A stretch of DNA of 64,000 bases from Cyanobium sp. ATX 6F1. GTDB lineage: Bacteria > Cyanobacteriota > Cyanobacteriia > PCC-6307 > Cyanobiaceae. The translations under genes were made by a program, and so were the position numbers. The stretch is from positions 62,001 through 126,000 of the forward strand of contig NZ_JAGQCS010000005.1 in assembly GCF_024346315.1 (NCBI RefSeq), written 5' to 3'. Each line of letters starts with the position of its first letter. Positions within the stretch are counted from its first letter, which is position 1. The notes under the pieces are model-generated. The model worked only from the letters and a program-made list of their open reading frames with translations. It did not search any database and had not been told where the DNA came from. Shown piece after piece: positions 1 through 64,000 of this stretch.

Positions 1-7
1 AGCGGGG

Positions 8-42
8 GGCAGGCCATGGCCGCTGCGGGGGCATGGCCTGCC
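8..42. repeat. 11-bp perfect inverted repeat at the tgt 5' end
   Basis: The arms GGCAGGCCATG (8-18) and CATGGCCTGCC (32-42) are exact reverse complements around a 13-nt loop. The first in-frame ATG of tgt, at 33, sits inside the right arm, so in RNA that start would be base-paired. No T-run follows, so this is not an intrinsic terminator. It may be a leader structure, or just sequence upstream of a later tgt start. Confidence 0.6.
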
Positions 43-1250
43 ACACGGAAGGCTCTGATCCTGCCGCGGCGCGGCCTAGGTTCGAAAGCTGCCCCCGCCT
101 GCCTGCCTTGACCCGCCCGGCTGACGGGGCCGCCTTCGCCTTCGAGATCACGGCCCGTTGCCCCCGCACCCGGGCCCGCACCGGCCGCTTCCACACCCCC
201 CATGGCGTGGTGGGAACCCCTCGGTTCATGCCCGTCGGCACCGCCGCCACGGTGAAGGGCGTGACCGCCTCCCAGCTCGGCGCCACCGGCGCCCAGATGG
301 TGCTGGCGAACACTTACCACCTGCACCTGCAGCCGGGCGAGCAGGTGGTGGAAGAGGCCGGCGGGCTGCACCGCTTCATGGGCTGGGAGGGCCCTTTGCT
401 CACCGATTCAGGCGGCTTCCAGGTGTTCAGCCTCGGGGCGATCAATCGCATCGACGACCACGGCGTGGTGTTTCGCTCCCCCCGGGACGGGGCCCGGATC
501 ACGCTCACACCAGAGCGCTCGATGGAGATCCAGATGGCCCTGGGCGCCGATGTGGCGATGGCCTTCGACCAGTGCCCCCCCTATCCAGCCAGCGAAAACG
601 ACGTGGCCGAAGCCTGCACGCGCACCCAGCGCTGGCTGGAGCGCTGCTGCGCCGTCCACAGCCGCGGCGACCAGGCCCTGTTCGGCATCGTGCAGGGGGG
701 CGTCTTCCCCCATCTGCGCGAGCGCTCCCTGCGGGAGGTGGCGTCTTTCGACCTGCCGGGCCTGGCCGTCGGTGGGGTGAGCGTGGGCGAACCGGTGGAG
801 GAGATGCACCGCATCGTGCGCCAACTGGGGCCCCTGCTGCCGGAGCGCAAGCCCCATTACCTGATGGGGGTGGGCAGCCTGCGGGAGATGGCGATCGCCG
901 TCGCCCAGGGCATCGACCTGTTCGACTGCGTACTGCCCACCCGCCTCGGGCGCCACGGCACGGCCCTGGTGGGGGGCGAGCGCTTCAACCTGCGCAACGC
1001 CCGTTTCCGCCACGACCACACGCCCCTTGATCCGAGCTGCCCGTGCGTGGCCTGCCGCGGCCACAGCCGTGCCTACCTGCACCACCTGGTGCGCAGCGAG
1101 GAAATGCTGGGGCGCACCCTGCTCAGCCTGCACAACCTCACCCAGCTGATCCGCTTCACCGACGCCATGGCCCGGGCGATCGCCGAGGGGATCTTTTCGG
1201 AGGATTTCGCTCCCTGGGAACCGGCCTCTACGGCCGCACACACGTGGTAG
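33..1250 (+). CDS. tgt: tRNA-guanine transglycosylase (queuine tRNA-ribosyltransferase)
   Basis: Exchanges guanine 34 of GUN-anticodon tRNAs for the queuosine precursor preQ1; a cytoplasmic TIM-barrel enzyme. Visible hallmarks: DSGGFQVFS (residues 125-133, general acid/base Asp), FDQC (179-181), GIVQGG (218-223), the nucleophile Asp298 in [12 protein letters not shown], and the zinc site C336-x-C338-x2-C341 with a His near 367. About 35 N-terminal residues before FAFEITARC have no family counterpart, so a later start is likely; TTG at 108 (giving [10 protein letters not shown]) is a candidate. Followed 32 bp later by psbK on the same strand. Identity is secure; only the start is uncertain. 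Confidence 0.95.
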
Positions 1251-1282
1251 CGTCCGATTTCAGACCTTGTTCACCTTCCGGG

Positions 1283-1426
1283 ATGGTCGCTTTCAATCTG
1301 CATCTGCTGGCCCAGCTACCTGAGGCCTATCAGGCCTTCGGTCCCCTGGTCGACATCCTGCCGATCATCCCCCTGTTCTTCCTGCTGCTCGCCTTCGTGT
1401 GGCAGGCCTCGGTGGGCTTCCGCTGA
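1283..1426 (+). CDS. psbK: photosystem II reaction centre protein K
   Basis: A 47-residue protein starting [19 protein letters not shown]. Its mature part, beginning around LPEAYQAF, carries one transmembrane helix with the diagnostic [21 protein letters not shown] stretch and ends SVGFR. PsbK is a one-helix thylakoid subunit of photosystem II next to CP43; the first residues act as a cleaved propeptide in this family. The ATG at 1283 was chosen because it gives the normal family length. tgt lies upstream, as in related cyanobacteria. A terminator-like hairpin follows at 1567-1598, inside the opposing gene. Confidence 0.95.
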
Positions 1427-1466
1427 GCCAGCTATTGGGAGGCGTCGGTGGCTTCAGCCTCGACCC

Positions 1467-2207
1467 TCAACCTCCTCTGAGCACGGCCCAGGCGAAGGCT
1501 GGCAGCGAAAGCATCCGTCGCCAGCGGGTGGGTTCCTTCAGCAACCGGTAGAGCCATTCGATGTGCAGAGCTCCCATCCAGGCGGGGGCTCTTTTTTTAT
1601 GACCAGACCAGACATCAAAGCTGCCGCCGACCCCCATCCACAGGCCGGGCTGACCCTGATGCAGCCTCTGGACCCAGAGTTCCTGACGGGGCACCCCAAG
1701 GGCCGCCAGCACCAGGTCGGGCCGGGCTGCCAACAGCTCCCGCTCCAGGGCGGGCCAGGCTTCCTCGGGCTGGTAGCCATGGAGCGCAGCGGTCAGTCGC
1801 AACGACGGCCAGCGCTCCAGCAGCTGCCGTTTCAAGGCCGCCATCACCTCGGGACTGGCCCCCACCAGGGCCACGGACCAGCCCACCTCAGCGGCATGGA
1901 CGAGCAGGGCGTGGGCCAGCTCGATGCCCGGGCTGCGCCGCACCCTGAGGCCCTGACGCCCCAGGGCCCAGACCACCCCCGCCCCATCGGGAATCACCAG
2001 CTGGGCCGCCGCGATCGCCTGCCCCAGGGGGCGATCCGCCCGGGCGGCCATGGTCATCTCCGCGTTCAGGGTCACGAGCTGACCGCCACCGTGGGCGTGC
2101 AGGGCGATCGCCGCCGCCCGCACATCCGGGCAGACATCCACGGGCACGCCCAGCACGTGGGCCCGCTCCCCCAGCTCAGGCAACCGCTCGGTCGTCATCG
2201 ATGCCAT
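1467..2207 (-). CDS. WecG/TagA/CpsF family glycosyltransferase (GT26)
   Basis: A 246-residue enzyme of the family that adds N-acetylmannosamine or N-acetylmannosaminuronate to lipid-linked acceptors in cell-wall teichoic acid or surface glycan synthesis. Family blocks in order: TLNAEM (46-51), PDGAGVVWA (73-81), a nucleotide-binding middle section with VALVGASPE (112-120), GSFDVWSG (195-202), and EWLYRLLKEPTRWRR (217-231). It has no signal peptide or membrane span and probably acts at the inner face of the membrane. Convergent with tgt-psbK. It stands alone, far from the polysaccharide locus at the other end of the window. The exact donor sugar cannot be read from sequence. Confidence 0.88.
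   Translation of the reverse strand: MASMTTERLPELGERAHVLGVPVDVCPDVRAAAIALHAHGGGQLVTLNAEMTMAARADRPLGQAIAAAQLVIPDGAGVVWALGRQGLRVRRSPGIELAHALLVHAAEVGWSVALVGASPEVMAALKRQLLERWPSLRLTAALHGYQPEEAWPALERELLAARPDLVLAALGVPRQELWVQRLHQGQPGLWMGVGGSFDVWSGHKKRAPAWMGALHIEWLYRLLKEPTRWRRMLSLPAFAWAVLRGG
1567..1598 (+). terminator. intrinsic terminator for the tgt-psbK transcript, inside the opposing gene
   Basis: AGAGCTCCC (1567-1575) pairs with GGGGGCTCT over 9 bp with one G-U pair, around an 8-nt loop, and is followed by seven Ts (1592-1598). It lies 140 bp beyond the psbK stop and within the coding sequence of the minus-strand glycosyltransferase. There the T-run encodes His-Lys-Lys-Arg as CAT AAA AAA AGA, which is AT-rich codon use unlike the rest of that gene. 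Confidence 0.7.
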
Positions 2208-2286
2208 CAGGGCCAGGGCTGCAGGTGAGAATCTATGGCTGGATCAGCGTTCGTCCCCGCCGCCGACGCCGCACCCGCCCCTTCGG

Positions 2287-5200
2287 ATGACCCTCTCCAG
2301 CACCGACCTCGCCAGCGACCACAGCGCCGGCGCCCTCCCCCAGGCCTGCGCCGCGGCCGAGCCGCCCAACGCCCCGATGCGGCTCAGTGACGCCGAGGCG
2401 CGCCGCATCCTGGGCCAGCTGGACGAGCAGATCGAGGCTGTGGTGCTGAGGCGTCAGCACCCGATCACCGGCCTGCTGCCCGCCAGCACGGCCCACACGG
2501 TTCACGGCAACTACGGCGATGCCTGGGTGCGTGACTGCGTCTACTCGATCCAGTGCGTCTGGGGGCTGGCCCTGGCGCACCGCCGCCTGGGGCAGGATCC
2601 CACCCGGGTGTTCGAGCTGGAGCAGCGGGTGCTGCAGCTGATGCGCGGGCTGCTGAACGCGATGCTGCGCCAGGCCCCGAAGCTGGAGCGCTTCAAGCAC
2701 AGCCTGGCGCCCCTCGATGCCATCCACGCCAAGTTCGACACCGCCACGGGCAATCCGGTGGTGGCTGACGACGGCTGGGGCCATCTGCAGCTGGACGCCA
2801 CCGGACTGTTTCTGCTGCAGATCGCCCAGCTGACCCGCGCCGGCCTGGTGGTGGTGCAGACCAGCCATGAGCGTGACTTTCTCCAGAACCTCGTCTACTA
2901 CGTGGCCCGGGCCTACCGGGTGGCGGATTACGGCATCTGGGAGCGGGGCGACAAGGGCAACCACGGCCTGCCCGAGCGCAACGCCAGCTCGATCGGCCTG
3001 GTCAAGGCGGCCCTCGAGTCGCTCGACGGGCTCGATCTCTACGGGCCCCACGGGGACGGCCGCAGCCGCCTGCACATTCCCCACGACGCGATCGTGCGCT
3101 TGCGCCGCGCCCTCCAGGGGTTGCTGCCGCGCGAATCGGCCAGCAAGGAGGTGGACAGCGCCTGCCTGTCGGTGATCGGCTACCCCGCCTGGGCGGTGGA
3201 GGATCCGCGCCTGATCCAGCGCACGCGCACCAAGATCCGCGAGGTTCTCGGCGGCACCTACGGCTACAAGCGCTTCCCCCGCGACGGCCACCAGACGGTG
3301 GTGGAAGACCACGCCAGGCTCCACTACGAACGGGAGGAGCTGGCGGCCTTCACCGCGATCGAATGCGAATGGCCCCTGTTCTTCGCCTATGAGCTGGTGA
3401 CGGCCTGCTGCGAGGAGCGCTGGCAGGAGGCCTGGCAGTGGCGCCAGCGCCTCGAGGCCGTGAGCGTGGTGGTGGAGGGGGTGCCGCTGCTGCCGGAGCT
3501 CTACCTGGTGCCCGAAGCGGCGATCGAGATCGAGCGGGCCATGCCGGGCAGCCAGCACCGGGTGGCCAACCCCAATGTGCCCCTGCTCTGGACCCAGAGC
3601 CTCACCTGGCTCGGCGATCTGATGCTCAACGGGCTGCTGCTTCCCGCCGATCTCGACCCCTGCGGCCGCCGCCATGGCCGGGCCCTCGGCGCTGAAAAGG
3701 TGCTCGTGGGCCTGGTGCCCGCCAACGCGTCGATCGCCGCAAGCCTCAGCGAGGCTGGCCTGCCGGTCACGGAGCCCACGGCCGCAACAGGCTCTGGCCG
3801 CCCGCGGGTGGCCAGCTCGAAGGAGCTCTCCGAGCGCATGGCCAACGTGGGCCGCAATCCCCGCCTGGGGTTGAGCGGCCACCCGCCGGTACGCATGGAG
3901 GCCATGGCCACGGGGAGGCTGTACACCCATGGCGGCCGCACCCTGGCCTTCCTGCCGGCGGTGCTGGAGGAAGGCACCTTCTACCTGGCCGATGATCCGG
4001 AACAGCTCGCCGACACCGTCGGCAGCGAGCTGCGCCACTTGCAACGGCACTGGCGCGGCGGCGGCGTGCCACTGCTCTTGATCCCGGTGGCCGAAGGGCC
4101 CTTCCAGCGCAACCCCGAAGCCTTCCTGCGTCTTGGGGAGAACCTCCGCAGTGGCCTGCTCGAATCGGTTCCCGTACAGCTGACCAGCCTCGATGCGGTG
4201 CTCGATCAGTTGGGCTGTGTGGCCTTGCCGCCCGAGGCGCTTCCGAAGTCGGCACCGATCGAAGACGTCGATCCGCTGCTGCGGGCCAGCACCAGCCGGC
4301 AGCCGCTCACCGCCCGGCAGGAACTGGAGCTTGAACTGGAGGCCGTCGCTGTGGCCGACCTGGCCCAGCGGTTGTGGCAGAGCACCTCACTGCCTGAGCA
4401 GGCGGAGCTGCTCGAGCAACTGGTGCGCCGGCTGGGGCCCCATGCGATCCTGCAGAGCCCTTCCAGCAGGGGGCCGGTGAAGCTGCTGGCCCTCGTGGAG
4501 ACGATCTACCACCGGGCCCTGGCCGAGGCCGAGTGGAGCGTGGTGCGGCGCTGCGCCGGCGTGATGGGGTTGGTTCATCCCCAGTTGGAGGATGCGCTCA
4601 CCGATCTGCTCGTGCGCCAGAAGCAGGTGGTGGTGGGGCGCAACTACACCCACGACTCTTTGATCAGCCAACCCCAGGGCAGCCTGGCGATCGCGGCGAT
4701 GATCGAGCGCTTCAGCGGCGAGGACGGCCGCGAATGCATGCTCCAGCAGGAACTGCTGCTGGCCCTCGATGGCCTGGCCCGGTTGGAGCCGGCCCTGCTC
4801 AGCGGCAGCCTCACCCTGCAGCTGGGTCAGCTGCTGCTGCTGCTCACCGGCGAACTGGCCAGCGAGCGCGACCTGCCCGCCGATGACGCCTTCGAGGCCC
4901 TCTGCGACCTGCCCCCCCACGCGATCCGGCGCCGGCTGCGGGCGGTGCTGGCCGACGCCGACCACGCCAAGGCGGCCCTGCAACGCAAGGAGCAGCTGCA
5001 CGTCAGCGGGCGCGTGCGCTGGGAGGTGCCTGACCCCCTGGAGGATCTCCCCAGCGGCGGCAACTGGCTGCAGCACCGGCAGCGGCTGGGGGCGTTGCAG
5101 CGGGTCCCGGGCGAGTTCTACGCCGGCATCTGGAACCTGCTGCACCACTGCCAGGGGGTGGTGATCGGCGACAAGCTGGAGCGGCGCAACCGCCTGGATG

Positions 5201-5553
5201 GCGATCTGGTTGCGGAGATGACGGCCGGGGAACGCAACTTCGCCTCCCTTGTGGAGCACCTGCTCAGCAAGATCGAGGCCCCCGAGTACCGGCAGCTCTG
5301 CACCGAAACGCTGCTCTCCCTGATCGCCTTCATCGAGGCCAACCCCCGGGTGGAGTTCGCCGATTACCTGGCGCTGGATGTGGTGATCGGCCACGCCGTT
5401 CGCGTGGGCTGGCAACAGAAGCACACCTACCAGAACGCCTCCAGCTATCCGCTGCACAAGGCGGAAGCCTGGGAGCACTTCTATGGAGCCTCACCGGCGG
5501 ATTGCCGGCGTTGGCAGATCCTGGCCCTGAAGGAACTCACCCAGCTCAGCTGA
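2287..5553 (+). CDS. large glycoside-hydrolase-15/phosphorylase-kinase-alpha-like protein
   Basis: An unusually long 1088-residue protein. The N-terminal third carries the signature shared by GH15 glucoamylases and phosphorylase kinase alpha/beta subunits: GLLPAS, then GNYGDAWVRDCVYSIQCVWG (residues 74-93), then GHLQLDATGLFLLQ, HGLPERNASSIGLVKAAL and NPNVPLLWTQSLTWLG. The C-terminal half is helical and leucine-rich with no domain I recognise. There is no signal peptide, so it is probably cytosolic, acting on or sensing glycogen or another alpha-glucan. Whether it is catalytic is unclear. Single gene, starting 80 bp from the divergent glycosyltransferase. Family assignment is firm, function is inferred. 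Confidence 0.85.
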   Translation: MTLSSTDLASDHSAGALPQACAAAEPPNAPMRLSDAEARRILGQLDEQIEAVVLRRQHPITGLLPASTAHTVHGNYGDAWVRDCVYSIQCVWGLALAHRRLGQDPTRVFELEQRVLQLMRGLLNAMLRQAPKLERFKHSLAPLDAIHAKFDTATGNPVVADDGWGHLQLDATGLFLLQIAQLTRAGLVVVQTSHERDFLQNLVYYVARAYRVADYGIWERGDKGNHGLPERNASSIGLVKAALESLDGLDLYGPHGDGRSRLHIPHDAIVRLRRALQGLLPRESASKEVDSACLSVIGYPAWAVEDPRLIQRTRTKIREVLGGTYGYKRFPRDGHQTVVEDHARLHYEREELAAFTAIECEWPLFFAYELVTACCEERWQEAWQWRQRLEAVSVVVEGVPLLPELYLVPEAAIEIERAMPGSQHRVANPNVPLLWTQSLTWLGDLMLNGLLLPADLDPCGRRHGRALGAEKVLVGLVPANASIAASLSEAGLPVTEPTAATGSGRPRVASSKELSERMANVGRNPRLGLSGHPPVRMEAMATGRLYTHGGRTLAFLPAVLEEGTFYLADDPEQLADTVGSELRHLQRHWRGGGVPLLLIPVAEGPFQRNPEAFLRLGENLRSGLLESVPVQLTSLDAVLDQLGCVALPPEALPKSAPIEDVDPLLRASTSRQPLTARQELELELEAVAVADLAQRLWQSTSLPEQAELLEQLVRRLGPHAILQSPSSRGPVKLLALVETIYHRALAEAEWSVVRRCAGVMGLVHPQLEDALTDLLVRQKQVVVGRNYTHDSLISQPQGSLAIAAMIERFSGEDGRECMLQQELLLALDGLARLEPALLSGSLTLQLGQLLLLLTGELASERDLPADDAFEALCDLPPHAIRRRLRAVLADADHAKAALQRKEQLHVSGRVRWEVPDPLEDLPSGGNWLQHRQRLGALQRVPGEFYAGIWNLLHHCQGVVIGDKLERRNRLDGDLVAEMTAGERNFASLVEHLLSKIEAPEYRQLCTETLLSLIAFIEANPRVEFADYLALDVVIGHAVRVGWQQKHTYQNASSYPLHKAEAWEHFYGASPADCRRWQILALKELTQLS

Positions 5554-5587
5554 AGGCTGGTCTGGAGGCGCCCCCAGCCCGGCGGCC

Positions 5588-6607
5588 TCAGATCGGGTGC
5601 TTCAGGGCCATGCACTGGGCGGGGTGCTCCACCGCCTGCTCGATCAGGTCGGCCAGCTGCAGGGCTCTCGAGGCCTGCAGCCCGTCCACCGCCGGGGTTT
5701 CGCGGCCACGGACGCACTGGAGGAAGTGCTCGAGTTCGGCGTAGAGGGGCTCGATCGAGGTGGTGATCACCTCTTCGATGAAGCCATCATTGCGGTAGAG
5801 GAGCTCGCCGTGGTCGGCGGAGATCGACTGGCGGGCCCGGCGGTGGATGCGCAGGCTGCGGTTGAGGAAATCCGTTTCCACCAGGCTGTCGCGGCAGTGC
5901 GCGCTGAGGCTGCGGATCTTGCGGTGGGCCATCTTGCTGGCGGTGAGGCTCGCCACCACTCCGTTGGCGAAACCCAGGGTGGCGTTGACGTAATCGATCG
6001 GCCCCTCGGCGCTGCAGCCGCCGGCGGCCGCCAGGCGCACCACAGGGGCCCCGGCCAGCTCCAACACCAGATCGATGTCGTGGATCATCAGGTCGAGCAC
6101 CACCGACACATCGTTCGCCCGGTCGGGGTTGGGGCTGTGGCGGCGGGCCTCCAGCACCACCACATCCTCATTGGCCACCACCTTGAGCAACTCGCGGAAG
6201 GCGGGGTTGAAGCGCTCGATGTGGCCCACCTGCAGCAGCCGGCCAGCGGATTCGGCGGCTTGGATCAACTCGGCGGCCTCCTCCTGGCTGGCGGCGATCG
6301 GCTTTTCGATCAGCACATGCACTCCAGCCTTGAGGCAAGCCATGCCCACCCCGTGGTGCAGGAGGGTCGGCACGGCGATGCAGACCGCCTCCACCTGGCC
6401 GAGCAGCTCATGGTAATCGGCCACCCAGCGGCAATCGAACTGCTCCACCGCCAGCTGACCCCGTTCGGCGTCGGGGTCGGCCACCGCCACCAGCTCGGCG
6501 TCGCGCAGCAGGCTGAGCACCCGGGCATGGTGCCAGCCCATGTTGCCGATACCGATGACGCCCACTTTCACCGGGGTCATGGCATCGGTCATTGCGTCAC
6601 TGTCCAC
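5588..6607 (-). CDS. Gfo/Idh/MocA family NAD(P)-dependent oxidoreductase
   Basis: About 339 residues with an N-terminal Rossmann fold (VGVIGIGNMGWHHARVL) and the family's EKP motif (VLIEKPIAAS) that places the catalytic lysine near the nicotinamide. These enzymes oxidise or reduce sugar, inositol or sugar-nucleotide substrates; the substrate cannot be inferred here. The N-terminus MDSDAMTDAMTPVKV offers several ATGs. The one at 6580 (MTPVKVGVIG) best matches usual family starts. Convergent with the GH15-like gene 34 bp away, and 29 bp before the CNNM-like gene on the same strand is read, so the two are not obviously co-transcribed. Confidence 0.85.
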   Translation of the reverse strand: MDSDAMTDAMTPVKVGVIGIGNMGWHHARVLSLLRDAELVAVADPDAERGQLAVEQFDCRWVADYHELLGQVEAVCIAVPTLLHHGVGMACLKAGVHVLIEKPIAASQEEAAELIQAAESAGRLLQVGHIERFNPAFRELLKVVANEDVVVLEARRHSPNPDRANDVSVVLDLMIHDIDLVLELAGAPVVRLAAAGGCSAEGPIDYVNATLGFANGVVASLTASKMAHRKIRSLSAHCRDSLVETDFLNRSLRIHRRARQSISADHGELLYRNDGFIEEVITTSIEPLYAELEHFLQCVRGRETPAVDGLQASRALQLADLIEQAVEHPAQCMALKHPI

Positions 6608-6636
6608 CGGACACCCATTGGGGGAATTATCAACGA

Positions 6637-7962
6637 TCAGCTTCCCTCCCGTACCGATCGTTCACTGGAGCGGTCCTGAGGGCGCTCATCGGGGCCGTCG
6701 TTGCTGGGGCGCCGGACGATCTGCACCCGGTCGATGCGGGGGCCATCCATGGCCATGATCTCAAAACCGTGGCCCTGCCAGCGCAGGCTTTCGCCGGCGG
6801 CGGGAATGTGCTGCAGGCACTCGAGCAGGAAGCCCGCCAGGGTGTGGTGGCCATCGGCCTCGGGCAGGTGCAGCCCCAGCTGACGGTTGAGTTCGAAGAT
6901 CTCCAGGTCACCCGCCACCAGCCAGGTGTCGTCCTGGAGTTGCTGCAGATCGTTCTGGTCCGCTTGTGGGTCTTCCTCCTCCCCCACGATCTCGCTGGTG
7001 AGGTCGGCCACGGTCACAAGACCCTCCGTGCCGCCATGCTCATCAACCACCACCAGCAGGGGCTGGCCGCCGCGGATCACCGGCAGCAGCTCCGCCAGGG
7101 GGGTGATCTCCTGCACCCGCAGCACCGGTGTGACGTAGGGGGCCAGGGGGGTGTCGCCCTGGAGTTCGCCCCGGGCCATCGGTTCCGCCAGGCGGCGCAG
7201 ATCCAGCAGGCCACGCACATCGTCGAGGGACTGGCCGATCACCGGAAAGCGGGCGTGGTGGGTGGCATGGACTACCTCCATCATCTGGGCAAAGCGCACC
7301 CCGATCGGCAGGGTGACCATGCCGGAGCGGGGCACCATCACTTCACGCACCGGGGTGTCCCGCAGGGAGAAAAGTCCTTCGAGGATGTTGCGCTCATCCG
7401 GCATCAAGCCGGTGACGCTGTTCGATTCGATCAGCGTCTCCAGCTCGCCCGCTGAGAGCACCGGCACCAGCTGGTCCCAGTTGCGCGGTAGCCCCAGCAG
7501 GTGCAGCAGCCCGTCGCCGAGGCGCTCCAGCACGCTCAGCAGCGGTGCCAGGGTGCGGGTGGTGGATTCCAGCAGGGGGGCCAGGAGCAGGGCCGAGGAT
7601 TCCGGCCGGTGCAGCACCCAGGCCTTGGGCAACAGCCCCCCCACCAGGGTCGCCAGCACCACCAGCACCACGAACACCAGCAGATCGATCCAGGGCCGGG
7701 TGACGGTGGGATCCAGCCGCACCGCCACACCGCGGCCGGCCCAACCCAGGGCCACCAGGGCAAGGGCCGCGCCCAGCTGGGTGGCCACCAGGGCCCGGCG
7801 CAAGCGCTTCTGCAGCCGTGCCACCGCCTCCGCCCCGGGGCGGCCGTCGGCCTGCAACAGCTTCACCCTGCTGGGCCGCAGACGGATCAGGGCGAATTCC
7901 CCGGCGGCGAAGAAGGCCAGCAGCACCAGAAGACCGGCCAGGGCGAGGTAGCGCATGGGCAA
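6637..7962 (-). CDS. CNNM/HlyC-CorC family transporter-like protein (DUF21 + CBS pair)
   Basis: A 441-residue membrane protein. The N-terminal region to about residue 165 has four hydrophobic segments of the DUF21/CNNM domain. Next comes a CBS-domain pair (VREVMVPRSGMVTLP and GQPLLVVVDEHGGTEGLVTVADLTSEIVGE), then the C-terminal CorC_HlyC domain (DDTWLVAGDLEIFELNRQLGL). Members bind adenine nucleotides through the CBS pair and are tied to magnesium or cobalt export. The older name hemolysin is misleading. The start at 7962 gives a normal hydrophobic N-terminus, MRYLALAGLLVLLAFFAAGE. Confidence 0.88.
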   Translation of the reverse strand: MPMRYLALAGLLVLLAFFAAGEFALIRLRPSRVKLLQADGRPGAEAVARLQKRLRRALVATQLGAALALVALGWAGRGVAVRLDPTVTRPWIDLLVFVVLVVLATLVGGLLPKAWVLHRPESSALLLAPLLESTTRTLAPLLSVLERLGDGLLHLLGLPRNWDQLVPVLSAGELETLIESNSVTGLMPDERNILEGLFSLRDTPVREVMVPRSGMVTLPIGVRFAQMMEVVHATHHARFPVIGQSLDDVRGLLDLRRLAEPMARGELQGDTPLAPYVTPVLRVQEITPLAELLPVIRGGQPLLVVVDEHGGTEGLVTVADLTSEIVGEEEDPQADQNDLQQLQDDTWLVAGDLEIFELNRQLGLHLPEADGHHTLAGFLLECLQHIPAAGESLRWQGHGFEIMAMDGPRIDRVQIVRRPSNDGPDERPQDRSSERSVREGS

Positions 7963-8056
7963 CAGCAGGAGCCCGATGAACGGGCGATTCAGGCGAATCC
8001 GGTCGACGCGACCCTAGGGACCCAGAAGGAACCTTGCCCGGGGCGCTGGTCGCCGC

Positions 8057-9091
8057 TCAGCCGGGGCAGGCCGCCGTGCGCCGCGGCCGCAGCACCCCCA
8101 GCAGGGAGCGCTGGGCGGGGTTGAAGTTGTCATCGGTGACCAGAAGCAGGGGCGGACCCTCCCCCCGGGCCGCCGCGATCGGCTCCCCAGGGCGAACCGC
8201 CCCGGCGGGCCCCACCGCCAGGGCCTCCCAGTTTTCCGGAGCCAGGCCGGTGGCGATCAGGTCCCAACTGATCAGGGGCTCAAGGGCTGGGGCGTCCGCG
8301 GCTGGATCAACTCCCGCTGCCGTTGATGGTTCGGGAAGGGGATAGAGGGCCAGCAGGGCTCCCCAACCATCCGGGGGCAGGTAGCTGCGCCAGAGCCCCA
8401 GCAGCTGCCGCTGGCGGGGCAGGGCGAGCAGTTCGGTGAGGCCCCAGACACCGGGCTGCTTTGGCCTCGCCAGCGGGGGCAGGGCGATGAACGCCCCGGG
8501 GCCCTGGAGCGAGGGCGAGAAGCGCAGCAACCGCACCCGGTCAGGGGGGTCCTGGCGCAGGTGGGCTTCGGCGGCCAGCAGCAGATCGCCGGTGGCGGTG
8601 CCGCTCGCACCGGGCAGCCAGGTGAGGGCCTCCGGGCCGCGGTTGGATTCCAGCCCCTGCCCCGGCCGGCTCTGCCAGGGCTCCGGCAGCTCCACCGCCC
8701 GCTGCAGCAGGCCCGTGGCGGAATCGAAACGCAGCAATTGAGCCGGCCGTTCGGCGCTGCGGCGGCCCTCACTGGAGATCCAGAGTTCTCCGGGGGCACG
8801 CGCCAGACCCTCCCCATCGATCCGAGCAGGTAAGGGCGCGTAGGGGCTGCCCGAGAGGGCCAGGGGATCGCTCGCCAGGACAGGTGCTTGGCGAAGCCCC
8901 CCCGGATCAAGCGCCACCAGCTGCCCCCGGGGCGCGTCACTGAGCAGCCACAACAGGCCGGTGAGCTGATCAAAGCTGACGGCCGAGAAGCCCCCCAGGG
9001 GACGGCCATCGGCCGCTTGCCGGGGGAGGTCGAGCTGGGCCTGCAGATGCCAGCCCGCCTCCAGAGGGCAGGGCAGCGGCAGCTCGATCAC
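8057..9091 (-). CDS. esterase-like activity of phytase family protein
   Basis: 344 residues resembling the phytase-like beta-propeller family: GGFSAVSFDQLTGLLWLLSD near residue 34, and repeated short beta blades rich in Asp, Gly and Trp, including LLLVTDDNFNP near the C-terminus. Members are usually exported phosphoesterases, but no signal peptide is visible after the chosen ATG, so the true start could be further upstream or the protein may be cytosolic. It lies between the CNNM-like gene and a tRNA. Substrate unknown. Confidence 0.7.
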   Translation of the reverse strand: MIELPLPCPLEAGWHLQAQLDLPRQAADGRPLGGFSAVSFDQLTGLLWLLSDAPRGQLVALDPGGLRQAPVLASDPLALSGSPYAPLPARIDGEGLARAPGELWISSEGRRSAERPAQLLRFDSATGLLQRAVELPEPWQSRPGQGLESNRGPEALTWLPGASGTATGDLLLAAEAHLRQDPPDRVRLLRFSPSLQGPGAFIALPPLARPKQPGVWGLTELLALPRQRQLLGLWRSYLPPDGWGALLALYPLPEPSTAAGVDPAADAPALEPLISWDLIATGLAPENWEALAVGPAGAVRPGEPIAAARGEGPPLLLVTDDNFNPAQRSLLGVLRPRRTAACPG

Positions 9092-9146
9092 GGATGGGCC
9101 CCGACGGGGGAACGCATGCCGAGTACGCCCATTCGAGCCGAGGGGA

Positions 9147-9219
9147 TGGGGGTCCCGGGGATCGAACCCGGCTTAGGCGAATTATGAGTTCGCTGCATTC
9201 ACCAGATTGCTAGACCCCC
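9147..9219 (-). tRNA. tRNA with CAU anticodon (Met, or Ile2)
   Basis: Read on the minus strand this folds as a 73-nt cloverleaf: acceptor GGGGGTC/GACCCCC with discriminator A; D-arm closed by GCA/TGC with GG in the loop; anticodon stem GCGAA/TTCGC with loop CTCATAA (anticodon CAT); variable loop CTAAG; T-stem CCGGG/CCCGG with loop TTCGATC. CCA is not encoded. The G1-C72 pair differs from the C1-A72 mismatch of typical bacterial initiators, so elongator Met is most likely; lysidine-modified Ile2 cannot be excluded by eye. Confidence 0.9.
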
Positions 9220-9229
9220 CGCTGCGGTC

Positions 9230-9820
9230 TCACCAGAGACCGCGAACGGGCGTGTAGGTGGTGAGCGGCTGACGCGGGACGGGGAAGGACTGCACCGACA
9301 TCCCGCAGCCCGCCTGAGACAGACCGGAGCAGAAGCCGTTACCCACGTCGGCGGTGCGCCAGGGGATCGGGCTGCTCTGCTCCTCCAGCAAGGCCTGGTA
9401 GGTGTTGTCGAGCGCCGAGCCATCCCAGACGATCGTCTGATCGGGGAAACCGAAGGCAACGATCTTGCCGCCATCCCGGCCAGGGGCAGAGATTCCGAGC
9501 ACATCGGTGATCTGGCCGGTCAGGCTCACGCCCCGGGCGAAGGGTGCGGTGTAGCTGTAGAAGCGGCGCTCCACCAGCTCAGAGGTGGTCTGCACCACGC
9601 CGCAGCGGGTGACCTCGACGGTGGAGGCGGGGAAGGCTCCGCTGACCCCGCGCCCCGGCAGCGGCGCTTCGATCGTGGTGTTGCAGATCACTGGGCCGGC
9701 CTGGGCCGCAGGCGGGCTCAGCAGCGCCGCGGCCACCAGCGCAGGACCGAGGCCCAGCAGGGCGCTCCAAAAGAGACCGCCAGTGGGGCTCAGGCGGGGA
9801 TGACGGGGCGCGCGGGCCAT
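9230..9820 (-). CDS. secreted protein of unknown function
   Basis: 196 residues. A signal peptide is evident: basic start, a hydrophobic core around residues 16-35 ([18 protein letters not shown]) and AQA as a likely cleavage site near residue 41. The mature part has Cys at several positions (VICNT, VTRCGVV, GFCSG, AGCGM), suggesting periplasmic disulfides. I recognise no domain. The gene lies immediately downstream of the tRNA's 5' end and is divergent from pyrE, whose start is 70 bp away. Confidence 0.7.
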
Positions 9821-9889
9821 GGAGACACTCCTGGATCTAGGCGCAAACTAGACAACTTGGCCGCGCTGTGCCAGGTCCTGTTACCGCCC

Positions 9890-10486
9890 ATGGCTTCTTC
9901 GACCGCCCGAACCCTGCCCACCACCCCCCCCGAACGACGCGCCGCCCTGCTGGCGTTGCTGGCCCGCCGGGCCTATCGCCACGGCCAGTTCACCCTCGCC
10001 TCCGGCCGCAGCAGCCACCACTACGTGAACTGCAAACCGGTGAGCCTCAGTGGTTTTGGCCTCGCCCTGCTCTCCGCCGAACTGCTGGAGCGGGTGGAGC
10101 CGGAGGCGGTGGCGGTGGCGGGGCTGACCCTCGGGGCCGACCCCCTGGTGAGCGGCGTCGCCCAGGCCGCTGCCCTCTCGGGCCGAGCGCTGGATGCCCT
10201 GATCGTGCGCAAGGAGGCCAAGGGCCACGGCACCGGCGCCTGGCTGGAGGGGCCCTTGCCCGAAGCCGGCAGCCGCCTCACGGTGCTCGAAGATGTGGTC
10301 ACCAGCGGCGGCTCCTCCCTCAAGGCGGTTCGTCAGCTTCGAGATGCCGGCTACCGGGTGGAGCGGGTGGTGACGATCGTCGATCGCCAGGAGGGCGGCG
10401 AGGCGGCCATGGCCGCCGAAGGGCTGGAACTGGTGAGCCTTTTTCTGCTCGAGGAGGTGGCCGCCACGGCCGCCCAACAACCGTGA
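9890..10486 (+). CDS. pyrE: orotate phosphoribosyltransferase
   Basis: Converts orotate and PRPP to OMP in pyrimidine synthesis. Visible are the N-terminal [18 protein letters not shown], the RKEAKGHG flexible loop and the PRPP-binding motif [16 protein letters not shown] (from residue 132). The ATG at 9890 gives 198 residues, normal for PyrE; an in-frame ATG at 9800 would add 30 residues without family counterpart. The stop overlaps the GTG start of ygfZ, so the two are translationally coupled. Confidence 0.95.
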
Positions 10487-11460
10487 GCGCCACCACCTCC
10501 CCCTGGGCCTGGCAGCCCGCCCGGCCCAGCCGCCTGGTGGAGTCCGTCAGCCTGATACGCCTGGAGGGCCCAGATAGCCTGCGGGTGCTGCACGGCCAGA
10601 CGAGCCAGGCGATCGAGGGGGCCCGGGCCGGCCAGCTGCTGGCCACCTGCATCATCGGTCCCACCGCCCGCCTGCGGGGCCTGGCGGAGGTGCTGGTGGA
10701 CAGGGGCGGGGCATGGTTGGTGGTGACGGCCGGGGAGGGGGCCCTGGTGCACCAGGCCCTCGATCGGGTGCTGTTCCCCGCTGACCAGGTGACGCTGGGG
10801 GCGGTGGAAACGGCCACGCTGATCACTCCCCTGGGGCCAGCGCCGGCCGATCCCCTGCCCGCCGCGGCCCCGGGCCACTGGGAACCACTGGGCGATGAGG
10901 GTCCGCAGGGCTGGCTGCTGGGGAAGCGGTTGCTCTGGAGAGACGGCCCCGCGCTGCCGGCCCCCTGGGGGGCCCTCTCAGAGCTCGACCCCGTTGAACA
11001 GGAGCTGTGGCGGCTGCGCCAGGGCTTCCCCGCCGCCCCCGGTGAACTGAATGACGACACCAACCCCTTCGAGCTGGGGCTGGCCGATCGGGTCAGCCTC
11101 AGCAAGGGTTGCTACGTGGGCCAGGAGACCCTGGCCAAACTGAGCACCTACGACGGCGTCAAGCAACAGCTCCGTCGCTTCGTCTCTGCCCCGGGAGCCC
11201 CGAGAGCCGCCCTGGCAGCGGGCAGCGTCCTGGTCACGGCGGCGGGGGAGCGGGCCGGCAAGGTCAGCTCCTGCCTGGAGCTCACGGCCAGCTCAGCCGG
11301 AACGCGCCAGGTGGTCGGCCTGGCTCTGGTGCGCCGTCAGGCCCTGGCCGAACCGGTGCTCTGGGCGGGTGGAGCGGCGGGCACGGGCTGGGCCCTGGAG
11401 CTCTCGTTGCCCGAGGCCTTCGTGGCTCCGCCGCTGGGGGCCGGCCGGCCGAAGCTCTGA
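10483..11460 (+). CDS. ygfZ: folate-binding protein YgfZ (iron-sulfur cluster repair/assembly)
   Basis: A 325-residue member of the GcvT-like YgfZ family, which binds tetrahydrofolate and supports maturation or repair of Fe-S enzymes. The diagnostic motif KGCYVGQE is at residues 208-215, including the conserved Cys210. The start is GTG at 10483, inside the pyrE stop (GTGA overlap). The N-terminal segment [23 protein letters not shown] matches the usual family opening. Convergent with the RecB-like nuclease 21 bp away. Confidence 0.9.
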
Positions 11461-11481
11461 GCAGCGCCCGGCGCAGCACCG

Positions 11482-12957
11482 TCAGCTCCTGCTGTCCTGC
11501 TCCAGCAACCACTGGGCCACACGCCAGGTGGCCAGGCCGTCGTCGTGGTTGTAGCGGAAGATCCGGCGCAGCAGGTGATGGCTGCCCCGGGGGGCGCTGG
11601 CCGTTCCCGAGCGCCATTGCCGCCACCAGAGCAGGCAGCGGGCCCCATCCACCCCCTTCTGACTCCACTGGAACCCAAGCCAGCCGGCCACCGCCTTGAG
11701 CCCATAGCTGTTCACCGGCAGCAGCCAATGGCGCTTCAGCCGCTGGTGCAGATCCAGGCAGCGGGCCCGCAGGGCCTCCAGCTCGGCGTCCGTGGCGCCC
11801 TGGCGCTGGGCCAGGCGCACCAGGGCCAGCGATTCGGTCTCGCCGTAATGGAGCACCGGCCAGCCGGGGTAGCGCGCCAGCAGGCGCTGGAGGCGCAGCC
11901 AGAGGCGCGCCTCGCCGTGTTCGTAGAGCGCCATCAGCGGGTGGTAGGGGGCGGCGTCGGCATCACCCCAGCCATCCGATCCCCGCTCCAGGCGCAGAAA
12001 GCCGTGCAGAAAATCATCGCGGGCATCGGGATCCGATTCGATGTCGTAGATCAGCACCCCCGGCGCCGACTCCAGCTCCGGCAGGGCGGGACCGGCCCCC
12101 AGGCGCTGCGGCACCCCCGAGCGCTGCACCCGGGCCTGGGCGACCAGCTGGGCCGCCACCTCCCGGTGCTGTTCCCCGTGCACCTCAAGGGCGTCCGCCA
12201 GCTGCTCGGGATCGGCCGCCGCCAGGTCGGCGAGCCTCGGCAGCCCCAGCTCGATCAGCAGCTCCCGGCGCTTGGCGCCGATGCCGCTCACCTCGCTGAG
12301 GTGCCCCTCCGCCGCCGCCTCGCGCCCGCAGAAGCCCCGCCAACTGCAGAGGGTGCATTTCTTGCGGTCGGTGGTCAGCGGCGGCATGGGCCCGGCGCCG
12401 AGCTCCTCGCCCATGCGCAGCAGCTGCCCGTCCAGCTGGCGCTCCAGGGCTGGGGTCAGGGCCAGCCGTTCCTGCTCCAGCGCGCCACCGGAAACCGCGA
12501 CCACCAGAGCGTGGTCCACGGGACCCTGCTGGGTGCGGGCCAGAAGCCGGCCCGAGAAACTCATCGCGAGCCGATGCTCGCGGGTGAGGCGGCGGCCCTG
12601 GCGGGCGAGCACGGGCCGGTAGGCCCAGCCCCCCCAGCGGCTGTGCCCCTCCACCCGCTGCAGCAGGGGCGGATGGGCCTCCAGCTCCAGACCCCCGGGT
12701 CCGGGGCCGCGCAGGCGCAGGCCCACCACCGCCTCGGCCCCCTCCGCGCAGGCCCCTGGGCCATGGCGGGGGCGCCTGGGCACCAGGGCCGCAAAGCTGC
12801 GGTACTGATCCTCCAGTTGCAGGCTGCGGTGGGCCGTCCAGAGCCGCTCGGAGGCCTCCCCGTGCAGGTCAAGCCAGGCGCGGCGACGGCAACGCAACCA
12901 ACTACGCAACAGACGATCGGTGATCGGTAACCGATCGTTCGGCGTAGTTGGCCCCAT
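11482..12957 (-). CDS. TM0106-family RecB-like putative nuclease
   Basis: 491 residues. N-terminal PD-(D/E)XK/RecB-like region, then a cysteine cluster KKCTLCSWRGFCGREAA (about residues 200-210) of the kind that ligates an iron-sulfur cluster in Cas4/AddB-like nucleases. A helix-hairpin-helix-like GIGAKRRELLIELGL follows. The C-terminal half is an RNase-H-like exonuclease fold with YDIESDPD, HYGETES and a terminal RYNHDDGLATWRVAQWLL. Probably acts in DNA repair; no Cas genes are nearby. The start at 12957 is supported by the start-proximal DRLLRSWLRCRRRAWLDLHG segment typical of this family. Confidence 0.82.
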   Translation of the reverse strand: MGPTTPNDRLPITDRLLRSWLRCRRRAWLDLHGEASERLWTAHRSLQLEDQYRSFAALVPRRPRHGPGACAEGAEAVVGLRLRGPGPGGLELEAHPPLLQRVEGHSRWGGWAYRPVLARQGRRLTREHRLAMSFSGRLLARTQQGPVDHALVVAVSGGALEQERLALTPALERQLDGQLLRMGEELGAGPMPPLTTDRKKCTLCSWRGFCGREAAAEGHLSEVSGIGAKRRELLIELGLPRLADLAAADPEQLADALEVHGEQHREVAAQLVAQARVQRSGVPQRLGAGPALPELESAPGVLIYDIESDPDARDDFLHGFLRLERGSDGWGDADAAPYHPLMALYEHGEARLWLRLQRLLARYPGWPVLHYGETESLALVRLAQRQGATDAELEALRARCLDLHQRLKRHWLLPVNSYGLKAVAGWLGFQWSQKGVDGARCLLWWRQWRSGTASAPRGSHHLLRRIFRYNHDDGLATWRVAQWLLEQDSRS

Positions 12958-13059
12958 CGGGGCACGCTACGGCGGCCGGTGGCCTGCCACCAGGCCGGCA
13001 CGACGACGCCCCCAAGTGCCGCCTCCGGCTGCTACGGCTAGGCCAGCGCGTCCGCACCG

Positions 13060-14511
13060 ATGGCCTCTGCCCCCCTGCCCCTGGTTCCCAGCCCGATCGC
13101 CTTCGGCACCGATGGCTGGCGGGGCATCCTCGGGGTGGACATCACCATCGAACGCCTGCTGAGCGTGGCCGCCGCCGCCGCCCGGGAGCTGGAGCATTCC
13201 GCCCCCGAAGGTCTGCGCAGCCGCGAGGTGGTGATCGGCTACGACCGTCGCTTCATGGCGCCGGAGTTCGCCGCCGCCATCGCCGCGGCCGTGCGCGGCG
13301 CCGATCTGGAACCCGTGCTCACCGACACCCCGGTGCCCACCCCCGCCTGCAGCTGGGCGGTGGTGGAACGCGCCGCCCTCGGGGCGCTCGTGATCACCGC
13401 CAGCCACAACCCGCCCGAATGGCTCGGGCTGAAGATCAAGGGCCACTTCGGCGGCTCGGTGGAGGGCGACTTCACCGCCCGGGTGGAGCGGCGTCTGGCG
13501 GCGGGGGGGATCACGGTGCCGATCGAGGGCGACACCCCCCTGATCGATGGTTGGGGCGGCTACCTCGATGGCCTGCGCCGCCAGGTGGACACCGCCGCCC
13601 TGGCCTCAGGCCTGGCTGAATTGGGCCTGAAGGTGATCGTCGATCCGATGCACGGCTCAGCCGCCGGCGGCCTCGGAGCCCTGCTGGGCGAGGGGATCAG
13701 CGAGATCCGCTCAGCGCGGGATCCCCTGTTCGGCGGCCACCCCCCCGAACCCCTGGCCCCCTACCTCAACGAGCTGATCGCCCGGGTGAACGCCAGCACC
13801 GCCGCCGGCCAACCGGCAGTGGGGATCGTCTTCGATGGCGATGGCGACCGCATCGCCGCCATCGACGAACACGGCCGCTACTGCAGCACCCAACTGCTGA
13901 TGCCGCTGCTGATCGACCACCTGGCCGGGGCCAGGGGCCTTCCGGGAAAGGTGATCAAGACCGTGAGCGGCTCGGATCTGATGGCGGCCGTGGCCGAAGA
14001 CCTGGGTCGCGAGGTGATCGAGAAGCCCGTGGGCTTCAAGTACATCGCCAGCGAAATGCTCGCCGGCGAGGTGCTGATCGGCGGCGAGGAGTCCGGTGGG
14101 GTGGGCTTCGGCCTCCATCTGCCCGAGCGCGATGCCCTGCTCGTGGCCCTGCTGCTGCTGGAGGCCCTGGTGGAGGGCGGCCTGCCCCTGGGGGCCCGCC
14201 TCAATGCCCTCCAACAACGTTGCGGAGGCGCCAGCGCCTACGACCGCCTCGACCTGCGCCTCAAGGACATGGCCAGCCGAGCGCGGCTGGAGCGGCAGCT
14301 GGCGGAAGCGCCCCCCGCTGAGGTGGCCGGCGCCCCCGTGCGCGAGGTGATCCGCACCGATGGCGTCAAGTTGCGGCTCGGGCCGAGCCACTGGCTGATG
14401 CTGCGCTTCTCCGGCACCGAACCGCTGCTGCGGCTCTACTGCGAAGCGCCCAGCGAGGAGCGGGTGGCCCAGGTGCTGGCCTGGGCGCGCGCCCTGGCGG
14501 AGCAGGCGTGA
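13060..14511 (+). CDS. phosphoglucomutase/phosphomannomutase family protein
   Basis: A 483-residue alpha-D-phosphohexomutase interconverting hexose 1- and 6-phosphates, needed for glycogen and sugar-nucleotide supply. All four site motifs are intact: phosphoserine loop TASHNP (113-118, Ser115), metal loop DGDGDR (259-264), sugar loop GGEESGG (341-347) and phosphate-binding RFSGTEP (449-455). GEESGG is the form usually seen in glucose/mannose-type enzymes. The stop overlaps the start of rdgB. Phosphoglucomutase activity is the most likely role in a cyanobacterium; mannose specificity is possible. Confidence 0.9.
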   Translation: MASAPLPLVPSPIAFGTDGWRGILGVDITIERLLSVAAAAARELEHSAPEGLRSREVVIGYDRRFMAPEFAAAIAAAVRGADLEPVLTDTPVPTPACSWAVVERAALGALVITASHNPPEWLGLKIKGHFGGSVEGDFTARVERRLAAGGITVPIEGDTPLIDGWGGYLDGLRRQVDTAALASGLAELGLKVIVDPMHGSAAGGLGALLGEGISEIRSARDPLFGGHPPEPLAPYLNELIARVNASTAAGQPAVGIVFDGDGDRIAAIDEHGRYCSTQLLMPLLIDHLAGARGLPGKVIKTVSGSDLMAAVAEDLGREVIEKPVGFKYIASEMLAGEVLIGGEESGGVGFGLHLPERDALLVALLLLEALVEGGLPLGARLNALQQRCGGASAYDRLDLRLKDMASRARLERQLAEAPPAEVAGAPVREVIRTDGVKLRLGPSHWLMLRFSGTEPLLRLYCEAPSEERVAQVLAWARALAEQA

Positions 14512-15146
14512 GCGCCGTCCACGGGTTCGAGGGCGGCCCCAGGGTGCTGGTGATCGCCAGCGGCAACGCCGGCAAGCTGCGGGAGTTCACGGCCCTGCTC
14601 TCCGGCCTCAACCTGGAACTGCTGCCCCAGCCGGCGGGCCTGGAGGTGGAGGAAACCGGCGACAGCTTCGCCGCCAATGCCCGGCTCAAGGCCGAAGCGG
14701 TGGCCCGGGCCACGGGCCACTGGGCCCTGGCCGACGACTCCGGCCTCAGCGTGGGGGCCCTCGGCGGCGCACCCGGCCTCCACTCGGCCCGCTACGCCGC
14801 CAGCGACTCCGAGCGCATCGCACGTCTGCTGCGGGAGCTGGACGCCGCCGGCAGCCCCGAAACTCCTGCCGACCGCAGGGCCCAGTTCACGGCCGCCCTG
14901 GCGCTGGCGGACCCCAGCGGCCAGACGGTGCTGGAGGTGGAGGGGATCTGTCCGGGGGAGATCCTCGAGGCGCCCAGAGGCGTGGGCGGCTTCGGCTACG
15001 ACCCGATCTTCTGGGTTCCCGAGGCGGCCCAGACCTTCGCCGAGATGGACCCGGAGCTCAAACGGCGCCTGGGCCACCGCGGCCGGGCCCTCGAAGCGCT
15101 CCTGCCCCGGCTGCGGCCCCTCCTGGACGGATCGCCGCTGGGCTGA
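14508..15146 (+). CDS. rdgB: RdgB/HAM1 non-canonical purine NTP pyrophosphatase
   Basis: Hydrolyses dITP, dXTP and ITP to monophosphates, keeping deaminated purines out of nucleic acids. Family motifs: ASGNAGKLREF near residue 17, ADDSGLSVGALGGAPGLHSARY, and GGFGYDPIF. The GTG at 14508 overlaps the upstream mutase stop (GTGA). The 212-residue length is normal. The stop lies in a hairpin shared with the stop of the convergent MscS gene. Confidence 0.93.
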   Translation: MSAVHGFEGGPRVLVIASGNAGKLREFTALLSGLNLELLPQPAGLEVEETGDSFAANARLKAEAVARATGHWALADDSGLSVGALGGAPGLHSARYAASDSERIARLLRELDAAGSPETPADRRAQFTAALALADPSGQTVLEVEGICPGEILEAPRGVGGFGYDPIFWVPEAAQTFAEMDPELKRRLGHRGRALEALLPRLRPLLDGSPLG

Positions 15147-15157
15147 ACCGCTCAGCC
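15141..15157. repeat. hairpin spanning both stops of the rdgB/MscS convergent pair
   Basis: GGCTGA (15141-15146) and TCAGCC (15152-15157) are perfect inverted repeats around a 5-nt loop. The left arm contains the rdgB TGA, the right arm the MscS TGA read on the other strand. No T-run follows on either side, so termination here would not be classical. Confidence 0.5.
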
Positions 15158-16837
15158 GGGGGGCGCCTCGCCGAAGGGCTGGGCAGGCCAGGGGGGCACG
15201 GTGCTGCCGTTGCCGTTGCGCATGGCGTGGTAGCCGGGGGAGAGGATTTCCACGCCAGCGGCCGCAAACTGGTCCTGGATCGCGCCGAGCAGATCGGAGA
15301 GGCTGCGGCGGTAGGTCTCCACATCGGCTACGTAGGCGTTGAGCTCGTAGCTGATGTGGAAGTCGTTAAGGGAGGTCTGCAGCACAAAGGGGGGAACCTC
15401 CTGGCTGATGCCGGCGGTGGCGGCGGCGGCGGCGAGCATCAACTGGTGCACCTGGCGCCAGGGCACGTCGTAGCCGATGGTGACCGTGGTGGCGATCACC
15501 ACAGGCTCATCGATCTCCCGCCGGGCCAGGCTGTAGTTGACGATCGAGGCACCGAGCACGGTGGCGTTGGGGATGCTCACCACTTCGTTACGGGGGGTGC
15601 GCAGGCGGGTCACCAGCAGGGCGCTGTCGTGAACGATGCCGACGGTACCGTTGATGCTGACCCGGTCCCCCTCCTGGTAGGCGCGGGTGTAGGTGAGCAT
15701 CAGCCCGCCGATCAGGTTGGCGGCCACGGCGCTGGAGCCCAGGGCCGCCAGCACCCCCACGAACAAGCCCGCCCCCTGGAAGGCCTTGCTGTTGGCACCA
15801 GGGATGTAGGGGTAGGCCAGCACCGCCCCCAACAACAGGATGCCGATCCCCACCAGCCGGGCCGTGGGCCGCGCCCACTCGGGATAGAACCAGCGCAGGC
15901 GCAGGTTCCCCAGCTCCACCGCCTTGAACCAGGCGTTGCTGGCGCGCATCAACAGCACACTGAGCCCCAGGATCACCGCCACGGAGATCAGGTCGGGAAT
16001 GGCCCGAACCAACGAAGCGAAACCGCCCACCACCAGGGCCCTGATCTGGCCGGTCAGGGTCTGGGAGAGGGCCTGGGTGGGCGGGAAGAGCCCCAGGAAC
16101 AGGGGGATCGAGAGGTAACTGACCAGCAGCAGCACGGCGCCATGGACGATCCGGCGCAGGGGGTCGAGCAGGCCGCGGAGCTGGTCGGCGGTGAGCCATT
16201 GATTGCCGCCCACGTGAAGCCCCTGAAGGCGACGGTTCGCCGGATCAGCGATCCAGCGCTTGAGCCTCCGGTTGAGAGCGATCTGACCCCGCAGCCAGAG
16301 GATGTAAAGCCCCAGGGCCAGCAGGGCCAGGGCCGTGCCCCGGATCCAGTCCTGGCGGCGGTGGGTGCGGCGGTAGCGCTCGATCGCCCCCCGAATCTGC
16401 CCCAGATAACGCTCGGCAAGCTGCTGGCGGCTGAGGCCGAAACGGGCCGCGTTGCGATCGTCGACCGCGATCTGGGGATCGAACTCCCCGTTTCGCAGCA
16501 GGCCGATGCTGGTGTACGGGGGATCCTCGCGGATCACGAGCTGCGCCGGATCGACGCTGTAGTCGGCGGCCAGGGCCGCCAGCCGGCGGTTGCCCCGACG
16601 GGCCATTTCCACCGGGGTCTGGACCCCGACCGCAGCACGGATCTCCAGCACCCGCCGCCCCTCGAGCTCGACAAAGCCCGCCGGCGGCCCCACCGCCGCC
16701 GCCGGATTCCCGGGGGCGGCCCCTCCCAGAGCTGTCGGCAGCGCCGCCACCACCGCCACCGCCAGGGCCGCAGCCAGCAGCGCAGCCAGGAGCTGGCGCA
16801 GTCTTCGCCCCCAACCAAAGCGACGGGAGTGGCTCAC
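15152..16837 (-). CDS. MscS family mechanosensitive ion channel
   Basis: A 561-residue membrane protein. An N-terminal signal-anchor hydrophobic stretch (LLAALLAAALAVAVVAALP) is followed by a periplasmic region, then about four or five transmembrane segments between residues 190 and 390. The MscS pore/beta domain comes next: ALGSSAVAANLIGGLMLTYTRAYQEGDRVSINGTVGIV, then the VTRLRTPRNEVVSIPNATVLG signature. It probably releases osmolytes on hypo-osmotic shock or serves a related regulatory channel role. Convergent with rdgB and divergent from the HAD phosphatase. Confidence 0.9.
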   Translation of the reverse strand: MSHSRRFGWGRRLRQLLAALLAAALAVAVVAALPTALGGAAPGNPAAAVGPPAGFVELEGRRVLEIRAAVGVQTPVEMARRGNRRLAALAADYSVDPAQLVIREDPPYTSIGLLRNGEFDPQIAVDDRNAARFGLSRQQLAERYLGQIRGAIERYRRTHRRQDWIRGTALALLALGLYILWLRGQIALNRRLKRWIADPANRRLQGLHVGGNQWLTADQLRGLLDPLRRIVHGAVLLLVSYLSIPLFLGLFPPTQALSQTLTGQIRALVVGGFASLVRAIPDLISVAVILGLSVLLMRASNAWFKAVELGNLRLRWFYPEWARPTARLVGIGILLLGAVLAYPYIPGANSKAFQGAGLFVGVLAALGSSAVAANLIGGLMLTYTRAYQEGDRVSINGTVGIVHDSALLVTRLRTPRNEVVSIPNATVLGASIVNYSLARREIDEPVVIATTVTIGYDVPWRQVHQLMLAAAAATAGISQEVPPFVLQTSLNDFHISYELNAYVADVETYRRSLSDLLGAIQDQFAAAGVEILSPGYHAMRNGNGSTVPPWPAQPFGEAPPG

Positions 16838-16920
16838 GCGGGCGCGACGAAGGGTTGCACGGAACCTATCTTCTCGAGGCCCCCCAGGCTCGTCTGCCCT
16901 TGGGCATCGTTTCTCTTCCC

Positions 16921-17952
16921 ATGCGCGGCAACCTGGGGATCAGGGCGTTGTTCATGGCCGTCCTGCTCCTGCTCACCATGGGCCCGCCCGTCTCCGCCGC
17001 CCCCTCCCCCGCGGGGGGCGACCCCCTGCCCTCCTGGCGGGAGGGCCCGGTCAAACGCCGGCTGCTGGCCTTCGTGGCCGCCGTCAGCACCCAAGGCAGC
17101 CGCGACTACGTGCCAGCGGCGGAGCGCCTGGCGGTGTTCGACAACGACGGCACCCTCTGGGGCGAGCAGCCGATGTATGTGCAGCTCGCCTTCGCCCTCG
17201 ATCGGGCCCGAACGCTTGTGGCCCAGCGGCCGGAGCTGGCGGCCAACCCCGTGGTCGCCGCGGCGGCGGCCGGCGATGTCAAGGCGGTGATGGCCCAGGG
17301 CACCCAGGGGTTGCTGGAGCTGGTGGCCCTCACCCATGGCGGGATGAGCACGGAGACCTTCGCCCGGATCGTGCGCGACTGGTTCCGCAGCGCCTGCCAT
17401 CCTGGCCTTCACCGGCCCTACAGCAGCCTCACCTTCGCGCCGATGGGTGAACTGTTGGAGCTGCTGCGCTCGCGGGGGTTCCTCACCGTGATCGTGTCCG
17501 GCGGCGGCAGCGATTTCCTGCGGGTGGTCACCGAGGAGCTCTACGGCGTGCCACCGGAGCAGGTGATCGGCTCCACCGTGCGCACCACCTATGCCGTCGA
17601 GGGGAGCGTGCCGGTGCTGCTGCGGCACCCCGAGGTGGCCTTCATCGATGACGGGGCCGGCAAGCCGGTGGGCATCCACACCGCCCTGGGCCGGCGGCCG
17701 ATCGCCGCCTTCGGCAACTCCGACGGTGATTTCGAGATGCTCGAGTGGACCACCGCCGGCCCGGGCGCCCGCCTGGGCCTGATCCTTCACCACGACGACG
17801 CCGAACGGGAGTTCGCCTACGACCGGAACTCCCCCTTCGGCCGACTGGATCGGGCCCTGGCCGCGGCCCCGCAGCGGGGCTGGACGGTGGTGAGCATGCG
17901 CAACGACTGGGAGCGGGTGTACCGGCTCAGCGCGAGCCCCTGCTCCCCGTGA
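16921..17952 (+). CDS. exported HAD-superfamily phosphatase
   Basis: 343 residues from the ATG at 16921, chosen because it opens with a clean signal peptide (MRGNLGIRALFMAVLLLLTM, cleavage near VSA-AP, residue 26). HAD motifs: DNDGT with the nucleophile Asp74 and Asp76; motif II in VIVSGGG; motif IV in FGNSDGD. The layout resembles phosphoserine-phosphatase-like HADs rather than sugar phosphatases, but the substrate is not predictable. A periplasmic or thylakoid-lumen location is inferred from the signal sequence. Confidence 0.85.
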   Translation: MRGNLGIRALFMAVLLLLTMGPPVSAAPSPAGGDPLPSWREGPVKRRLLAFVAAVSTQGSRDYVPAAERLAVFDNDGTLWGEQPMYVQLAFALDRARTLVAQRPELAANPVVAAAAAGDVKAVMAQGTQGLLELVALTHGGMSTETFARIVRDWFRSACHPGLHRPYSSLTFAPMGELLELLRSRGFLTVIVSGGGSDFLRVVTEELYGVPPEQVIGSTVRTTYAVEGSVPVLLRHPEVAFIDDGAGKPVGIHTALGRRPIAAFGNSDGDFEMLEWTTAGPGARLGLILHHDDAEREFAYDRNSPFGRLDRALAAAPQRGWTVVSMRNDWERVYRLSASPCSP

Positions 17953-18142
17953 GGGTGGCGCTGGGCAAGAAGGCGCGCAGGCGGTTGCCTGAAAAAATCA
18001 TGAATTGTTGACCGCTCCTTAACCGATCACTGGCAGAGTCCAACGGCGCACACCCCCTGACCCGCTCCCCTTGGTCCGCAGCGGCTTCAGACTGCGCTTG
18101 CCGCCATCAGCCCCAGGCTCAGCCCTCCACACACCTGATCCC

Positions 18143-19651
18143 ATGCCCAACGGACAGCCCAACATCCTCATCCTCTGGGGCGATGACATCGGCCAGAGCA
18201 ACCTCAGCTGCTACAGCGATGGCCTGATGGGCTATCAGACCCCCAACATCGACCGCGTCGCCAAGGAGGGCGGCCGCTTCATCCATTACTACGCCGAGCA
18301 GAGCTGCACCGCCGGCCGCGCCGCCTTCATCACCGGTCAGAGCGTGTTCCGCACCGGCCTCAGCAAGGTGGGCCTGCCCGGCGCCCCGGTGGGTTTCCAG
18401 GCCGAGGATCCCACCATCGCCGAGCTGCTGAAGCCGCTGGGCTACCGCACGGGGCAGTTCGGCAAGAACCACTTCGGCGACCGCGACGAGCATCTGCCCA
18501 CGATGCACGGCTTCGATGAGTTCTTCGGCAATCTGTACCACCTCAATGCCGAGGAAGAACCCGAACTGCGCGACTACCCCAAAGAAGACGATCCTGAGTT
18601 CCCGAACTTCCGCAAGCGCTTCGCCCCGCGCGGCGTGTTGCACTGCTGGGCCAACGGTGACGGCACCCAGCGGATCGAGAACACCGGCCCACTCACCAAG
18701 AAGCGGATGGAAACCGCCGACGACGAGTTCATCGTCGAAGCCAAGCGCTTCATCCGCGATGCGGTGGCCTCGGGCGAGCCCTTCTTCGTGTGGTTCAACA
18801 CCACCCACATGCACTTCCGCACCCACGCTCGGCCCCAGGATGTGGGCCAGTCAGGGCGTTGGCAGTCGGAATACCACGACGTGATGATCTATCACGACAA
18901 CTGCATTGGCCAGATGCTGGATCTGGTCGATGAGCTGGGCATCGCCGATGACACGATCGTGATGTACAGCACCGACAACGGCCCGCACATGAACAGCTGG
19001 CCCGATGCCGGCATGACGCCTTTCCGTAACGAGAAGAACTCCAACTGGGAGGGGGCCTATCGGGTGCCCGCGCTGGTGCGCTGGCCGGGCCAGATCGAAC
19101 CCGGCACCCTGTTCACGGGCGTCGTCAGCCACCTCGACTGGCTGCCCACGCTGCTGGCCGCCGCCGGCGAGCCCGAGATCAAGCAGAAACTCCTCGATGG
19201 CCATCAGGTGGGAAGCAAGAACTTCCACATCCACCTCGATGGCTACAACATGCTCGATTACTGGACGGGCAAGGCAGGCAAGAGCCCGCGGGTGGAGTTC
19301 TTCTACTTCTCCGACGACGGCGACCTCACCGGCCTGCGCTACGACAACTGGAAGTTCGTGTTCGCCGAGCAGCGCGTGACCGGCACGCTTCAGGTGTGGG
19401 CCGAGCCCTTCACCGTCCTGCGGCTGCCGAAGATCTTTAACCTGCTCACCGATCCCTACGAACGGGCCGACATCACCTCCAACACCTACTGGGACTGGAT
19501 GCTCGACCATGCCTTCATGCTGGTGCCGGCCCAGGCCTTCGTGGCTGAATTCCTGTCTTCCTTCCAGGCGTATCCACCCCGCCAGAAGGCTGCCAGCTTC
19601 ACGGTGGGCGATGTGCTGGAGAAGATGATCTCCGCCGGGGGCGCGAGCTGA
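18143..19651 (+). CDS. type I arylsulfatase
   Basis: A 502-residue alkaline-phosphatase-fold sulfatase that hydrolyses sulfate esters. N-terminal metal-binding pair WGDDIGQ (Asp14, Asp15) and the sulfatase signature CTAGR at 55-59, where Cys55 must be oxidised to formylglycine by a maturase; the next gene encodes such an enzyme. Further conserved elements: GKNHFGD, STDNGPHMNSWPD and VRWPGQ. No signal peptide is visible from this ATG, nor in the in-frame extension to 18071, so a cytoplasmic enzyme is suggested. A 190-bp gap precedes it. First gene of a probable six-gene run. Confidence 0.92.
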   Translation: MPNGQPNILILWGDDIGQSNLSCYSDGLMGYQTPNIDRVAKEGGRFIHYYAEQSCTAGRAAFITGQSVFRTGLSKVGLPGAPVGFQAEDPTIAELLKPLGYRTGQFGKNHFGDRDEHLPTMHGFDEFFGNLYHLNAEEEPELRDYPKEDDPEFPNFRKRFAPRGVLHCWANGDGTQRIENTGPLTKKRMETADDEFIVEAKRFIRDAVASGEPFFVWFNTTHMHFRTHARPQDVGQSGRWQSEYHDVMIYHDNCIGQMLDLVDELGIADDTIVMYSTDNGPHMNSWPDAGMTPFRNEKNSNWEGAYRVPALVRWPGQIEPGTLFTGVVSHLDWLPTLLAAAGEPEIKQKLLDGHQVGSKNFHIHLDGYNMLDYWTGKAGKSPRVEFFYFSDDGDLTGLRYDNWKFVFAEQRVTGTLQVWAEPFTVLRLPKIFNLLTDPYERADITSNTYWDWMLDHAFMLVPAQAFVAEFLSSFQAYPPRQKAASFTVGDVLEKMISAGGAS

Positions 19652-19658
19652 GCTCCCG

Positions 19659-20621
19659 ATGAGCGTGGCCCCCATCGTCAGCCGTTCCCGGCCGGGTCGC
19701 CCCCCGGCCCGGGACATGGCCTGGATTCCAGCGGGATCCTTTGTGATGGGCTCCGACCACCACTACCCGGAGGAAGCCCCGGCTCACCGGGTGGCGGTGG
19801 AGGGCTTCTGGATCGATCGCCATCTGGTCACCAACGCCCAGTTCCTGAAGTTCGTGAAGGCCACCGGCCACATCACCCTGGCCGAGCAGCCCGCCGATCC
19901 GGCCGATTACCCCGGTTCCCTGCCGGAGTTGCTCGCTCCTGCTTCGATCGTGTTCGTGCCGCCGCCCGGGCCGATCGGCACCGGCGATCCCTACCGCTGG
20001 TGGCAGTACGTGGTCGGCGCGAACTGGCGCCACCCGGAAGGCCCCGGCAGCTCGATCCGGGGGCGGGAGCAGCATCCCGTGGTGCATGTGGCCCATGCCG
20101 ACGCGGCGGCCTACGCCGCTTGGATCGGCAAGAGCCTGCCGAGTGAAGCGGAGTGGGAACGGGCCGCCTGGGGGGGCCGTGAAGGGGCCGAATTCGCCTG
20201 GGGTGAGGAGCTTCACCCCGGCGGACGCCCGCTGGCGAACACGTTCCAGGGAGATTTCCCGCACCACAACAGCCTGCTGGACGGCTATGCGGGCACCTCG
20301 CCGGTGGGCGCCTTTCCAGCGAACGGCTACGGCCTGTTCGACACCATCGGCAATGTGTGGGAGTGGACGGACAGCTGGTACCTGGACCATGGGGCCAGGT
20401 CCGCCGGGGCGGAGGGCTGCTGCGCCTCCGGCTCGGAGGCCCGGGAGGCGAGCATCGATCGCAGCTCCCAGCACGGGGCGATTCCCCGCAAGGTGATGAA
20501 GGGAGGCTCCTTTCTGTGCGCCCCCAGCTACTGCCGCCGCTACCGGCCGGCGGCGCGCCTGGCCCAGGGCATCGACACCTCCACCTGCCACCTGGGCTTC
20601 CGCTGCCTCGTGCGTCCATGA
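19659..20621 (+). CDS. formylglycine-generating enzyme family protein (sulfatase maturase)
   Basis: A 320-residue FGE/SUMF1-family protein. FGE uses copper, oxygen and thiol to turn the sulfatase signature cysteine into formylglycine. It begins the fold at MAWIPAGSFVMGSDHHYPEEAPAHRV, contains GNVWEWTDSWY (231-241), and keeps the active-site pair Cys287 and Cys292 in GGSFLCAPSYCRRYRPAAR, matching the C-x4-C spacing of true FGEs. Many bacterial family members lack this pair, so its presence here argues for real maturase activity. It starts 7 bp after the sulfatase and overlaps the next gene by ATGA. Confidence 0.9.
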   Translation: MSVAPIVSRSRPGRPPARDMAWIPAGSFVMGSDHHYPEEAPAHRVAVEGFWIDRHLVTNAQFLKFVKATGHITLAEQPADPADYPGSLPELLAPASIVFVPPPGPIGTGDPYRWWQYVVGANWRHPEGPGSSIRGREQHPVVHVAHADAAAYAAWIGKSLPSEAEWERAAWGGREGAEFAWGEELHPGGRPLANTFQGDFPHHNSLLDGYAGTSPVGAFPANGYGLFDTIGNVWEWTDSWYLDHGARSAGAEGCCASGSEAREASIDRSSQHGAIPRKVMKGGSFLCAPSYCRRYRPAARLAQGIDTSTCHLGFRCLVRP

Positions 20622-21172
20622 AGATCCTGCCGATGCTGTGCGCGGCCGCCACCGCCACCGTGGCCTTCAAGGTCACCGAAGCGCTCTCGCCAATGGGGTC
20701 GGCCTTCGCCTGCTCGCTCACCATCGCCCTGACGACCTTCGCCAGCGTCCAGCGACCAGCGCTCCCCCTCTGGTCGGCCCTGTTGGGGGCCCTGGTGGGG
20801 TCCCTGGTGGGCGCCGGAACCGTGGCCGCCGATCTGGTCAGCGCAGAAGGTTTCACGGAGCTGGCCCCCCAGCGGGCCCTGATCGTGGGCAGCCTGGCCC
20901 TGGCGGGGATTGTGTCCGGTGCCCTCCTGGGGGGGAGTCTGCACCGGCCCTCCCTGCGTCCGCCCAGCGATCTGATCAAGGCCGCCAGCGCCCTGACCAC
21001 CGGCGTCTTCGCCCTGTTCGTGACGCTCAAGTTCCTCCAGGCGGGTCTCGATCCCGCCCGCACCCTCTCCAGCCGCCTGAGCACCTCGCTCACCGTGCTG
21101 GTGGCCTCCCTGGTGCTGCCGGGCTGGGTGGCCTACATCCTCTGTCGGCCCAACCCAGCGGGGGACCCCTGA
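20618..21172 (+). CDS. membrane protein of unknown function in the sulfatase operon
   Basis: 184 residues with about five hydrophobic segments (roughly residues 5-40, 45-75, 85-107, 125-145 and 157-176) and short charged loops; I recognise no domain. The ATG at 20618 overlaps the FGE stop (ATGA), and the next gene starts 3 bp after its stop, so it is clearly part of this operon. Glycine and small residues are frequent in the helices. A role in transport or membrane anchoring tied to the sulfatase is only inferred from position. Confidence 0.75.
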   Translation: MKILPMLCAAATATVAFKVTEALSPMGSAFACSLTIALTTFASVQRPALPLWSALLGALVGSLVGAGTVAADLVSAEGFTELAPQRALIVGSLALAGIVSGALLGGSLHRPSLRPPSDLIKAASALTTGVFALFVTLKFLQAGLDPARTLSSRLSTSLTVLVASLVLPGWVAYILCRPNPAGDP

Positions 21173-21175
21173 TTC

Positions 21176-21571
21176 ATGGCATGGAAGGAGGCAGTGGAGC
21201 AAGTGTTGGCGCAGGCCGTGGGGGCTCTGCAGTTCAGCCTGGAAACCCTCTCGGTGGTCTGCGTGCTGGTGGGGCTGGTGCAGACCCTGCGGCTCGCGTT
21301 CAGCCAGCGGCGCCGAAGCCGGGGCGCGGACTTCCCCTTTGCCCGGGTGCGGCTGCGGTTCGGCTCCTGGCTCTCGCTGGCGCTGGAGTTCCAGCTGGGG
21401 GCCGACATCGTCGCCACCACCACCGCCCCCAGCGATTCCAATCTGATCCGGCTGGCGGTAGTGGCGGCGATCCGGACCTTCCTGAACATCTTCCTGGCCC
21501 GGGAGATGGAGCAGCAGCAACGCCTGGAGGAGCGCTCCCACCCCGAAACAGCCCTGCCGCCCCTGCCATGA
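21176..21571 (+). CDS. DUF1622 family membrane protein
   Basis: 131 residues with the DUF1622 pattern: an N-terminal helix (ALQFSLETLSVVCVLVGLVQT), a basic loop, then FGSWLSLALEFQLGADIVATT and a final hydrophobic segment LIRLAVVAAIRTFLNIFLARE. Members are small integral membrane proteins of unknown role. The stop overlaps the start of the following gene. The C-terminus (EQQQRLEERSH) is charged and probably cytoplasmic. Confidence 0.82.
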   Translation: MAWKEAVEQVLAQAVGALQFSLETLSVVCVLVGLVQTLRLAFSQRRRSRGADFPFARVRLRFGSWLSLALEFQLGADIVATTTAPSDSNLIRLAVVAAIRTFLNIFLAREMEQQQRLEERSHPETALPPLP

Positions 21572-21957
21572 CCGCCAACCTCACCAACGAACTGGCCAAG
21601 GAGCGCAACCGGGCGGCGGCGGAGCGCACCTTGATGGCCTGGATCCGCACCTGCCTGTCGCTGATCAGCTTCGGCTTCGGCCTCGACAAGATCGTCGGCG
21701 CCATCAACAGCAGTGGTGGACTCCGTGGGGGCCACGCCGAATGGAGCGTGCGCCTGGTGGCCATGGGCTTTGTGATCACCGGCATCCTGGCGATGGGAGC
21801 CGCCACCCGCCAGCACCACCGCGATCTCAGGCGCCTCCTGCGCGACGACTTCACTTACAGCCAGGAGCGCTCCCTGGCCACGGCCACGGCCGTGGCCCTG
21901 ACCGTGATCGGCGTGTTCGCCCTGCTGATGCTGGCGATCGGCGCGATCAAGAACTGA
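21568..21957 (+). CDS. DUF202/YidH family membrane protein
   Basis: 129 residues, three transmembrane helices, with the family opening RNRAAAERTLMAWIRTCLSLISFGFGLDKI (about residues 13-42). The ATG at 21568 overlaps the DUF1622 stop (ATGA). No biochemical role is established for the family. In this window it is coupled to DUF1622 and lies between the maturase and a transporter gene. Confidence 0.88.
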   Translation: MTANLTNELAKERNRAAAERTLMAWIRTCLSLISFGFGLDKIVGAINSSGGLRGGHAEWSVRLVAMGFVITGILAMGAATRQHHRDLRRLLRDDFTYSQERSLATATAVALTVIGVFALLMLAIGAIKN

Positions 21958-21981
21958 CTGTCCCCTTTCCCCATTCCCGCC

Positions 21982-22854
21982 ATGGCCCAAGCTGCTGCCC
22001 TGCTGGTGAGCGCCACCCTGTTCGCGATCATGTTCGCGCTGGGGCTGAGCCTGGCCGGCGACAAATTGAACCTGGTGCGCGAGCGTCCCGCCCTGTTCGC
22101 CCGGGTGTTGCTGGGCACCTGCGTGCTGGTGCCCCTGCTGGCGCTGCTGCTGCTGAAGCTGCCGCTCAGCGCGGCCCTCACGCCATCGGCGCGGTTCGCC
22201 ATCGCCCTGATGGCGATCTGCCCCAGCGCTCCCCTCGCCCTGCGCAAGGCCGGCCAGGCCACGGGCAGCCGTCAGCTGGCGTCCCAGCTGCAGGTGTCGG
22301 CGGCGGTGCTGGCGATCCTGTCGATCCCGCTGCTGGCTGACGTCTTCACCCAGACCTACGGAATCTCGGGCTGGGACATCGGTCCGCGGGAGGTGGCCCT
22401 GCAGATCAGCAAGGCCCAGCTCCTGCCCCTGGCCTGCGGCATGCTGATGCGGCAGTGGCGACCGGGCTGGGCCCAGCGCTGGGAGGGATTGTTCGACAAG
22501 CTGGCCAATGGTCTGCTGCTGCTGCTGATCGTGACGGTGCTGGTCAAGACCGGCCACCTGCTCGTTCCCTTCCTCTCCCGCAGTGCCCTGGCCCTGGGGT
22601 TCATGGCGGTGATGGTGGTGGCCTCCCTGGCGATCGGCCATCTGCTCGCCGGCAGCGACCCGGAGGAGCGCACCACCACCGCCCTGGTGACCTCGATGCG
22701 CAATCCCGGCCTGGCCCTGCTGCTGGCCAGCACCTACGCCAGTGGGATGGAAGGCCTCAAGCTCGCGATCCTGTCCTACCTGCTCATGACAGTGCTGCTG
22801 TCGGTGCCGTACCTGCGCTGGCGCAAAACCCTGAGCAGCGGCGTCGGCGCCTAG
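21982..22854 (+). CDS. BASS/SBF-like (bile acid:sodium symporter fold) transporter
   Basis: 290 residues with about nine transmembrane segments and almost no soluble domain. It resembles the BASS superfamily: helix-breaking motif AICPSAPLALRKAG (about residues 77-91) and SMRNPGLALLLASTYASG near residue 240, equivalent to the two crossed discontinuous helices that bind sodium and an organic anion. The substrate may be a small organic or sulfated anion given the sulfatase upstream, but that is inference. It begins 24 bp after the DUF202 gene on the same strand. Confidence 0.75.
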   Translation: MAQAAALLVSATLFAIMFALGLSLAGDKLNLVRERPALFARVLLGTCVLVPLLALLLLKLPLSAALTPSARFAIALMAICPSAPLALRKAGQATGSRQLASQLQVSAAVLAILSIPLLADVFTQTYGISGWDIGPREVALQISKAQLLPLACGMLMRQWRPGWAQRWEGLFDKLANGLLLLLIVTVLVKTGHLLVPFLSRSALALGFMAVMVVASLAIGHLLAGSDPEERTTTALVTSMRNPGLALLLASTYASGMEGLKLAILSYLLMTVLLSVPYLRWRKTLSSGVGA

Positions 22855-22940
22855 GCCACGCATCAAACCCTTACAAAACCACGACGAAGCTGCTGAGGGT
22901 GATTAACAAGAAAGGAAGCTCCCTCCGCCCCACACGCCCC

Positions 22941-23414
22941 ATGCGCGATCGATCATTGCTGTTGCTGCTTGCCGCAGGAGTGCTCCTGGCCGCGGCCCCC
23001 GGCCGCGCCGAGACCCTCTACAAGCTCGATACCCGCTGCAGCGTCGCCAGTGGAGCACCCCAGGCCTGCAGCGTCGAGGCGATCAATGAAGGTGGCGCCA
23101 CGCTCTATCGCCACCGCATCGGCACGGCGATCACAACGATCCGCATCACCGACAAGCCCCTGAGGATGGAAATCTGGCAGCAGGACACCAAGCAGTGGAA
23201 GTTCCTGCAGAGCGCCTCGGCCCGCTTCTCCACCAACACGCTTTGCTTCAACGGCCGTGAGCTGTGCGTGGTGAATCCCAACTACCTCAACAGCGTCAGC
23301 CAGGCCCGCTCCGACCTGATCGCCGGTCGCGATCTGGTCAAGGTGCACTTCGATGCCACCGGTCGCACGAACGCCAGCTGCTACGACGAAGGCTGCGAGC
23401 TGGACCTGAAATGA
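22941..23414 (+). CDS. small secreted protein of unknown function
   Basis: 157 residues starting MRDRSLLLLLAAGVLLAAA with a typical signal peptide cleaved near GRA-ET (residue 23). The mature part has six Cys residues (DTRCSV, QACSV, TLCFN, ELCVV, ASCYDEGCEL), probably disulfide-bonded outside the cytoplasm. No domain recognised. The gene starts after an 86-bp gap and its stop overlaps the start of the low-complexity protein gene (ATGA), so the two are coupled. Confidence 0.75.
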   Translation: MRDRSLLLLLAAGVLLAAAPGRAETLYKLDTRCSVASGAPQACSVEAINEGGATLYRHRIGTAITTIRITDKPLRMEIWQQDTKQWKFLQSASARFSTNTLCFNGRELCVVNPNYLNSVSQARSDLIAGRDLVKVHFDATGRTNASCYDEGCELDLK

Positions 23415-24415
23415 AACGCCTCTCTGGACTCGGCCTGGTGCTGGCCGGCATGATCGCCCTCCCGGCCGGGGCGGGGCTGGCCTTCGATCGCGCCCCTGAC
23501 CTGGGCGCCCAGCAACTGATCGCCCGCGGCGGCGGCAGAGGGGGTGGCGGTGGCGGCTCCCGTGGGGGCGGCGGCGGTGGCGCCCGCATGGGCGGTGGCG
23601 GCGGCGGTGGGAATCGTGGCGGTGGCGGTGGCGCCCGTGGGGGTGGTGGGAACCGGGCCAACACTGGCTTCGCCAACGCCGGCGGCGGCCTCAACAGAGG
23701 CTCTGGCAAGCCCAGCGGCGGCTGGAGCAACCGGGTGTCCTCCCCCGGGGCCAACCCGTCGATCAACCGCCCAGCGGGCGGCGCGAACCTCGGCAATCGC
23801 ACCCCGGGGAACCGTCCCAGCGGCGGCCGTGATCTGGCCGGCAATCGCAACCTGAACCGCGACGGAAACCGCAACCTCAACCGAGACCTCAACCGAAACG
23901 TCAATCGAGACGTCAACCGGAACATAAACAGAGACGTCAACCGGACCATCAACCGCTCGGCCAACGTCAACCGCAACTGGAACCGCAACGTCAACTTCAA
24001 CAACGTCAACGTGCGGCCGGGCTGGGCCCGGGCCGGCTGGGGCGTGGCCCGGCCCTGGAACCACGGCTGGTACGGCGGCTGGAACACCCCCACCTGGGGC
24101 TGGTGGGGCGCCCGGGCCGCGGCCTGGGGCGTGGGAACCCTGGCGACGGCGGCGATCATCAACGACGCCGTCAACGACGCCATCAGCAGCAACCAGACCA
24201 CCATCGTGGTGCCGAACACCAACTACCAGTTGCTGTTCGGCTCGGTGCAGCCCTCCGGTACGGCCGGGGTGACCTTCGCCGTCAGCGCCGATGGGAGCAC
24301 CTACGAGCTCAGCGCCGACTGCAACTCCGGTCTGATCAACGGCCAGGAGCCCCAGAACGCCCAAGAGGCGGAGCTGCTCAACTCGGCCTGCCAGGTGGCC
24401 TTCGGCAACGCCTGA
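23411..24415 (+). CDS. secreted Gly-rich / Asn-Arg-repeat protein
   Basis: 334 residues. A signal peptide (residues 1-24, MKRLSGLGLVLAGMIALPAG) leads into a Gly/Arg run (about 40-80), then a tract of short Asn-Arg-x-x units (145-201). A Trp/Gly-rich stretch (NHGWYGGWNTPTWGWWG, about 215-235) and an ordered C-terminal domain with two Cys (ADCNSG, NSACQ) follow. A hydrophobic AAAWGVGTLATAAIINDAV segment might insert in a membrane. The layout suggests a surface or matrix protein with a disordered basic arm. Coupled to the secreted protein upstream. No known function. Confidence 0.8.
   Translation: MKRLSGLGLVLAGMIALPAGAGLAFDRAPDLGAQQLIARGGGRGGGGGGSRGGGGGGARMGGGGGGGNRGGGGGARGGGGNRANTGFANAGGGLNRGSGKPSGGWSNRVSSPGANPSINRPAGGANLGNRTPGNRPSGGRDLAGNRNLNRDGNRNLNRDLNRNVNRDVNRNINRDVNRTINRSANVNRNWNRNVNFNNVNVRPGWARAGWGVARPWNHGWYGGWNTPTWGWWGARAAAWGVGTLATAAIINDAVNDAISSNQTTIVVPNTNYQLLFGSVQPSGTAGVTFAVSADGSTYELSADCNSGLINGQEPQNAQEAELLNSACQVAFGNA
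23843..24013 (+). repeat. Asn-Arg tetrapeptide repeat tract within a secreted protein gene
   Basis: Encodes residues 145-201 as successive N-R-[D/N]-x units (NRNLNRDGNRNLNRDLNRNV and onwards). The 12-nt DNA unit, roughly AACCGNGACNTC, is imperfect, with synonymous and conservative changes, so the tract looks old rather than recently expanded. Confidence 0.75.
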
Positions 24416-24431
24416 GCCGTGGGGCCTTGGC

Positions 24432-24911
24432 CTACCCCTGGCTGGCCTGGGGCTCGGCCGGGGCGAGGCCTTGCCTGAGCCCATCAACCCGGGCTTGGTT
24501 CACCCCCAGATCCGAATCCCCAAGACGGGATTCGGATCGCACCTGCAGCACGCCCCGCTCAGGGTCGGCGAGCAGTTCGAGATCATCGACGAAGCCAAAA
24601 AAGCTGCTGGTGGCGGTGGCGTGCAGGTAGGGCTGAGGCTCCTGCTCGTCGAAGCGTTCCACGCGGGTGCCCGGGGTGGACGCCAGTTGAGAAGCCAGAC
24701 GCCCCAGGGCCAGCGCAGGGTCGGCCACGGGCCAGTCCTCGCGCACGCAGTGGGCCGGGGCCGTGCAGGCGGGCAGCTGGCCGGCCACGGGGCCCAGGGT
24801 GTCGGGCACCGGGCCGGCGAAGTGGAACACCAGCAGCAGCGCCGGCAACCAGCTGCCCAGCACCGGGGCCGCCAGCAGACCAAAGGGGGCGAACAGAAAA
24901 GCGAGCATCAC
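24432..24911 (-). CDS. DUF1499 domain-containing protein
   Basis: 159 residues. An N-terminal hydrophobic segment (MMLAFLFAPFGLLAAPVLGSWLPALLLVFHF) is followed by the DUF1499 domain, recognisable by PAC...CV near the start and by the C-terminal FFGFVDDLELLADPERGVLQVRSESRLGDSDLGVNQARVDGLR. Probably membrane-anchored; function unknown. Its start overlaps the YciI-like gene stop (ATGA). Convergent with the Asn-Arg-repeat gene 16 bp away. Confidence 0.88.
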   Translation of the reverse strand: MMLAFLFAPFGLLAAPVLGSWLPALLLVFHFAGPVPDTLGPVAGQLPACTAPAHCVREDWPVADPALALGRLASQLASTPGTRVERFDEQEPQPYLHATATSSFFGFVDDLELLADPERGVLQVRSESRLGDSDLGVNQARVDGLRQGLAPAEPQASQG

Positions 24912-25219
24912 AGCTGATTGAGGGGGGAGGTGGCCAGATCACCAACGGCGGCGATCCAGCCCTGCAGCTGCCAATCCACGCAGCCACTGGCAATCAAAGG
25001 ATCCTGCCGCACCAACTCGAGGGCACGGGCGTGATCGGGAGCCTCCAGCAACAGCAGCCCGCCGCCACCGGGGCGCCCTTCGCCGTCCACAAGATAGCCG
25101 CTGCTGATGGAGAGGCCTTCGGTCTGCAGCCGTTTCACCCAGGCCAGGTGCTCCAGCCGGTGGGGTTCGACCTCGTCCCTTGGGCGCCGAAAGGTCTCGG
25201 TCTTGATGAACCAGGCCAT
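24908..25219 (-). CDS. YciI family protein
   Basis: 103 residues of the dimeric alpha-beta YciI fold: FIKTETFRRPRDEVEPHRLEHLAWVKRLQTEGLSISSGYLVD, with the His residues at the putative active site, and a C-terminal WQLQGW. Members are small enzymes of poorly defined activity, some acting on chlorinated aromatics. It overlaps the carotenoid oxygenase stop by one base and DUF1499 by four, so the three form an operon on the minus strand. Confidence 0.8.
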   Translation of the reverse strand: MAWFIKTETFRRPRDEVEPHRLEHLAWVKRLQTEGLSISSGYLVDGEGRPGGGGLLLLEAPDHARALELVRQDPLIASGCVDWQLQGWIAAVGDLATSPLNQL

Positions 25220-26670
25220 CAGGCCGCGGCCCAGCTGCCGTGCAGGCCGTAGGGAATCGCCAGGGGCAGCGGAATCACCGCCTGCTCGCTGAGGTCGTGG
25301 GCGTTGAGGATCACCAGGTCGCTGGCGCCGCGCGCCCCGTTCCAGATCAGCACCAGCACCCAGCCATCATCTTCGGCGCTGGCACCGGGGCGGGGCACCA
25401 TCACCGGCTCGGTCACGAAGCCCCGGGGGGCAGCGCTCCACAGCCAGCGCTCGCCCGTGCCCAGATCCAGCTTCTCGATCGCCTGCAGCGGGTCGTTGCC
25501 GCGCTCCCGCTCGGTCACGGCCATCCAGGCGTAGCGGGCCTCGAGGCCCTGGCGATGGGGGTTCACCATCGCGAACTCGCAGCAGCGCGGCTCCAGCAGC
25601 TCCGTGTGCACCGCGCCTGTGGACAGATCGATCCGGCAGCGCTTGAGCTGACCCTCCGGCAGGCTCTGGAAATCCACCTGGCGGAAGTCCACGTCGGGGC
25701 CAATCGAGGGGAAATCGGCGTAGAAGATCGAATCCACCACCAGCTCCCCCGCCTGAGCGTCTTCGAAGGCGTTGAGGTGGTGGAACACAAAGCCCTCGGG
25801 GGCCTCGATCAGCCGCGGCTCCCCCTCTCCCGAGCGGGGAACCAGCCAGAACTGCCCCTTCTGGCCGGGCTTGGAGCTCAGGCACTGGGCCGCTCCCTTC
25901 TGACCGAACACGAAGGGCAGGGGGTTGAAGGCCACGGCGTTCTGCAGGAACACCGCCCAGTTGGGCGTGATCGCGAAGTCGTGCAGGAAGGCGAACCCCT
26001 TGAAGCGGCGGCGCTGGTCGGCCACCAGGGCGCCGGCGGCATCGAACTCCATCAGCCGCACGGTGCTGGTGGGGCCCGCCTTCACCCCAAAGGTGACCAT
26101 GCGGGCGTCGCCGTGGTGACCGGGATCGAAGCGGGGATGGGCGCTGAAGGCTTCCCCAGGCGCCAGAACCCCATCGAGCAGCGTGAGGCCGCGGGTTTCG
26201 AGTGTTTCGGGGTCAAGGGCGTGGGGAGAGCTGGCCTCCCACAGGGCCAGCAGCTGATCGCCAAGGCGCACCACGTGGGTGTTGGCGATGTTCTTCAGGC
26301 GCAGGTCGAAGGCGTTAGCCAGCAGGCCCCCTGGCTTCTGGGTCCCGAACACCCCGCGATACAGCAGCTTGCCGGCCTTCTCCTCGGCCTCAAAGCCTTC
26401 GGTGCGCACGAAACGGTTGCGCAGATGGGCCTTGCCGCCCTCGAAGCGCAGGGCGGTGATCATGCCGTCGCCATCGAAGGGGTGGTGCATCCAGACCCCG
26501 TCCCGCTCCAGGCGCCCGGGACCGTTGCGGTAGAGCGTGCCCGCCAGCTCCGCCGGAATCGTGCCGCTGATGGGCTCCACGGCGCCATCGAGTTCCTGGC
26601 CCACATTGCGGAAGGCGCTGGACCAGTCGGCGCGATCAAAGGTCGCCTGGGGGCTGGGGGCAACGGTCAT
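25219..26670 (-). CDS. carotenoid oxygenase (apocarotenoid cleavage dioxygenase)
   Basis: A 483-residue seven-bladed beta-propeller non-heme iron enzyme that cleaves carotenoids or apocarotenoids to give retinal-like products. Opening motif GTLYRNGPGRLERDG and metal-ligand histidine contexts AHPRFDPGHHGD, FLHDFAITPN, FHHLNAFED and the terminal PYGLHGSWAA. Length and C-terminal HG match the cyanobacterial apocarotenoid-15,15'-oxygenase type. The second gene of the operon overlaps its stop. Confidence 0.93.
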   Translation of the reverse strand: MTVAPSPQATFDRADWSSAFRNVGQELDGAVEPISGTIPAELAGTLYRNGPGRLERDGVWMHHPFDGDGMITALRFEGGKAHLRNRFVRTEGFEAEEKAGKLLYRGVFGTQKPGGLLANAFDLRLKNIANTHVVRLGDQLLALWEASSPHALDPETLETRGLTLLDGVLAPGEAFSAHPRFDPGHHGDARMVTFGVKAGPTSTVRLMEFDAAGALVADQRRRFKGFAFLHDFAITPNWAVFLQNAVAFNPLPFVFGQKGAAQCLSSKPGQKGQFWLVPRSGEGEPRLIEAPEGFVFHHLNAFEDAQAGELVVDSIFYADFPSIGPDVDFRQVDFQSLPEGQLKRCRIDLSTGAVHTELLEPRCCEFAMVNPHRQGLEARYAWMAVTERERGNDPLQAIEKLDLGTGERWLWSAAPRGFVTEPVMVPRPGASAEDDGWVLVLIWNGARGASDLVILNAHDLSEQAVIPLPLAIPYGLHGSWAAA

Positions 26671-26742
26671 GGCGGCGGCAGGCGGGCCTCCATCATCCCG
26701 TAACGGAGTGTGAAGCGCGGCGGATTGGCTCGAGCGGGCGGC

Positions 26743-27384
26743 TCAGCCCCAGCCGCCCGCCTGCTCCAGCACACCCTTGCTGCTGGGCACCGCCCCGGAG
26801 CGGCGGGGATCGAGCTCGGTGGCCTGGCGCAGGGCCCGGGCAAAGGCCTTGAAGGCCGCCTCGACGATGTGGTGCGAGTTCACCCCCGCCAGCTGGCGGA
26901 TGTGCAGGGTGAGGCCGGAGTTGTTGACCACGGCCGCGAAGAACTCCCGCACCAGTTCGGTGTCGTAGCTGCCGATGCGCGGGGCTGGAATCGTGAGGCC
27001 ATAGCTCAGGTGCGGCCGGCCGGAGCAATCCAGCACCACCTGCACCAGGGCCTCATCCAGGGGCGCCGTGAAGTGGCCGAAGCGCTGGATGCCGCGGCGA
27101 TCCCCCAAAGCCTGGGCCAGGGCCTGGCCCACGGCGATGCCCACGTCCTCATTGGTGTGGTGGTCGTCGATGTGGGTGTCACCGTTGGCGCTGATCTCCA
27201 GATCCAGCAGGCCATGGCTGGAGAGCTGCTGGAGCATGTGATCGAGAAACGGCACGCCGGTGCCCACCTGGCACTGGCCGCTGCCATCGAGATCCAGGCT
27301 GACCCGCACATCGGTTTCGCCGGTGGTGCGGTGGATCGTGCCAGTGCGCATGGAGACCTCCTTCCAGGCCAGTGTGCCGCTCAC
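26743..27384 (-). CDS. hisB: imidazoleglycerol-phosphate dehydratase
   Basis: Sixth step of histidine synthesis, a Mn-dependent dehydratase. Diagnostic metal-binding repeats [16 protein letters not shown] and [16 protein letters not shown], plus [16 protein letters not shown]. An ATG at 27384 overlaps the fabI stop; the ATG at 27351 ([10 protein letters not shown]) matches usual HisB starts and would give 202 residues. Single-function HisB, not fused to histidinol phosphatase. Confidence 0.95.
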
Positions 27385-28163
27385 ATGCCGGTGATGCAGT
27401 AGCCGGCGTCCACATAAATCACCTGGCCGGTGATGCCGGAGGCCAGGGGGCTGGCCAGAAAAGCGGCGGTGGCGCCCACTTCTTCCTGGGTGACAGTGCG
27501 GCGCAGGGGGGCCTTTTCTTCCACGTTGTGGATCATGTCGAGGATGCCGCCGATGGCGGAGCTGGCCAGGGTGCGGATCGGGCCGGCGCTGATGGCGTTC
27601 ACACGCACCTGCTGCTCGGGGCCGAGTTCGGCCGCCAGGTAGCGCACCGAGGCCTCCAGGGCCGCCTTGGCCACACCCATCACGTTGTAGTTGGGGATCG
27701 CCCGCTCAGCCCCCAGGTAGGTGAGCGTGATCACGCTCGCCCCCTGGCTGAACAGGGGCTTGGCAAAGCGGCACAGGGGCGCGAGGGAATAGGCGCTCAC
27801 CTCCAGGGCCCGGGCGAAGCCCTCCGGGCTGATGGCGGAGTAGTCGCCGATCAGCTCCTCCTTGCCGGCGAAGGCCAGGCAATGCACCAGCACATCAATC
27901 GAGCCCCACTGATCCTTGACACGCTCGAACACCGACTCGATCTGGGCCGGGTCCTGCACGTTCAGGGGCTCGAACAGGCTGGGATTCAGGGGCGCCGTGA
28001 GCTCGCGCACCTTGCCCTCGAAGCGACCCTTCTCATCGGGCAGGTAGGTGACCCCCAGCTCGGCGCCGGCGGCGGCCAGTTGCTGGGCGATGCCCCAGGC
28101 GATCGAGCGGTTGTTGGCGATGCCGGTGACGAGGGCCTTCTTGCCGCGCAGATCAAGGAGCAT
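27381..28163 (-). CDS. fabI: enoyl-[acyl-carrier-protein] reductase (NADH)
   Basis: Last reduction of the fatty-acid elongation cycle. A 260-residue SDR protein with the FabI variant nucleotide loop [23 protein letters not shown], and the catalytic Tyr-x6-Lys in [26 protein letters not shown] and the C-terminal [15 protein letters not shown] are also typical. The ATG at 28163 ([10 protein letters not shown]) gives family length; an upstream ATG at 28199 is unlikely. The stop overlaps the first hisB ATG. Confidence 0.96.
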
Positions 28164-28225
28164 CGCCGGGGGGTCAGGAATCTGCCGATTCTCCCCCAAG
28201 GACGGAATCGCCCGAACACCAGGGC

Positions 28226-28780
28226 TCAGGGCGGAGGCCCCTCCGGCGCCGCGCCGCCCATGGCGTCCTCCTGTTGGCGCACCTTCTCCGGGTCCGCCAG
28301 CAGCTGCTTCTCCTCCAGCAGCGGGAACCGCTCCGTCTTCACCGCTTCCAGGGTGCGGGGCGGCTCGATCCAGCTCCAGCTGCTGCGCGGGGCGCGCTCC
28401 CGGCAGAGGGCCTCCAGCTCACGCCGTAGGGCGTCGCGCACGTCCTGGCGGGCCACCGCCTCGAACCACTCGGCTCTGGTGGCGAGGCCCGAGCTGAAGG
28501 GGGCCGTGCCGTTGCCGTTGAACAGCCGCGCCGCATCCACCACCCAGCGGGGCCGACACACGCCAGACGCGCTGGTGTCGGTCTCCAGCCAGATGTGCAG
28601 GCCGTAGCCATCGGGCTGGCTCACCACCGCCAGGCCGTCGTGGGGCTGGTTGCGCTGCAGGGGGAAAAAGCTCCAGCTGGCGCGCCGGTGGGCCGGCACA
28701 CAGGCGGCGAGGGACAGCCCCAGCAGCGCCGCCAGCAGGGGCGCGAAGGCGGCCTTGGCTCGTCGAGTCGGGGGGCGCAA
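28226..28780 (-). CDS. putative lipoprotein of unknown function
   Basis: With the TTG at 28780 as start the protein opens MRPPTRRAKAAFAPLLAALL and reaches the lipobox LSLAAC at residues 22-27, a standard lipoprotein signal; earlier in-frame ATGs would place a long non-hydrophobic stretch before it. The mature part is Trp-, Arg- and Glu-rich (WSFFPLQRNQPHDGL, HIWLETD). I recognise no domain. The C-terminal PEKVRQQEDAMGGAAPEGPPP is low-complexity. Confidence 0.65.
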   Translation of the reverse strand: MRPPTRRAKAAFAPLLAALLGLSLAACVPAHRRASWSFFPLQRNQPHDGLAVVSQPDGYGLHIWLETDTSASGVCRPRWVVDAARLFNGNGTAPFSSGLATRAEWFEAVARQDVRDALRRELEALCRERAPRSSWSWIEPPRTLEAVKTERFPLLEEKQLLADPEKVRQQEDAMGGAAPEGPPP

Positions 28781-28861
28781 GGGCAGCAGGCAGCGTCCGC
28801 CGATCTTCCCGCATTCCGTAGCCTGGGCCCGTCGCGGTAGGAACCAGCTCGGCCGCCCGCC

Positions 28862-28985
28862 ATGGCCCTGACCGCCTCCACCATGCTGACCCTGGGCACC
28901 CCCCTGAGCCTTCATCAAGCAGGTCGAGGTGGAGATCGGCTGCAACATCAAATGGCACCCCGGCCAAGCGCCTGACTGGGCTTAA
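28862..28985 (+). pseudogene. remnant of a thioredoxin-family protein gene, internal deletion
   Basis: An intact start (MALTASTMLTLGTPLS, 28862-28909) resembles the N-terminus of a cyanobacterial thioredoxin/redoxin-fold family. One base later, in another frame, comes FIKQVEVEIGCNIKWHPGQAPDWA followed by TAA (28911-28985). It resembles the characteristic IGCNIKW-x-PG end of the same family. The roughly 150 residues between, including the active-site segment, are missing. In frame from the ATG only 37 unrelated codons would be read, so the gene is dead. Confidence 0.6.
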
Positions 28986-28995
28986 GGTGCCCTGC

Positions 28996-30195
28996 ATGCA
29001 GGTGCCCCCCTTCGACCTCACCGAGCAGCTCGAGCAACTCGGTGACGCCCTTGATGACGCTGTGCTGCAGGTGTTGCGCAGCGGTCAGTACATCGGCGGG
29101 GCCACCACGAGTGCGTTCGAATCGGCCTTCGCCCAGGCCACCGGCAGCCCCCACGCCATCGGTTGCAACAGCGGCACCGATGCCCTGGTGCTGGCCCTGC
29201 GGGGGCTGGGCATCGGCCCCGGCGATGAGGTGATCACCTGCTCCTTCAGCTTCTTCGCCACCGCCGAAGCGATCAGCGCCGTGGGCGCCACCCCGGTGTT
29301 CGTCGATGTGGAGGAGAGCTCCTACCTGATCGACCTGGACCAGGTGGAAGCAGCGATCACCCCCGCCACCCGGGCGCTGATGCCGGTGCACCTGTTCGGC
29401 AGGCCCGTCGACATGGGCCGGGTGATGGCGATCGCCGAGGCCCATGGCCTCAAGGTGATCGAAGACTGCGCCCAGGCCACCGGTGCCAGCTGGGCCGAGC
29501 GCCCCGTGGGCAGCTGGGGCGATGCGGGCTGCTTCAGCTTCTTCCCCACCAAGAACCTCGGCGCCGCCGGCGATGGCGGTGCCGTCACCTGCCGCGACGA
29601 CGCCCTCGCCCAGCGGGTGCGGGAGCTGGCGGTGCACGGCATGCCCCGCCGCTACCTGCACACCACCCTGGGTTACAACAGCCGCCTCGACGCCCTGCAG
29701 GCGGCCGTCCTCAACGTCAAGCTGCCCTATCTGGAAACCTGGGTGAACCGCCGGCGCGCCGTGGCCGAGACCTACCGCCAGCAGCTGTGCGACCTCCCCA
29801 ACCTGCACCTCCCGGAAGCGGGACCAGCCGGCCACAGCTGGAACCAATTCGTGGTGCGGGTGCCCAGCTGTCCCGGCGGCCGGAACAGCTGCGGCGGTCA
29901 ATGCAGCCCCTCGCTCGACAGCGCCGATTTCGGCCTGCCGGAAAGCTGCTGCCGCGACTGGCTCAAACAGGAGCTTCAAGCGGCCGGCGTCAGCACGATC
30001 ATCTATTACCCGATCCCCATCCATCGACAGCCGGCCTACGCCGAGCTGGGCTACGGCCCGGGCAGCCTGCCCATCACCGAGCGGCTCACCGCCGGGGTGC
30101 TCAGCCTGCCGATCTTTCCTGAGCTCAAGCCCGCCCAGCAGCAGCGGGTGGTGGAGGTGCTCCAGGCCCTGGCCAAGCAACCCATGGCCGCCTGA
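28996..30195 (+). CDS. DegT/DnrJ/EryC1/StrS family aminotransferase
   Basis: A 399-residue PLP enzyme of the sugar-aminotransferase family, which puts amino groups on keto-deoxysugar nucleotides. Substrate-side FDLTEQLEQL opening, GCNSGTDALVLALR, Asp157 of EDCAQATGA contacting PLP nitrogen, and the PLP lysine Lys186 in FFPTKNLGAAGDGGA. Residues 292-319 carry an unusual insertion with five Cys (PSCPGGRNSCGGQC...SCC). ATG at 28996 preferred over GTG at 28987. It is not near the other sugar-nucleotide genes. Convergent with the photolyase. Confidence 0.9.
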   Translation: MQVPPFDLTEQLEQLGDALDDAVLQVLRSGQYIGGATTSAFESAFAQATGSPHAIGCNSGTDALVLALRGLGIGPGDEVITCSFSFFATAEAISAVGATPVFVDVEESSYLIDLDQVEAAITPATRALMPVHLFGRPVDMGRVMAIAEAHGLKVIEDCAQATGASWAERPVGSWGDAGCFSFFPTKNLGAAGDGGAVTCRDDALAQRVRELAVHGMPRRYLHTTLGYNSRLDALQAAVLNVKLPYLETWVNRRRAVAETYRQQLCDLPNLHLPEAGPAGHSWNQFVVRVPSCPGGRNSCGGQCSPSLDSADFGLPESCCRDWLKQELQAAGVSTIIYYPIPIHRQPAYAELGYGPGSLPITERLTAGVLSLPIFPELKPAQQQRVVEVLQALAKQPMAA

Positions 30196-30221
30196 CTCAG
30201 GGTCTTGGCGTCCCGTCCCGC

Positions 30222-31682
30222 TCAGCGCAGGGCGGCGTAGAGGGCCTTGAAGTGCGCCTGCTGCCGCCTGTGCTCCACGATCGGCTCCGGATAGCCGCGC
30301 CGCTCCAGGGGGGCGATCGCGGCACTGATCAGATCGGCCGTGGCCACGTGGGCCAGTTCCGGCAGCCAGGTGCGGATGTAGTCGGCTTCGGGGTCGTAGC
30401 GGCCCGCCTGGGTGGAGGGATTGAAGATGCGCAGGGGCCTCGGATCCATGCCGCTGCTGGCGCTCCACTGCCAACCACCGTTGTTGGCGGCCAGATCGCC
30501 ATCCACGAGGTGCTGCATAAAAACGCGCTCACCAAGGCGCCAATCGCAGATCAGATCCTTGACCAGGAAGGAGGCCACGATCATGCGGCAGCGGTTGTGC
30601 ATCCAGCCCGATTCGCTGAGCTGGCGCATCGCCGCATCCACGATCGGCACACCCGTGAGCCCGTCGCTCCAGGCCTGAACACGCACCGGATCGTTCTCCC
30701 AGGGGAATCGCTTCCAGAGGGGCCGGTAGGGGCCATCGGCCAGCTCGGGGCTGTGGAACAGGGCCTGCTGGTAGAACTCACGCCAGGCCAGCTCCTGCTC
30801 CCAGACGGTGATCGCCTGGCGCTGCTCATCGCTGCCGGCGGCGGGCAGCATTCCCTGGGCCGCGGCCCAGGCCTGGCGGGGGCTGAGGGTGCCGAAGCGC
30901 AGGGCGGCACTGAGCACGGATGTGCCGGCGAGGGCGGGCAGGTTGCGGCCGTTGTCGTAGTCGAGCAGAGGGCCCTGGGCGAAGCGGGCCAGCTGCTCGG
31001 CGGCGGCCGCCTCCCCCGGGCGGCAGGGACAGAGGGTGGCCCCCGCAAACGGAAACCCCAGCGCCTCAGCCGTGGGCAGCTCCCCCAGCAGGGGCAAACT
31101 CCGCCAGAGGGCGGTGGCAGGCTCCGGCAGGGCCGCCGGATCGAAACCCAGCAGATCCGTCGGTGCCGGCATGGGCTCCAGCTCCTGGCCCAGACCTCCC
31201 ACCTGGCGGCGCCAGCTGCGCCAGTAGGGCCCGTAGACCCGGTAGGGGCCGCCGCTGCCGGTCTGGAGCTGCTCCGGCGGCACCAGCAGCTGGTCCCAGA
31301 GGGCGAGCACCTTGGTGCCCTGGGCCTGGAGCGCGGCCGCCACCCGCCGGTCCCGCTCCCGGGCGGCGGGCTCCACATCCCGGTTCCAGGCCACCACCTC
31401 GGCGCCGATCGCCTGCGCCAGCCTTGGCAGCTCGATCAGCGGATCACCACGCAGCAGCAGCAGCTCGCTGCCGGCCTCCCGCCAGCGCCGCCCCAGCTCC
31501 CGCAGGCTCTCAAGCAAAAACCACACCCGCGCCGGGGCCTGATCAGCGGCCTCCAGCTCCGCTGGATCGAGCACAAACACCCCGGTGACCGCCGGGGTGG
31601 CGGCGACCGCCGCCGCCAGGGCCCTGTGGTCGGCCAGGCGCAGGTCGCGCCGCTGCCACACCAGCCACCGCTCTTGGGCCAT
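30222..31682 (-). CDS. phr: deoxyribodipyrimidine photolyase (class I, FAD-dependent)
   Basis: 486 residues. N-terminal antenna-binding domain (LVWQRRDLRLADHRAL), C-terminal helical FAD domain with TGVPIVDAAMRQLSESGWMHNRCRM, VKDLICDWRLGERVFMQHLVDGDLAANNGGWQW and the terminal RIFNPSTQAGRYDPEADYIRTWLPEL. These are hallmarks of a light-driven cyclobutane-dimer photolyase rather than a cryptochrome. The ATG shares one base with the upstream Nudix gene's TGA, so the two are co-transcribed. Confidence 0.94.
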   Translation of the reverse strand: MAQERWLVWQRRDLRLADHRALAAAVAATPAVTGVFVLDPAELEAADQAPARVWFLLESLRELGRRWREAGSELLLLRGDPLIELPRLAQAIGAEVVAWNRDVEPAARERDRRVAAALQAQGTKVLALWDQLLVPPEQLQTGSGGPYRVYGPYWRSWRRQVGGLGQELEPMPAPTDLLGFDPAALPEPATALWRSLPLLGELPTAEALGFPFAGATLCPCRPGEAAAAEQLARFAQGPLLDYDNGRNLPALAGTSVLSAALRFGTLSPRQAWAAAQGMLPAAGSDEQRQAITVWEQELAWREFYQQALFHSPELADGPYRPLWKRFPWENDPVRVQAWSDGLTGVPIVDAAMRQLSESGWMHNRCRMIVASFLVKDLICDWRLGERVFMQHLVDGDLAANNGGWQWSASSGMDPRPLRIFNPSTQAGRYDPEADYIRTWLPELAHVATADLISAAIAPLERRGYPEPIVEHRRQQAHFKALYAALR

Positions 31683-32242
31683 CAGAGACCCAGCAGCTGT
31701 TTGGCGCGGAACCAGGCGGTCACGCTCTTGCCATCGAGGGCCTCATCGCCGCTGGCGAGGGCCGCATCCAGCTCGGACGGCTCCAGCAGCAGCACCTCCA
31801 GGTCCTCGTCGTCGTCGCCGGGGGGGGCCTCGGTGAGTTCTGAGAGCTCCCGGGCCAGGAACAGGTGGATCACCTCATCGGAGTAACCGGGGCAGGGCAG
31901 CATCACCCCGAGCTCATCCCAGCGCTCGGCGCTGTAACCCGCCTCCTCCTGCAGCTCCCGCTCCATGGTGCTCAGGGGTGTCTCGCCCGGATCAAGGGTG
32001 CCGGCAGGGAACTCGAGCAGCCGGGTGGCGACGGCAAAGCGGTACTGGCGCAGGATCACCACCCGCCCGTCATCGAGCACCGGCACCGCCAGGGAGGCCC
32101 CGGGGTGACGAATCACGCCGAAGCTGCCCTCGAGGCCCATCGGCAGCTTCACCCGGTTGAGCTCGAAGCGAAGCTTGCGGGCCTCCAGCACCGCCTCGGT
32201 GGCCAGCAACTCGTAAGGCTCGGGGGAGGGGAGGGGCGCCAT
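31682..32242 (-). CDS. Nudix hydrolase (ADP-ribose pyrophosphatase-like)
   Basis: 186 residues. A complete Nudix box GTLDPGETPLSTMERELQEEAGY (residues 81-103, G-x5-E-x7-RE-x2-EE-x-G) lies in a layout typical of ADP-ribose pyrophosphatases, with RQYRFAV and LLEFPAG just before it. It probably hydrolyses ADP-ribose or a related nucleotide sugar. Upstream of and overlapping the photolyase. Confidence 0.88.
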   Translation of the reverse strand: MAPLPSPEPYELLATEAVLEARKLRFELNRVKLPMGLEGSFGVIRHPGASLAVPVLDDGRVVILRQYRFAVATRLLEFPAGTLDPGETPLSTMERELQEEAGYSAERWDELGVMLPCPGYSDEVIHLFLARELSELTEAPPGDDDEDLEVLLLEPSELDAALASGDEALDGKSVTAWFRAKQLLGL

Positions 32243-32309
32243 GGCCGCAGCCGCTGAGGCCCCCCAGTGTGGCCGCCGCCGGTGAGGGGCCGTGAACGCA
32301 CGCGGGGGG

Positions 32310-32927
32310 TCAGGGGCTGCCTTCCGGCCATCCCGCCCGAGCCGGCAGGCGTTCAGGCGGTGGCACCCCCGCTGGGGTGGGGAGAGCCGCCAACCGCTTG
32401 GCCACCGTGCCGGCGGCCCCCGGCAGCTGGAGCTGCGGATCGATGGCCGCCAGTGGCGCCAGCACGAAAGCCCGCTCCAGCAAGCGGGGATGGGGCAGCT
32501 CCAGCTCCGCGAGCCTCAGGCGCTGCGGGCCGCACCAAAGCAGATCGAGGTCCAGGTGGCGGGGGCCCCAGCGCTCCCGTCGCACCCGCCCGAAACGACG
32601 CTCCAGCGCCAGCAGCTCCGCCAGCAAGGCCTGGGGATCGGGGTGCCCCGGGGCGCCCCAAGCGGCGGCCCCAGCTCCCTCCGGCAAGGCCCCCACCAGG
32701 GCGGCATTGAGGTAAGCGGGCTGGCCGGGGGGACCGCCCACGGGCGCCGTGCGAAACAGGGGCGACCAGCGGCAACGTCCGGCCCCCAGGAGCGCCACGA
32801 GCCGTTGCTCCAGCAGGGGCCGCAGCGCCAGCAGCGTGGCCAGCGGGTCGCCCAGATTGGCCCCCACTCCGATGGCCAGGGTCTGATCAGCGAGACTGGC
32901 GCTCACGTCCACGGGCCGGTCCCCCAT
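32310..32927 (-). CDS. folK: 6-hydroxymethyl-7,8-dihydropterin pyrophosphokinase
   Basis: Folate synthesis: pyrophosphate transfer from ATP to hydroxymethyldihydropterin. The core [58 protein letters not shown] and [19 protein letters not shown] are clear. About 205 residues from the ATG at 32927, which interlocks with the chlD ATG on the other strand; a later GTG start is possible because the first 16 residues are not conserved. A single-function FolK, not fused to FolB or FolP. Confidence 0.9.
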
Positions 32928-34986
32928 GCTCGCAAGTGGCTTCCCCCTGGCGGCGATCACCGGCCACGGCACCTTGAAGCTGGCCCTGCTGCTGGCGGCG
33001 GTGGATCCTGCCCTGGGGGGGGTGGTGATCGCCGGCGGCCGCGGCACGGGCAAGTCAGTGCTGGCCCGCGGTCTCCATGCGCTGCTGCCCCCGATCGATG
33101 TGGTGGAGGGCAGCCTCAACGGTGACCCCCAGCGCCCCGATGAATGGGACGCGGCCACCCGAGCGCGCATCACCGACCTGGGGGGCGATGCCAGCGGCAC
33201 CGACCCCACCGCCCTGCTCGCCACCCGGGTGATCCCGGCCCCGTTCATCCAGGTGCCCCTGGGGGTGAGCGAAGACCGGCTGGTGGGCTCGGTGGATGTG
33301 ACCGCATCGTTGGCCAGCGGCAGCGCCGTGTTCCAGCCCGGGCTGCTGGCGGAGGCCCACCGCGGGGTGCTCTACGTCGATGAACTCAACCTGCTTGACG
33401 ACGGCCTGATCAACCTGCTGCTGGCGGCGGTGGGCTCGGGCGACAACCGGATCGAGCGCGAGGGGCTCAGCCTCAGCCACCCCTGCCGCAGCCTGCTGAT
33501 CGCCACCTACAACCCCGAGGAGGGGCCGGTGCGCGACCACGTGCTCGACCGCTTCGCGATCGTGCTCTCAGCCAACCAGGTGGTCAGCACCGCCCAGCGG
33601 GTGGAGATCACCGAGGCGGTGCTCTCCCACGGCGAAGCCAGTGGCGATTTCCGGGCCCGCTGGCAGGAGGAAACCGATGCCCTCGCCACCCAGCTGCTGC
33701 TGGCCCGCCAGTGGCTGCCGGATGTGACGATCGCCCGCGAACAGATCGCCTACCTGGTGAACGAGGCGATTCGCGGGGGCGTCGAGGGTCACCGGGCGGA
33801 GCTCTATGCGGTGCGCGTGGCCAAAGCCCATGCGGCCCTCTCCGGCCGCGACCGGGTGGAGGCCGACGACCTGCAGGTCGCCGTGCGGCTGGTGATCGCC
33901 CCGAGGGCCCGGCAGCTGCCTCCCCCGGATCCTGAGCAGCCCATGGAGCCGCCACCTCCGCCGCTACCCCAGGGGGAGCAGCCCCCCGAGCAACCGGAGC
34001 CGCCGGATGACCCAAGCAGCGACGACGGGCCGGAAGATGAGCCCGAAGACGAATCAGAAGACGACAGCCCCGAGGACCAGGCGCCCCCCTCGATTCCCGA
34101 GGAGTTCCTGCTCGATCCCGAGGCCATCGCCATCGATCCCGACCTGCTGGTGTTCAGCGCAGGGAGGGCCAGGAGCGGCGGCAGCGGCAAACGCTCGGTG
34201 GTGCTCAGCGACTCCCGCGGCCGCTACGTCAAGCCGATGCTGCCCCGGGGACCCGTGCGCCGCATCGCCGTGGACGCCACCCTGCGGGCGGCGGCCCCGC
34301 ACCAGAAGAAACGCCGGGAGAAGGAGCCCCACCGCACCGTGATCGTCGAAGACGGCGACCTGCGCGCCAAGCTGCTGCAGCGCAAGGCGGGCGCCCTGGT
34401 GATTTTCCTGGTGGATGCCAGCGGCTCGATGGCCCTCAACCGCATGCAGAGCGCCAAGGGGGCCGTGATCCGGCTGCTCACCGAGGCCTACGAGAACCGC
34501 GACGAAGTCGCCCTGATCCCCTTCCGGGGCGAGCAGGCGGAGGTGCTGCTGCCCCCCACGCGCTCGATCACGGCCGCGAAGCGGCGGCTCGAATCCATGC
34601 CCTGCGGCGGCGGTTCCCCCCTGGCCCACGGCCTCAGCCAGGCGGCGCGGGTGGGGGCCAATGCCCTGGCCACCGGCGACCTCAGCCAGGTGGTGGTGGT
34701 GGCGATCACCGATGGGCGCGGCAATGTGCCCCTGGGCCGCTCCCTGGGCCAGCCCCAGCTGGAGGGGGAGGAGCCGGTGGACCTCAGGGAGGAGGTCAAG
34801 CAGGTGGCGAGCCGCTACCGGGCCCTGGGCCTGAAGCTGCTGGTGATCGACACCGAGCGCAAATTCATCGGCAGCGGCATGGGCAGGGAACTGGCGGAAG
34901 CCGCCGGCGGTCGCTACGTGCAGCTGCCCAAGGCCAGCGACCAGGCGATCGCCGCGATCGCCATGGAAGCCGTCGCCAGCCTCTGA
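32926..34986 (+). CDS. chlD: magnesium chelatase subunit D
   Basis: Inserts Mg into protoporphyrin IX together with ChlI and ChlH, the first committed step to chlorophyll. 686 residues: N-terminal AAA+ module with Walker A GGRGTGKS (37-44) and [12 protein letters not shown]; a Pro-rich then acidic linker (about 335-385); and a C-terminal VWA integrin-I domain with the MIDAS loop DASGS (497-501). It opens [15 protein letters not shown] as in other cyanobacteria. Followed 6 bp later by a convergent gene; its terminator lies in that gene. Confidence 0.96.
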
Positions 34987-34991
34987 GGCCC

Positions 34992-35993
34992 TCAGCGCAT
35001 GGGGACCGCCGTTGGTCCGCTTTTTTCCTTCGCCGCCGGCTTGAAGCCCGCCTTGGCAGCGCCGTTGGCCCCGGACTTGGCAGCGGACTTGGCGCCACCA
35101 GCCTGCTCCGGATAGAGCTCATCGAAGAACTTACCCAGGCCCAGGGTGACGCTGCGCACCCCATCCATGAACTGCGGATCGGCGGTGAGTTTGTTGACGT
35201 CTCCGCCGACGGCCTCCCAGCGCGCCGTCAGCTTCTCGGCGTTGGCGGCGGTGCCCTTGAGCTGAGCCACGGTGTTCGGGTTATCGAAGGCGGCGGTGAC
35301 GTTGCGGATGTGGCGCGAGGCCTGGGCCGCCTCGGAGGTGGCCGTCTTCAGGTTCGCCAGAATCGGATCGGCCTTGAGCACGGCGGCATTGAGATCCTTG
35401 ACCAGCAACCGGGAATCCAACAGGAAGCGGTTGGCCTGCTTGGAGGTGACATCCATGCTGGAGGTGACGCCGGCGATCCGGGTCACCAGCTTCTGGTCGT
35501 TGGCCTGATCCAGGATGTTCTGCATCAAGGCGGTGACGCTGCTGAGGCTGGCGGCCGCCACCCCGGGCACCTCTCCGCCGGAGCAGACCATGGCCTTCGG
35601 GTCGCAGTCGGGGGAACGGGGCCGCGGCGTCGGTTCAGGTCCCGGCGGGGCCGTGGACATCAAGGCCACCTCGGCGTCGCCCCCCAGCAGCGAACTGCTC
35701 TTGACTTCAGCAAGCGCCGGCCGGCGCAGGCGCAGATCGGGGTCGGTGATCTCCAGCAAAGCCTCCACGGCTCCGGAACTCACCTGGATCCTGCGAACGC
35801 TTCCCACCAGCACGCCGCGGTAGGTGACCGACGAGCGGTCAGCCAGGCCGGCGGCATCGGCGAAGCGAACCTTGACTGTCCAGATGTTCTGGTTGAGGGA
35901 CATGCCCTTGAGCCAGGCCCAGAGCCCGGCCGAACCGGCGATCGCCGCCAGCAACGAGAACCCCACGATCGCCTCGCGCAGACTGCGGCGCAT
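34992..35993 (-). CDS. MlaD/MCE family protein of an ABC lipid transporter
   Basis: 333 residues. One N-terminal transmembrane anchor (FSLLAAIAGSAGLWAWLKG, about residues 12-30), then a single MCE domain: IWTVKVRFADAAGLADRSSVTYRGVLVGSVRRIQV. A long helical, lipoprotein-like tail with many Ala, Lys and Gln follows to a Lys-rich end. MCE proteins form rings that carry lipids between membranes. The ABC ATPase gene ends 4 bp upstream on the same strand, so they form a unit; no permease gene is in the window. ATG at 35993 chosen (MRRSLREAIVG). Confidence 0.88.
   Translation of the reverse strand: MRRSLREAIVGFSLLAAIAGSAGLWAWLKGMSLNQNIWTVKVRFADAAGLADRSSVTYRGVLVGSVRRIQVSSGAVEALLEITDPDLRLRRPALAEVKSSSLLGGDAEVALMSTAPPGPEPTPRPRSPDCDPKAMVCSGGEVPGVAAASLSSVTALMQNILDQANDQKLVTRIAGVTSSMDVTSKQANRFLLDSRLLVKDLNAAVLKADPILANLKTATSEAAQASRHIRNVTAAFDNPNTVAQLKGTAANAEKLTARWEAVGGDVNKLTADPQFMDGVRSVTLGLGKFFDELYPEQAGGAKSAAKSGANGAAKAGFKPAAKEKSGPTAVPMR
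35003..35026 (+). terminator. intrinsic terminator for chlD, inside the opposing MCE-family gene
   Basis: GGACC (35003-35007) and GGTCC (35014-35018) form a 5-bp stem with a 6-nt loop, followed by GC and six Ts (35021-35026), starting 16 bp after the chlD stop. It overlaps codons near the end of the minus-strand MCE gene (residues KSGPT). The stem is short but the T-run is clear in this GC-rich background. Confidence 0.65.
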
Positions 35994-35997
35994 GGGT

Positions 35998-36858
35998 TCA
36001 GAGCTCCGCCGGCTGCATGGGGCCGTCCAGGCTACCGCTCCTGAACTGCACCACAAACGGATTGTCGGTGCAGCGGAATTCCTCGACGCTGCCGATCCAG
36101 TGGAACCGACCGTCGTAGAGCAGGGCCACCCGGTCGGCGGCTCGCTCGATCGTGCTGTGAACGTGGCTGACCACCACCGCTGAACCCTTGGCCACCTCGG
36201 TGGTCTTGACGATCAGGTCTTCGATGCGGGTGCAGGCCACTGGATCGAGGCCCGCCGTGGGCTCATCGAAGAGCAACAGGGGGGCGCGTCCCGCCGGCTG
36301 GGTGGGGTCATCGATCAGGGCCCGCGCAAAGCTCACGCGCTTCTGCATGCCGCCACTGAGCTCGCCGGGGTACATGTCCTCGATGCCGTAAAGCCCCACC
36401 GCCTCCAGGCAGCCGCTCACCCGCTCGCGAATCTCCGCCGGCCGCAGGCGACTGTGGCGGTAGAGCAGAAAGCCCACGTTCTCCCGCACCGTGAGCGAGC
36501 CCAGCAGGGCGGGGTTCTGGAACACCAGACGCACATCAGGGGGATGGCGCTGGTCGAGGCGCAGGTAGCGCTGCTCGGAGCCGTGGATGCGCAGCCGGCC
36601 GCTGGTGGGCAGCTGCAGTCCGGCCATGATCCGCAGGATCGTGGATTTGCCCGCCCCCGAGGGACCGACCACCACCAGGCGCTCGTCGGGGGCCAGCACC
36701 AGGTCCACCGCCTCCAGCACGAAGCGATCGCCCCAGCGCATGGTCAGGCGCTCCATCACCGCCACGGGCTCGGGGCTCGAAACCGGATCGCTCACGGAGA
36801 AGGGGGCGGGGCTGGGGCCATCTTCGCTTTCGTTCGTACAGTTGCTGCAATTCCACAT
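35998..36858 (-). CDS. ABC transporter ATP-binding protein (MlaF-like)
   Basis: 286 residues. Walker A GPSGAGKS, Q-loop LVFQNPALLGSLTVRENV, signature LSGGMQKRVSFARAL, Walker B LLLFDEPTAGLDPV and H-loop VVVSHVH. SGGMQKR is typical of the MlaF branch, consistent with the adjacent MCE gene. ATG at 36858 is preceded by GAGG five bases upstream, a good ribosome-binding site; the resulting 50-residue N-terminal extension with CSNC is unusual, and a GTG at 36795 or ATG at 36756 would remove it. Divergent from the YvcK-like gene. Confidence 0.9.
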   Translation of the reverse strand: MWNCSNCTNESEDGPSPAPFSVSDPVSSPEPVAVMERLTMRWGDRFVLEAVDLVLAPDERLVVVGPSGAGKSTILRIMAGLQLPTSGRLRIHGSEQRYLRLDQRHPPDVRLVFQNPALLGSLTVRENVGFLLYRHSRLRPAEIRERVSGCLEAVGLYGIEDMYPGELSGGMQKRVSFARALIDDPTQPAGRAPLLLFDEPTAGLDPVACTRIEDLIVKTTEVAKGSAVVVSHVHSTIERAADRVALLYDGRFHWIGSVEEFRCTDNPFVVQFRSGSLDGPMQPAEL

Positions 36859-36977
36859 CGGCACCTCGCCCCAGTGGCTTGAGCCCCCAGACCCCCAGCC
36901 CACGGAACCGCGCCGCCCGTCGGCGCCAGCAACGCCCGGGGTGGGTGGGCCGGGGGGATCTTCGCCAGCAAGACCTC

Positions 36978-38294
36978 ATGAGCCGGTCCTGGCGGGCGGC
37001 GCGCTGGCTGCAGCCCGGTCTGGTGGTCAAACGCTGGATCCTCACCTCCGGGCTGGGGCTGCTGGTCGCGCTGCTGGGGGTGGCCGTCTGGGCCGACCTC
37101 AAGCCGATCTACTGGTTCCTGGAATCGATCAACTGGCTGCTCAAGAACATCACCACCGTGCTGCCGCGGGCGATCACCGGTCCGCTGGTGCTGGTGATCG
37201 GTGGTGCCCTGATCTGGCTGGGTCAGAGCCGCAGCTTCGGCTCGATCCAACAGGCCCTCGCACCGGAAAAAGGCACGGTGCTGGTGGATGCCCTGCTGGC
37301 CCAGCGGCGCTTGAACCGGGGCCCGGCGATCGTGGCGATCGGCGGCGGCACCGGCCTCTCCACCCTGCTCAGCGGCCTCAAGCGCTACAGCAGCAACCTC
37401 ACGGCGATCGTGACCGTGGCCGACGACGGCGGCAGCAGCGGTGTGCTGCGGCGAGAGCTGGGGGTGCAGCCCCCCGGTGACATCCGCAACTGTCTGGCGG
37501 CCCTCTCCACCGAGGAACCGCTGCTCACCCGCCTGTTCCAGTACCGCTTCAAGGCGGGCAGCGGCCTGGAGGGCCACAGCTTCGGCAACCTGTTCCTCTC
37601 GGCCCTCACCGCGATCACCGGCAGCCTCGACTCGGCGATCACCGCCAGCAGCCGGGTGCTGGCGGTGCAGGGCCAGGTGGTGCCCGCCACCAACGCTGAT
37701 GTGCGCCTCTGGGCCGAGTTGGAGAACGGCGAGCGCATCGAAGGGGAATCGCGTATCGGCCAGGCCGCCAGTCCGATCGTGCGCCTCGGCTGCACACCGG
37801 AGCGCCCCCCCGCCCTGCCCAGGGCCCTGGAGGCGATCGCCAATGCCGAACTGATCGTGCTCGGACCTGGCAGCCTCTACACCTCGTTGCTGCCGAACCT
37901 GCTGGTGCCCGAACTGGTCGAGGCCATTTCCCGCAGCAAGGCGCCCCGCCTCTACATCTGCAACCTGATGACCCAGCCCGGTGAAACCGATGGCCTGGAC
38001 GTGGAGGGCCATCTGCGGGCGATCGAGGCCCAGCTGGCCAGCCTGGGGGTGGAGCAACGGCTGTTCACCGCCGTGCTGGCCCAGGAGTCGTTGGAGGAAC
38101 CCACCCTGGTGGCCCATTACCGCAGCCGTGGGGCCGAGCCGGTTGACTGCGACGTGCGCCACCTGCGCAGCCAGGGCTACGAGGTGATGCTGGCGCCGCT
38201 GCAGGGGGCCCGGCCGAGTGCCACCCTGCGCCACGATCCCCGCAGCCTCGCCCTCGCGGTGATGCGTTTCTACCGACGGGGCAAGACTCAGTAG
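36978..38294 (+). CDS. YvcK/CofD-like protein with membrane anchor
   Basis: 438 residues. Two N-terminal hydrophobic segments (about 21-40 and 66-82) precede the YvcK domain: [34 protein letters not shown] (from 122), [24 protein letters not shown] and [20 protein letters not shown]. YvcK proteins bind UDP-GlcNAc and control carbon use and cell-wall synthesis in firmicutes; a membrane-anchored version is common in cyanobacteria. ATG at 36978 ([13 protein letters not shown]) chosen. It overlaps the convergent ndhJ by 7 bp. Confidence 0.88.
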
Positions 38295-38833
38295 GCGTCC
38301 TGGAGCTCGTAGAAGTCAGGCTGGACGTAGTCCTTGCGCAGGGGATAACCCTTCCAGTCCTCGGGCATGAGCAACCGTTTGGGATGGGGATGACCCTCGA
38401 AGCGAATGCCGTACATGTCGAAGGTTTCGCGCTCCTGCCAGTCGGCTCCGCGGAAGAGCGGATAGAGGCTGGGGATGGTGAGGTCGCCATCCCGCTGAAG
38501 GAACACCTTGAGGCGCACCTCCTCGGGGCAGCTGCCGGCGGCGGGGCTGGGGTCGGCCCCGGCGGCCAGACGCACCAGGTGGTAGAAGCTCACCAGGCGT
38601 CCACCGGGGCCCTCGTCGTAGCCCCCCTGCACCTGCAGGTAATCGAAGCCACGGGCCTTGAGGGCGGCCGCCACGATCGGCAGCACCTGCGGCTCCACGC
38701 CGATCAGCTCGACGCCCAGGTGGTCGGGGTCAAGGAACTGGTGCTCAAAGCCCTCGGAGCTCAGCCACTGGCTCCAGGGGCCGGGCTGGGGTGCGGCCAG
38801 GGTTGGCGCGGGATCGGTGGTGGATTCAGGCAT
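38288..38833 (-). CDS. ndhJ: NAD(P)H-quinone oxidoreductase subunit J
   Basis: 181-residue homologue of complex I NuoC in the hydrophilic arm of the thylakoid NDH-1 complex, which drives respiration and cyclic electron flow. Signature [35 protein letters not shown] near the C-terminus. The start overlaps the ndhK stop by 8 bp, and the stop overlaps the end of the convergent YvcK-like gene by 7 bp. Confidence 0.96.
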
Positions 38834-39581
38834 CGCCCTTGTCTGCGAAGGAGGGGACGGGTTCGGTCAGGGCCACCGGCAGGGCGGCCGAGGCGGCCAG
38901 GGCCGCCCGCTGGGTTTCAGCCCTCAGGTAAGTGCCATCGACGATCGGCAGGGTCGCCACCATCTGGTGCTCGATGGTGAGATAGCGATGGGTCTGCGCG
39001 AGCTGGCCGCGCTCGGCGAACGACTCATTGGCCACCTTCTTGCGCAGCTTGATCACCGCGTCGAAGATCGCCTCCGGCCGTGGGGGGCAGCCGGGAAGGT
39101 AGAGGTCGACGGGGATCAGCTTGTCGACCCCGCGCACGGCGGTGGTGGAGTCGGCGCTGAACATGCCACCGGTGATCGTGCAGGCGCCCATGGCGATCAC
39201 GTACTTGGGCTCCGGCATCTGTTCGTAGAGCCGCACCAGGGCCGGAGCCATCTTCATGGTGACCGTGCCGGCCACGATCAGCAGATCCGCCTGGCGGGGG
39301 CTGGAGCGGGGCACCAGACCGAAGCGGTCGAAATCGAAGCGGGAGCCGATCAGAGCGGCGAACTCAATGAAGCAGCAGGCGGTGCCGTAGAGCAGGGGCC
39401 AGAGGCTGCTCAGTCGCGCCCAGTTGTGGAGATCATCCAGGCTGGTGAGGATGATGTTCTCGGAAAGAGCGTTGGTGACGCTGGGGGTACCGACGGGACT
39501 GCAGCTGGCGGCCCGCAGGTCACGCAGGGCGTCGATCGCCATCGAGGCAGGGGCGGTGGGCGAGGGGGGGGTCAAGGTCAT
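38826..39581 (-). CDS. ndhK: NAD(P)H-quinone oxidoreductase subunit K
   Basis: 251-residue NuoB homologue carrying the N2 [4Fe-4S] cluster of NDH-1. Cluster cysteines are all present: [20 protein letters not shown] and [14 protein letters not shown]. It opens with a variable Pro/Ala-rich tail. Middle gene of ndhC-ndhK-ndhJ, three bases after ndhC and overlapping ndhJ. Confidence 0.96.
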
Positions 39582-39584
39582 GGT

Positions 39585-39947
39585 TCAGCTCCATTCCAGG
39601 GCGCCTTTGCGCCAGGCGTAGGCAAGGGCCAGCACAAGGATGGCGATGAAGATCAGGGCCTCGATGAAGGCCAGCAGCCCGAGGCGGTGGAAGGCCACCG
39701 CCCAGGGGTAGAGGAAGACGGTCTCCACGTCGAAGATGACGAAGACCAGAGCGAACATGTAGTAGCGGATGTTGAACTGAATCCAGGCCCCGCCGATGGG
39801 CTCCATGCCGGATTCATAGGTCAGCTGGCGTTCTCCGGCCTGGGAGCGGGGGGAGAGCAGCTTGTTGGTGACCAGGGCCAGCACCGGGACCGCCGCCGAG
39901 ATCAGCAGGAAGCCGAGAAAGGCGTCGTATCCGGAGAGAACGAACAT
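39585..39947 (-). CDS. ndhC: NAD(P)H-quinone oxidoreductase subunit 3
   Basis: 120-residue NuoA homologue with three transmembrane helices: [23 protein letters not shown], then [40 protein letters not shown], then a last hydrophobic helix ending [16 protein letters not shown] at 39947 gives the exact family length. First gene of ndhCKJ, and divergent from rubA with a 115-bp shared region. Confidence 0.97.
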
Positions 39948-40062
39948 GAGCAGGGCCGACCTGCGGCGGATTCTGACACCTCCCGGCCAGAGCCGACGCA
40001 TGGAAGCGCTGGACCCGGAGCCGCTGGATAGAGTCAGAAGAGCGCAATGGGTGACGACGACG

Positions 40063-40548
40063 ATGGAGGCCATCCCCCAGGAGCCGGCGCTGGACGTTCC
40101 GGAATCACCCATTGACGAGCCTGCGGACACGGCTGCTGCGTCCGCCGACCACCCAGAGCCCTCGCCGTCGCCTGGGCCGGTGATCGCCGTGGAGGGCTCC
40201 AGCCAGGACGCGGCCGACCAGGTCGAAGAAGACGGCCGCGACCACCGCTTCGAATGCCGCAGCTGCGGTTTCGTCTTCGATCCCACCGAGGGCATCCGCA
40301 AGCTAGGCATCGAGCCTGGAGTGGCTTTCGAAGACCTCGATCCGCTCAGCTTCCGCTGCCCGGTCTGCCGCAGCAGGGTGGGTGCCTTCAAGGACATCGG
40401 GCCACGGAACAAACCCAGTGGCTTCGAGGAGAACCTCGGCTTCGGCCTTGGGGTCAACAAGCTCACACCCGGCCAGAAGAACGTGCTGATCTTCAGCGCC
40501 TTCGCCCTCGCCGTCGCCTTCTTCCTTTCCCTTTATTCCCTTCGCTGA
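40063..40548 (+). CDS. rubA: membrane-anchored rubredoxin RubA
   Basis: 161 residues. A variable acidic/Pro-rich N-terminus, then a rubredoxin domain with the iron ligands Cys65, Cys68 ([15 protein letters not shown]) and Cys99, Cys102 (FRCPVCRSR), and a C-terminal transmembrane helix (about 139-159). Cyanobacterial RubA is needed for photosystem assembly. The ATG at 40063 is chosen; GTG at 40051 is an alternative. Leads the rubA-ycf48-psbEFLJ block, the conserved order in cyanobacteria. Confidence 0.95.
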
Positions 40549-40553
40549 GTCCC

Positions 40554-41552
40554 GTGAAACGGCCGCTGCTCTCCACCCTGCTCAGCCTCGTCCTGGCCCT
40601 TGGCCTGGCCCTGGGGGTGGGCGGATGCTCCAGTTCCCATTTGCCGATCGCCCAGACCAGTCCTTGGCAGGCCGTGGAGCTGCCCAGCCGCTCCAATCCC
40701 CTGGATCTGGCCTTCAGCGATGACCGTCACGGTCTGCTGGTGGGAAGCAACCGGCTGATCCTCGAAACCGAGGACGGCGGCGCCAGCTGGCAGGAACGTG
40801 CCCTGGAGCTGCCGGCCGAGGAGAACTTCCGGCTCCTGAGCATCGATTTTCAAGGCCAGGAGGGTTGGATCGCCGGCCAGCCAGGTCTGTTGCTGCACAG
40901 CGATGACGCCGGTCAGAGCTGGACCCGGCTGCTCCTCGACACCAAGCTCCCCGGCGAGCCCTATCTGATCACGGCACTCGGCCCCCGTCAGGCCGAGCTG
41001 GCCACCAGCGTGGGCGCCATCTACACCAGCAGCGATGGGGGCACCAGCTGGCAGGCCAAGGTCAGCGACGCCGCCGGCGCCCTGCGGGACCTGCGCCGCG
41101 GCAGCCAGGGCGACTACGTGGGGGTCTCGAGCCTGGGGAACTACTTCGCCACCTGGGAGCCTGGTCAGGAGCTCTGGCAGCCCCACCAGCGCATCAGCAG
41201 CCAGCGGCTGCAGAGCATGGGCCAGCAGCCCGACGGCCACCTGTGGATGCTCTCCCGCGGGGCCCAGATGCGCTTCGACGGCGACGCGGACAGTCCCGAG
41301 AGCTGGGGTAAGCCGGTGATTCCGATCAACAACGGCTACGGCTATCTCGACATGGCCTGGGACCCCAACGGCGCCATCTGGGCCGGCGGCGGCAGCGGCA
41401 CCCTGCTGGTGAGCCAGGACGGGGGCAAGAACTGGAGCACCGATCCGGTGGGCCGCAGCCAGGCCAGCAACTTCAGCCGCATCGTCTTCCCCGGCGGCGA
41501 CAAGGGATTCGTGCTTGGGGAGCGGGGCAACTTGCTGCGCTGGGTGGGCTGA
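40554..41552 (+). CDS. ycf48: photosystem II assembly factor Ycf48/HCF136
   Basis: A 332-residue seven-bladed beta-propeller lipoprotein in the thylakoid lumen that helps assemble D1 into early photosystem II. A lipoprotein signal peptide ends at the lipobox GVGGC (Cys25). Repeated blade motifs such as LETEDGGASWQERAL, LHSDDAGQSWTRLL, YTSSDGGTSWQAKV and VSQDGGKNWSTDP mark the propeller. GTG start at 40554, 5 bp after rubA. An 86-bp gap separates it from psbE. Confidence 0.96.
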   Translation: MKRPLLSTLLSLVLALGLALGVGGCSSSHLPIAQTSPWQAVELPSRSNPLDLAFSDDRHGLLVGSNRLILETEDGGASWQERALELPAEENFRLLSIDFQGQEGWIAGQPGLLLHSDDAGQSWTRLLLDTKLPGEPYLITALGPRQAELATSVGAIYTSSDGGTSWQAKVSDAAGALRDLRRGSQGDYVGVSSLGNYFATWEPGQELWQPHQRISSQRLQSMGQQPDGHLWMLSRGAQMRFDGDADSPESWGKPVIPINNGYGYLDMAWDPNGAIWAGGGSGTLLVSQDGGKNWSTDPVGRSQASNFSRIVFPGGDKGFVLGERGNLLRWVG

Positions 41553-41638
41553 TGCGTCCCTCTGTAACCAACCAGTGCCCGCACTCCCGGGGCTCTGCTC
41601 CTGACCCTTAGGATCACTTAGCTGAATTGCCCGCTGCT

Positions 41639-41887
41639 ATGGCTGCCGGCTCCACCGGGGAACGTCCGTTCTTCGAGATCATCACAAGCATCCGCTACTG
41701 GGTCATCCACGCCGTCACCTTGCCGGCGATTTTCCTGGCCGGATTCTTTTTCGTTTCCACTGGCCTGGCCTACGACGCCTTCGGAACTCCCCGTCCGGAT
41801 GCTTACTTCCAGGCCCAGGAAAGCAAGGCTCCGGTCGTGAGCCAGCGCTACGAAGCCAAGAGCCAACTCGATCAGCGCTTGAATTAA
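41639..41887 (+). CDS. psbE: cytochrome b559 alpha subunit
   Basis: 82 residues. Opening [18 protein letters not shown], with His24 as axial ligand of the b559 heme, one transmembrane helix, and a lumenal tail [30 protein letters not shown]. Photosystem II core subunit. The 86-bp gap upstream presumably holds the promoter of the psbEFLJ operon; I could not identify boxes with confidence. Confidence 0.97.
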
Positions 41888-41890
41888 GCC

Positions 41891-42028
41891 ATGACCCAAT
41901 CCCCCATCGCCACCACACCGCGCAACTATCCGATTTTCACGGTGCGTTGGCTTTCGGTGCATGCCCTTGGCATCCCGACGGTGTTTTTCCTGGGTGCGCT
42001 GGCGGCCATGCAGTTCGTCCGTCGCTGA
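41891..42028 (+). CDS. psbF: cytochrome b559 beta subunit
   Basis: 45 residues, [20 protein letters not shown] then [20 protein letters not shown] and QFVRR. His24 is the second heme ligand, completing b559 with PsbE. One transmembrane helix. Starts 3 bp after the psbE stop. Confidence 0.97.
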
Positions 42029-42039
42029 AGCCCATCCCC

Positions 42040-42159
42040 ATGCAACGCAATCCCAACCCCAACAACCTGCCGGTCGAACTCAACCGCACCAGTCTCTACA
42101 TGGGGCTCTTGCTTGTGTTCGTCACCGGTGTGCTGTTCACCAGCTACTTCTTCAACTGA
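42040..42159 (+). CDS. psbL: photosystem II protein L
   Basis: 39 residues, [20 protein letters not shown] then [20 protein letters not shown] one-helix subunit at the photosystem II monomer interface that protects the acceptor-side quinone QB. Starts 11 bp after psbF. Length and sequence are canonical. Confidence 0.97.
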
Positions 42160-42174
42160 TCCGGAACCTCAGCC

Positions 42175-42375
42175 ATGAGCGGCAAGAAATCTTCCCTGCC
42201 TGACGGCCGTCTGCCCGATCGCCTCCCCGACGGTCGGCCGGCTGTTGCCTGGCGGAGTCGCTGGACCGAAGGAACCCTGCCCCTTTGGCTGGTGGCCACC
42301 GCCGGCGGCATCGCCGTGATCTTCGTGGTCGGGCTGTTCTTCTACGGCTCCTACGTGGCTGTGGGATCCGCCTGA
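42175..42375 (+). CDS. psbJ: photosystem II protein J
   Basis: 66 residues with one transmembrane helix ([29 protein letters not shown]). The N-terminal extension [20 protein letters not shown] with repeated LPDGR/LPDR is longer than in the 40-residue form seen in many cyanobacteria but fits the longer PsbJ of marine-type Synechococcus. Last gene of psbEFLJ, followed by a terminator at 42405. Confidence 0.94.
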
Positions 42376-42404
42376 ATTCAAGCTCACCCTCACAACAGCG
42401 ATCG

Positions 42405-42428
42405 AGCGGGTCCAATGGCCCGCTTTTT
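42405..42428 (+). terminator. intrinsic terminator of the psbEFLJ operon
   Basis: AGCGGG (42405-42410) pairs with CCCGCT (42419-42424) around an 8-nt loop, and the stem runs into a row of Ts (to 42428). It starts 30 bp after the psbJ stop. Confidence 0.75.
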
Positions 42429-42499
42429 GTTGGGCATCCCACCCACTGAGGAGGAGTCCCCTCCAAGGCGGCTAAATTTCATGCAGCGACGAGCAGAGT

Positions 42500-42952
42500 T
42501 TGTCGGCCTCCTTTTCCGAACCACGGCCCGAGCGCCGCAACCGCCGTCCGCGCAGCCGGGAGCTGTTCTGCCCCGCCCACCCCGAACAACGCATCGAGGG
42601 CAACGGCAAGAAGCACTTCCTGCACCTGCTCACCCCCGAGCAACTCAAGGCCCGGGGCATGTCCGACAAAAGGGCGCGGTTGGTGATCAACGCCTACCCC
42701 GTCTTGGTGCTGAGCGACGAATGGCTCGAGGAGCTGTTCTGCCCCAGTTGCGGCATGGCCCGCTGGTGCCACGTGCTGCGCCACGACCGAGTCCATCACA
42801 GCGTCAGCTGGGCCAAGCGGGATCTGTGGCTGCAGGTGGCCCATGTGGATGCGATCGGCGGCAATCCCACCGTGAGCCAGTACTCCGCCCGGGAAGCCCA
42901 GCGCCTGCGCCACCGCCGGGCGGATGGCAAGACCTACTTCGACAAGGGTTGA
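42500..42952 (+). CDS. conserved hypothetical protein with possible zinc site
   Basis: 150 residues, strongly basic at the start (MSASFSEPRPERRNRRPRSR). Contains ELFCPAHPEQRI and ELFCPSCGMARWCHVLRHD, giving one Cys-x2-His-like and one CPSCG/C-H knuckle that could bind zinc. No recognised domain and no membrane span. It starts 72 bp after the psbJ terminator and is convergent with the epimerase gene. A nucleic-acid or protein-binding role is possible; none is demonstrable here. Confidence 0.7.
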   Translation: MSASFSEPRPERRNRRPRSRELFCPAHPEQRIEGNGKKHFLHLLTPEQLKARGMSDKRARLVINAYPVLVLSDEWLEELFCPSCGMARWCHVLRHDRVHHSVSWAKRDLWLQVAHVDAIGGNPTVSQYSAREAQRLRHRRADGKTYFDKG

Positions 42953-42981
42953 AGGAGCCGGCCGGGTAGAGGTAAGGGCCC

Positions 42982-44028
42982 TCAGACTCCGTGATACGCA
43001 CGGTACCAACGGGCGAACTCGCCCAGGCCCTCCTCGAGGGGAGTGTGGGGAGCAAATCCCACCCAGGCCTCGAGCGCCGAGGTGTCAGCTGCCGTGGCGG
43101 CCACGTCGCCAGGCTGCATGGGCTCGAACTGGGGAAGGGCCTTCACGCCCAGGGCGTCTTCGAGCAGCTCGATGAAGCGCAAAAGCGGTGTGGGTTGGCT
43201 GTTGCCGATGTTGAAGAGCCGGTGGGGCCCAGCCGCCGTGGCCGGGTTGGGATCAAGGGGATCGAACACCGGATCAGGGGTGGCTGGCTTGTCGAGGCAA
43301 CGGATCACCCCTTCGAGGATGTCGTCGATGTAGGTGAAGTCGCGCTCCATGCGGCCATGGTTGAACACCCGGATCGGCTCCCCCGCGAGGATCGCCTTGG
43401 CAAACAGCATCGGTGCCATATCCGGACGGCCCCAGGGGCCATAGACCGTGAAGAAGCGCAGGCCCGTGGCCGGCAGCCCGTAAAGGTGGCTGTAGGTGTG
43501 GGCCATCAGCTCGTTGGCCTTCTTAGTGGCCGCATAGAGGCTTACCGGGTGGTTCACCGGATGCTGCTCGGAAAAGGGCATGCGGCGGTTGCCGCCATAG
43601 ACCGAGCTACTGCTGGCGTAGACCAGATGTCGCACCCCCTGATGGCGGCAGCCCTCGAGCAGGTGCCCGAAGCCCACCAGGTTGCTCTGGATGTAGAGCG
43701 CAGGGTTGTCGATCGAATGGCGTACCCCCGCCTGGGCCGCCAGGTGGACCACCCGATCCGGACGCTCGGTTCCGAACAGCTCAGCCATCGCCGCACCGTC
43801 CTCCAGATCCAGCTGGTGGAAGCGAAATCCGCCGCCGTAGGCTTCCGGAAGAGCCTGCAGACGCTCAAGGCGCGCACGCTTAAGGGCTGGGTCGTAGTAG
43901 GTGTTGAGGTTGTCAAGACCCAGCACCGTTTCGCCCCGCTGCAGCAACCGTTCCGCCACGGCCGCACCGATGAAGCCGGCGACCCCGGTGACCAGAACAA
44001 GACCAGCGCTCAGCTCAGCCTGGTTCAC
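42982..44028 (-). CDS. UDP-glucuronate 4-epimerase-like NAD-dependent epimerase
   Basis: 348-residue extended SDR: TGVAGFIGAAVAERLLQRGE, VVHLAAQAGVRHS, YASSSSVYGGNRRMPFSEQ and the catalytic YAATKK, then RFFTVYGPWGRPDMAPMLFAKAIL, RDFTYIDDILEGVIRCLD. VRHSIDNP and GPWGRPDM are typical of bacterial UDP-GlcA 4-epimerases making UDP-galacturonate. GTG at 44028 places the start 1 bp after the UDP-glucose dehydrogenase stop; an ATG at 44103 would overlap that gene. Confidence 0.88.
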   Translation of the reverse strand: MNQAELSAGLVLVTGVAGFIGAAVAERLLQRGETVLGLDNLNTYYDPALKRARLERLQALPEAYGGGFRFHQLDLEDGAAMAELFGTERPDRVVHLAAQAGVRHSIDNPALYIQSNLVGFGHLLEGCRHQGVRHLVYASSSSVYGGNRRMPFSEQHPVNHPVSLYAATKKANELMAHTYSHLYGLPATGLRFFTVYGPWGRPDMAPMLFAKAILAGEPIRVFNHGRMERDFTYIDDILEGVIRCLDKPATPDPVFDPLDPNPATAAGPHRLFNIGNSQPTPLLRFIELLEDALGVKALPQFEPMQPGDVAATAADTSALEAWVGFAPHTPLEEGLGEFARWYRAYHGV

Positions 44029-44029
44029 C

Positions 44030-45415
44030 TCAACCTTTGCCCACCTGCCAGACCTTGAGTCCAGCGGCGCGGGCGGCAGCGGCATCGGCGATGCGACGGG
44101 CATCGAAGACCCAGGCGGGCTGCCGCATCACGGTGGCCAGAGCAGGCCAATCGAGAGTGCGGAAGGCACCCCATTCGGTAAGGATCACGATGGCATCAGC
44201 GCCTTTGGCCGCTGTTAACGGATCACTCGCCACCTGCCAAACGCCATCGCCGCTGAGCGGCTCGGCCCCAGGGGTGGGTGGTACCCCCAGGTCCTGGCTG
44301 ATCTGCTCGACGTCCACCTTGGGGTCATAGATCGCCAGCTGGGCGCCCTCCTCGAGCAGGTCGCGGCAGATGGTGATCGCTGGGGCCTCGCGGGTGTCGT
44401 TGGTGTCGGCCTTGAACGCGAAGCCGAGGATGGCGAGGCGCTTGCCAGTGACGGTGCCGAACAGATCGGCCACCACGAGCCGGGCGATGCGGTGCTGCTG
44501 CCAGGCATTGAGCTCAACCACCTGCTGCCAGTAACGCGCCACCTCGTGAAGGCCGTAATGGCCGCTGAGGTAGACGAGGTTGAGGATGTCTTTCTGGAAG
44601 CAGCTGCCGCCGAACCCTGGGCCTGCTTGGAGGAACTTTGAGCCCAGGCGCGAGTCGGTGCCGATGGCACGGCCGACCTCGAGCACATCGGCGCCAGTGG
44701 CCTCGCAGAGGGCGGCGATCGAATTGATCGAGGAGATGCGCTGGGCGAGGAAGGCGTTGGCGGTGAGCTTGGAGAGCTCGCTGCTCCAGAGGTTGGTGCG
44801 CAGGATGCGCTCGGCGGGCACCCAGTGGCCATAGATCGAGGCGAGGGCCTCAATGGCGTCGGCCTCCTCACCGCCGATCAGCACCCGATCGGGATTCTCC
44901 AGATCGGTGATCGCCGTGCCCTCGGCGAGGAACTCAGGATTGGAGAGCACCTCAAAGCTTTTGCCCGCCGGGCCCGCCGCCAGGATCGTCCTGACGGTTT
45001 CGGCGGTGCGTACCGGCAGGGTGCTCTTTTCGACCACGATCGTGTGGCCACTGGCGTTGGCGGCCACCTGACGGGCGGAGGCCTCGATCCAGCGCAGGTC
45101 AGAGGCCTGGCCGGCGCCAACACCCTTGGTTTTGGTGGGGGTGTTGACCGAGAGGAAGACCATGTCGGCGCCGGAGATGGCGCCATCGACTTCGGTGCTG
45201 AAGTGCAGGTTGCGGCCGCGGCAGCGGCCCACCAGCTCGGCGAGTCCGGGTTCGTAGACGGGCAGCTTGGAGAGGTCGTCGTCGTTCCAGGCGGCGATGC
45301 GGCGGACGTTGAGATCGACCACGGTGACCTGAATCTCGGGGCAGCGATCGGCAATAACGGCCATGGTGGGGCCACCGACGTAGCCGGCACCGATGCAGCA
45401 GATGGTGCGGATCAA
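44030..45415 (-). CDS. UDP-glucose 6-dehydrogenase
   Basis: 461-residue enzyme oxidising UDP-glucose to UDP-glucuronate with two NAD+. Opening [50 protein letters not shown], and the catalytic Cys in [16 protein letters not shown]. The sequence is of the animal/plant-like UGD type (long form with LNAWQQHRI and [16 protein letters not shown]). It supplies UDP-glucuronate for the neighbouring epimerase and decarboxylase. Start overlaps the upstream decarboxylase stop (ATGA). Confidence 0.94.
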
Positions 45416-46362
45416 GGGGTCACCTCGAGGCGGGCGCGGAAGTCAGCGATGGTGCGCGCCAGGCCCTGAGCCAGAGGGATGGTGGGCTCCCAGCCGAGCT
45501 CATGGCGGGCCAGATCGATCATGGGTTGGCGCTGGAGCGGGTCGTCCTGGGGCAGGGGCTGGGTGGTGAGCGGCAGGGAGGGATTGATGGCGGCACGCAC
45601 CAGCTCAGCGAGTTGGCGGATGGTGAATTCTCCGGGGTTGCCGATGTTGATCGGCCCGGGGTGGCCAGCGTTCATCAGGCGAATCAGGCCCTCCACCAGG
45701 TCGTCGACGTAGCAAAAGGAGCGGGTCTGGGCGCCCTCGCCGTAGAGGGTGAGCGGTTCACCCCGCAGGGCTTGGACGATGAAGTTGCTCACCACGCGGC
45801 CGTCATCAGGGAGCATCCGCGGGCCGTAGGTGTTGAAGATGCGGGCCACGCGGATCTCCACCCCATGCACGCGCTGGTAGTCAAAGCAGAGGGTTTCAGC
45901 GACGCGCTTGCCTTCGTCGTAGCAGGCGCGGATGCCGTGGGTGTTGACACTGCCGCGGTAGCTCTCGGGCTGGGGATGCACCTCGGGATCGCCGTAGACC
46001 TCACTGGTGGAGGCGAGCAGCAGGCGGGCGCCGACGCGGCGGGCCAGCCCAAGCATGTTGGCGGTGCCGAGGAAGCTGGTCTTGGCGGTCTTGATCGGAT
46101 TGTGCTGGTAGTGGATCGGGGAGGCAGGGCAGGCCAGGTGCCAGATGCGATCCACCTCAAGCCGGATCGGTTCAGTGACGTCGTGGCGGATCAGCTCGAA
46201 GCGGGGATGCCCGATCCAGCGGGCAATGTTCTCCTTGCGACCCGTGAAGTAGTTGTCGAGGCAGAGCACCTCCTCGCCGGCCTCCATCAGCCGGTCCACG
46301 AGGTGTGACCCCACGAAGCCGGCGCCGCCGGTGACCAGGTTGCGGGTGATCGAAGCAGGCAT
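45412..46362 (-). CDS. UDP-glucuronate decarboxylase (UDP-xylose synthase)
   Basis: 316-residue [75 protein letters not shown], the catalytic [11 protein letters not shown], and [22 protein letters not shown]. These are hallmarks of UXS, which turns UDP-glucuronate to UDP-xylose. Together with the dehydrogenase it makes a two-step route to UDP-xylose. Confidence 0.93.
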
Positions 46363-46386
46363 GGAGCTGGGTGAAACGAGGAACGA

Positions 46387-47406
46387 TCAGAGCCGCACCA
46401 GCTGCTGCTGGAGCTGCTCGCGGAACAGAGCCACCGTGCTGCGGAGGCCCTCGGCCAAAGGGATGTGGGCCAGCCAGCCCAGGGCCGCCAGGCGGCCCAC
46501 ATCCAGTTGCTTTTTGGGGGTGCCATCGGGCTTGCTGGCATCCCAGTGGATCGCACCGGTGAAGCCCGTGGCCACCGCCACAGCCTCGGCCAGCTCCTTG
46601 ATGGTGAGATCCACGCCGGTGCCCACATTCAGATGGGTGAGCGGTTCACCCTGATCATCCCGAGGGGCCCCAGGTGCGGCGGGATCCCAATGCTCAAGGG
46701 CGAACACACAGGCCTCCCCCAGATCATCGGCATGCAGGAACTCCCTGAGCGGTGAGCCCGTGCCCCAGCAGGTGACCGATGCTGCACCCGCTTCCTTGGC
46801 CTCGTGGAAGCGGCGGATCATCGCTGCCATCACGTGGGAGTTCAGCGGGTGATAGTTGTCGCCCGGCCCGTAGAGGTTCGTGGGCATCAGGCTGATCGCA
46901 TCGAAGCCGTATTGCTGGCGCAAGGCGGCACAGAGCTTGATGCCGGCGATCTTGGCGATGGCGTACCACTCGTTCGTGGGCTCCAGGGGCCCGGTCAGCA
47001 GATACTCCTCCTTGATCGGTTGAGGGCAGTCGCGTGGATAGATGCAGCTGCTGCCGAGAAACAGCAGCCGGCGCGTGCCGCTGCGCCAGGCGCTCTCGAT
47101 CACATGGGTCTGGATCTTGAGGTTGTCGAGCAGGAAATCAGCCGGGTAGGTGTCGTTGAAGTGGATGCCGCCCACCTTGGCGGCCGCCAGCACCACAACA
47201 TCGGGCCGATTGGCCTCGAACCAGGCTCGCACGGCGGGGCCGTCCTCCAGATCGAGCTCGCTGCGGGATGCCATGAGCAGCTCGCCGTAACCGGCCGCGC
47301 CAAGGGCGCGCACGACGGCGCTGCCGGCCATGCCCCGGTGACCCGCCACGTAGATCCGGTCGTCTGGACTGATCAGGGGTGGGCTGGAAGCGGCGGCTCT
47401 ATTCAT
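46387..47406 (-). CDS. fcl: GDP-L-fucose synthase
   Basis: 339 residues. Epimerase/reductase converting GDP-4-keto-6-deoxymannose to GDP-fucose. [63 protein letters not shown], active-site [11 protein letters not shown] and [21 protein letters not shown] all match. Its ATG overlaps the gmd stop (ATGA), so it is coupled to the enzyme that makes its substrate. Confidence 0.96.
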
Positions 47407-48578
47407 GGCTTGCCGATACCGCTAGCGCCGATCACCGAGGTACTGCTGGGGGGGTTCTCCATCGAGCCCACCACGTTGAAGCCCTTGAGGCGCAGGTAAG
47501 CCTCCTTCTTGGCCTCCTCCACGTCGTGGGACACCATCTCCGCCACCAGTTCCTCGAGCGTGGTGGTGGGGGTCCAGCCCAGCTTTTGGTGAGCTTTGCT
47601 GGGATCGCCCAGCAGCGTTTCCACCTCGGCCGGGCGGAAGTAACGCGGGTCGATGCGCACCACCACTTCACCCGTGCCGGCGCGCGTTCCGATCTCCTCG
47701 ATTCCTTCCCCGCTCCAGACGATGCCGCCCCAGCCCAGTTCACTGGCGGACAGTTCAATGAAGCGCCGCACGGTTTCCTGGCGGCCGGTGGCGATCACGA
47801 AGTCTTCCGGCGGGCCCTGCTGCTGAAGCATCCGCCACTGCATCTCCACGTAATCGCGGGCATGGCCCCAGTCACGCAGGGAATCGAGGTTGCCCATGAA
47901 CAGGCACTCGTCGAGGCCCGCATCGATCCGCGCCAGACCGCGCGTGATCTTTCGGGTCACGAAGGTCTCACCACGCCTGGGGCTTTCGTGGTTGAAGAGG
48001 ATGCCATTGCAGGCATACATCCCGTAGGCCTCGCGGTAATTGATCGTGATCCAGTAGGCGTAGAGCTTGGCGACGCCGTAGGGGCTGCGCGGATAGAACG
48101 GCGTGCTCTCTTTTTGGGGGATCTCCTGCACCAGGCCATACAGCTCACTGGTGGAGGCTTGATAGATGCGGGTTTTTGAAGTGAGCTCAAGGATGCGCAC
48201 GGCCTCAAGGATGCGCAGCGTGCCGAGGGCATCGGAATTGGCGGTGTATTCCGGGCTCTCGAAGCTCACCGCCACGTGACTCTGGGCGCCGAGGTTGTAA
48301 ATCTCGTCGGGCTGCACCTGCTGGATGATCCGGATCAGGTTCGTGGAATCGGTGAGATCGCCGTAGTGCAGCGTGAGCCGCGGGGAGGTGCCGCTGCTGT
48401 CGCGCTCGTGGGGATCTTGGTAGAGGTGATCAATGCGATCGGTGTTGAAGCTGCTGGCGCGGCGCTTGATGCCGTGCACCTGGTAGCCCTTCTCCAGCAG
48501 CAGCTCGGCCAGGTAGCTGCCGTCTTGGCCGGTGATGCCGGTGATCAGGGCGGTTTTTGAAGGGTTCTGGCTCTGCAT
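47403..48578 (-). CDS. gmd: GDP-mannose 4,6-dehydratase
   Basis: 391 residues from the ATG at 48578 ([20 protein letters not shown]). [56 protein letters not shown], and the catalytic YxxxK in [20 protein letters not shown]. First step from GDP-mannose to GDP-fucose. ATGs further upstream would add residues absent from the family. Divergent from the initiating sugar transferase 98 bp away. Confidence 0.96.
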
Positions 48579-48676
48579 GGAATCGAGTGGGCTGCGGGTG
48601 CCGGGCCCTAAGTCGCCCAGTATCCCAGCAATGAAGGAGGACCCATAGAGTCGCTCAGCTGAGGCGGGCAACCGGC

Positions 48677-50035
48677 ATGTGGTGGAGGACCCCCTGGCTG
48701 AGGCAGCGCTGGCTGCTGATGGGGCTCGCCCTGCTCGATGCGGGCCTGCTGGTGGGGTTCTACAACCTGCTCTTCTGGAACCGCTTCGGTCACTGGGCGG
48801 GCTTCACGCCATCGGTGTGGGCCCTGATCGTGCTCTGGGTGGGGGCGTCTTATCTGTTGGGGCGTTACTCCAAACCGGAGCAGGGCCAGCGGGATTCCCA
48901 GCGCTGGCGCCTGCTGGCCACGGTGCTGGTGGCGCTTCTGGTGCTGGCGAGCGTGGTGGTGATCTTCAGCTGGGGCCTGAAGGTCGACGATCCACGCACG
49001 TTCCGCAGCTTCATCTTGCCGTTGCTGGCCGCCACCGCGGGCTTGTCAGCGCTCGCCCAGCTCTGGGCGAATCGCAGGCAACGGCGCAGGCACCACTGGC
49101 TGCTGGTGGGGGACGCCGGCGAGATCAGGATCCTGCAACAGGAACTCCTGGGCGACCAGGCGGCCCAGGGGCTGGAACTGGTTTACTGCGATGGAGCGTC
49201 TCTGCATCTGCAGCGCCAGCGCATCAGGGCCGGCCTCGATGGCATCGCCGTGAGTGAAGCGGCTGAACTGGATGACGGCCTGCTCCAGGAGTTGCTGGCC
49301 ATCCGGGGCAAGGGAACCGCGGTGCGCAGCCTGGTGGTTTGGGCCGAGCAGCACCTTCAGCGCGTGCCACCCGAGCTGTTCTCCAGTCGCTGGCTGGTGC
49401 AGGCGGAGGGCTTCGAGCTGCAACCGGGGCGCTGGGGTTGGCGCCTCAAGCGGCTCGGCGATGTGGCCGTGGCCTCATTGTTGCTGCTGCTCAGCGCACC
49501 GCTGCTGGCGCTGGCGGCATTGGCGATCAAGCTCAACGACGGCGGCCCGGTGTTGTATGGCCAACGGCGCACAGGGATCTACGGAGAGCCCATGCAGATC
49601 TGGAAACTGCGCAGCATGGGGGTGCAGGCAGAAGCCCAGGGCGCCCAGTGGGCTCAGCGCAACGACCCAAGGATCACCTGGATTGGTGCCTGGCTGCGCA
49701 AGCTCCGCCTTGATGAGCTGCCCCAGCTGGTGAGTGTGCTCAAGGGCGACATGAGCTTGATCGGCCCACGCCCGGAGCGGCCGGAACTGGAAGGGGAACT
49801 CGAGGAGGCGATTCCCCATTACCGCGTGCGCCACTGGGTGCGGCCAGGATTGAGCGGCTGGGCCCAGGTCTGTTACCCCTACGGCGCCAGCGTGGAGGAC
49901 AGCCGCAGGAAGCTCAGCTACGACCTCTATTACCTGCGTAACGCCAACCTGATGCTGGATGTGCTGATCCTGATCAAGACCCTGCGGTTGGTGGCCCGAG
50001 GGCAGGGGGCGGTGCCAAGGCACACCAGCCTGTGA
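48677..50035 (+). CDS. polyprenyl-phosphate sugar-1-phosphate transferase (WcaJ/WbaP-type)
   Basis: 452 residues. Four or five N-terminal transmembrane segments with a soluble loop, then the bacterial sugar transferase domain: [82 protein letters not shown] and YDLYYLRN. This enzyme starts exopolysaccharide or O-antigen assembly by putting the first sugar phosphate on undecaprenyl phosphate. GTG or ATG at 48677 is taken as start. The only gene of the locus on the plus strand. Confidence 0.92.
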
Positions 50036-50066
50036 ATAACTCGATCACCCAAGGAACCCTGGGCGC

Positions 50067-52067
50067 TCAACAGGACTGATGGTGGGCGGGAGTGTACTCC
50101 GGAACCAGACGGTTTAGTGCCTGCAGGGCCCACTCTGCGTTCCAGGCCTCGATCGCGGCCTCTAGATCGGCCATCCGTTTCGTGAGTTGATCGCGTGGCA
50201 AAAAAGCTTCGCGGGCCTGGCGGATCAGGGCGTGGGCGGTGGGGGCATCGGTGTCCGAGAGCAGCAGCTCCTCGTAGAGCTTTTCTCCGGGCCGCAAGCC
50301 CGTGAATTCGATCGCCACATCACCGCTGGTGTTGCCCGGCTCCCGCACCGTGCAGCCGGAGAGCCGGATCATCTGACGGGCGAGATCGGCGATCCGCACC
50401 GGATCACCCATATCCAGCACGAACACCTCTCCGCCGGAGGCCATGCCACTGGCCTGGAGCACCAGCTGAACGGATTCAGGGATGGTCATGAAAAAGCGGG
50501 TGATCGCCGGATGGGTGACGGTGACGGGCCCGCCCTCACTGATCTGCTGCCGAAACCGAGGCACCACCGAACCAGAGGAGCCGAGCACATTGCCGAAGCG
50601 CACCATTGAGCAGATCGGCCCGCGCCCTGTGGCCGCTATCGCCGCAGCTGCGTCCTGAACAAGCAGTTCACAGACCCGCTTGCTGGCGCCCATGGCATTG
50701 GTGGGCCGCACCGCCTTGTCGGTGGAGATCAGGGTGAAGCGCTCAAGGCCACAGGCAATCGCCGCCTCGAGGGCCGAACGGGTGCCCAACACGTTGTTGG
50801 CCAGGCCCGCGCAGACATTGGCCTCCACCAGGGGCACGTGTTTGTAGGCGGCGGCGTGAAAGAGCACCTGAATGCCGTGGTTGCGGATCAGGATCTCCAG
50901 GCGCTGCCGGTCGCTGACATCCGCCAGCACGGCGACGATGGGAACCTCCATGGCGGCGGAAAGCAACTGAGCCTCCAGCTGCTGGGCAATCGAATAAAGC
51001 GCAAACTCGTTGCGCTCCAGCAGCACCAGCCGGGTGGGTCGGAGGCTGAGGATCTGGCGGCAAAGCTCCGAGCCAATGGAGCCCCCCGCCCCCGTGACCA
51101 TCACAGAGCGCCGAACCACCGAGGCGGTTAGCAGGGCGCGGTCAGGGACCGAAGGCTCCCGGCCCAGCAGGTCATCGATTTGGACGGGTTTGAGATCGGT
51201 CACGCGCAAATCCCCGCAGGCCAACTGAGCCAGCGAGGGCATCGCCAAGACCTGCAGCCCCTGATCGGTGAGCAGGCGGACCAACTGACGCTTGCGCGAT
51301 CGAGTGGCGGATGGAATGGCGAGCAAAACCTGTCGAATTCCGAACTGATCGATCAGGGCAGGGAGGTGCTCAGGCGAGTGAATCGGCAAGCGCTGCAGCC
51401 TTCGGCCCCACAGGCTCGGGTCGTCATCAAGGACAGCCATTACTTGAAAACTGGGTTGATGGCGAAGCGCCTCGACCAGTTGAATGCCGGCCTCGCCAGC
51501 GCCGTAAATCAAGGTGGGGGTGCCCTCGGAGGCTCCTGGGCCGGCGCTTTGGCTATGCCAACGCAGCAGATCGCGCATGACAATCCGGCTGACGATCTCC
51601 AAGGAAGCGAACAACAGCCAGAACAGGAGCCAGAAGGAACGGGGCGGCTGCACCCCCCCCAGCAGGGTGCTGACCAGCAGCAGCAGCAACACGGCCAGCC
51701 CGGCACGGGGCAGGAGGCCATACAGGGAATGGCTGCCGGAATAGCGCGTCAGGCTGCGGTACCAGCCGCTCGAAAGCAGGACCGATAGGCCGATGAACAG
51801 GGCCCAGGGAAGAAGGTGCAGCTGAAGCTCGAATTGGGGCGAGGCGTTGTCGAGCAGCCGGAAGGCGAAGGCGGCCCAGAAGGCCAGGGAGATCAGCGCT
51901 CCATCCAGGACGAGCAGCAGCAGACGCCTGGGGATGAGCGATTGATCCAAGCGGGCCAGAGACCAGCGGCGCGCCAATCCTGAGGAGACCCTGCCGAGGG
52001 TCGGCACGCGTCTGCCAGGGAGAAAGCTGGTCAATGCTGGCGTAAGGGATCGACCGTGAATGGTCAT
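50067..52067 (-). CDS. CapD/WbpM/FlaA1-type UDP-sugar 4,6-dehydratase
   Basis: 666 residues from the ATG at 52067. Four transmembrane helices at the N-terminus (about 45-150), a CoA-binding-like Rossmann module (TLIYGAGEAGIQLVEAL), then the dehydratase with VMVTGAGGSIGSELCRQIL, DVSDRQRLEIL, STDKAVRPTNAMGASKRVCELL. The usual SDR tyrosine is replaced by Met in the M-x3-K of NAMGASK, as in WbpM/FlaA1, so the function is intact. Acts on UDP-GlcNAc-type sugars to make dideoxy sugars. Confidence 0.9.
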   Translation of the reverse strand: MTIHGRSLTPALTSFLPGRRVPTLGRVSSGLARRWSLARLDQSLIPRRLLLLVLDGALISLAFWAAFAFRLLDNASPQFELQLHLLPWALFIGLSVLLSSGWYRSLTRYSGSHSLYGLLPRAGLAVLLLLLVSTLLGGVQPPRSFWLLFWLLFASLEIVSRIVMRDLLRWHSQSAGPGASEGTPTLIYGAGEAGIQLVEALRHQPSFQVMAVLDDDPSLWGRRLQRLPIHSPEHLPALIDQFGIRQVLLAIPSATRSRKRQLVRLLTDQGLQVLAMPSLAQLACGDLRVTDLKPVQIDDLLGREPSVPDRALLTASVVRRSVMVTGAGGSIGSELCRQILSLRPTRLVLLERNEFALYSIAQQLEAQLLSAAMEVPIVAVLADVSDRQRLEILIRNHGIQVLFHAAAYKHVPLVEANVCAGLANNVLGTRSALEAAIACGLERFTLISTDKAVRPTNAMGASKRVCELLVQDAAAAIAATGRGPICSMVRFGNVLGSSGSVVPRFRQQISEGGPVTVTHPAITRFFMTIPESVQLVLQASGMASGGEVFVLDMGDPVRIADLARQMIRLSGCTVREPGNTSGDVAIEFTGLRPGEKLYEELLLSDTDAPTAHALIRQAREAFLPRDQLTKRMADLEAAIEAWNAEWALQALNRLVPEYTPAHHQSC

Positions 52068-52186
52068 GATTTGATTGTCACAGTCGACGCGTGCCCTGGG
52101 CACCTCCGTGTGCCAGCCGTGGATTGTTCGTGTTCTCAGGCAACTAAGTGTACGGAGCAGTAGGGTGTCATCCTTCCAAGCTGAGT

Positions 52187-52261
52187 GGGCTCCAGTTCCA
52201 GAGCAGGAAGCCAAGCAAGGCGCCTGACAGGGCGACGAGGGGTAGCAGCGTTGGCGGGATC
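52187..52261 (-). pseudogene. fragment of a second MraY/WecA-family transferase gene
   Basis: These 75 bp align with 53336-53410 in the intact transferase gene with 11 mismatches and no gaps. On the minus strand they encode IPPTLLPLVALSGALLGFLLWNWSP, against IPSALLPLAALVGALLGFLLWNWSP in the intact gene. The flanking 52068-52360 has no other recognisable coding sequence. A relic of a duplicated or replaced copy. Confidence 0.75.
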
Positions 52262-52360
52262 AGGGCTGCCGACATCACATCTGCGGCCAGAAAGCCGCGA
52301 CGGAGCATGGAGACTGAAATTCGATCCCCAATGGGCAATGCACTTTTAGTAGCACCAACA

Positions 52361-52633
52361 TCAAGACGGACGCTTCAAGGCAAATCCCACAGCACCACCA
52401 AGAACCAGCTGAAGAACCCCGGTAGCCCAGTCAGCACGCTTCTCAGGTATCGGCCGGAAGAAACTGAGCAACAAGATCGCTGCGGAGAACTCAGCGATAG
52501 CACCGATCGACACAACCGCATTGCCCTCGAGCCGATGTCTCTGCCTGCGGTCATCGGGGTGTTCAGCACTTCTGACTTCCACGCCACCGGTGAGATCCAG
52601 AAGGGTCTTGAAATCGGCGTTGGGATCGCTCAT
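52361..52633 (-). CDS. 90-residue two-helix membrane protein of unknown function
   Basis: Hydrophilic N-terminus, then two hydrophobic segments (about 39-59, VSIGAIAEFSAAILLLSFF, and 69-86, WATGVLQLVLGGAVGFALK) separated by a Pro/charged hairpin. ATG at 52633 follows directly after the stop of the ribbon-helix-helix gene, so both are one transcription unit. No family recognised. It ends next to the broken transferase relic. Confidence 0.6.
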   Translation of the reverse strand: MSDPNADFKTLLDLTGGVEVRSAEHPDDRRQRHRLEGNAVVSIGAIAEFSAAILLLSFFRPIPEKRADWATGVLQLVLGGAVGFALKRPS

Positions 52634-52837
52634 TCAAATGCTCACGAGGGTTTCTCGTTGGTCGTCCTTCACGAATTGGAGCGTGGCACCAGCGTCTTCC
52701 CGCTCCTTAACCAGCAAATACAAGGCGAGGGCACGGCGGAACACGTCGGTTTTGGTGAGCCCCTCTGAAGTGGCCAAAGATTCCAGTCGCTCACTGAGGC
52801 GATCAGGCAGACGCACTTCCAGGCGGGAGGCTGTCAT
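52634..52837 (-). CDS. ribbon-helix-helix DNA-binding protein
   Basis: 67 residues with a CopG/MetJ-like pattern: strand MTASRLEVRLP, helix DRLSERLESLATSEG (12-26), turn LTKT, helix DVFRRALALYLLVKERED (31-48). Such proteins bind DNA as dimers and often regulate their own operon, commonly as antitoxins. The downstream partner is a membrane protein rather than a recognised toxin. The 101-bp gap before it could carry its operator. Confidence 0.75.
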   Translation of the reverse strand: MTASRLEVRLPDRLSERLESLATSEGLTKTDVFRRALALYLLVKEREDAGATLQFVKDDQRETLVSI

Positions 52838-52938
52838 GGGCTAAAACCGGCATTGATACGGATGATATTAGGGTGAAAACTGGGTTTCTTACGGAGGAAT
52901 TCCGCCTTTTCTACCTTGCCCCCCTCTGGGCCTCCCCA

Positions 52939-53925
52939 TCACACCCGCGCCGCCACCGCAAACGGCACCGCCACCCGCTGATCGAGCCACAGGCCCACCA
53001 ACAGCTCAAGGGCCGCAAGGGACATCACCCAAGCCAAGCCACCAAGCAGCAACGCAATAGCAAGCAGGCCGGTGGCGCCGATGTAGAGGCTGGAGACGCG
53101 AGCATGGGGCCAACCGGCCTGGTGCAGGCGCTGGAACAGGTGCAGGCGGTGGGCCTGGAACACGCGCTGGCCGGCCAGCAAACGGCGGGGCACGCAGAGG
53201 CAAGCGTCGCCGAGCAGGGGGGTGGCCACCAGCAGCAGGCCCAGGGCCAGGGGCCAGCTGGGGGCTTGCAGCACCACGCCGGCAAACACGGCGCCGAGGA
53301 AGGTGCTGCCCACATCACCCATGAACACCTTGGCGGGGCTCCAGTTCCAGAGCAGGAAGCCGAGCAGGGCGCCCACTAGGGCGGCGAGGGGCAGCAGCGC
53401 TGACGGAATCGGACCGGTCAACCCGGGGCTGGAGAACAGCGCTGTGGTGAACAGCACCGCCATGCAGCCGGCCACCAGACCATCGAGGCCGTCCATGAAG
53501 TTGGTGAAGTTGATCACGGCGGTGATTGCGATCAACAACAAGGGGACCTCCAGCCAGGCCAAGCCGAAGGGCAGGGGCGAAAGCACAACCAGGGCTACGG
53601 CCGTCAGCACTTGCACCAGGTAGCGCAGGCGGGCGGGCAGGTTGAAGCGATCATCGCCCAGGCCGAGGGCGGCCAGGGGAAGGGCCACTGCGGGCAACCA
53701 GGCAGCAGCGCCAAACCAGGGAGCGAGCAGCAGGGAGGCCAACCCCGCAACGATCACAAAAGCCACCCCCCCGCCACGGGGTGTGACACGCTGGTGGGCG
53801 CTCCGGACATTGGGAGTATCGGGGAGACGCTTGGCAAGGAAGGGGATCAGGCGGAGAAGCAGTAGCCAGCAAAGGCATGCCGACAAAACAAACGCTGTCA
53901 ATGGAAACAGACAAGAATCTCGCAA
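52939..53925 (-). CDS. MraY/WecA-type polyprenyl-phosphate glycosyl-1-phosphate transferase
   Basis: 328 residues with about ten transmembrane helices. NVRSAHQRVTPRGGGVAFVIV opening, cytoplasmic ITAVINFTNFMDGLDGLVAG (Asp-rich, metal binding) and LWNWSPAKVFMGDVGSTFLG, then the HRLHLFQRLHQAG basic loop. It transfers a sugar-1-phosphate, probably GlcNAc or a derivative, to undecaprenyl phosphate in surface polysaccharide or peptidoglycan-like pathways. It is the last GC-rich gene before the AT-rich block, and a relic copy lies at 52187. Confidence 0.88.
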   Translation of the reverse strand: MRDSCLFPLTAFVLSACLCWLLLLRLIPFLAKRLPDTPNVRSAHQRVTPRGGGVAFVIVAGLASLLLAPWFGAAAWLPAVALPLAALGLGDDRFNLPARLRYLVQVLTAVALVVLSPLPFGLAWLEVPLLLIAITAVINFTNFMDGLDGLVAGCMAVLFTTALFSSPGLTGPIPSALLPLAALVGALLGFLLWNWSPAKVFMGDVGSTFLGAVFAGVVLQAPSWPLALGLLLVATPLLGDACLCVPRRLLAGQRVFQAHRLHLFQRLHQAGWPHARVSSLYIGATGLLAIALLLGGLAWVMSLAALELLVGLWLDQRVAVPFAVAARV

Positions 53926-53983
53926 GTCAATAGCTTGAGAAAAGACAAAAATACAAGGATATCAAGAAAATGACGCACAATTA

Positions 53984-54973
53984 TTAAAAGTCAAAAATGT
54001 CAGCGAGCCAGCCAGATATTGAATAGCGCAAAAGAATCTCCTGGGAAAAAGGAGAAAATGAACTCTCTAAAAAAGTGTGATCAATGAATGGTCTTTTTCG
54101 ATCTATAACAAAAACGTTGGCTTCAGAAAAAAAATCGTAGTCACGGACAAGAGGGTTTGTAGTAACAAGCTTCTTCCCGGAACCGAGTGCCTCAAACGTC
54201 CTCATCGTCAATCCAGCTTGACGAGGGTGAGCAATATCAAGAACCACCTTAGAATGCAGAAACACAGAGTGGAGGAGATCCTTCGCAAGTGGCGTAAATT
54301 GAAAGTCGGAGCGTTTGGCATGTCGCATGTTCCATTTAGACAACCGATATGCCTGAAAGACCCAAGGTGCCTGCAAGTATAGATACCAGAAGCACAAAAT
54401 ATTCGAGGGAAGACAGGAATTGAGGTTATTAACAACAGAAAAGCGGTCGCTATGCGCTGTACCAACAAAACTTATATGGTATTTAATAGAAGGAGGGCGA
54501 TCCGAAGGCGCAAAACCACTACCATAAAAGAGCGCACGAAAACGAAGCCCATATTTGATCGCATCTAACGAATCAAAGGTGAATATAGAATCATACAATC
54601 TAAAGCATTTTTTCACAGTAGGGCGATTAGTCACAGAGTCCCACATGTAAAGTATGAAACGTGCCGCAGGAAAACATTGACGCATAAATTGAAGAAAAGA
54701 AGGGGTTAATGTTTGCCCGTTGATCACAAAAATATAGTCATATCTTGAAACTCCAAGGCGACTCAACAGACGCTTATAAAGACTAGTTGCGGCTGGAGTG
54801 ACCAGAAAAGGGAAAAATCTAGTCAATGCCTTCCCCATTGAACTATCGAAGGGCCTATCCGGCATCCAATCTACCAAGGCCCCAAGCTTCTCTAACTCAG
54901 AAACGATCTCCAAGTGATATCCAAATATTGGAGGAGCAAAAAAAAGAACACGTTTGCCGACAAGAAAACCCAT
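53984..54973 (-). CDS. probable glycosyltransferase of the polysaccharide cluster
   Basis: 329 residues with CgeB/GT-B-like features: KRVLFFAPPIFGYHLEIVSELEKLG, RYDYIFVINGQTLTPSFLQFMRQ, ARFILYMWDSVTNRP, KYHISFVGTAHSDRF and AGLTMRTFEALGSGKKLVTTNP, the last being a nucleotide-sugar-binding type motif. No membrane span. AT-rich, with Leu/Phe/Ser codons unlike the upstream genes. Donor and acceptor unknown. Confidence 0.72.
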   Translation of the reverse strand: MGFLVGKRVLFFAPPIFGYHLEIVSELEKLGALVDWMPDRPFDSSMGKALTRFFPFLVTPAATSLYKRLLSRLGVSRYDYIFVINGQTLTPSFLQFMRQCFPAARFILYMWDSVTNRPTVKKCFRLYDSIFTFDSLDAIKYGLRFRALFYGSGFAPSDRPPSIKYHISFVGTAHSDRFSVVNNLNSCLPSNILCFWYLYLQAPWVFQAYRLSKWNMRHAKRSDFQFTPLAKDLLHSVFLHSKVVLDIAHPRQAGLTMRTFEALGSGKKLVTTNPLVRDYDFFSEANVFVIDRKRPFIDHTFLESSFSPFSQEILLRYSISGWLADIFDF

Positions 54974-54981
54974 GACTACAA

Positions 54982-55569
54982 TCAGGCAATCGGCTTGGCA
55001 GAATTAACATTACGGGCAGGAGATCCGACTGCCAAGTAGCCAGACGGAACAGAGGCTAGGACAACTGAATTAGCGCCAACCTGGCTTCCATTACCGAGGT
55101 GAATCCCACCAAGCACTACCGCGCCCGCTCCAATTGAGACACAATCACCGATCGATGGTCGGGTGAGCAAACTAGGCATGAAGTCCAAATCGCGCGCTCC
55201 AATCGTGACACCTTGAAAAATTGTGGCATTTGAACCAATTCGCCAAGCCCCAATTACAGTGCCCTGAGTATGTGGCAGAAAAAGCCCCGGCCCAATGGGA
55301 CAAGAAACAGAAATTTCAATTCCAAAAATAGCAAAGTTTAGAAATGATATAGACTTAGCCAGGATGCCAAGGTTGTGCCGATAAAAGCTATGTGATAAGC
55401 GATAAAGAAGTACAGGCAAATATCTTGGAGAAACGCCTGAAATCCACAATTGCAGGCAAGATGGCAGAGCTTCCTGTCCATAGATCAATTGGAATTGGCG
55501 AATTAGATCTGCATGAACTAAGTTGACAGTTCCCAAGTACAACACTTTACCAGCATCAGAAATCGTCAT
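54982..55569 (-). CDS. serine O-acetyltransferase/WcaB-like hexapeptide acyltransferase
   Basis: 195 residues. An N-terminal helical part, then a left-handed beta-helix with hexapeptide repeats: FGIEISVSCPIGPGLFLPHTQGTVIGAWRIGSNATIFQGVTIGARD, SIGDCVSIGAGAVVLGGIHLGNGSQVGANSVVLASVPSGYLAVGSPAR. Within this locus it probably acetylates a sugar residue rather than serine. Start overlaps the upstream epimerase stop by 4 bp. Confidence 0.85.
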   Translation of the reverse strand: MTISDAGKVLYLGTVNLVHADLIRQFQLIYGQEALPSCLQLWISGVSPRYLPVLLYRLSHSFYRHNLGILAKSISFLNFAIFGIEISVSCPIGPGLFLPHTQGTVIGAWRIGSNATIFQGVTIGARDLDFMPSLLTRPSIGDCVSIGAGAVVLGGIHLGNGSQVGANSVVLASVPSGYLAVGSPARNVNSAKPIA

Positions 55570-56708
55570 CCCATTAGCTTGCGATCACGCAACTCAGAAT
55601 TCGCACGCTCTAGTTGGTCTTCTGGCAGAGGCTGAGATTGAACCCAAGCAGCAAAACGATCCAATCCTTCCGCTAAGGTGATTCGGGGGCAATCAGGCAG
55701 CAGTTGACGCAGCCGGGTGATATCGGCAAAATTATGTCGTATATCACCCAATCGATATTCGGAGGTAATGCGCACGGGGGCTTGCATGTTTAACGATGCC
55801 ATGAGTTGCTTAGCAACTTCTAATACACTTGTGGAAATTCCACTACCCACATTGATGACGCGATTGATAGGCTCAGAAGAAAGAGCGCAAGATTGGATGG
55901 CCCTCGCCACATCTTCTACATGAACAAAGTCTCGAGATTCAAGCCCATCCTCAAATATTGGCAGCTCAAGTCCGCGGCGGATTCGAGTAGAAAAGATAGA
56001 AAGAATACCAGTGTAGGGATTATTTAAGGATTGTCCTTCACCAAATACATTTTGAAGTCTTAGTATAGCATAATCCATACCAAGTGCACCACATGCCACT
56101 CGAACTAAATCTTCTTGTGCATATTTTGTGGCAGCATAGATAGAAGCAGGGAGCACTTGATCTGATTCACGGGTTGCTACGGCTTGAAGTGGAAAGCCGC
56201 ACACGTTGCATGAAGGCTCCCATTTATGGGCAGAAAGCTCGGCTAAGCTTCTAGATTGGGGAAATTGGCGGACAGAGCTTCCAACACAGGCAGGACAGAT
56301 GAAGGATCCCTCTCCATAAACAGAACGACTGGATGTAAGAACAATACGCTCTACAGTCCTATTGGGTGAATTAGCAATAACGTCTAATAGAAGTGCGGTT
56401 CCTTGGGAATTAACTTGATTATAATTCGCTATAGCATACATAGATTGCCCAGTACCGGTTTCAGCCGCGAGATGCACTACACACTCAACTCCATCAAGTG
56501 CTTTAGAGAGAGCCTGTGGATCGAGTATTGAGGCTCGGACAAATTCAACAGAAGAGCTTGATAACCAACTCAAGCCCGAAGGAAGTTCACCATGTACCTG
56601 TGAAGACAGAGAATCTAGAATGCGAATTTGAACGGCAGAAGACTTAAGAATTCTGCAAAGATTTGCACCAATAAATCCAGCACCACCTGTAATCAGTATG
56701 GTAGTCAT
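55566..56708 (-). CDS. NAD-dependent epimerase, TDP-L-rhamnose 4-epimerase-like
   Basis: 380-residue SDR with GGAGFIGANLC, YAATKYAQEDLVR (Tyr191, Lys195), LRLQNVFGEGQSLNNPYTGILSIF and RDFVHVEDVARAI. It has an insertion carrying two Cys pairs, CPAC (138-141) and CNVC (167-170), as in Tll/WbiB-type epimerases that make TDP-6-deoxy-L-talose from TDP-rhamnose; the pairs could bind zinc. No rml genes are in the window, so TDP-rhamnose would come from elsewhere. Confidence 0.8.
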   Translation of the reverse strand: MTTILITGGAGFIGANLCRILKSSAVQIRILDSLSSQVHGELPSGLSWLSSSSVEFVRASILDPQALSKALDGVECVVHLAAETGTGQSMYAIANYNQVNSQGTALLLDVIANSPNRTVERIVLTSSRSVYGEGSFICPACVGSSVRQFPQSRSLAELSAHKWEPSCNVCGFPLQAVATRESDQVLPASIYAATKYAQEDLVRVACGALGMDYAILRLQNVFGEGQSLNNPYTGILSIFSTRIRRGLELPIFEDGLESRDFVHVEDVARAIQSCALSSEPINRVINVGSGISTSVLEVAKQLMASLNMQAPVRITSEYRLGDIRHNFADITRLRQLLPDCPRITLAEGLDRFAAWVQSQPLPEDQLERANSELRDRKLMG

Positions 56709-56837
56709 ACTTAAATTGACAAATGAGGTGAGAATTGCAACAAAAGTCTTGTCAAAGAATGTGGGGAGACGGGGTCATTAAATGGGGTGTGGCACAAGAT
56801 CCTAAAGAATCTACATCAACGTTCGATTTTATGCTTT

Positions 56838-57665
56838 TCAGGACGGCAAAAGACGACCAAACCAATTGAGGAGAATTCTCCTGAGAAATCTTAATATCTG
56901 AAAGAGAACAAACAGCACAGTAGAAAGAGAAGAGAGCGATCCACGCTTTCGACAATTAAGTATATTCTCAATATTACCAAGATACATCGCTAAGACATTA
57001 CTGCTAAGTCTAACACGATTAGATTTAGCTGGATTGGCATGATTGCTATAATCTCTTGTATCATACTCTACCAATCCTAATCTCAAAAGCAATATCGACC
57101 CCTTTTCGGCAAGCCTATTATAAAAGTCACCTTCCTCTGCAAATCTTCTACCAAAAGGGAATAAACCAGCAGCAAGGAATGACTCAGAACGAACAACAAG
57201 GGTTGACGGCTGAATATAGTTTCGCAGGAGAAGATCTAAGGTTCTCAAAGAAGTTACAGTGTTTTCCAATATACCAGTACAATTAGGCGAGTCGATTAAA
57301 CAACATGCCACAGCCATAATGCTTGGGTGGCAAAAAAGAGGAATCTGAAACTCCATCTTATTAACGGCCCATTGATCATCGGCATCGCAAAACGCAATGA
57401 AGTCAACACCTGCACTTAAGGATGCATTAATACCAGTATTTCTAGAATTTGACACACCTTGATTAACCTGATGGGTAATAATGTCTACCAATCCAATGAA
57501 TCTATTGGCCAGCCCACCAATCAACATCTTTGAAGATAGAGGAGAAGAGCAATCATTGACGATAACGATGAGGCATGGCGGAAGGGTCTGATTGGCGACA
57601 GATGAAATCGCATTAAATACCTCTGGACCATTATTGTAAAAAGGAATAACAACGGAATATTTCAT
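56838..57665 (-). CDS. family 2 glycosyltransferase
   Basis: 275-residue GT-A enzyme: YSVVIPFYNNGPEVFNAISSVANQ opening, VIVNDCSSPLSS, GVSNSRNTGINASLSAGVDFIAFCDADDQW with the DxD (FCDADD) motif that binds the metal-nucleotide sugar. C-terminal basic/hydrophobic stretch VLFVLFQILRFLRRILLNWFG. 129 bp of non-coding, AT-rich DNA separates it from the epimerase gene. Confidence 0.88.
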   Translation of the reverse strand: MKYSVVIPFYNNGPEVFNAISSVANQTLPPCLIVIVNDCSSPLSSKMLIGGLANRFIGLVDIITHQVNQGVSNSRNTGINASLSAGVDFIAFCDADDQWAVNKMEFQIPLFCHPSIMAVACCLIDSPNCTGILENTVTSLRTLDLLLRNYIQPSTLVVRSESFLAAGLFPFGRRFAEEGDFYNRLAEKGSILLLRLGLVEYDTRDYSNHANPAKSNRVRLSSNVLAMYLGNIENILNCRKRGSLSSLSTVLFVLFQILRFLRRILLNWFGRLLPS

Positions 57666-57669
57666 TTTA

Positions 57670-58824
57670 CTATTTCAGGCTCTTGCGGCCAATGGCCAAG
57701 CATGAAGTAGCAGTAAGTGTATTTGAAGCAAAAAACAACAAAAGAATAAATGCTATAAAATAAGTAGGAAGAAAAAAGAAGTTCGAAAAAAATGACGTCA
57801 ATATAGTCATTAAACAAAGCGCCATGGCTGCAGATGCAAATATATTTTTTTCCTTAGTACGTTTATAAAGTGATGAGGCAACAAACATGCCATAAATAAC
57901 AATGGATAGGTAAAAGCTAGCAAACCAGCCAGCCTGCTTAAAGGTTAGGAAGCCGGTACTAACATTCAAAGCAGGATTGTCTAAGTCAATCGAACAATTT
58001 AATACGCTATATTGGCCGGAGAAGAAGCTCCTTAATGGTGAAGGAAAAAGAGAGAGGATAGGCGAAAATTCATCAGCGCACGTATCAGCCCATGCAGAAT
58101 TTAGATTACCCAACGGACTAGTAAAATATACTAGCACCCATGTAAAGCCAGAAGGCAGTAAAGCCAGCAAGCCCTTTGTTCTTTCGTCAAAAAGAGAAAG
58201 AAAAGGATTGGCATATTCACCACGTGAATCGCCAATGATGCCGAATACTATAATAAGAACAATCACTCCCAAGATAAATGGAACTATATTTTTTACCGAA
58301 ATTTTAATTTGATTTAAGTAGAAATAAGTAGCCACTAAGTAGCAGATAAAGAATACTAGGTGCCCCCTCCTAACAGTTAAAACCTGGTAAAGAAGGATTG
58401 AGCCAACACCAATGATTCTAGACGAGCGAGAGAGCCTATCTGAAAAAGATAGATAAGGAAGGAGCAAGAGTGCGATTGCATTCATAAAGCCGCCGAGGCC
58501 TTTTGTCCCCCATTCTCCATAGTTATTGAAGCCAAGGCTAAAAATTGGAAGAGTGCCTTGTGTAGCAATCTCGAGTATCGTTAATCCTATCCAAAAAGCA
58601 TATATATATCTAACAATAGATGAGACTTGTTTAGTGGAAAAATTCCAGCGTGTCAAGGAAACTATAGGAACAGACGAAACCGCAAAGAAGACTAGGACTG
58701 GCGCAGATATCAACATAACTAGTAAGTTACTAGAAACTTCTTGATAATGCGCCATTGGGAAAGCTATATATAGACCGAGGCAGGAAACTAATAACAGATA
58801 ATAAGCCTGAAGAAATAACATCAT
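57670..58824 (-). CDS. Wzy-like oligosaccharide repeat-unit polymerase
   Basis: 384 residues, almost entirely hydrophobic, with about ten transmembrane segments and one larger extracytoplasmic loop (DSRGEYANPFLSLFDERTKGLLALLPSG, SPLGNLNSAWADTCADEFSP). This is the topology of O-antigen/capsule polymerases that join lipid-linked repeat units at the periplasmic face. Sequence conservation is weak in this family, so the call rests on topology and context. Neighbours: a GT2 gene on each side, 4 and 8 bp away. Confidence 0.72.
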   Translation of the reverse strand: MMLFLQAYYLLLVSCLGLYIAFPMAHYQEVSSNLLVMLISAPVLVFFAVSSVPIVSLTRWNFSTKQVSSIVRYIYAFWIGLTILEIATQGTLPIFSLGFNNYGEWGTKGLGGFMNAIALLLLPYLSFSDRLSRSSRIIGVGSILLYQVLTVRRGHLVFFICYLVATYFYLNQIKISVKNIVPFILGVIVLIIVFGIIGDSRGEYANPFLSLFDERTKGLLALLPSGFTWVLVYFTSPLGNLNSAWADTCADEFSPILSLFPSPLRSFFSGQYSVLNCSIDLDNPALNVSTGFLTFKQAGWFASFYLSIVIYGMFVASSLYKRTKEKNIFASAAMALCLMTILTSFFSNFFFLPTYFIAFILLLFFASNTLTATSCLAIGRKSLK

Positions 58825-58832
58825 GATCCCAC

Positions 58833-59564
58833 TTAAATTAATTGAGCCAAACCAAGCTTCGCTATCCTTAATATGAATAATACATACTGCAAGCCTGGCA
58901 TAGGCTCTGTTTTGAGCTGAACTTCAAAGAACTCGAGAAGGTAATGAAAAGAATCGCTTGAACTGTAACCAGACAAACCATAGCAACCTGCTATAAATGA
59001 AGAATGAACTGTAGCCACACCAGCAGTTACAGCTATCTTAAGAAAGTAAGCATCTGCCATCATCGGAAATCTTGAAGAATATAAGCCAAAACGATGGTGC
59101 AGTTGTGTTTTTATGAGGGTGCCGACCGAATGAGATGACCCTATACCATGCATTCCAAGCAACCAGCCTAATTTTTGCCTTGGATAAATAATTTGACGCC
59201 CCCTTCTTATTGCAGAAAATATTAAGTCAGGCTCATTATTAAGTCCTATTAAAGTATAATAGTTTTCTATGGCACATCTATCCAACGTATCGTCCGCTCC
59301 TACCACTAGATAATATTGGGTTTGAACATGAAGAATAGCACGATTTAACCCATGATAAATGGAGAAATCTTCACCCCTAAGAATATTTTTATTCTCTAGT
59401 TCCGTTGCTTCAACGATGTGGATAGTATCGTCGATTGATCCAGAGTCTGCGACGAGCCAAATAAAGTCAAGCCTTGACTGCGCTTCTAAAGACTTGGCCA
59501 AGCTCCCAATATGCCGAGCAGCATTTTTTGTAGGAGTTACAATGGTGATTTGATTATTAATCAT
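58833..59564 (-). CDS. family 2 glycosyltransferase
   Basis: 243 residues. TIVTPTKNAARHIGSLAKSLEAQSRLDFIWLVADSGSIDDT opening, and GADDTLD as the DxD-like catalytic motif (VVGADDTL). Resembles WcaA-like GT2 enzymes of colanic acid clusters. A C-terminal hydrophobic stretch LQYVLFILRIAKLGL may attach it to the membrane. Upstream is a region broken by IS elements, so it may have been cut off from its original promoter. Confidence 0.85.
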   Translation of the reverse strand: MINNQITIVTPTKNAARHIGSLAKSLEAQSRLDFIWLVADSGSIDDTIHIVEATELENKNILRGEDFSIYHGLNRAILHVQTQYYLVVGADDTLDRCAIENYYTLIGLNNEPDLIFSAIRRGRQIIYPRQKLGWLLGMHGIGSSHSVGTLIKTQLHHRFGLYSSRFPMMADAYFLKIAVTAGVATVHSSFIAGCYGLSGYSSSDSFHYLLEFFEVQLKTEPMPGLQYVLFILRIAKLGLAQLI

Positions 59565-60005
59565 GCAAGATCGAATCGATCAAGGACAATAAATTTGAGG
59601 CACTTAAAGTCAATTAGAATTAACCAGAAGCCTGAACGCAAGATACAATTTAAAGATGGGTAACAGAGCAGCTCGAATTATTGCCATTCCTGAGCCAACC
59701 TGAAGAGGCCGCAAAGAGATAACCCGCAAGTGCGGATCTACCCCACCCAACCCCTTGCTAGCGCTGCCGCCTCCTGGCAAAGCGCCTCGAGATGGACGGG
59801 GGGCGGGCGGAATGGTCCAGGGATTGGGCTGGCCTCCCATGCAGGCGGAGCTGAGGGCAACCGCATCGGTGTTGCGCCGCATGGCTGTTAAGCAGATCCG
59901 TGTGGGCCGGAAGATCCACTCCGTAACTATGCAGCCGGTGCACCCAGCCATAGCCGGTGGCAGCCCGGTGGAGGTAGATGGTGGGGGGCATGGCTGGCCG
60001 ATGTC
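59565..60005. other. unassigned non-coding DNA between a GT2 gene and IS remnants
   Basis: 59565-59640 is AT-rich like the polysaccharide genes; 59641-60005 is GC-rich. Minus-strand frames stay open across part of it, but none resembles a known family, and no start or internal motif is convincing. The GC-rich part most likely represents decayed flanking DNA of the neighbouring IS remnant. Confidence 0.4.
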
Positions 60006-60258
60006 CTGCTTTGGAGCGGAGCTTGCGGTCCATCCGGCCACGGGCATCGAGATCTTTCGGTGGTCTGCCCCGTGATGGCCTGGATCTGTGGCTGTGCTGC
60101 TGCCGGCTGGTGGAGATGTAGGCATTCAGCCCGCGCTGCCCACAGGCCTTAAGATTCAAGGTGCTGCAGTAACCTGCGTCTGCCGTGAGCACCACTGGCA
60201 ACTGGCTGGTGTTGGCCAGGGTCCGCTCCAGCAACCGCTTCGCGGAAGCCAAGGCCTA
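60006..60258 (-). mobile_element. remnant of an IS1182-family transposase
   Basis: The minus strand encodes LLERTLANTSQLPVVLTADAGYCS followed by AYISTSRQQHSHRSRP, PPKDLDARGRMDRKL and RSKAG. It matches the DDE-region of the neighbouring element's transposase; about 100 bp (60006-60112) are nearly identical to 60538-60644, then divergence increases. The reading stops matching after SKAG, and the 5' part is missing, cut at the left end of the complete element. Confidence 0.8.
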
Positions 60259-60272
60259 GGAGCGTGTCGCAC
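60259..60272 (+). repeat. left terminal inverted repeat of the IS1182-family element
   Basis: GGAGCGTGTCGCAC; the inverse copy is at 61992-62005 with one mismatch. It directly abuts the older transposase remnant. Confidence 0.8.
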
Positions 60273-60355
60273 GTTGAGCCCGACCAAGGCCTGACACAGC
60301 GGCTGGTGGTTCAGCGAATTGATTGGCCAAAAAGCCAGCCGCATTGAGGGGGACC

Positions 60356-61904
60356 TCAGGCCCTCGCCACCACCACCCTGAACAACTTGAGGATGTTGTG
60401 GGTGGTAGCCATCAGGGCCCATTCCCCATTCACCTGCTCCAGGCCCCGCAACCAGAACCGATCCAACCGCCTGGCCCCCTTGATCTGGCCAAACACCGGC
60501 TCGACCACCGACTTGCGCAAGGCGTAGACCGCCTGCCCTGCTTTGGAGCTGAGCTTGCGATCCATCCGGCCACGGGCATCGAGATCTTTCGGTGGTCTGC
60601 CCCGTGATGGCCTGGATCTGTGGCCGTGCTGCTGCCGGCTGGTGGAGATGTAGGCCTTGAGTCCGATCTGCTCGCATGCCTCCAGGTTGGCGCTGCTGCA
60701 GTAACCCGCGTCTGCCGTCAGCGCGGCGGGCAACTTACCGGTGTTGGCCTTGATCCGCTCCAGCATGGGCATCAGATGCACCGCATCGCTGGCCTGGTTG
60801 CTGACGCCGATGGCCACGATCACCTGGTGATCACCATCGACGGCGGCCTGGGCGTTGTAGCCCTGGATCCAGCCATCACTGCCCTTGAGGATGTGGCTGT
60901 CGGGGTCCGAAAAGTTCCTCTGAGCCTGGGGCTTGGGATTGCCCGTCGCATCGGTGGGGAGATGGCGGTGCGGCATCGCCATGGGATCGGCTTCTGCGGC
61001 TGTGACCGGTGAGGCGAGTCCAGCAACCTCTGCGTTCTCTATCGCCAACTTCTGGGCGTCATCCGCCCGTTTGCGGGCACCACGAGCACGCCGTGCCGCG
61101 CGCTTGCTGGCCTGGGCATCGCTACTGGCCTCAGCCTCGGTTGCTTTCTGCTCTGCTTCCTCAGCCTGCTCTGTGTGTTGGCGAGCCTTGCTTGCTGCCG
61201 CCTCGGCCTCCAGCTCAGCCTTGGCCTTGCGGATCCACTCCAGCCGGCTGCTGCGCCGCTGCAGCTCCTCAGGAAGTTCATCACCCCGCTTCTCTTTGCC
61301 GTACTGGCCGTCTTCCTGGGCGTCGATGATCTCTGCCTTGCGCAGCAGCGCCCGCATTTCGGCTTCCAGCTGCTTCTCGCTCCTGAGCATCCGCTCGTGA
61401 CTCATGGCCTTGTGCTTGCTGGCGTTGGCTTTGACCTTGGTGCCATCCAGCGCCACATGACCCAAGCTCACCAGCCCCGCCTTCTGGCACAGCCGCAGCA
61501 CCTGAACAAACAAGCCGGCCAAAGCCGTGAGATGGCGCCGGCGAAAATCGCTGTAGCCGTAAGGCTTCTGCGTAGCAGTAACGGCTGTGGTCGGGTTGCT
61601 GGTTGCCGGTCAGGACCCGGAAGGCGGCGTCCTCCCAGCAAGTCTTCTCAATCTTGCGGGAGCTGGGCAGCCCGACGCAGTAGGCATACAGGAGCAGCAC
61701 CACAATCATTCGGGGCTCATAGGCCTTTTCGCCCCGAGGATCCTTCTGGCGGTAGACGGCGTGGATCGCCTCGAGATCCAGCTCAGCGGCCAGATCCAAC
61801 AGGAAAAACACCAGGCTATTCTCTGGAAGCCAATCCACCGGTGAGGGTGGCAGCAGCAGCGTCTGCTCGGGGTTCCATGGACGGAAGGATTTGGGCCTGA
61901 CCAT
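60356..61904 (-). pseudogene. IS1182-family transposase with a 25-nt disruption
   Basis: N-terminal part reads from ATG 61904: MVRPKSFRPWNPEQTLLLPP, VYRQKDPRGEKAYEPRMIVVLLLYAYCVG, GNQQPDHSRY. A 25-bp segment at 61553-61577 then shifts the frame. If it is removed, DHSRY continues directly as SDFRRRHLTALAGLFVQVLRLCQKAG. The rest, to 60356, keeps the DDE triad: ALDGTKV, ALTADAGY and VVEPVFGQIKG. The corrected protein would have 507 residues, as expected for IS1182. As it stands it is probably inactive, unless frameshifting restores it. Confidence 0.82.
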
Positions 61905-61991
61905 GACCCATTCTCCCGCCCAGAGCCGCTGCTGTCACAGGGATCTGGGCAGATTCAGGGCCGTCTGTGGAGAGGCTGGGCGCTGATCTAT

Positions 61992-62005
61992 GTGCGACAA
62001 GCTCC
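61992..62005 (-). repeat. right terminal inverted repeat of the IS1182-family element
   Basis: GTGCGACAAGCTCC on the plus strand, inverse of 60259-60272 with one mismatch. Followed by AT-rich intergenic DNA (62006-62136) in which I see no gene. Confidence 0.8.
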
Positions 62006-62136
62006 AAGTGGGTTCCTGGCGAATCCATCCACTAAAACTCAATCAGCTCGCTTATAAATTGGCCTGCCCTAATGCTAAACACTTCAAAAAATATCGGCCA
62101 ATACAGAAACATAAATATTTATGTATCAGCCATGTC

Positions 62137-63123
62137 TCAAATCGCACTTCTGAAATACCCCAATGCCGAATGGAAGAAACGCAGCCAAGGCCTTGGCATC
62201 AGAAGAAGGGGGAAGCATGTTATCCAGAAAACTGGGTAACGATATAGGGCCGGAATCAAATTCAGCAAAGCATGACGCTCTGATTGCATTCCCTGAAATA
62301 CGGTCGCACCACGACGAGAAGAGTAGATAACCCTAGGCAGATATGAATACAGATAGGTAGTAATTAGAGCCAACTCTAACTTTCGATTGCCTCGTGTGCT
62401 CTCTTGAACAAATTTTGGATAATTGACCCCAAAAGTCCTTAGCTGCTGATACCCTCCGCTATTGCCCAAAGTAGCAAACACACAAGGCTCCTTGGATGCA
62501 ATAAGAACAGAGGCTCGGCAAAGTAATGGAAGAATCCATCCCAATTGAATAAGAGACGTACCCAAACCTTCTTCAATCTGAACGAGTCCAACCCCCCTAG
62601 AACGCATTGACAAAGAATTAACAACCCAAGAGCTTACAAAAGTAGTCCTTATGTTTATCTTTCGAGCATAGTCAAGCATCTCGAACGACTCCAACTCGAG
62701 CTCCTGAAGCCTTGGCATGGAGATCTCGTAAATATTTGGCGCCCAATAAGATTCTAAATATAGAAGTGTTGGGCGAATTGTATATAGCTTTTGCAGTAGC
62801 TTTCCGATTAATCCTTGGCGCGGCATATCATCATCGCTAATTATCCAAAAATAGTGGGTCTTGACCCTAGAAAACAACTCTAGAAAAATTCGATCTGGGC
62901 CAATATTGGATTCTAATCTAAATGAAGACACAAAAGGATTCTTGGCCAAAAAGTTTTTGACAAACTCTGCAGTGCCATCATTACTACCATTATCACCGAT
63001 TACAAGATGAACATCAGCCTCAAGTCCGCAAAGCTCTGACTCAAGGGAAGATAAAAGCCGAACAAGAAAGCCAAGCCGATTAAAAGTGGGAACTAGAATT
63101 GTCAGAAGCTTTTTATGACTCAT
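62137..63123 (-). CDS. family 2 glycosyltransferase
   Basis: 328 residues from the ATG at 63123 (MSHKKLLTILVPTFNRLGFL). Contains VHLVIGDNGSNDGTAEFVKNF and the catalytic WIISDDDMPRQG. The C-terminal part is hydrophobic and basic (YPVFWITCFPLLLMPRPWLRFF), suggesting a membrane-associated enzyme. The start overlaps the flippase stop by ATGA. AT-rich codon use. Last gene before the IS element in transcription order. Confidence 0.85.
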   Translation of the reverse strand: MSHKKLLTILVPTFNRLGFLVRLLSSLESELCGLEADVHLVIGDNGSNDGTAEFVKNFLAKNPFVSSFRLESNIGPDRIFLELFSRVKTHYFWIISDDDMPRQGLIGKLLQKLYTIRPTLLYLESYWAPNIYEISMPRLQELELESFEMLDYARKINIRTTFVSSWVVNSLSMRSRGVGLVQIEEGLGTSLIQLGWILPLLCRASVLIASKEPCVFATLGNSGGYQQLRTFGVNYPKFVQESTRGNRKLELALITTYLYSYLPRVIYSSRRGATVFQGMQSERHALLNLIPALYRYPVFWITCFPLLLMPRPWLRFFHSALGYFRSAI

Positions 63124-64000
63124 GCCAAATGAGATGCCTTCACTATCTTGAACACCCGAAATGCGAAGAAACAAGACATCAAACTTACAACTGAATAGCC
63201 AAGAAGCATTGTGCTCAGATTCATCCTGCTGCCAATAATTAATACCGGCAGCATGGCCAATGCGGTAAAGATAGATACCATTAAAAGTGGCTCATCTCTG
63301 TGAGCACGCAGATAAATCGACAAGCAATACGTGATGCCAATAAACAGCGTTGCAGTAGCAATTAGCCAGATGTCAACTGGGTCAAGGATTCTAGTGGCTA
63401 AGATTGGCCATTGCTGCACTCCAAACAATGCCCCTAGGGCTGCGCCTTGTGTCACTAGAACTAGAGATATTATTGACAATCGAAGACTTCGAAAAAATAG
63501 ACAATCTAATGAGATAAACTCTCCATTGGCAATCATTTTTGCAAAGTCTGGCGCCAGCGCCGTTGTGAACGTGCTGCCTACAACAAGTAATGAACTCATG
63601 ACATTCATAATCAAACCAAGCCTTCCAGCGACTGCTGGCCCAAAAGATCTGAATGCAATCGGTGTAAATAGCTGAAAGATGAAGTATCCACTGATCCAGC
63701 TGAGCGAAATCTTCCATTGCATCGGGAAGATTTTGACCTTCCATAGTGCCAATAAATCCCGCCTTGCAAGCGAACTTCCTTGACGCATCTTTCGATAGGG
63801 CGCCGCTAGAGGATGCTGATAAAGCCAATAAGTAGAAAACATCGCGGCGGTCAAAGGAATGGCAACGGCAGCCCAAAGCTTGAGCCCAGAACTCAGCGCC
63901 AATAGAAAGAATAGACTCCCAAAGATGCTCTGCTTAGTTCTCATCGCTGACACATCAGCCATGCAGCCTATTGCCTCAAGGTAAGTGAGCTTTCCACTTT
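63120..64000 (-). CDS. Wzx-like polysaccharide flippase (partial, 5' end beyond window)
   Basis: The frame is open to the window edge, so at least 292 C-terminal residues are present and the start lies beyond 64000; the ATG at 63962 is unlikely to be the true start since the upstream residues (SGKLTYLEAIGC) continue the protein. Eight or nine hydrophobic segments, with FGPAVAGRLGLIMNVMSSL and VDIWLIATATLFIGITYCLSIYLRAHR typical of the MOP/PST flippase family. It moves lipid-linked repeat units across the membrane, pairing with the Wzy-like gene. Confidence 0.78.
   Translation of the reverse strand, partial: SGKLTYLEAIGCMADVSAMRTKQSIFGSLFFLLALSSGLKLWAAVAIPLTAAMFSTYWLYQHPLAAPYRKMRQGSSLARRDLLALWKVKIFPMQWKISLSWISGYFIFQLFTPIAFRSFGPAVAGRLGLIMNVMSSLLVVGSTFTTALAPDFAKMIANGEFISLDCLFFRSLRLSIISLVLVTQGAALGALFGVQQWPILATRILDPVDIWLIATATLFIGITYCLSIYLRAHRDEPLLMVSIFTALAMLPVLIIGSRMNLSTMLLGYSVVSLMSCFFAFRVFKIVKASHLA

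What the first reader, a model, noticed from the sequence alone, without database searches (positions are those of the whole stretch)
52361..52837. Ribbon-helix-helix regulator coupled to an unknown two-helix membrane protein
A 67-residue RHH protein is directly followed (TGAATG) by a 90-residue protein with two transmembrane helices. The layout resembles toxin-antitoxin modules, but the partner is not a known toxin. It sits between polysaccharide genes next to a gene relic, a typical landing place for small mobile modules.
Basis: partly seen in the sequence, partly recalled or inferred. Interest (0 to 1): 0.5.

Follow-up and report, generated by a model that had tools for sequence, protein, structure and literature searches.

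The report
Candidate toxin-antitoxin pair with membrane toxin
A small DNA-binding protein and a small two-helix membrane protein form a recurring gene pair in cyanobacteria that looks like a toxin-antitoxin unit whose toxin would act on the cell membrane, though toxicity has not been tested.

Summary
In detail: an RHH gene (52634-52837, minus) is followed directly (TGAATG) by a 90-aa gene with two predicted membrane helices (52361-52633, minus). The pair recurs. In 400 Cyanobiaceae genomes an RHH profile gave 40 hits; of 36 intact, readable RHH genes, 23 are followed by an intact two-helix gene and 8 by a broken or deleted one. No intact membrane gene without its RHH was met among the readable family loci, though the main search started from the RHH. 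Distant pairs occur in other cyanobacterial families. In 12 module-bearing genomes, 30 of 65 RHH_1 hits were read: 7 of 7 module genes lead to the membrane gene, 17 of 23 others to PIN, MazF-like or ParE-like genes. The membrane gene thus sits in the toxin slot. Small neighbours are rich in toxin-antitoxin families; control regions show none with two or more members. The membrane gene is under strong purifying selection, and repeated CCG(T/G)(A/T) boxes precede the RHH in 5 of 9 close relatives. No library family covers the membrane protein. Best reading: an autoregulated type II-like toxin-antitoxin module with a membrane hairpin as toxin. Toxicity, neutralisation and complex formation are untested.

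The parts
52634..52837 (-). RHH (CopG-type) protein, 67 aa, predicted antitoxin and autoregulator; C-terminal tail perhaps a beta-hairpin
   Evidence: (PF01402, 28.7 bits); closest natural solved relative by profile is CopG 2cpg/1b01 (E 0.003-0.004); the hairpin comes only from a low-confidence fold
52361..52633 (-). 90-aa protein with two predicted membrane helices, predicted toxin: charged N-tail with EHPxDRxQRH, TM1, RPxPxxxxxDW loop, TM2 ending GGAVGFALKR
   Evidence: (dN/dS 0.034); no family above cut-off
52846..52861 (-). operator-like direct repeat CCGTATCAATGCCGGT (two half-sites 11 bp apart) beginning 24 bp upstream of the RHH start
   Evidence: 6 places in the own genome fit the pattern; the pattern read backwards fits 68; 5 of 9 relatives carry such a repeat
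52890..52894 (-). a further single CCGTA box upstream
   Evidence: read; function inferred only
52187..52261 (-). remnant of a WecA-like gene downstream of the pair (75 bp, 85% identical to 53336-53410); probably not part of the module
   Evidence: (weak PF00953 match in the ORF, below cut-off)

Best explanation
The pair is an autoregulated two-gene toxin-antitoxin module of type II layout. The RHH protein (antitoxin, first gene) binds CCGTA-type repeats at its own promoter and restrains the second gene product. The second product is a helical hairpin in the membrane, presumably with both ends in the cytoplasm, which oligomerises (conserved G79xxxG83 in TM2) and depolarises or permeabilises the membrane when the antitoxin is lost. 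Shown here: adjacency and its conservation, purifying selection, the shared toxin slot, toxin-antitoxin-rich surroundings, one-sided decay, repeats before the gene, predicted hairpin. Inferred: operator binding, toxicity, neutralisation by contact with the cytoplasmic N-tail, pore formation and topology.
For: Adjacency: 31 of 36 intact readable RHH genes in Cyanobiaceae have, or had, the two-helix gene next: 23 intact, 8 broken or deleted. Beyond the family: of 13 other genomes with a membrane-profile hit, 7 have the RHH as next upstream gene (0 to about 150 bp), 1 has it about 600 bp upstream and 1 has an intact RHH before a fragment. Slot: 30 of 65 RHH_1 hits in 12 module-bearing genomes were read; 7 of 7 module genes lead to the membrane gene, 17 of 23 others to PIN, MazF-like or ParE-like genes by eye; 10 of those 17 were put to Pfam and all 10 pass cut-off. 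In the own genome the two other RHH_1 genes lead to PemK/MazF and PIN. Surroundings: families with at least 2 members among 131 small neighbours include PIN 7, PhdYeFM 3, HEPN 3, FitA 3, MazE 3, ParD 2, Unstab_antitox 2, Zeta 2, RHH_1 2; no toxin-antitoxin family has 2 or more members among 79 control proteins. Decay: 8 cases of RHH intact with the membrane gene broken or gone, none of the reverse among the readable family loci. Repeats: 5 of 9 upstream regions vs a shuffle mean of 0.02. Selection: dN/dS 0.034 and 0.016 for the membrane gene.
Against: No toxicity or binding data exist. The main decay count comes from an RHH-based search and so favours finding intact RHH genes. Outside the family, 4 of 13 genomes have the membrane domain without this RHH upstream: G836, G459, G858 and a pseudogene in G789, and many RHH genes of the class have no membrane gene next (22 of 29 read). 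In the family, 5 of 36 intact RHH genes have no trace of it (4 in G025, one with a MazF-like gene). Purifying selection is stronger on the membrane gene than on the RHH, more than a non-specific pore would seem to need. The fused RHH-membrane model has pLDDT 49 and says nothing about an interface. One natural chimera (L154) pairs RHH type with N-tail type, but over 21 pairs RHH similarity follows the hairpin (r 0.41) and not the N-tail (r 0.16; partial r -0.01). No plasmid record matched the two membrane proteins tried.
Confidence: 0.67

Rival explanations
1. A membrane-tethered regulatory pair, not a toxin: the RHH repressor controls the pair and is sequestered at the membrane by the two-helix protein, which relays an envelope signal.
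For: Direct coupling and upstream repeats; strong purifying selection on the membrane protein; conserved charged N-tail motif EHPxDRxQRH; some copies lie near sugar-nucleotide genes.
Against: Such a pair would not be expected in toxin-antitoxin clusters, in the position taken by PIN, MazF and ParE toxins in the same genomes, with patchy presence (RHH profile in 29 of 400 genomes) or with one-sided loss of the membrane gene.
Confidence: 0.18
2. An anti-phage abortive-infection unit in which the membrane protein is a two-helix effector released when a phage disturbs the RHH protein. This overlaps with the main reading but puts the function in defence.
For: Neighbours include AbiEii, HEPN, HipA and type I specificity subunits. 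Viral contigs carry RHH genes of this profile mostly without the membrane gene: 3 of 37 loci have an intact membrane gene and one more a broken remnant, as expected if phages keep the RHH as an antidote.
Against: No PADLOC match; toxin-antitoxin clusters are common in such genomes for other reasons; viral RHH genes may be ordinary phage regulators; some viral contigs may be host DNA.
Confidence: 0.1
3. Coincidental neighbours: an RHH antitoxin relic and an unrelated small membrane gene.
For: Small ORFs are frequent in high-GC DNA; the two proteins belong to no shared named system.
Against: Adjacency across many genomes and several divergent subfamilies, overlapping or abutting start and stop codons in most, and dN/dS of 0.08 and 0.034.
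Confidence: 0.02

Closest known systems
Type II toxin-antitoxin systems with RHH antitoxins (RHH-PIN, RHH-MazF, RHH-ParE)
   Same: Two small coupled genes, RHH gene first, repeats at the promoter, clustered with other toxin-antitoxin genes in the same genomes
   Different: The partner is a two-helix membrane protein with no match to these toxin families; contact and neutralisation untested
PanAT and RosmerTA systems with membrane-depolarising toxins (PMC8832971, PMC10440598; passages read)
   Same: Small toxin with predicted membrane helices, in some after a charged N-terminal region, paired with a protein antitoxin; the likely working model
   Different: The antitoxins there carry Panacea or other domains; no sequence relationship was tested here. 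In the passages read, RHH antitoxins went with nucleases
Type I Hok-like membrane toxins (recalled)
   Same: Small hydrophobic toxin acting on the inner membrane
   Different: Their antitoxin is RNA; here a conserved protein gene is coupled to it
SLATT and other 2TM effectors of conflict systems (recalled; PMC7159879 seen only in a search listing)
   Same: Two membrane helices used as a presumed effector
   Different: No Pfam match above cut-off for the membrane proteins scanned; these are coupled to an RHH gene

Membership tests
RHH_1/CopG family (PF01402) | profile match above curated cut-off | tested here: met
   28.7 bits vs 20.5
RHH_1/CopG family (PF01402) | binds operator repeats at its own promoter | tested here: inconclusive
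   repeats present upstream in 5 of 9 relatives; binding not testable here
Type II toxin-antitoxin system | two small, coupled, conserved genes, one with a DNA-binding domain | tested here: met
Type II toxin-antitoxin system | patchy distribution and company of other toxin-antitoxin genes | tested here: met
   RHH profile in 29 of 400 family genomes; neighbours vs controls
Type II toxin-antitoxin system | second protein is toxic and is neutralised by direct binding of the first | not testable with these tools
   needs expression and binding assays; fused model too poor
Known toxin families (RelE/ParE, PIN, MazF, HicA, Fic, HipA and others) | profile match of the toxin | tested here: not met
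   no Pfam or NCBIfam match above cut-off for the 90-aa protein
PADLOC defence systems | profile match | tested here: not met
   0 families for both proteins
PanAT / RosmerTA | antitoxin with a Panacea (DUF4065) or ImmA-type domain | tested here: not met
   the 67-aa protein matches RHH models, plus a sub-threshold DUF6290 match, and no Panacea or ImmA model
Phage holin or other PHROG families | profile match | tested here: not met
   0 PHROGs for 7 relatives; two distant relatives have sub-threshold Pfam holin matches; Foldseek vs BFVD, best E 1.6

The most novel reading that the evidence does not exclude
A cyanobacteria-wide superfamily of toxin-antitoxin modules in which a CopG-type RHH antitoxin restrains a membrane-permeabilising helical hairpin. 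The hairpin and the antitoxin-recognising tail can be exchanged between modules (chimera L154). Cyanophages carry the RHH gene alone, or with a broken membrane gene, as an antidote to the host module.
Probability: 0.18. Interest if true: 0.8.

Novelty: new variant of a known kind. Interest (0 to 1): 0.6.

Why it matters
A classical type II survey left membrane partners out: Makarova et al. 2009 dropped three Xre-plus-membrane pairs because 'no type II TAS with a membrane component were detected so far', and its list of RHH partners holds no membrane protein (PMC2701414; passages and sections 5, part 1, and 15 read). Later work found membrane-depolarising toxins under Panacea-type antitoxins. 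An RHH-paired membrane toxin across cyanobacteria would add an effector class to a very common antitoxin fold, would mean toxin-antitoxin counts in freshwater picocyanobacteria may be too low, and would offer a direct test of whether phages carry lone RHH antidotes.

Tried and rejected
Insertion by target duplication: rejected for the window, since the flanking fragment is an 85% identical old remnant. Empty-site comparison: not possible, the only genus-mate held lacks a close island wecA. Plasmid and phage records: no match for two membrane proteins in plasmids; one weak match for one RHH (G086b) in plasmids and none in phages; no viral contig encodes a relative of the window's membrane protein. 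Structure: the hairpin model gives no Foldseek match below E 1; the fused RHH-membrane fold has pLDDT 49 and was discarded. N-tail as general specificity determinant: suggested by one chimera, not borne out over 21 pairs. Polysaccharide association as a rule: sugar-nucleotide families occur near modules but the large-neighbour lists are too thin to claim enrichment. One dN/dS value (G363 vs G139 RHH) was computed in a wrong frame and is not used. Literature: searches listed no paper that I could recognise as describing an RHH antitoxin with a two-helix membrane toxin; the library holds open-licence papers only.

Full report
WHAT IS THERE. On the minus strand, a 67-aa RHH gene (52837 to 52634) is followed without a gap (TGAATG) by a 90-aa gene (52633 to 52361). 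The first protein is PF01402 above cut-off. The second has no family above cut-off in Pfam, NCBIfam or PADLOC and no PHROG. A fold of the second protein from an alignment of 13 sequences gives a short N-terminal helix and two long helices (26-57, 64-86), mean pLDDT 75.8: a likely membrane hairpin with a charged N-tail. The pair lies between a large CapD-like gene (by eye) and a WecA-like gene (PF00953), near the edge of a segment where G+C falls from about 0.65 to 0.39-0.47 (54-60 kb).

CONSERVED PAIR. The membrane protein sequence was sought in 400 genomes of the family; 31 gave a match at E 0.1 or better. Ten, the window's own included, gave strong matches (E 1e-16 or better). In the nine of these with readable upstream sequence the RHH gene is directly upstream; the tenth (G086) is cut by a contig end. 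Of the nine, G170's membrane gene is broken. The 21 weaker genomes were only glanced at, in an output that was cut; one of them, G044, is a true divergent pair. An RHH profile gave 40 hits in 29 of 400 genomes. I read what follows each. Two are set aside: G220 is a fragment, and in G187 the next stretch is masked. Of the other 38, 36 RHH genes are intact. Of these, 23 are followed by an intact two-helix gene (one, G267c, runs into a contig end), 8 by a broken or deleted one (G170, G249, G261b, G082, G143, G297, G008, G090), 4 by neither (all in G025) and 1 by a MazF-like gene (G170c). The two broken RHH genes (G267a, G347) have no membrane gene. 'Two-helix' was judged by eye and alignment: a strict hydropathy rule (19 residues, 1.6) shows one or two peaks and none in G267b and G063; a milder one (17 residues, 1.0) shows two peaks in 14 of the 15 intact partners outside the window's own subfamily, 83-110 aa long, the exception being the cut G267c. 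Several subfamilies are too divergent to be found by the window's protein but keep the plan: charged H/R/E-rich tail, helix, short polar loop, Gly-rich helix.

BEYOND THE FAMILY. In 242 genomes of the class, the RHH profile gave 39 places in 37 genomes. Of 29 places read besides the own one, 7 have a two-helix protein next, starting within about 65 bp of the RHH stop (L097, L099, L103, L110, L116, L120, L121); many of the other 22 are lone RHH genes of another type. Nine places without a fetched locus were not read there; one of them, G872, was met again. A membrane profile found 13 other genomes. In seven the RHH is the next upstream gene, 0 to about 150 bp away (G744, G767, G804, G756, G882, G872, G807). 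G738 has it about 600 bp upstream. G834 has an intact RHH before a membrane fragment. G789 is a pseudogene without RHH. G836, G459 and G858 have no such RHH. That profile (A5) contains some of these proteins. The narrower profile A1, tried on 386 genomes of the phylum, found the own genome and five weak matches (E 0.0016 to 0.027) whose frames did not look like the pair, so the long-range homology rests on plan and motif ((T/S)PE(D/E)R..R..R before TM1, GYxxGK or GFxxKR after TM2).

SELECTION. Window vs G018: dN/dS 0.08 (RHH) and 0.034 (membrane gene), dS 0.92 and 1.61. G363 vs G139: membrane gene 0.016. Both genes are real and constrained.

PROMOTER REPEATS. CCG(T/G)(A/T)-N6-CCG(T/G)(A/T) occurs upstream of the RHH in 5 of 9 close relatives; in the window it begins 24 bp before the start (52846-52861). 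2000 base-shuffles gave a mean of 0.02 relatives and a maximum of 1. The pattern was chosen after looking, and the shuffles keep single-base composition only. A stricter form occurs at 6 places in the 2.96 Mb genome, one of them here.

THE TOXIN SLOT. RHH_1 was searched in 12 module-bearing genomes: 65 hits, of which 30 loci were returned and read. Seven are module genes and all have the two-helix gene next. Of 23 others, 17 are followed by toxin-like genes (10 PIN, 6 MazF-like of which one is truncated, 1 ParE-like; read by eye) and 6 are unclear or cut. Ten of the 17 partners were put to Pfam and all 10 pass the cut-off for PIN, PemK/MazF or ParE. A simple hydrophobicity rule also flagged 3 of the 23 (two are PIN proteins, one a doubtful ORF). 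In the window's own genome the two other RHH_1 genes are followed by PemK/MazF and PIN. Most RHH_1 genes read in these genomes thus look like antitoxins, and the two-helix protein takes the toxin's place.

NEIGHBOURHOOD. With a gene caller of my own, neighbours within 6 kb were compared with 20 regions elsewhere in the same or related genomes. Small proteins (up to 200 aa): 131 of 192 non-redundant ones on the module side and 79 of 86 on the control side were scanned; on the module side I dropped loci outside the family, the window's one entry and others, mostly very short, by hand, while the control side kept four regions from outside the family. Module side: PIN 7, HTH_3 5, HTH_31 4, PhdYeFM 3, HEPN 3, FitA 3, MazE 3, ParD 2, Unstab_antitox 2, Zeta 2, RHH_1 2, Fic 1, HicB 1, with 25 of 66 families shown. 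Control: no toxin-antitoxin family among the 25 of 53 shown, so none with two or more members; single ones may be hidden. Larger neighbours (93 of 140 against 123 of 145 controls): HipA 2, AbiEii at least 1, type I specificity 2, GDP-mannose dehydratase 2, epimerase 2 on the module side (25 of 119 families shown); none of these among the 25 of 168 control families shown, though AAA_21, described as putative AbiEii, appears twice there.

DECAY. The 8 cases of intact RHH with a broken or missing membrane gene, and none of the reverse among readable family loci, fit a toxin that can be lost only before its antidote. The search began from the RHH, which biases this count, and some cases are from draft genomes. 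The membrane-based search found no intact membrane gene without its RHH among those readable.

VIRUSES. In IMG/VR contigs the RHH profile found 37 loci. Three (two nearly identical) have an intact two-helix gene next, one (L141) has a frame-broken remnant, and in 33 I saw none in the stretch read. One viral-contig pair, L154, looks chimeric: its RHH and the protein's N-tail match subfamily C (z 43 and 21), its hairpin matches G267b (z 24; 4 for C). This suggests that the N-tail is what the RHH recognises. Over 21 pairs, though, RHH similarity tracks the hairpin (r 0.41, p 0.0002) and not the N-tail (r 0.16, p 0.06; partial r -0.01).

LITERATURE. Makarova et al. 2009 (PMC2701414; outline, passages, section 5 part 1 and section 15) list RHH partners with at least 20 occurrences (RelE, PIN, GNAT, MazF, COG2929, HicA and others) without a membrane protein, and excluded three Xre-membrane pairs. 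Kurata et al. 2022 and Ernits et al. 2023 (PMC8832971, PMC10440598; author names recalled; passages read) show membrane-depolarising toxins with Panacea-type and Rosmer antitoxins. Work on Synechococcus CB0101 (PMC5498466, passages) lists seven pairs, all of classical families. A paper on Synechocystis systems (PMC4963859, passages) showed nothing on RHH with membrane proteins. A review (PMC12413379, passages) reports many toxin-antitoxin genes in freshwater and estuarine picocyanobacteria. Searches listed no report of an RHH antitoxin with such a toxin that I could recognise.

Counts above were recounted; the best-explanation odds went from 0.68 to 0.67 and the regulatory rival from 0.17 to 0.18 because the lone RHH genes in the class (22 of 29) had not been told as evidence against.

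VERDICT. A conserved cyanobacterial gene pair, best read as a toxin-antitoxin module with a membrane-acting toxin: a new variant of a known kind, functionally unproven.

Noticed in passing
window 54000-59900 and 62000-64000: G+C drops to 0.39-0.47 within a 0.63-0.66 neighbourhood; 54-59.6 kb holds ORFs that by eye are glycosyltransferase-, epimerase- and acetyltransferase-like, so an imported polysaccharide cluster is likely, with the module near its edge.
   Followed up: partly
window 59610-61000: ORFs in different frames (59610-60125, 59758-60252, 60356-61000) read by eye like pieces of a broken transposase; a family scan failed.
   Followed up: no
L142-L146, L150, L158, L165, L169-L172, L177 (IMG/VR contigs): Viral contigs carry lone RHH genes of this profile, one next to a gene that by eye is thyX-like (L146); possible phage antidotes or ordinary phage regulators.
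   Followed up: partly
L038, L039, L040: Clusters of small paired genes around the module copies in G018, G222 and G242; by eye AbrB, ParD, Xre, MNT-HEPN and ParE-like pairs. AbiEii was confirmed by Pfam in L038.
   Followed up: partly
L138 (G459): A membrane relative lies downstream of a different, longer protein whose C-terminus looks RHH-like by eye, a possible partner swap.
   Followed up: no
L132 (G738): Between the RHH gene and the intact membrane gene lies an ORF that by eye resembles a decayed copy of the membrane protein's N-tail.
   Followed up: no
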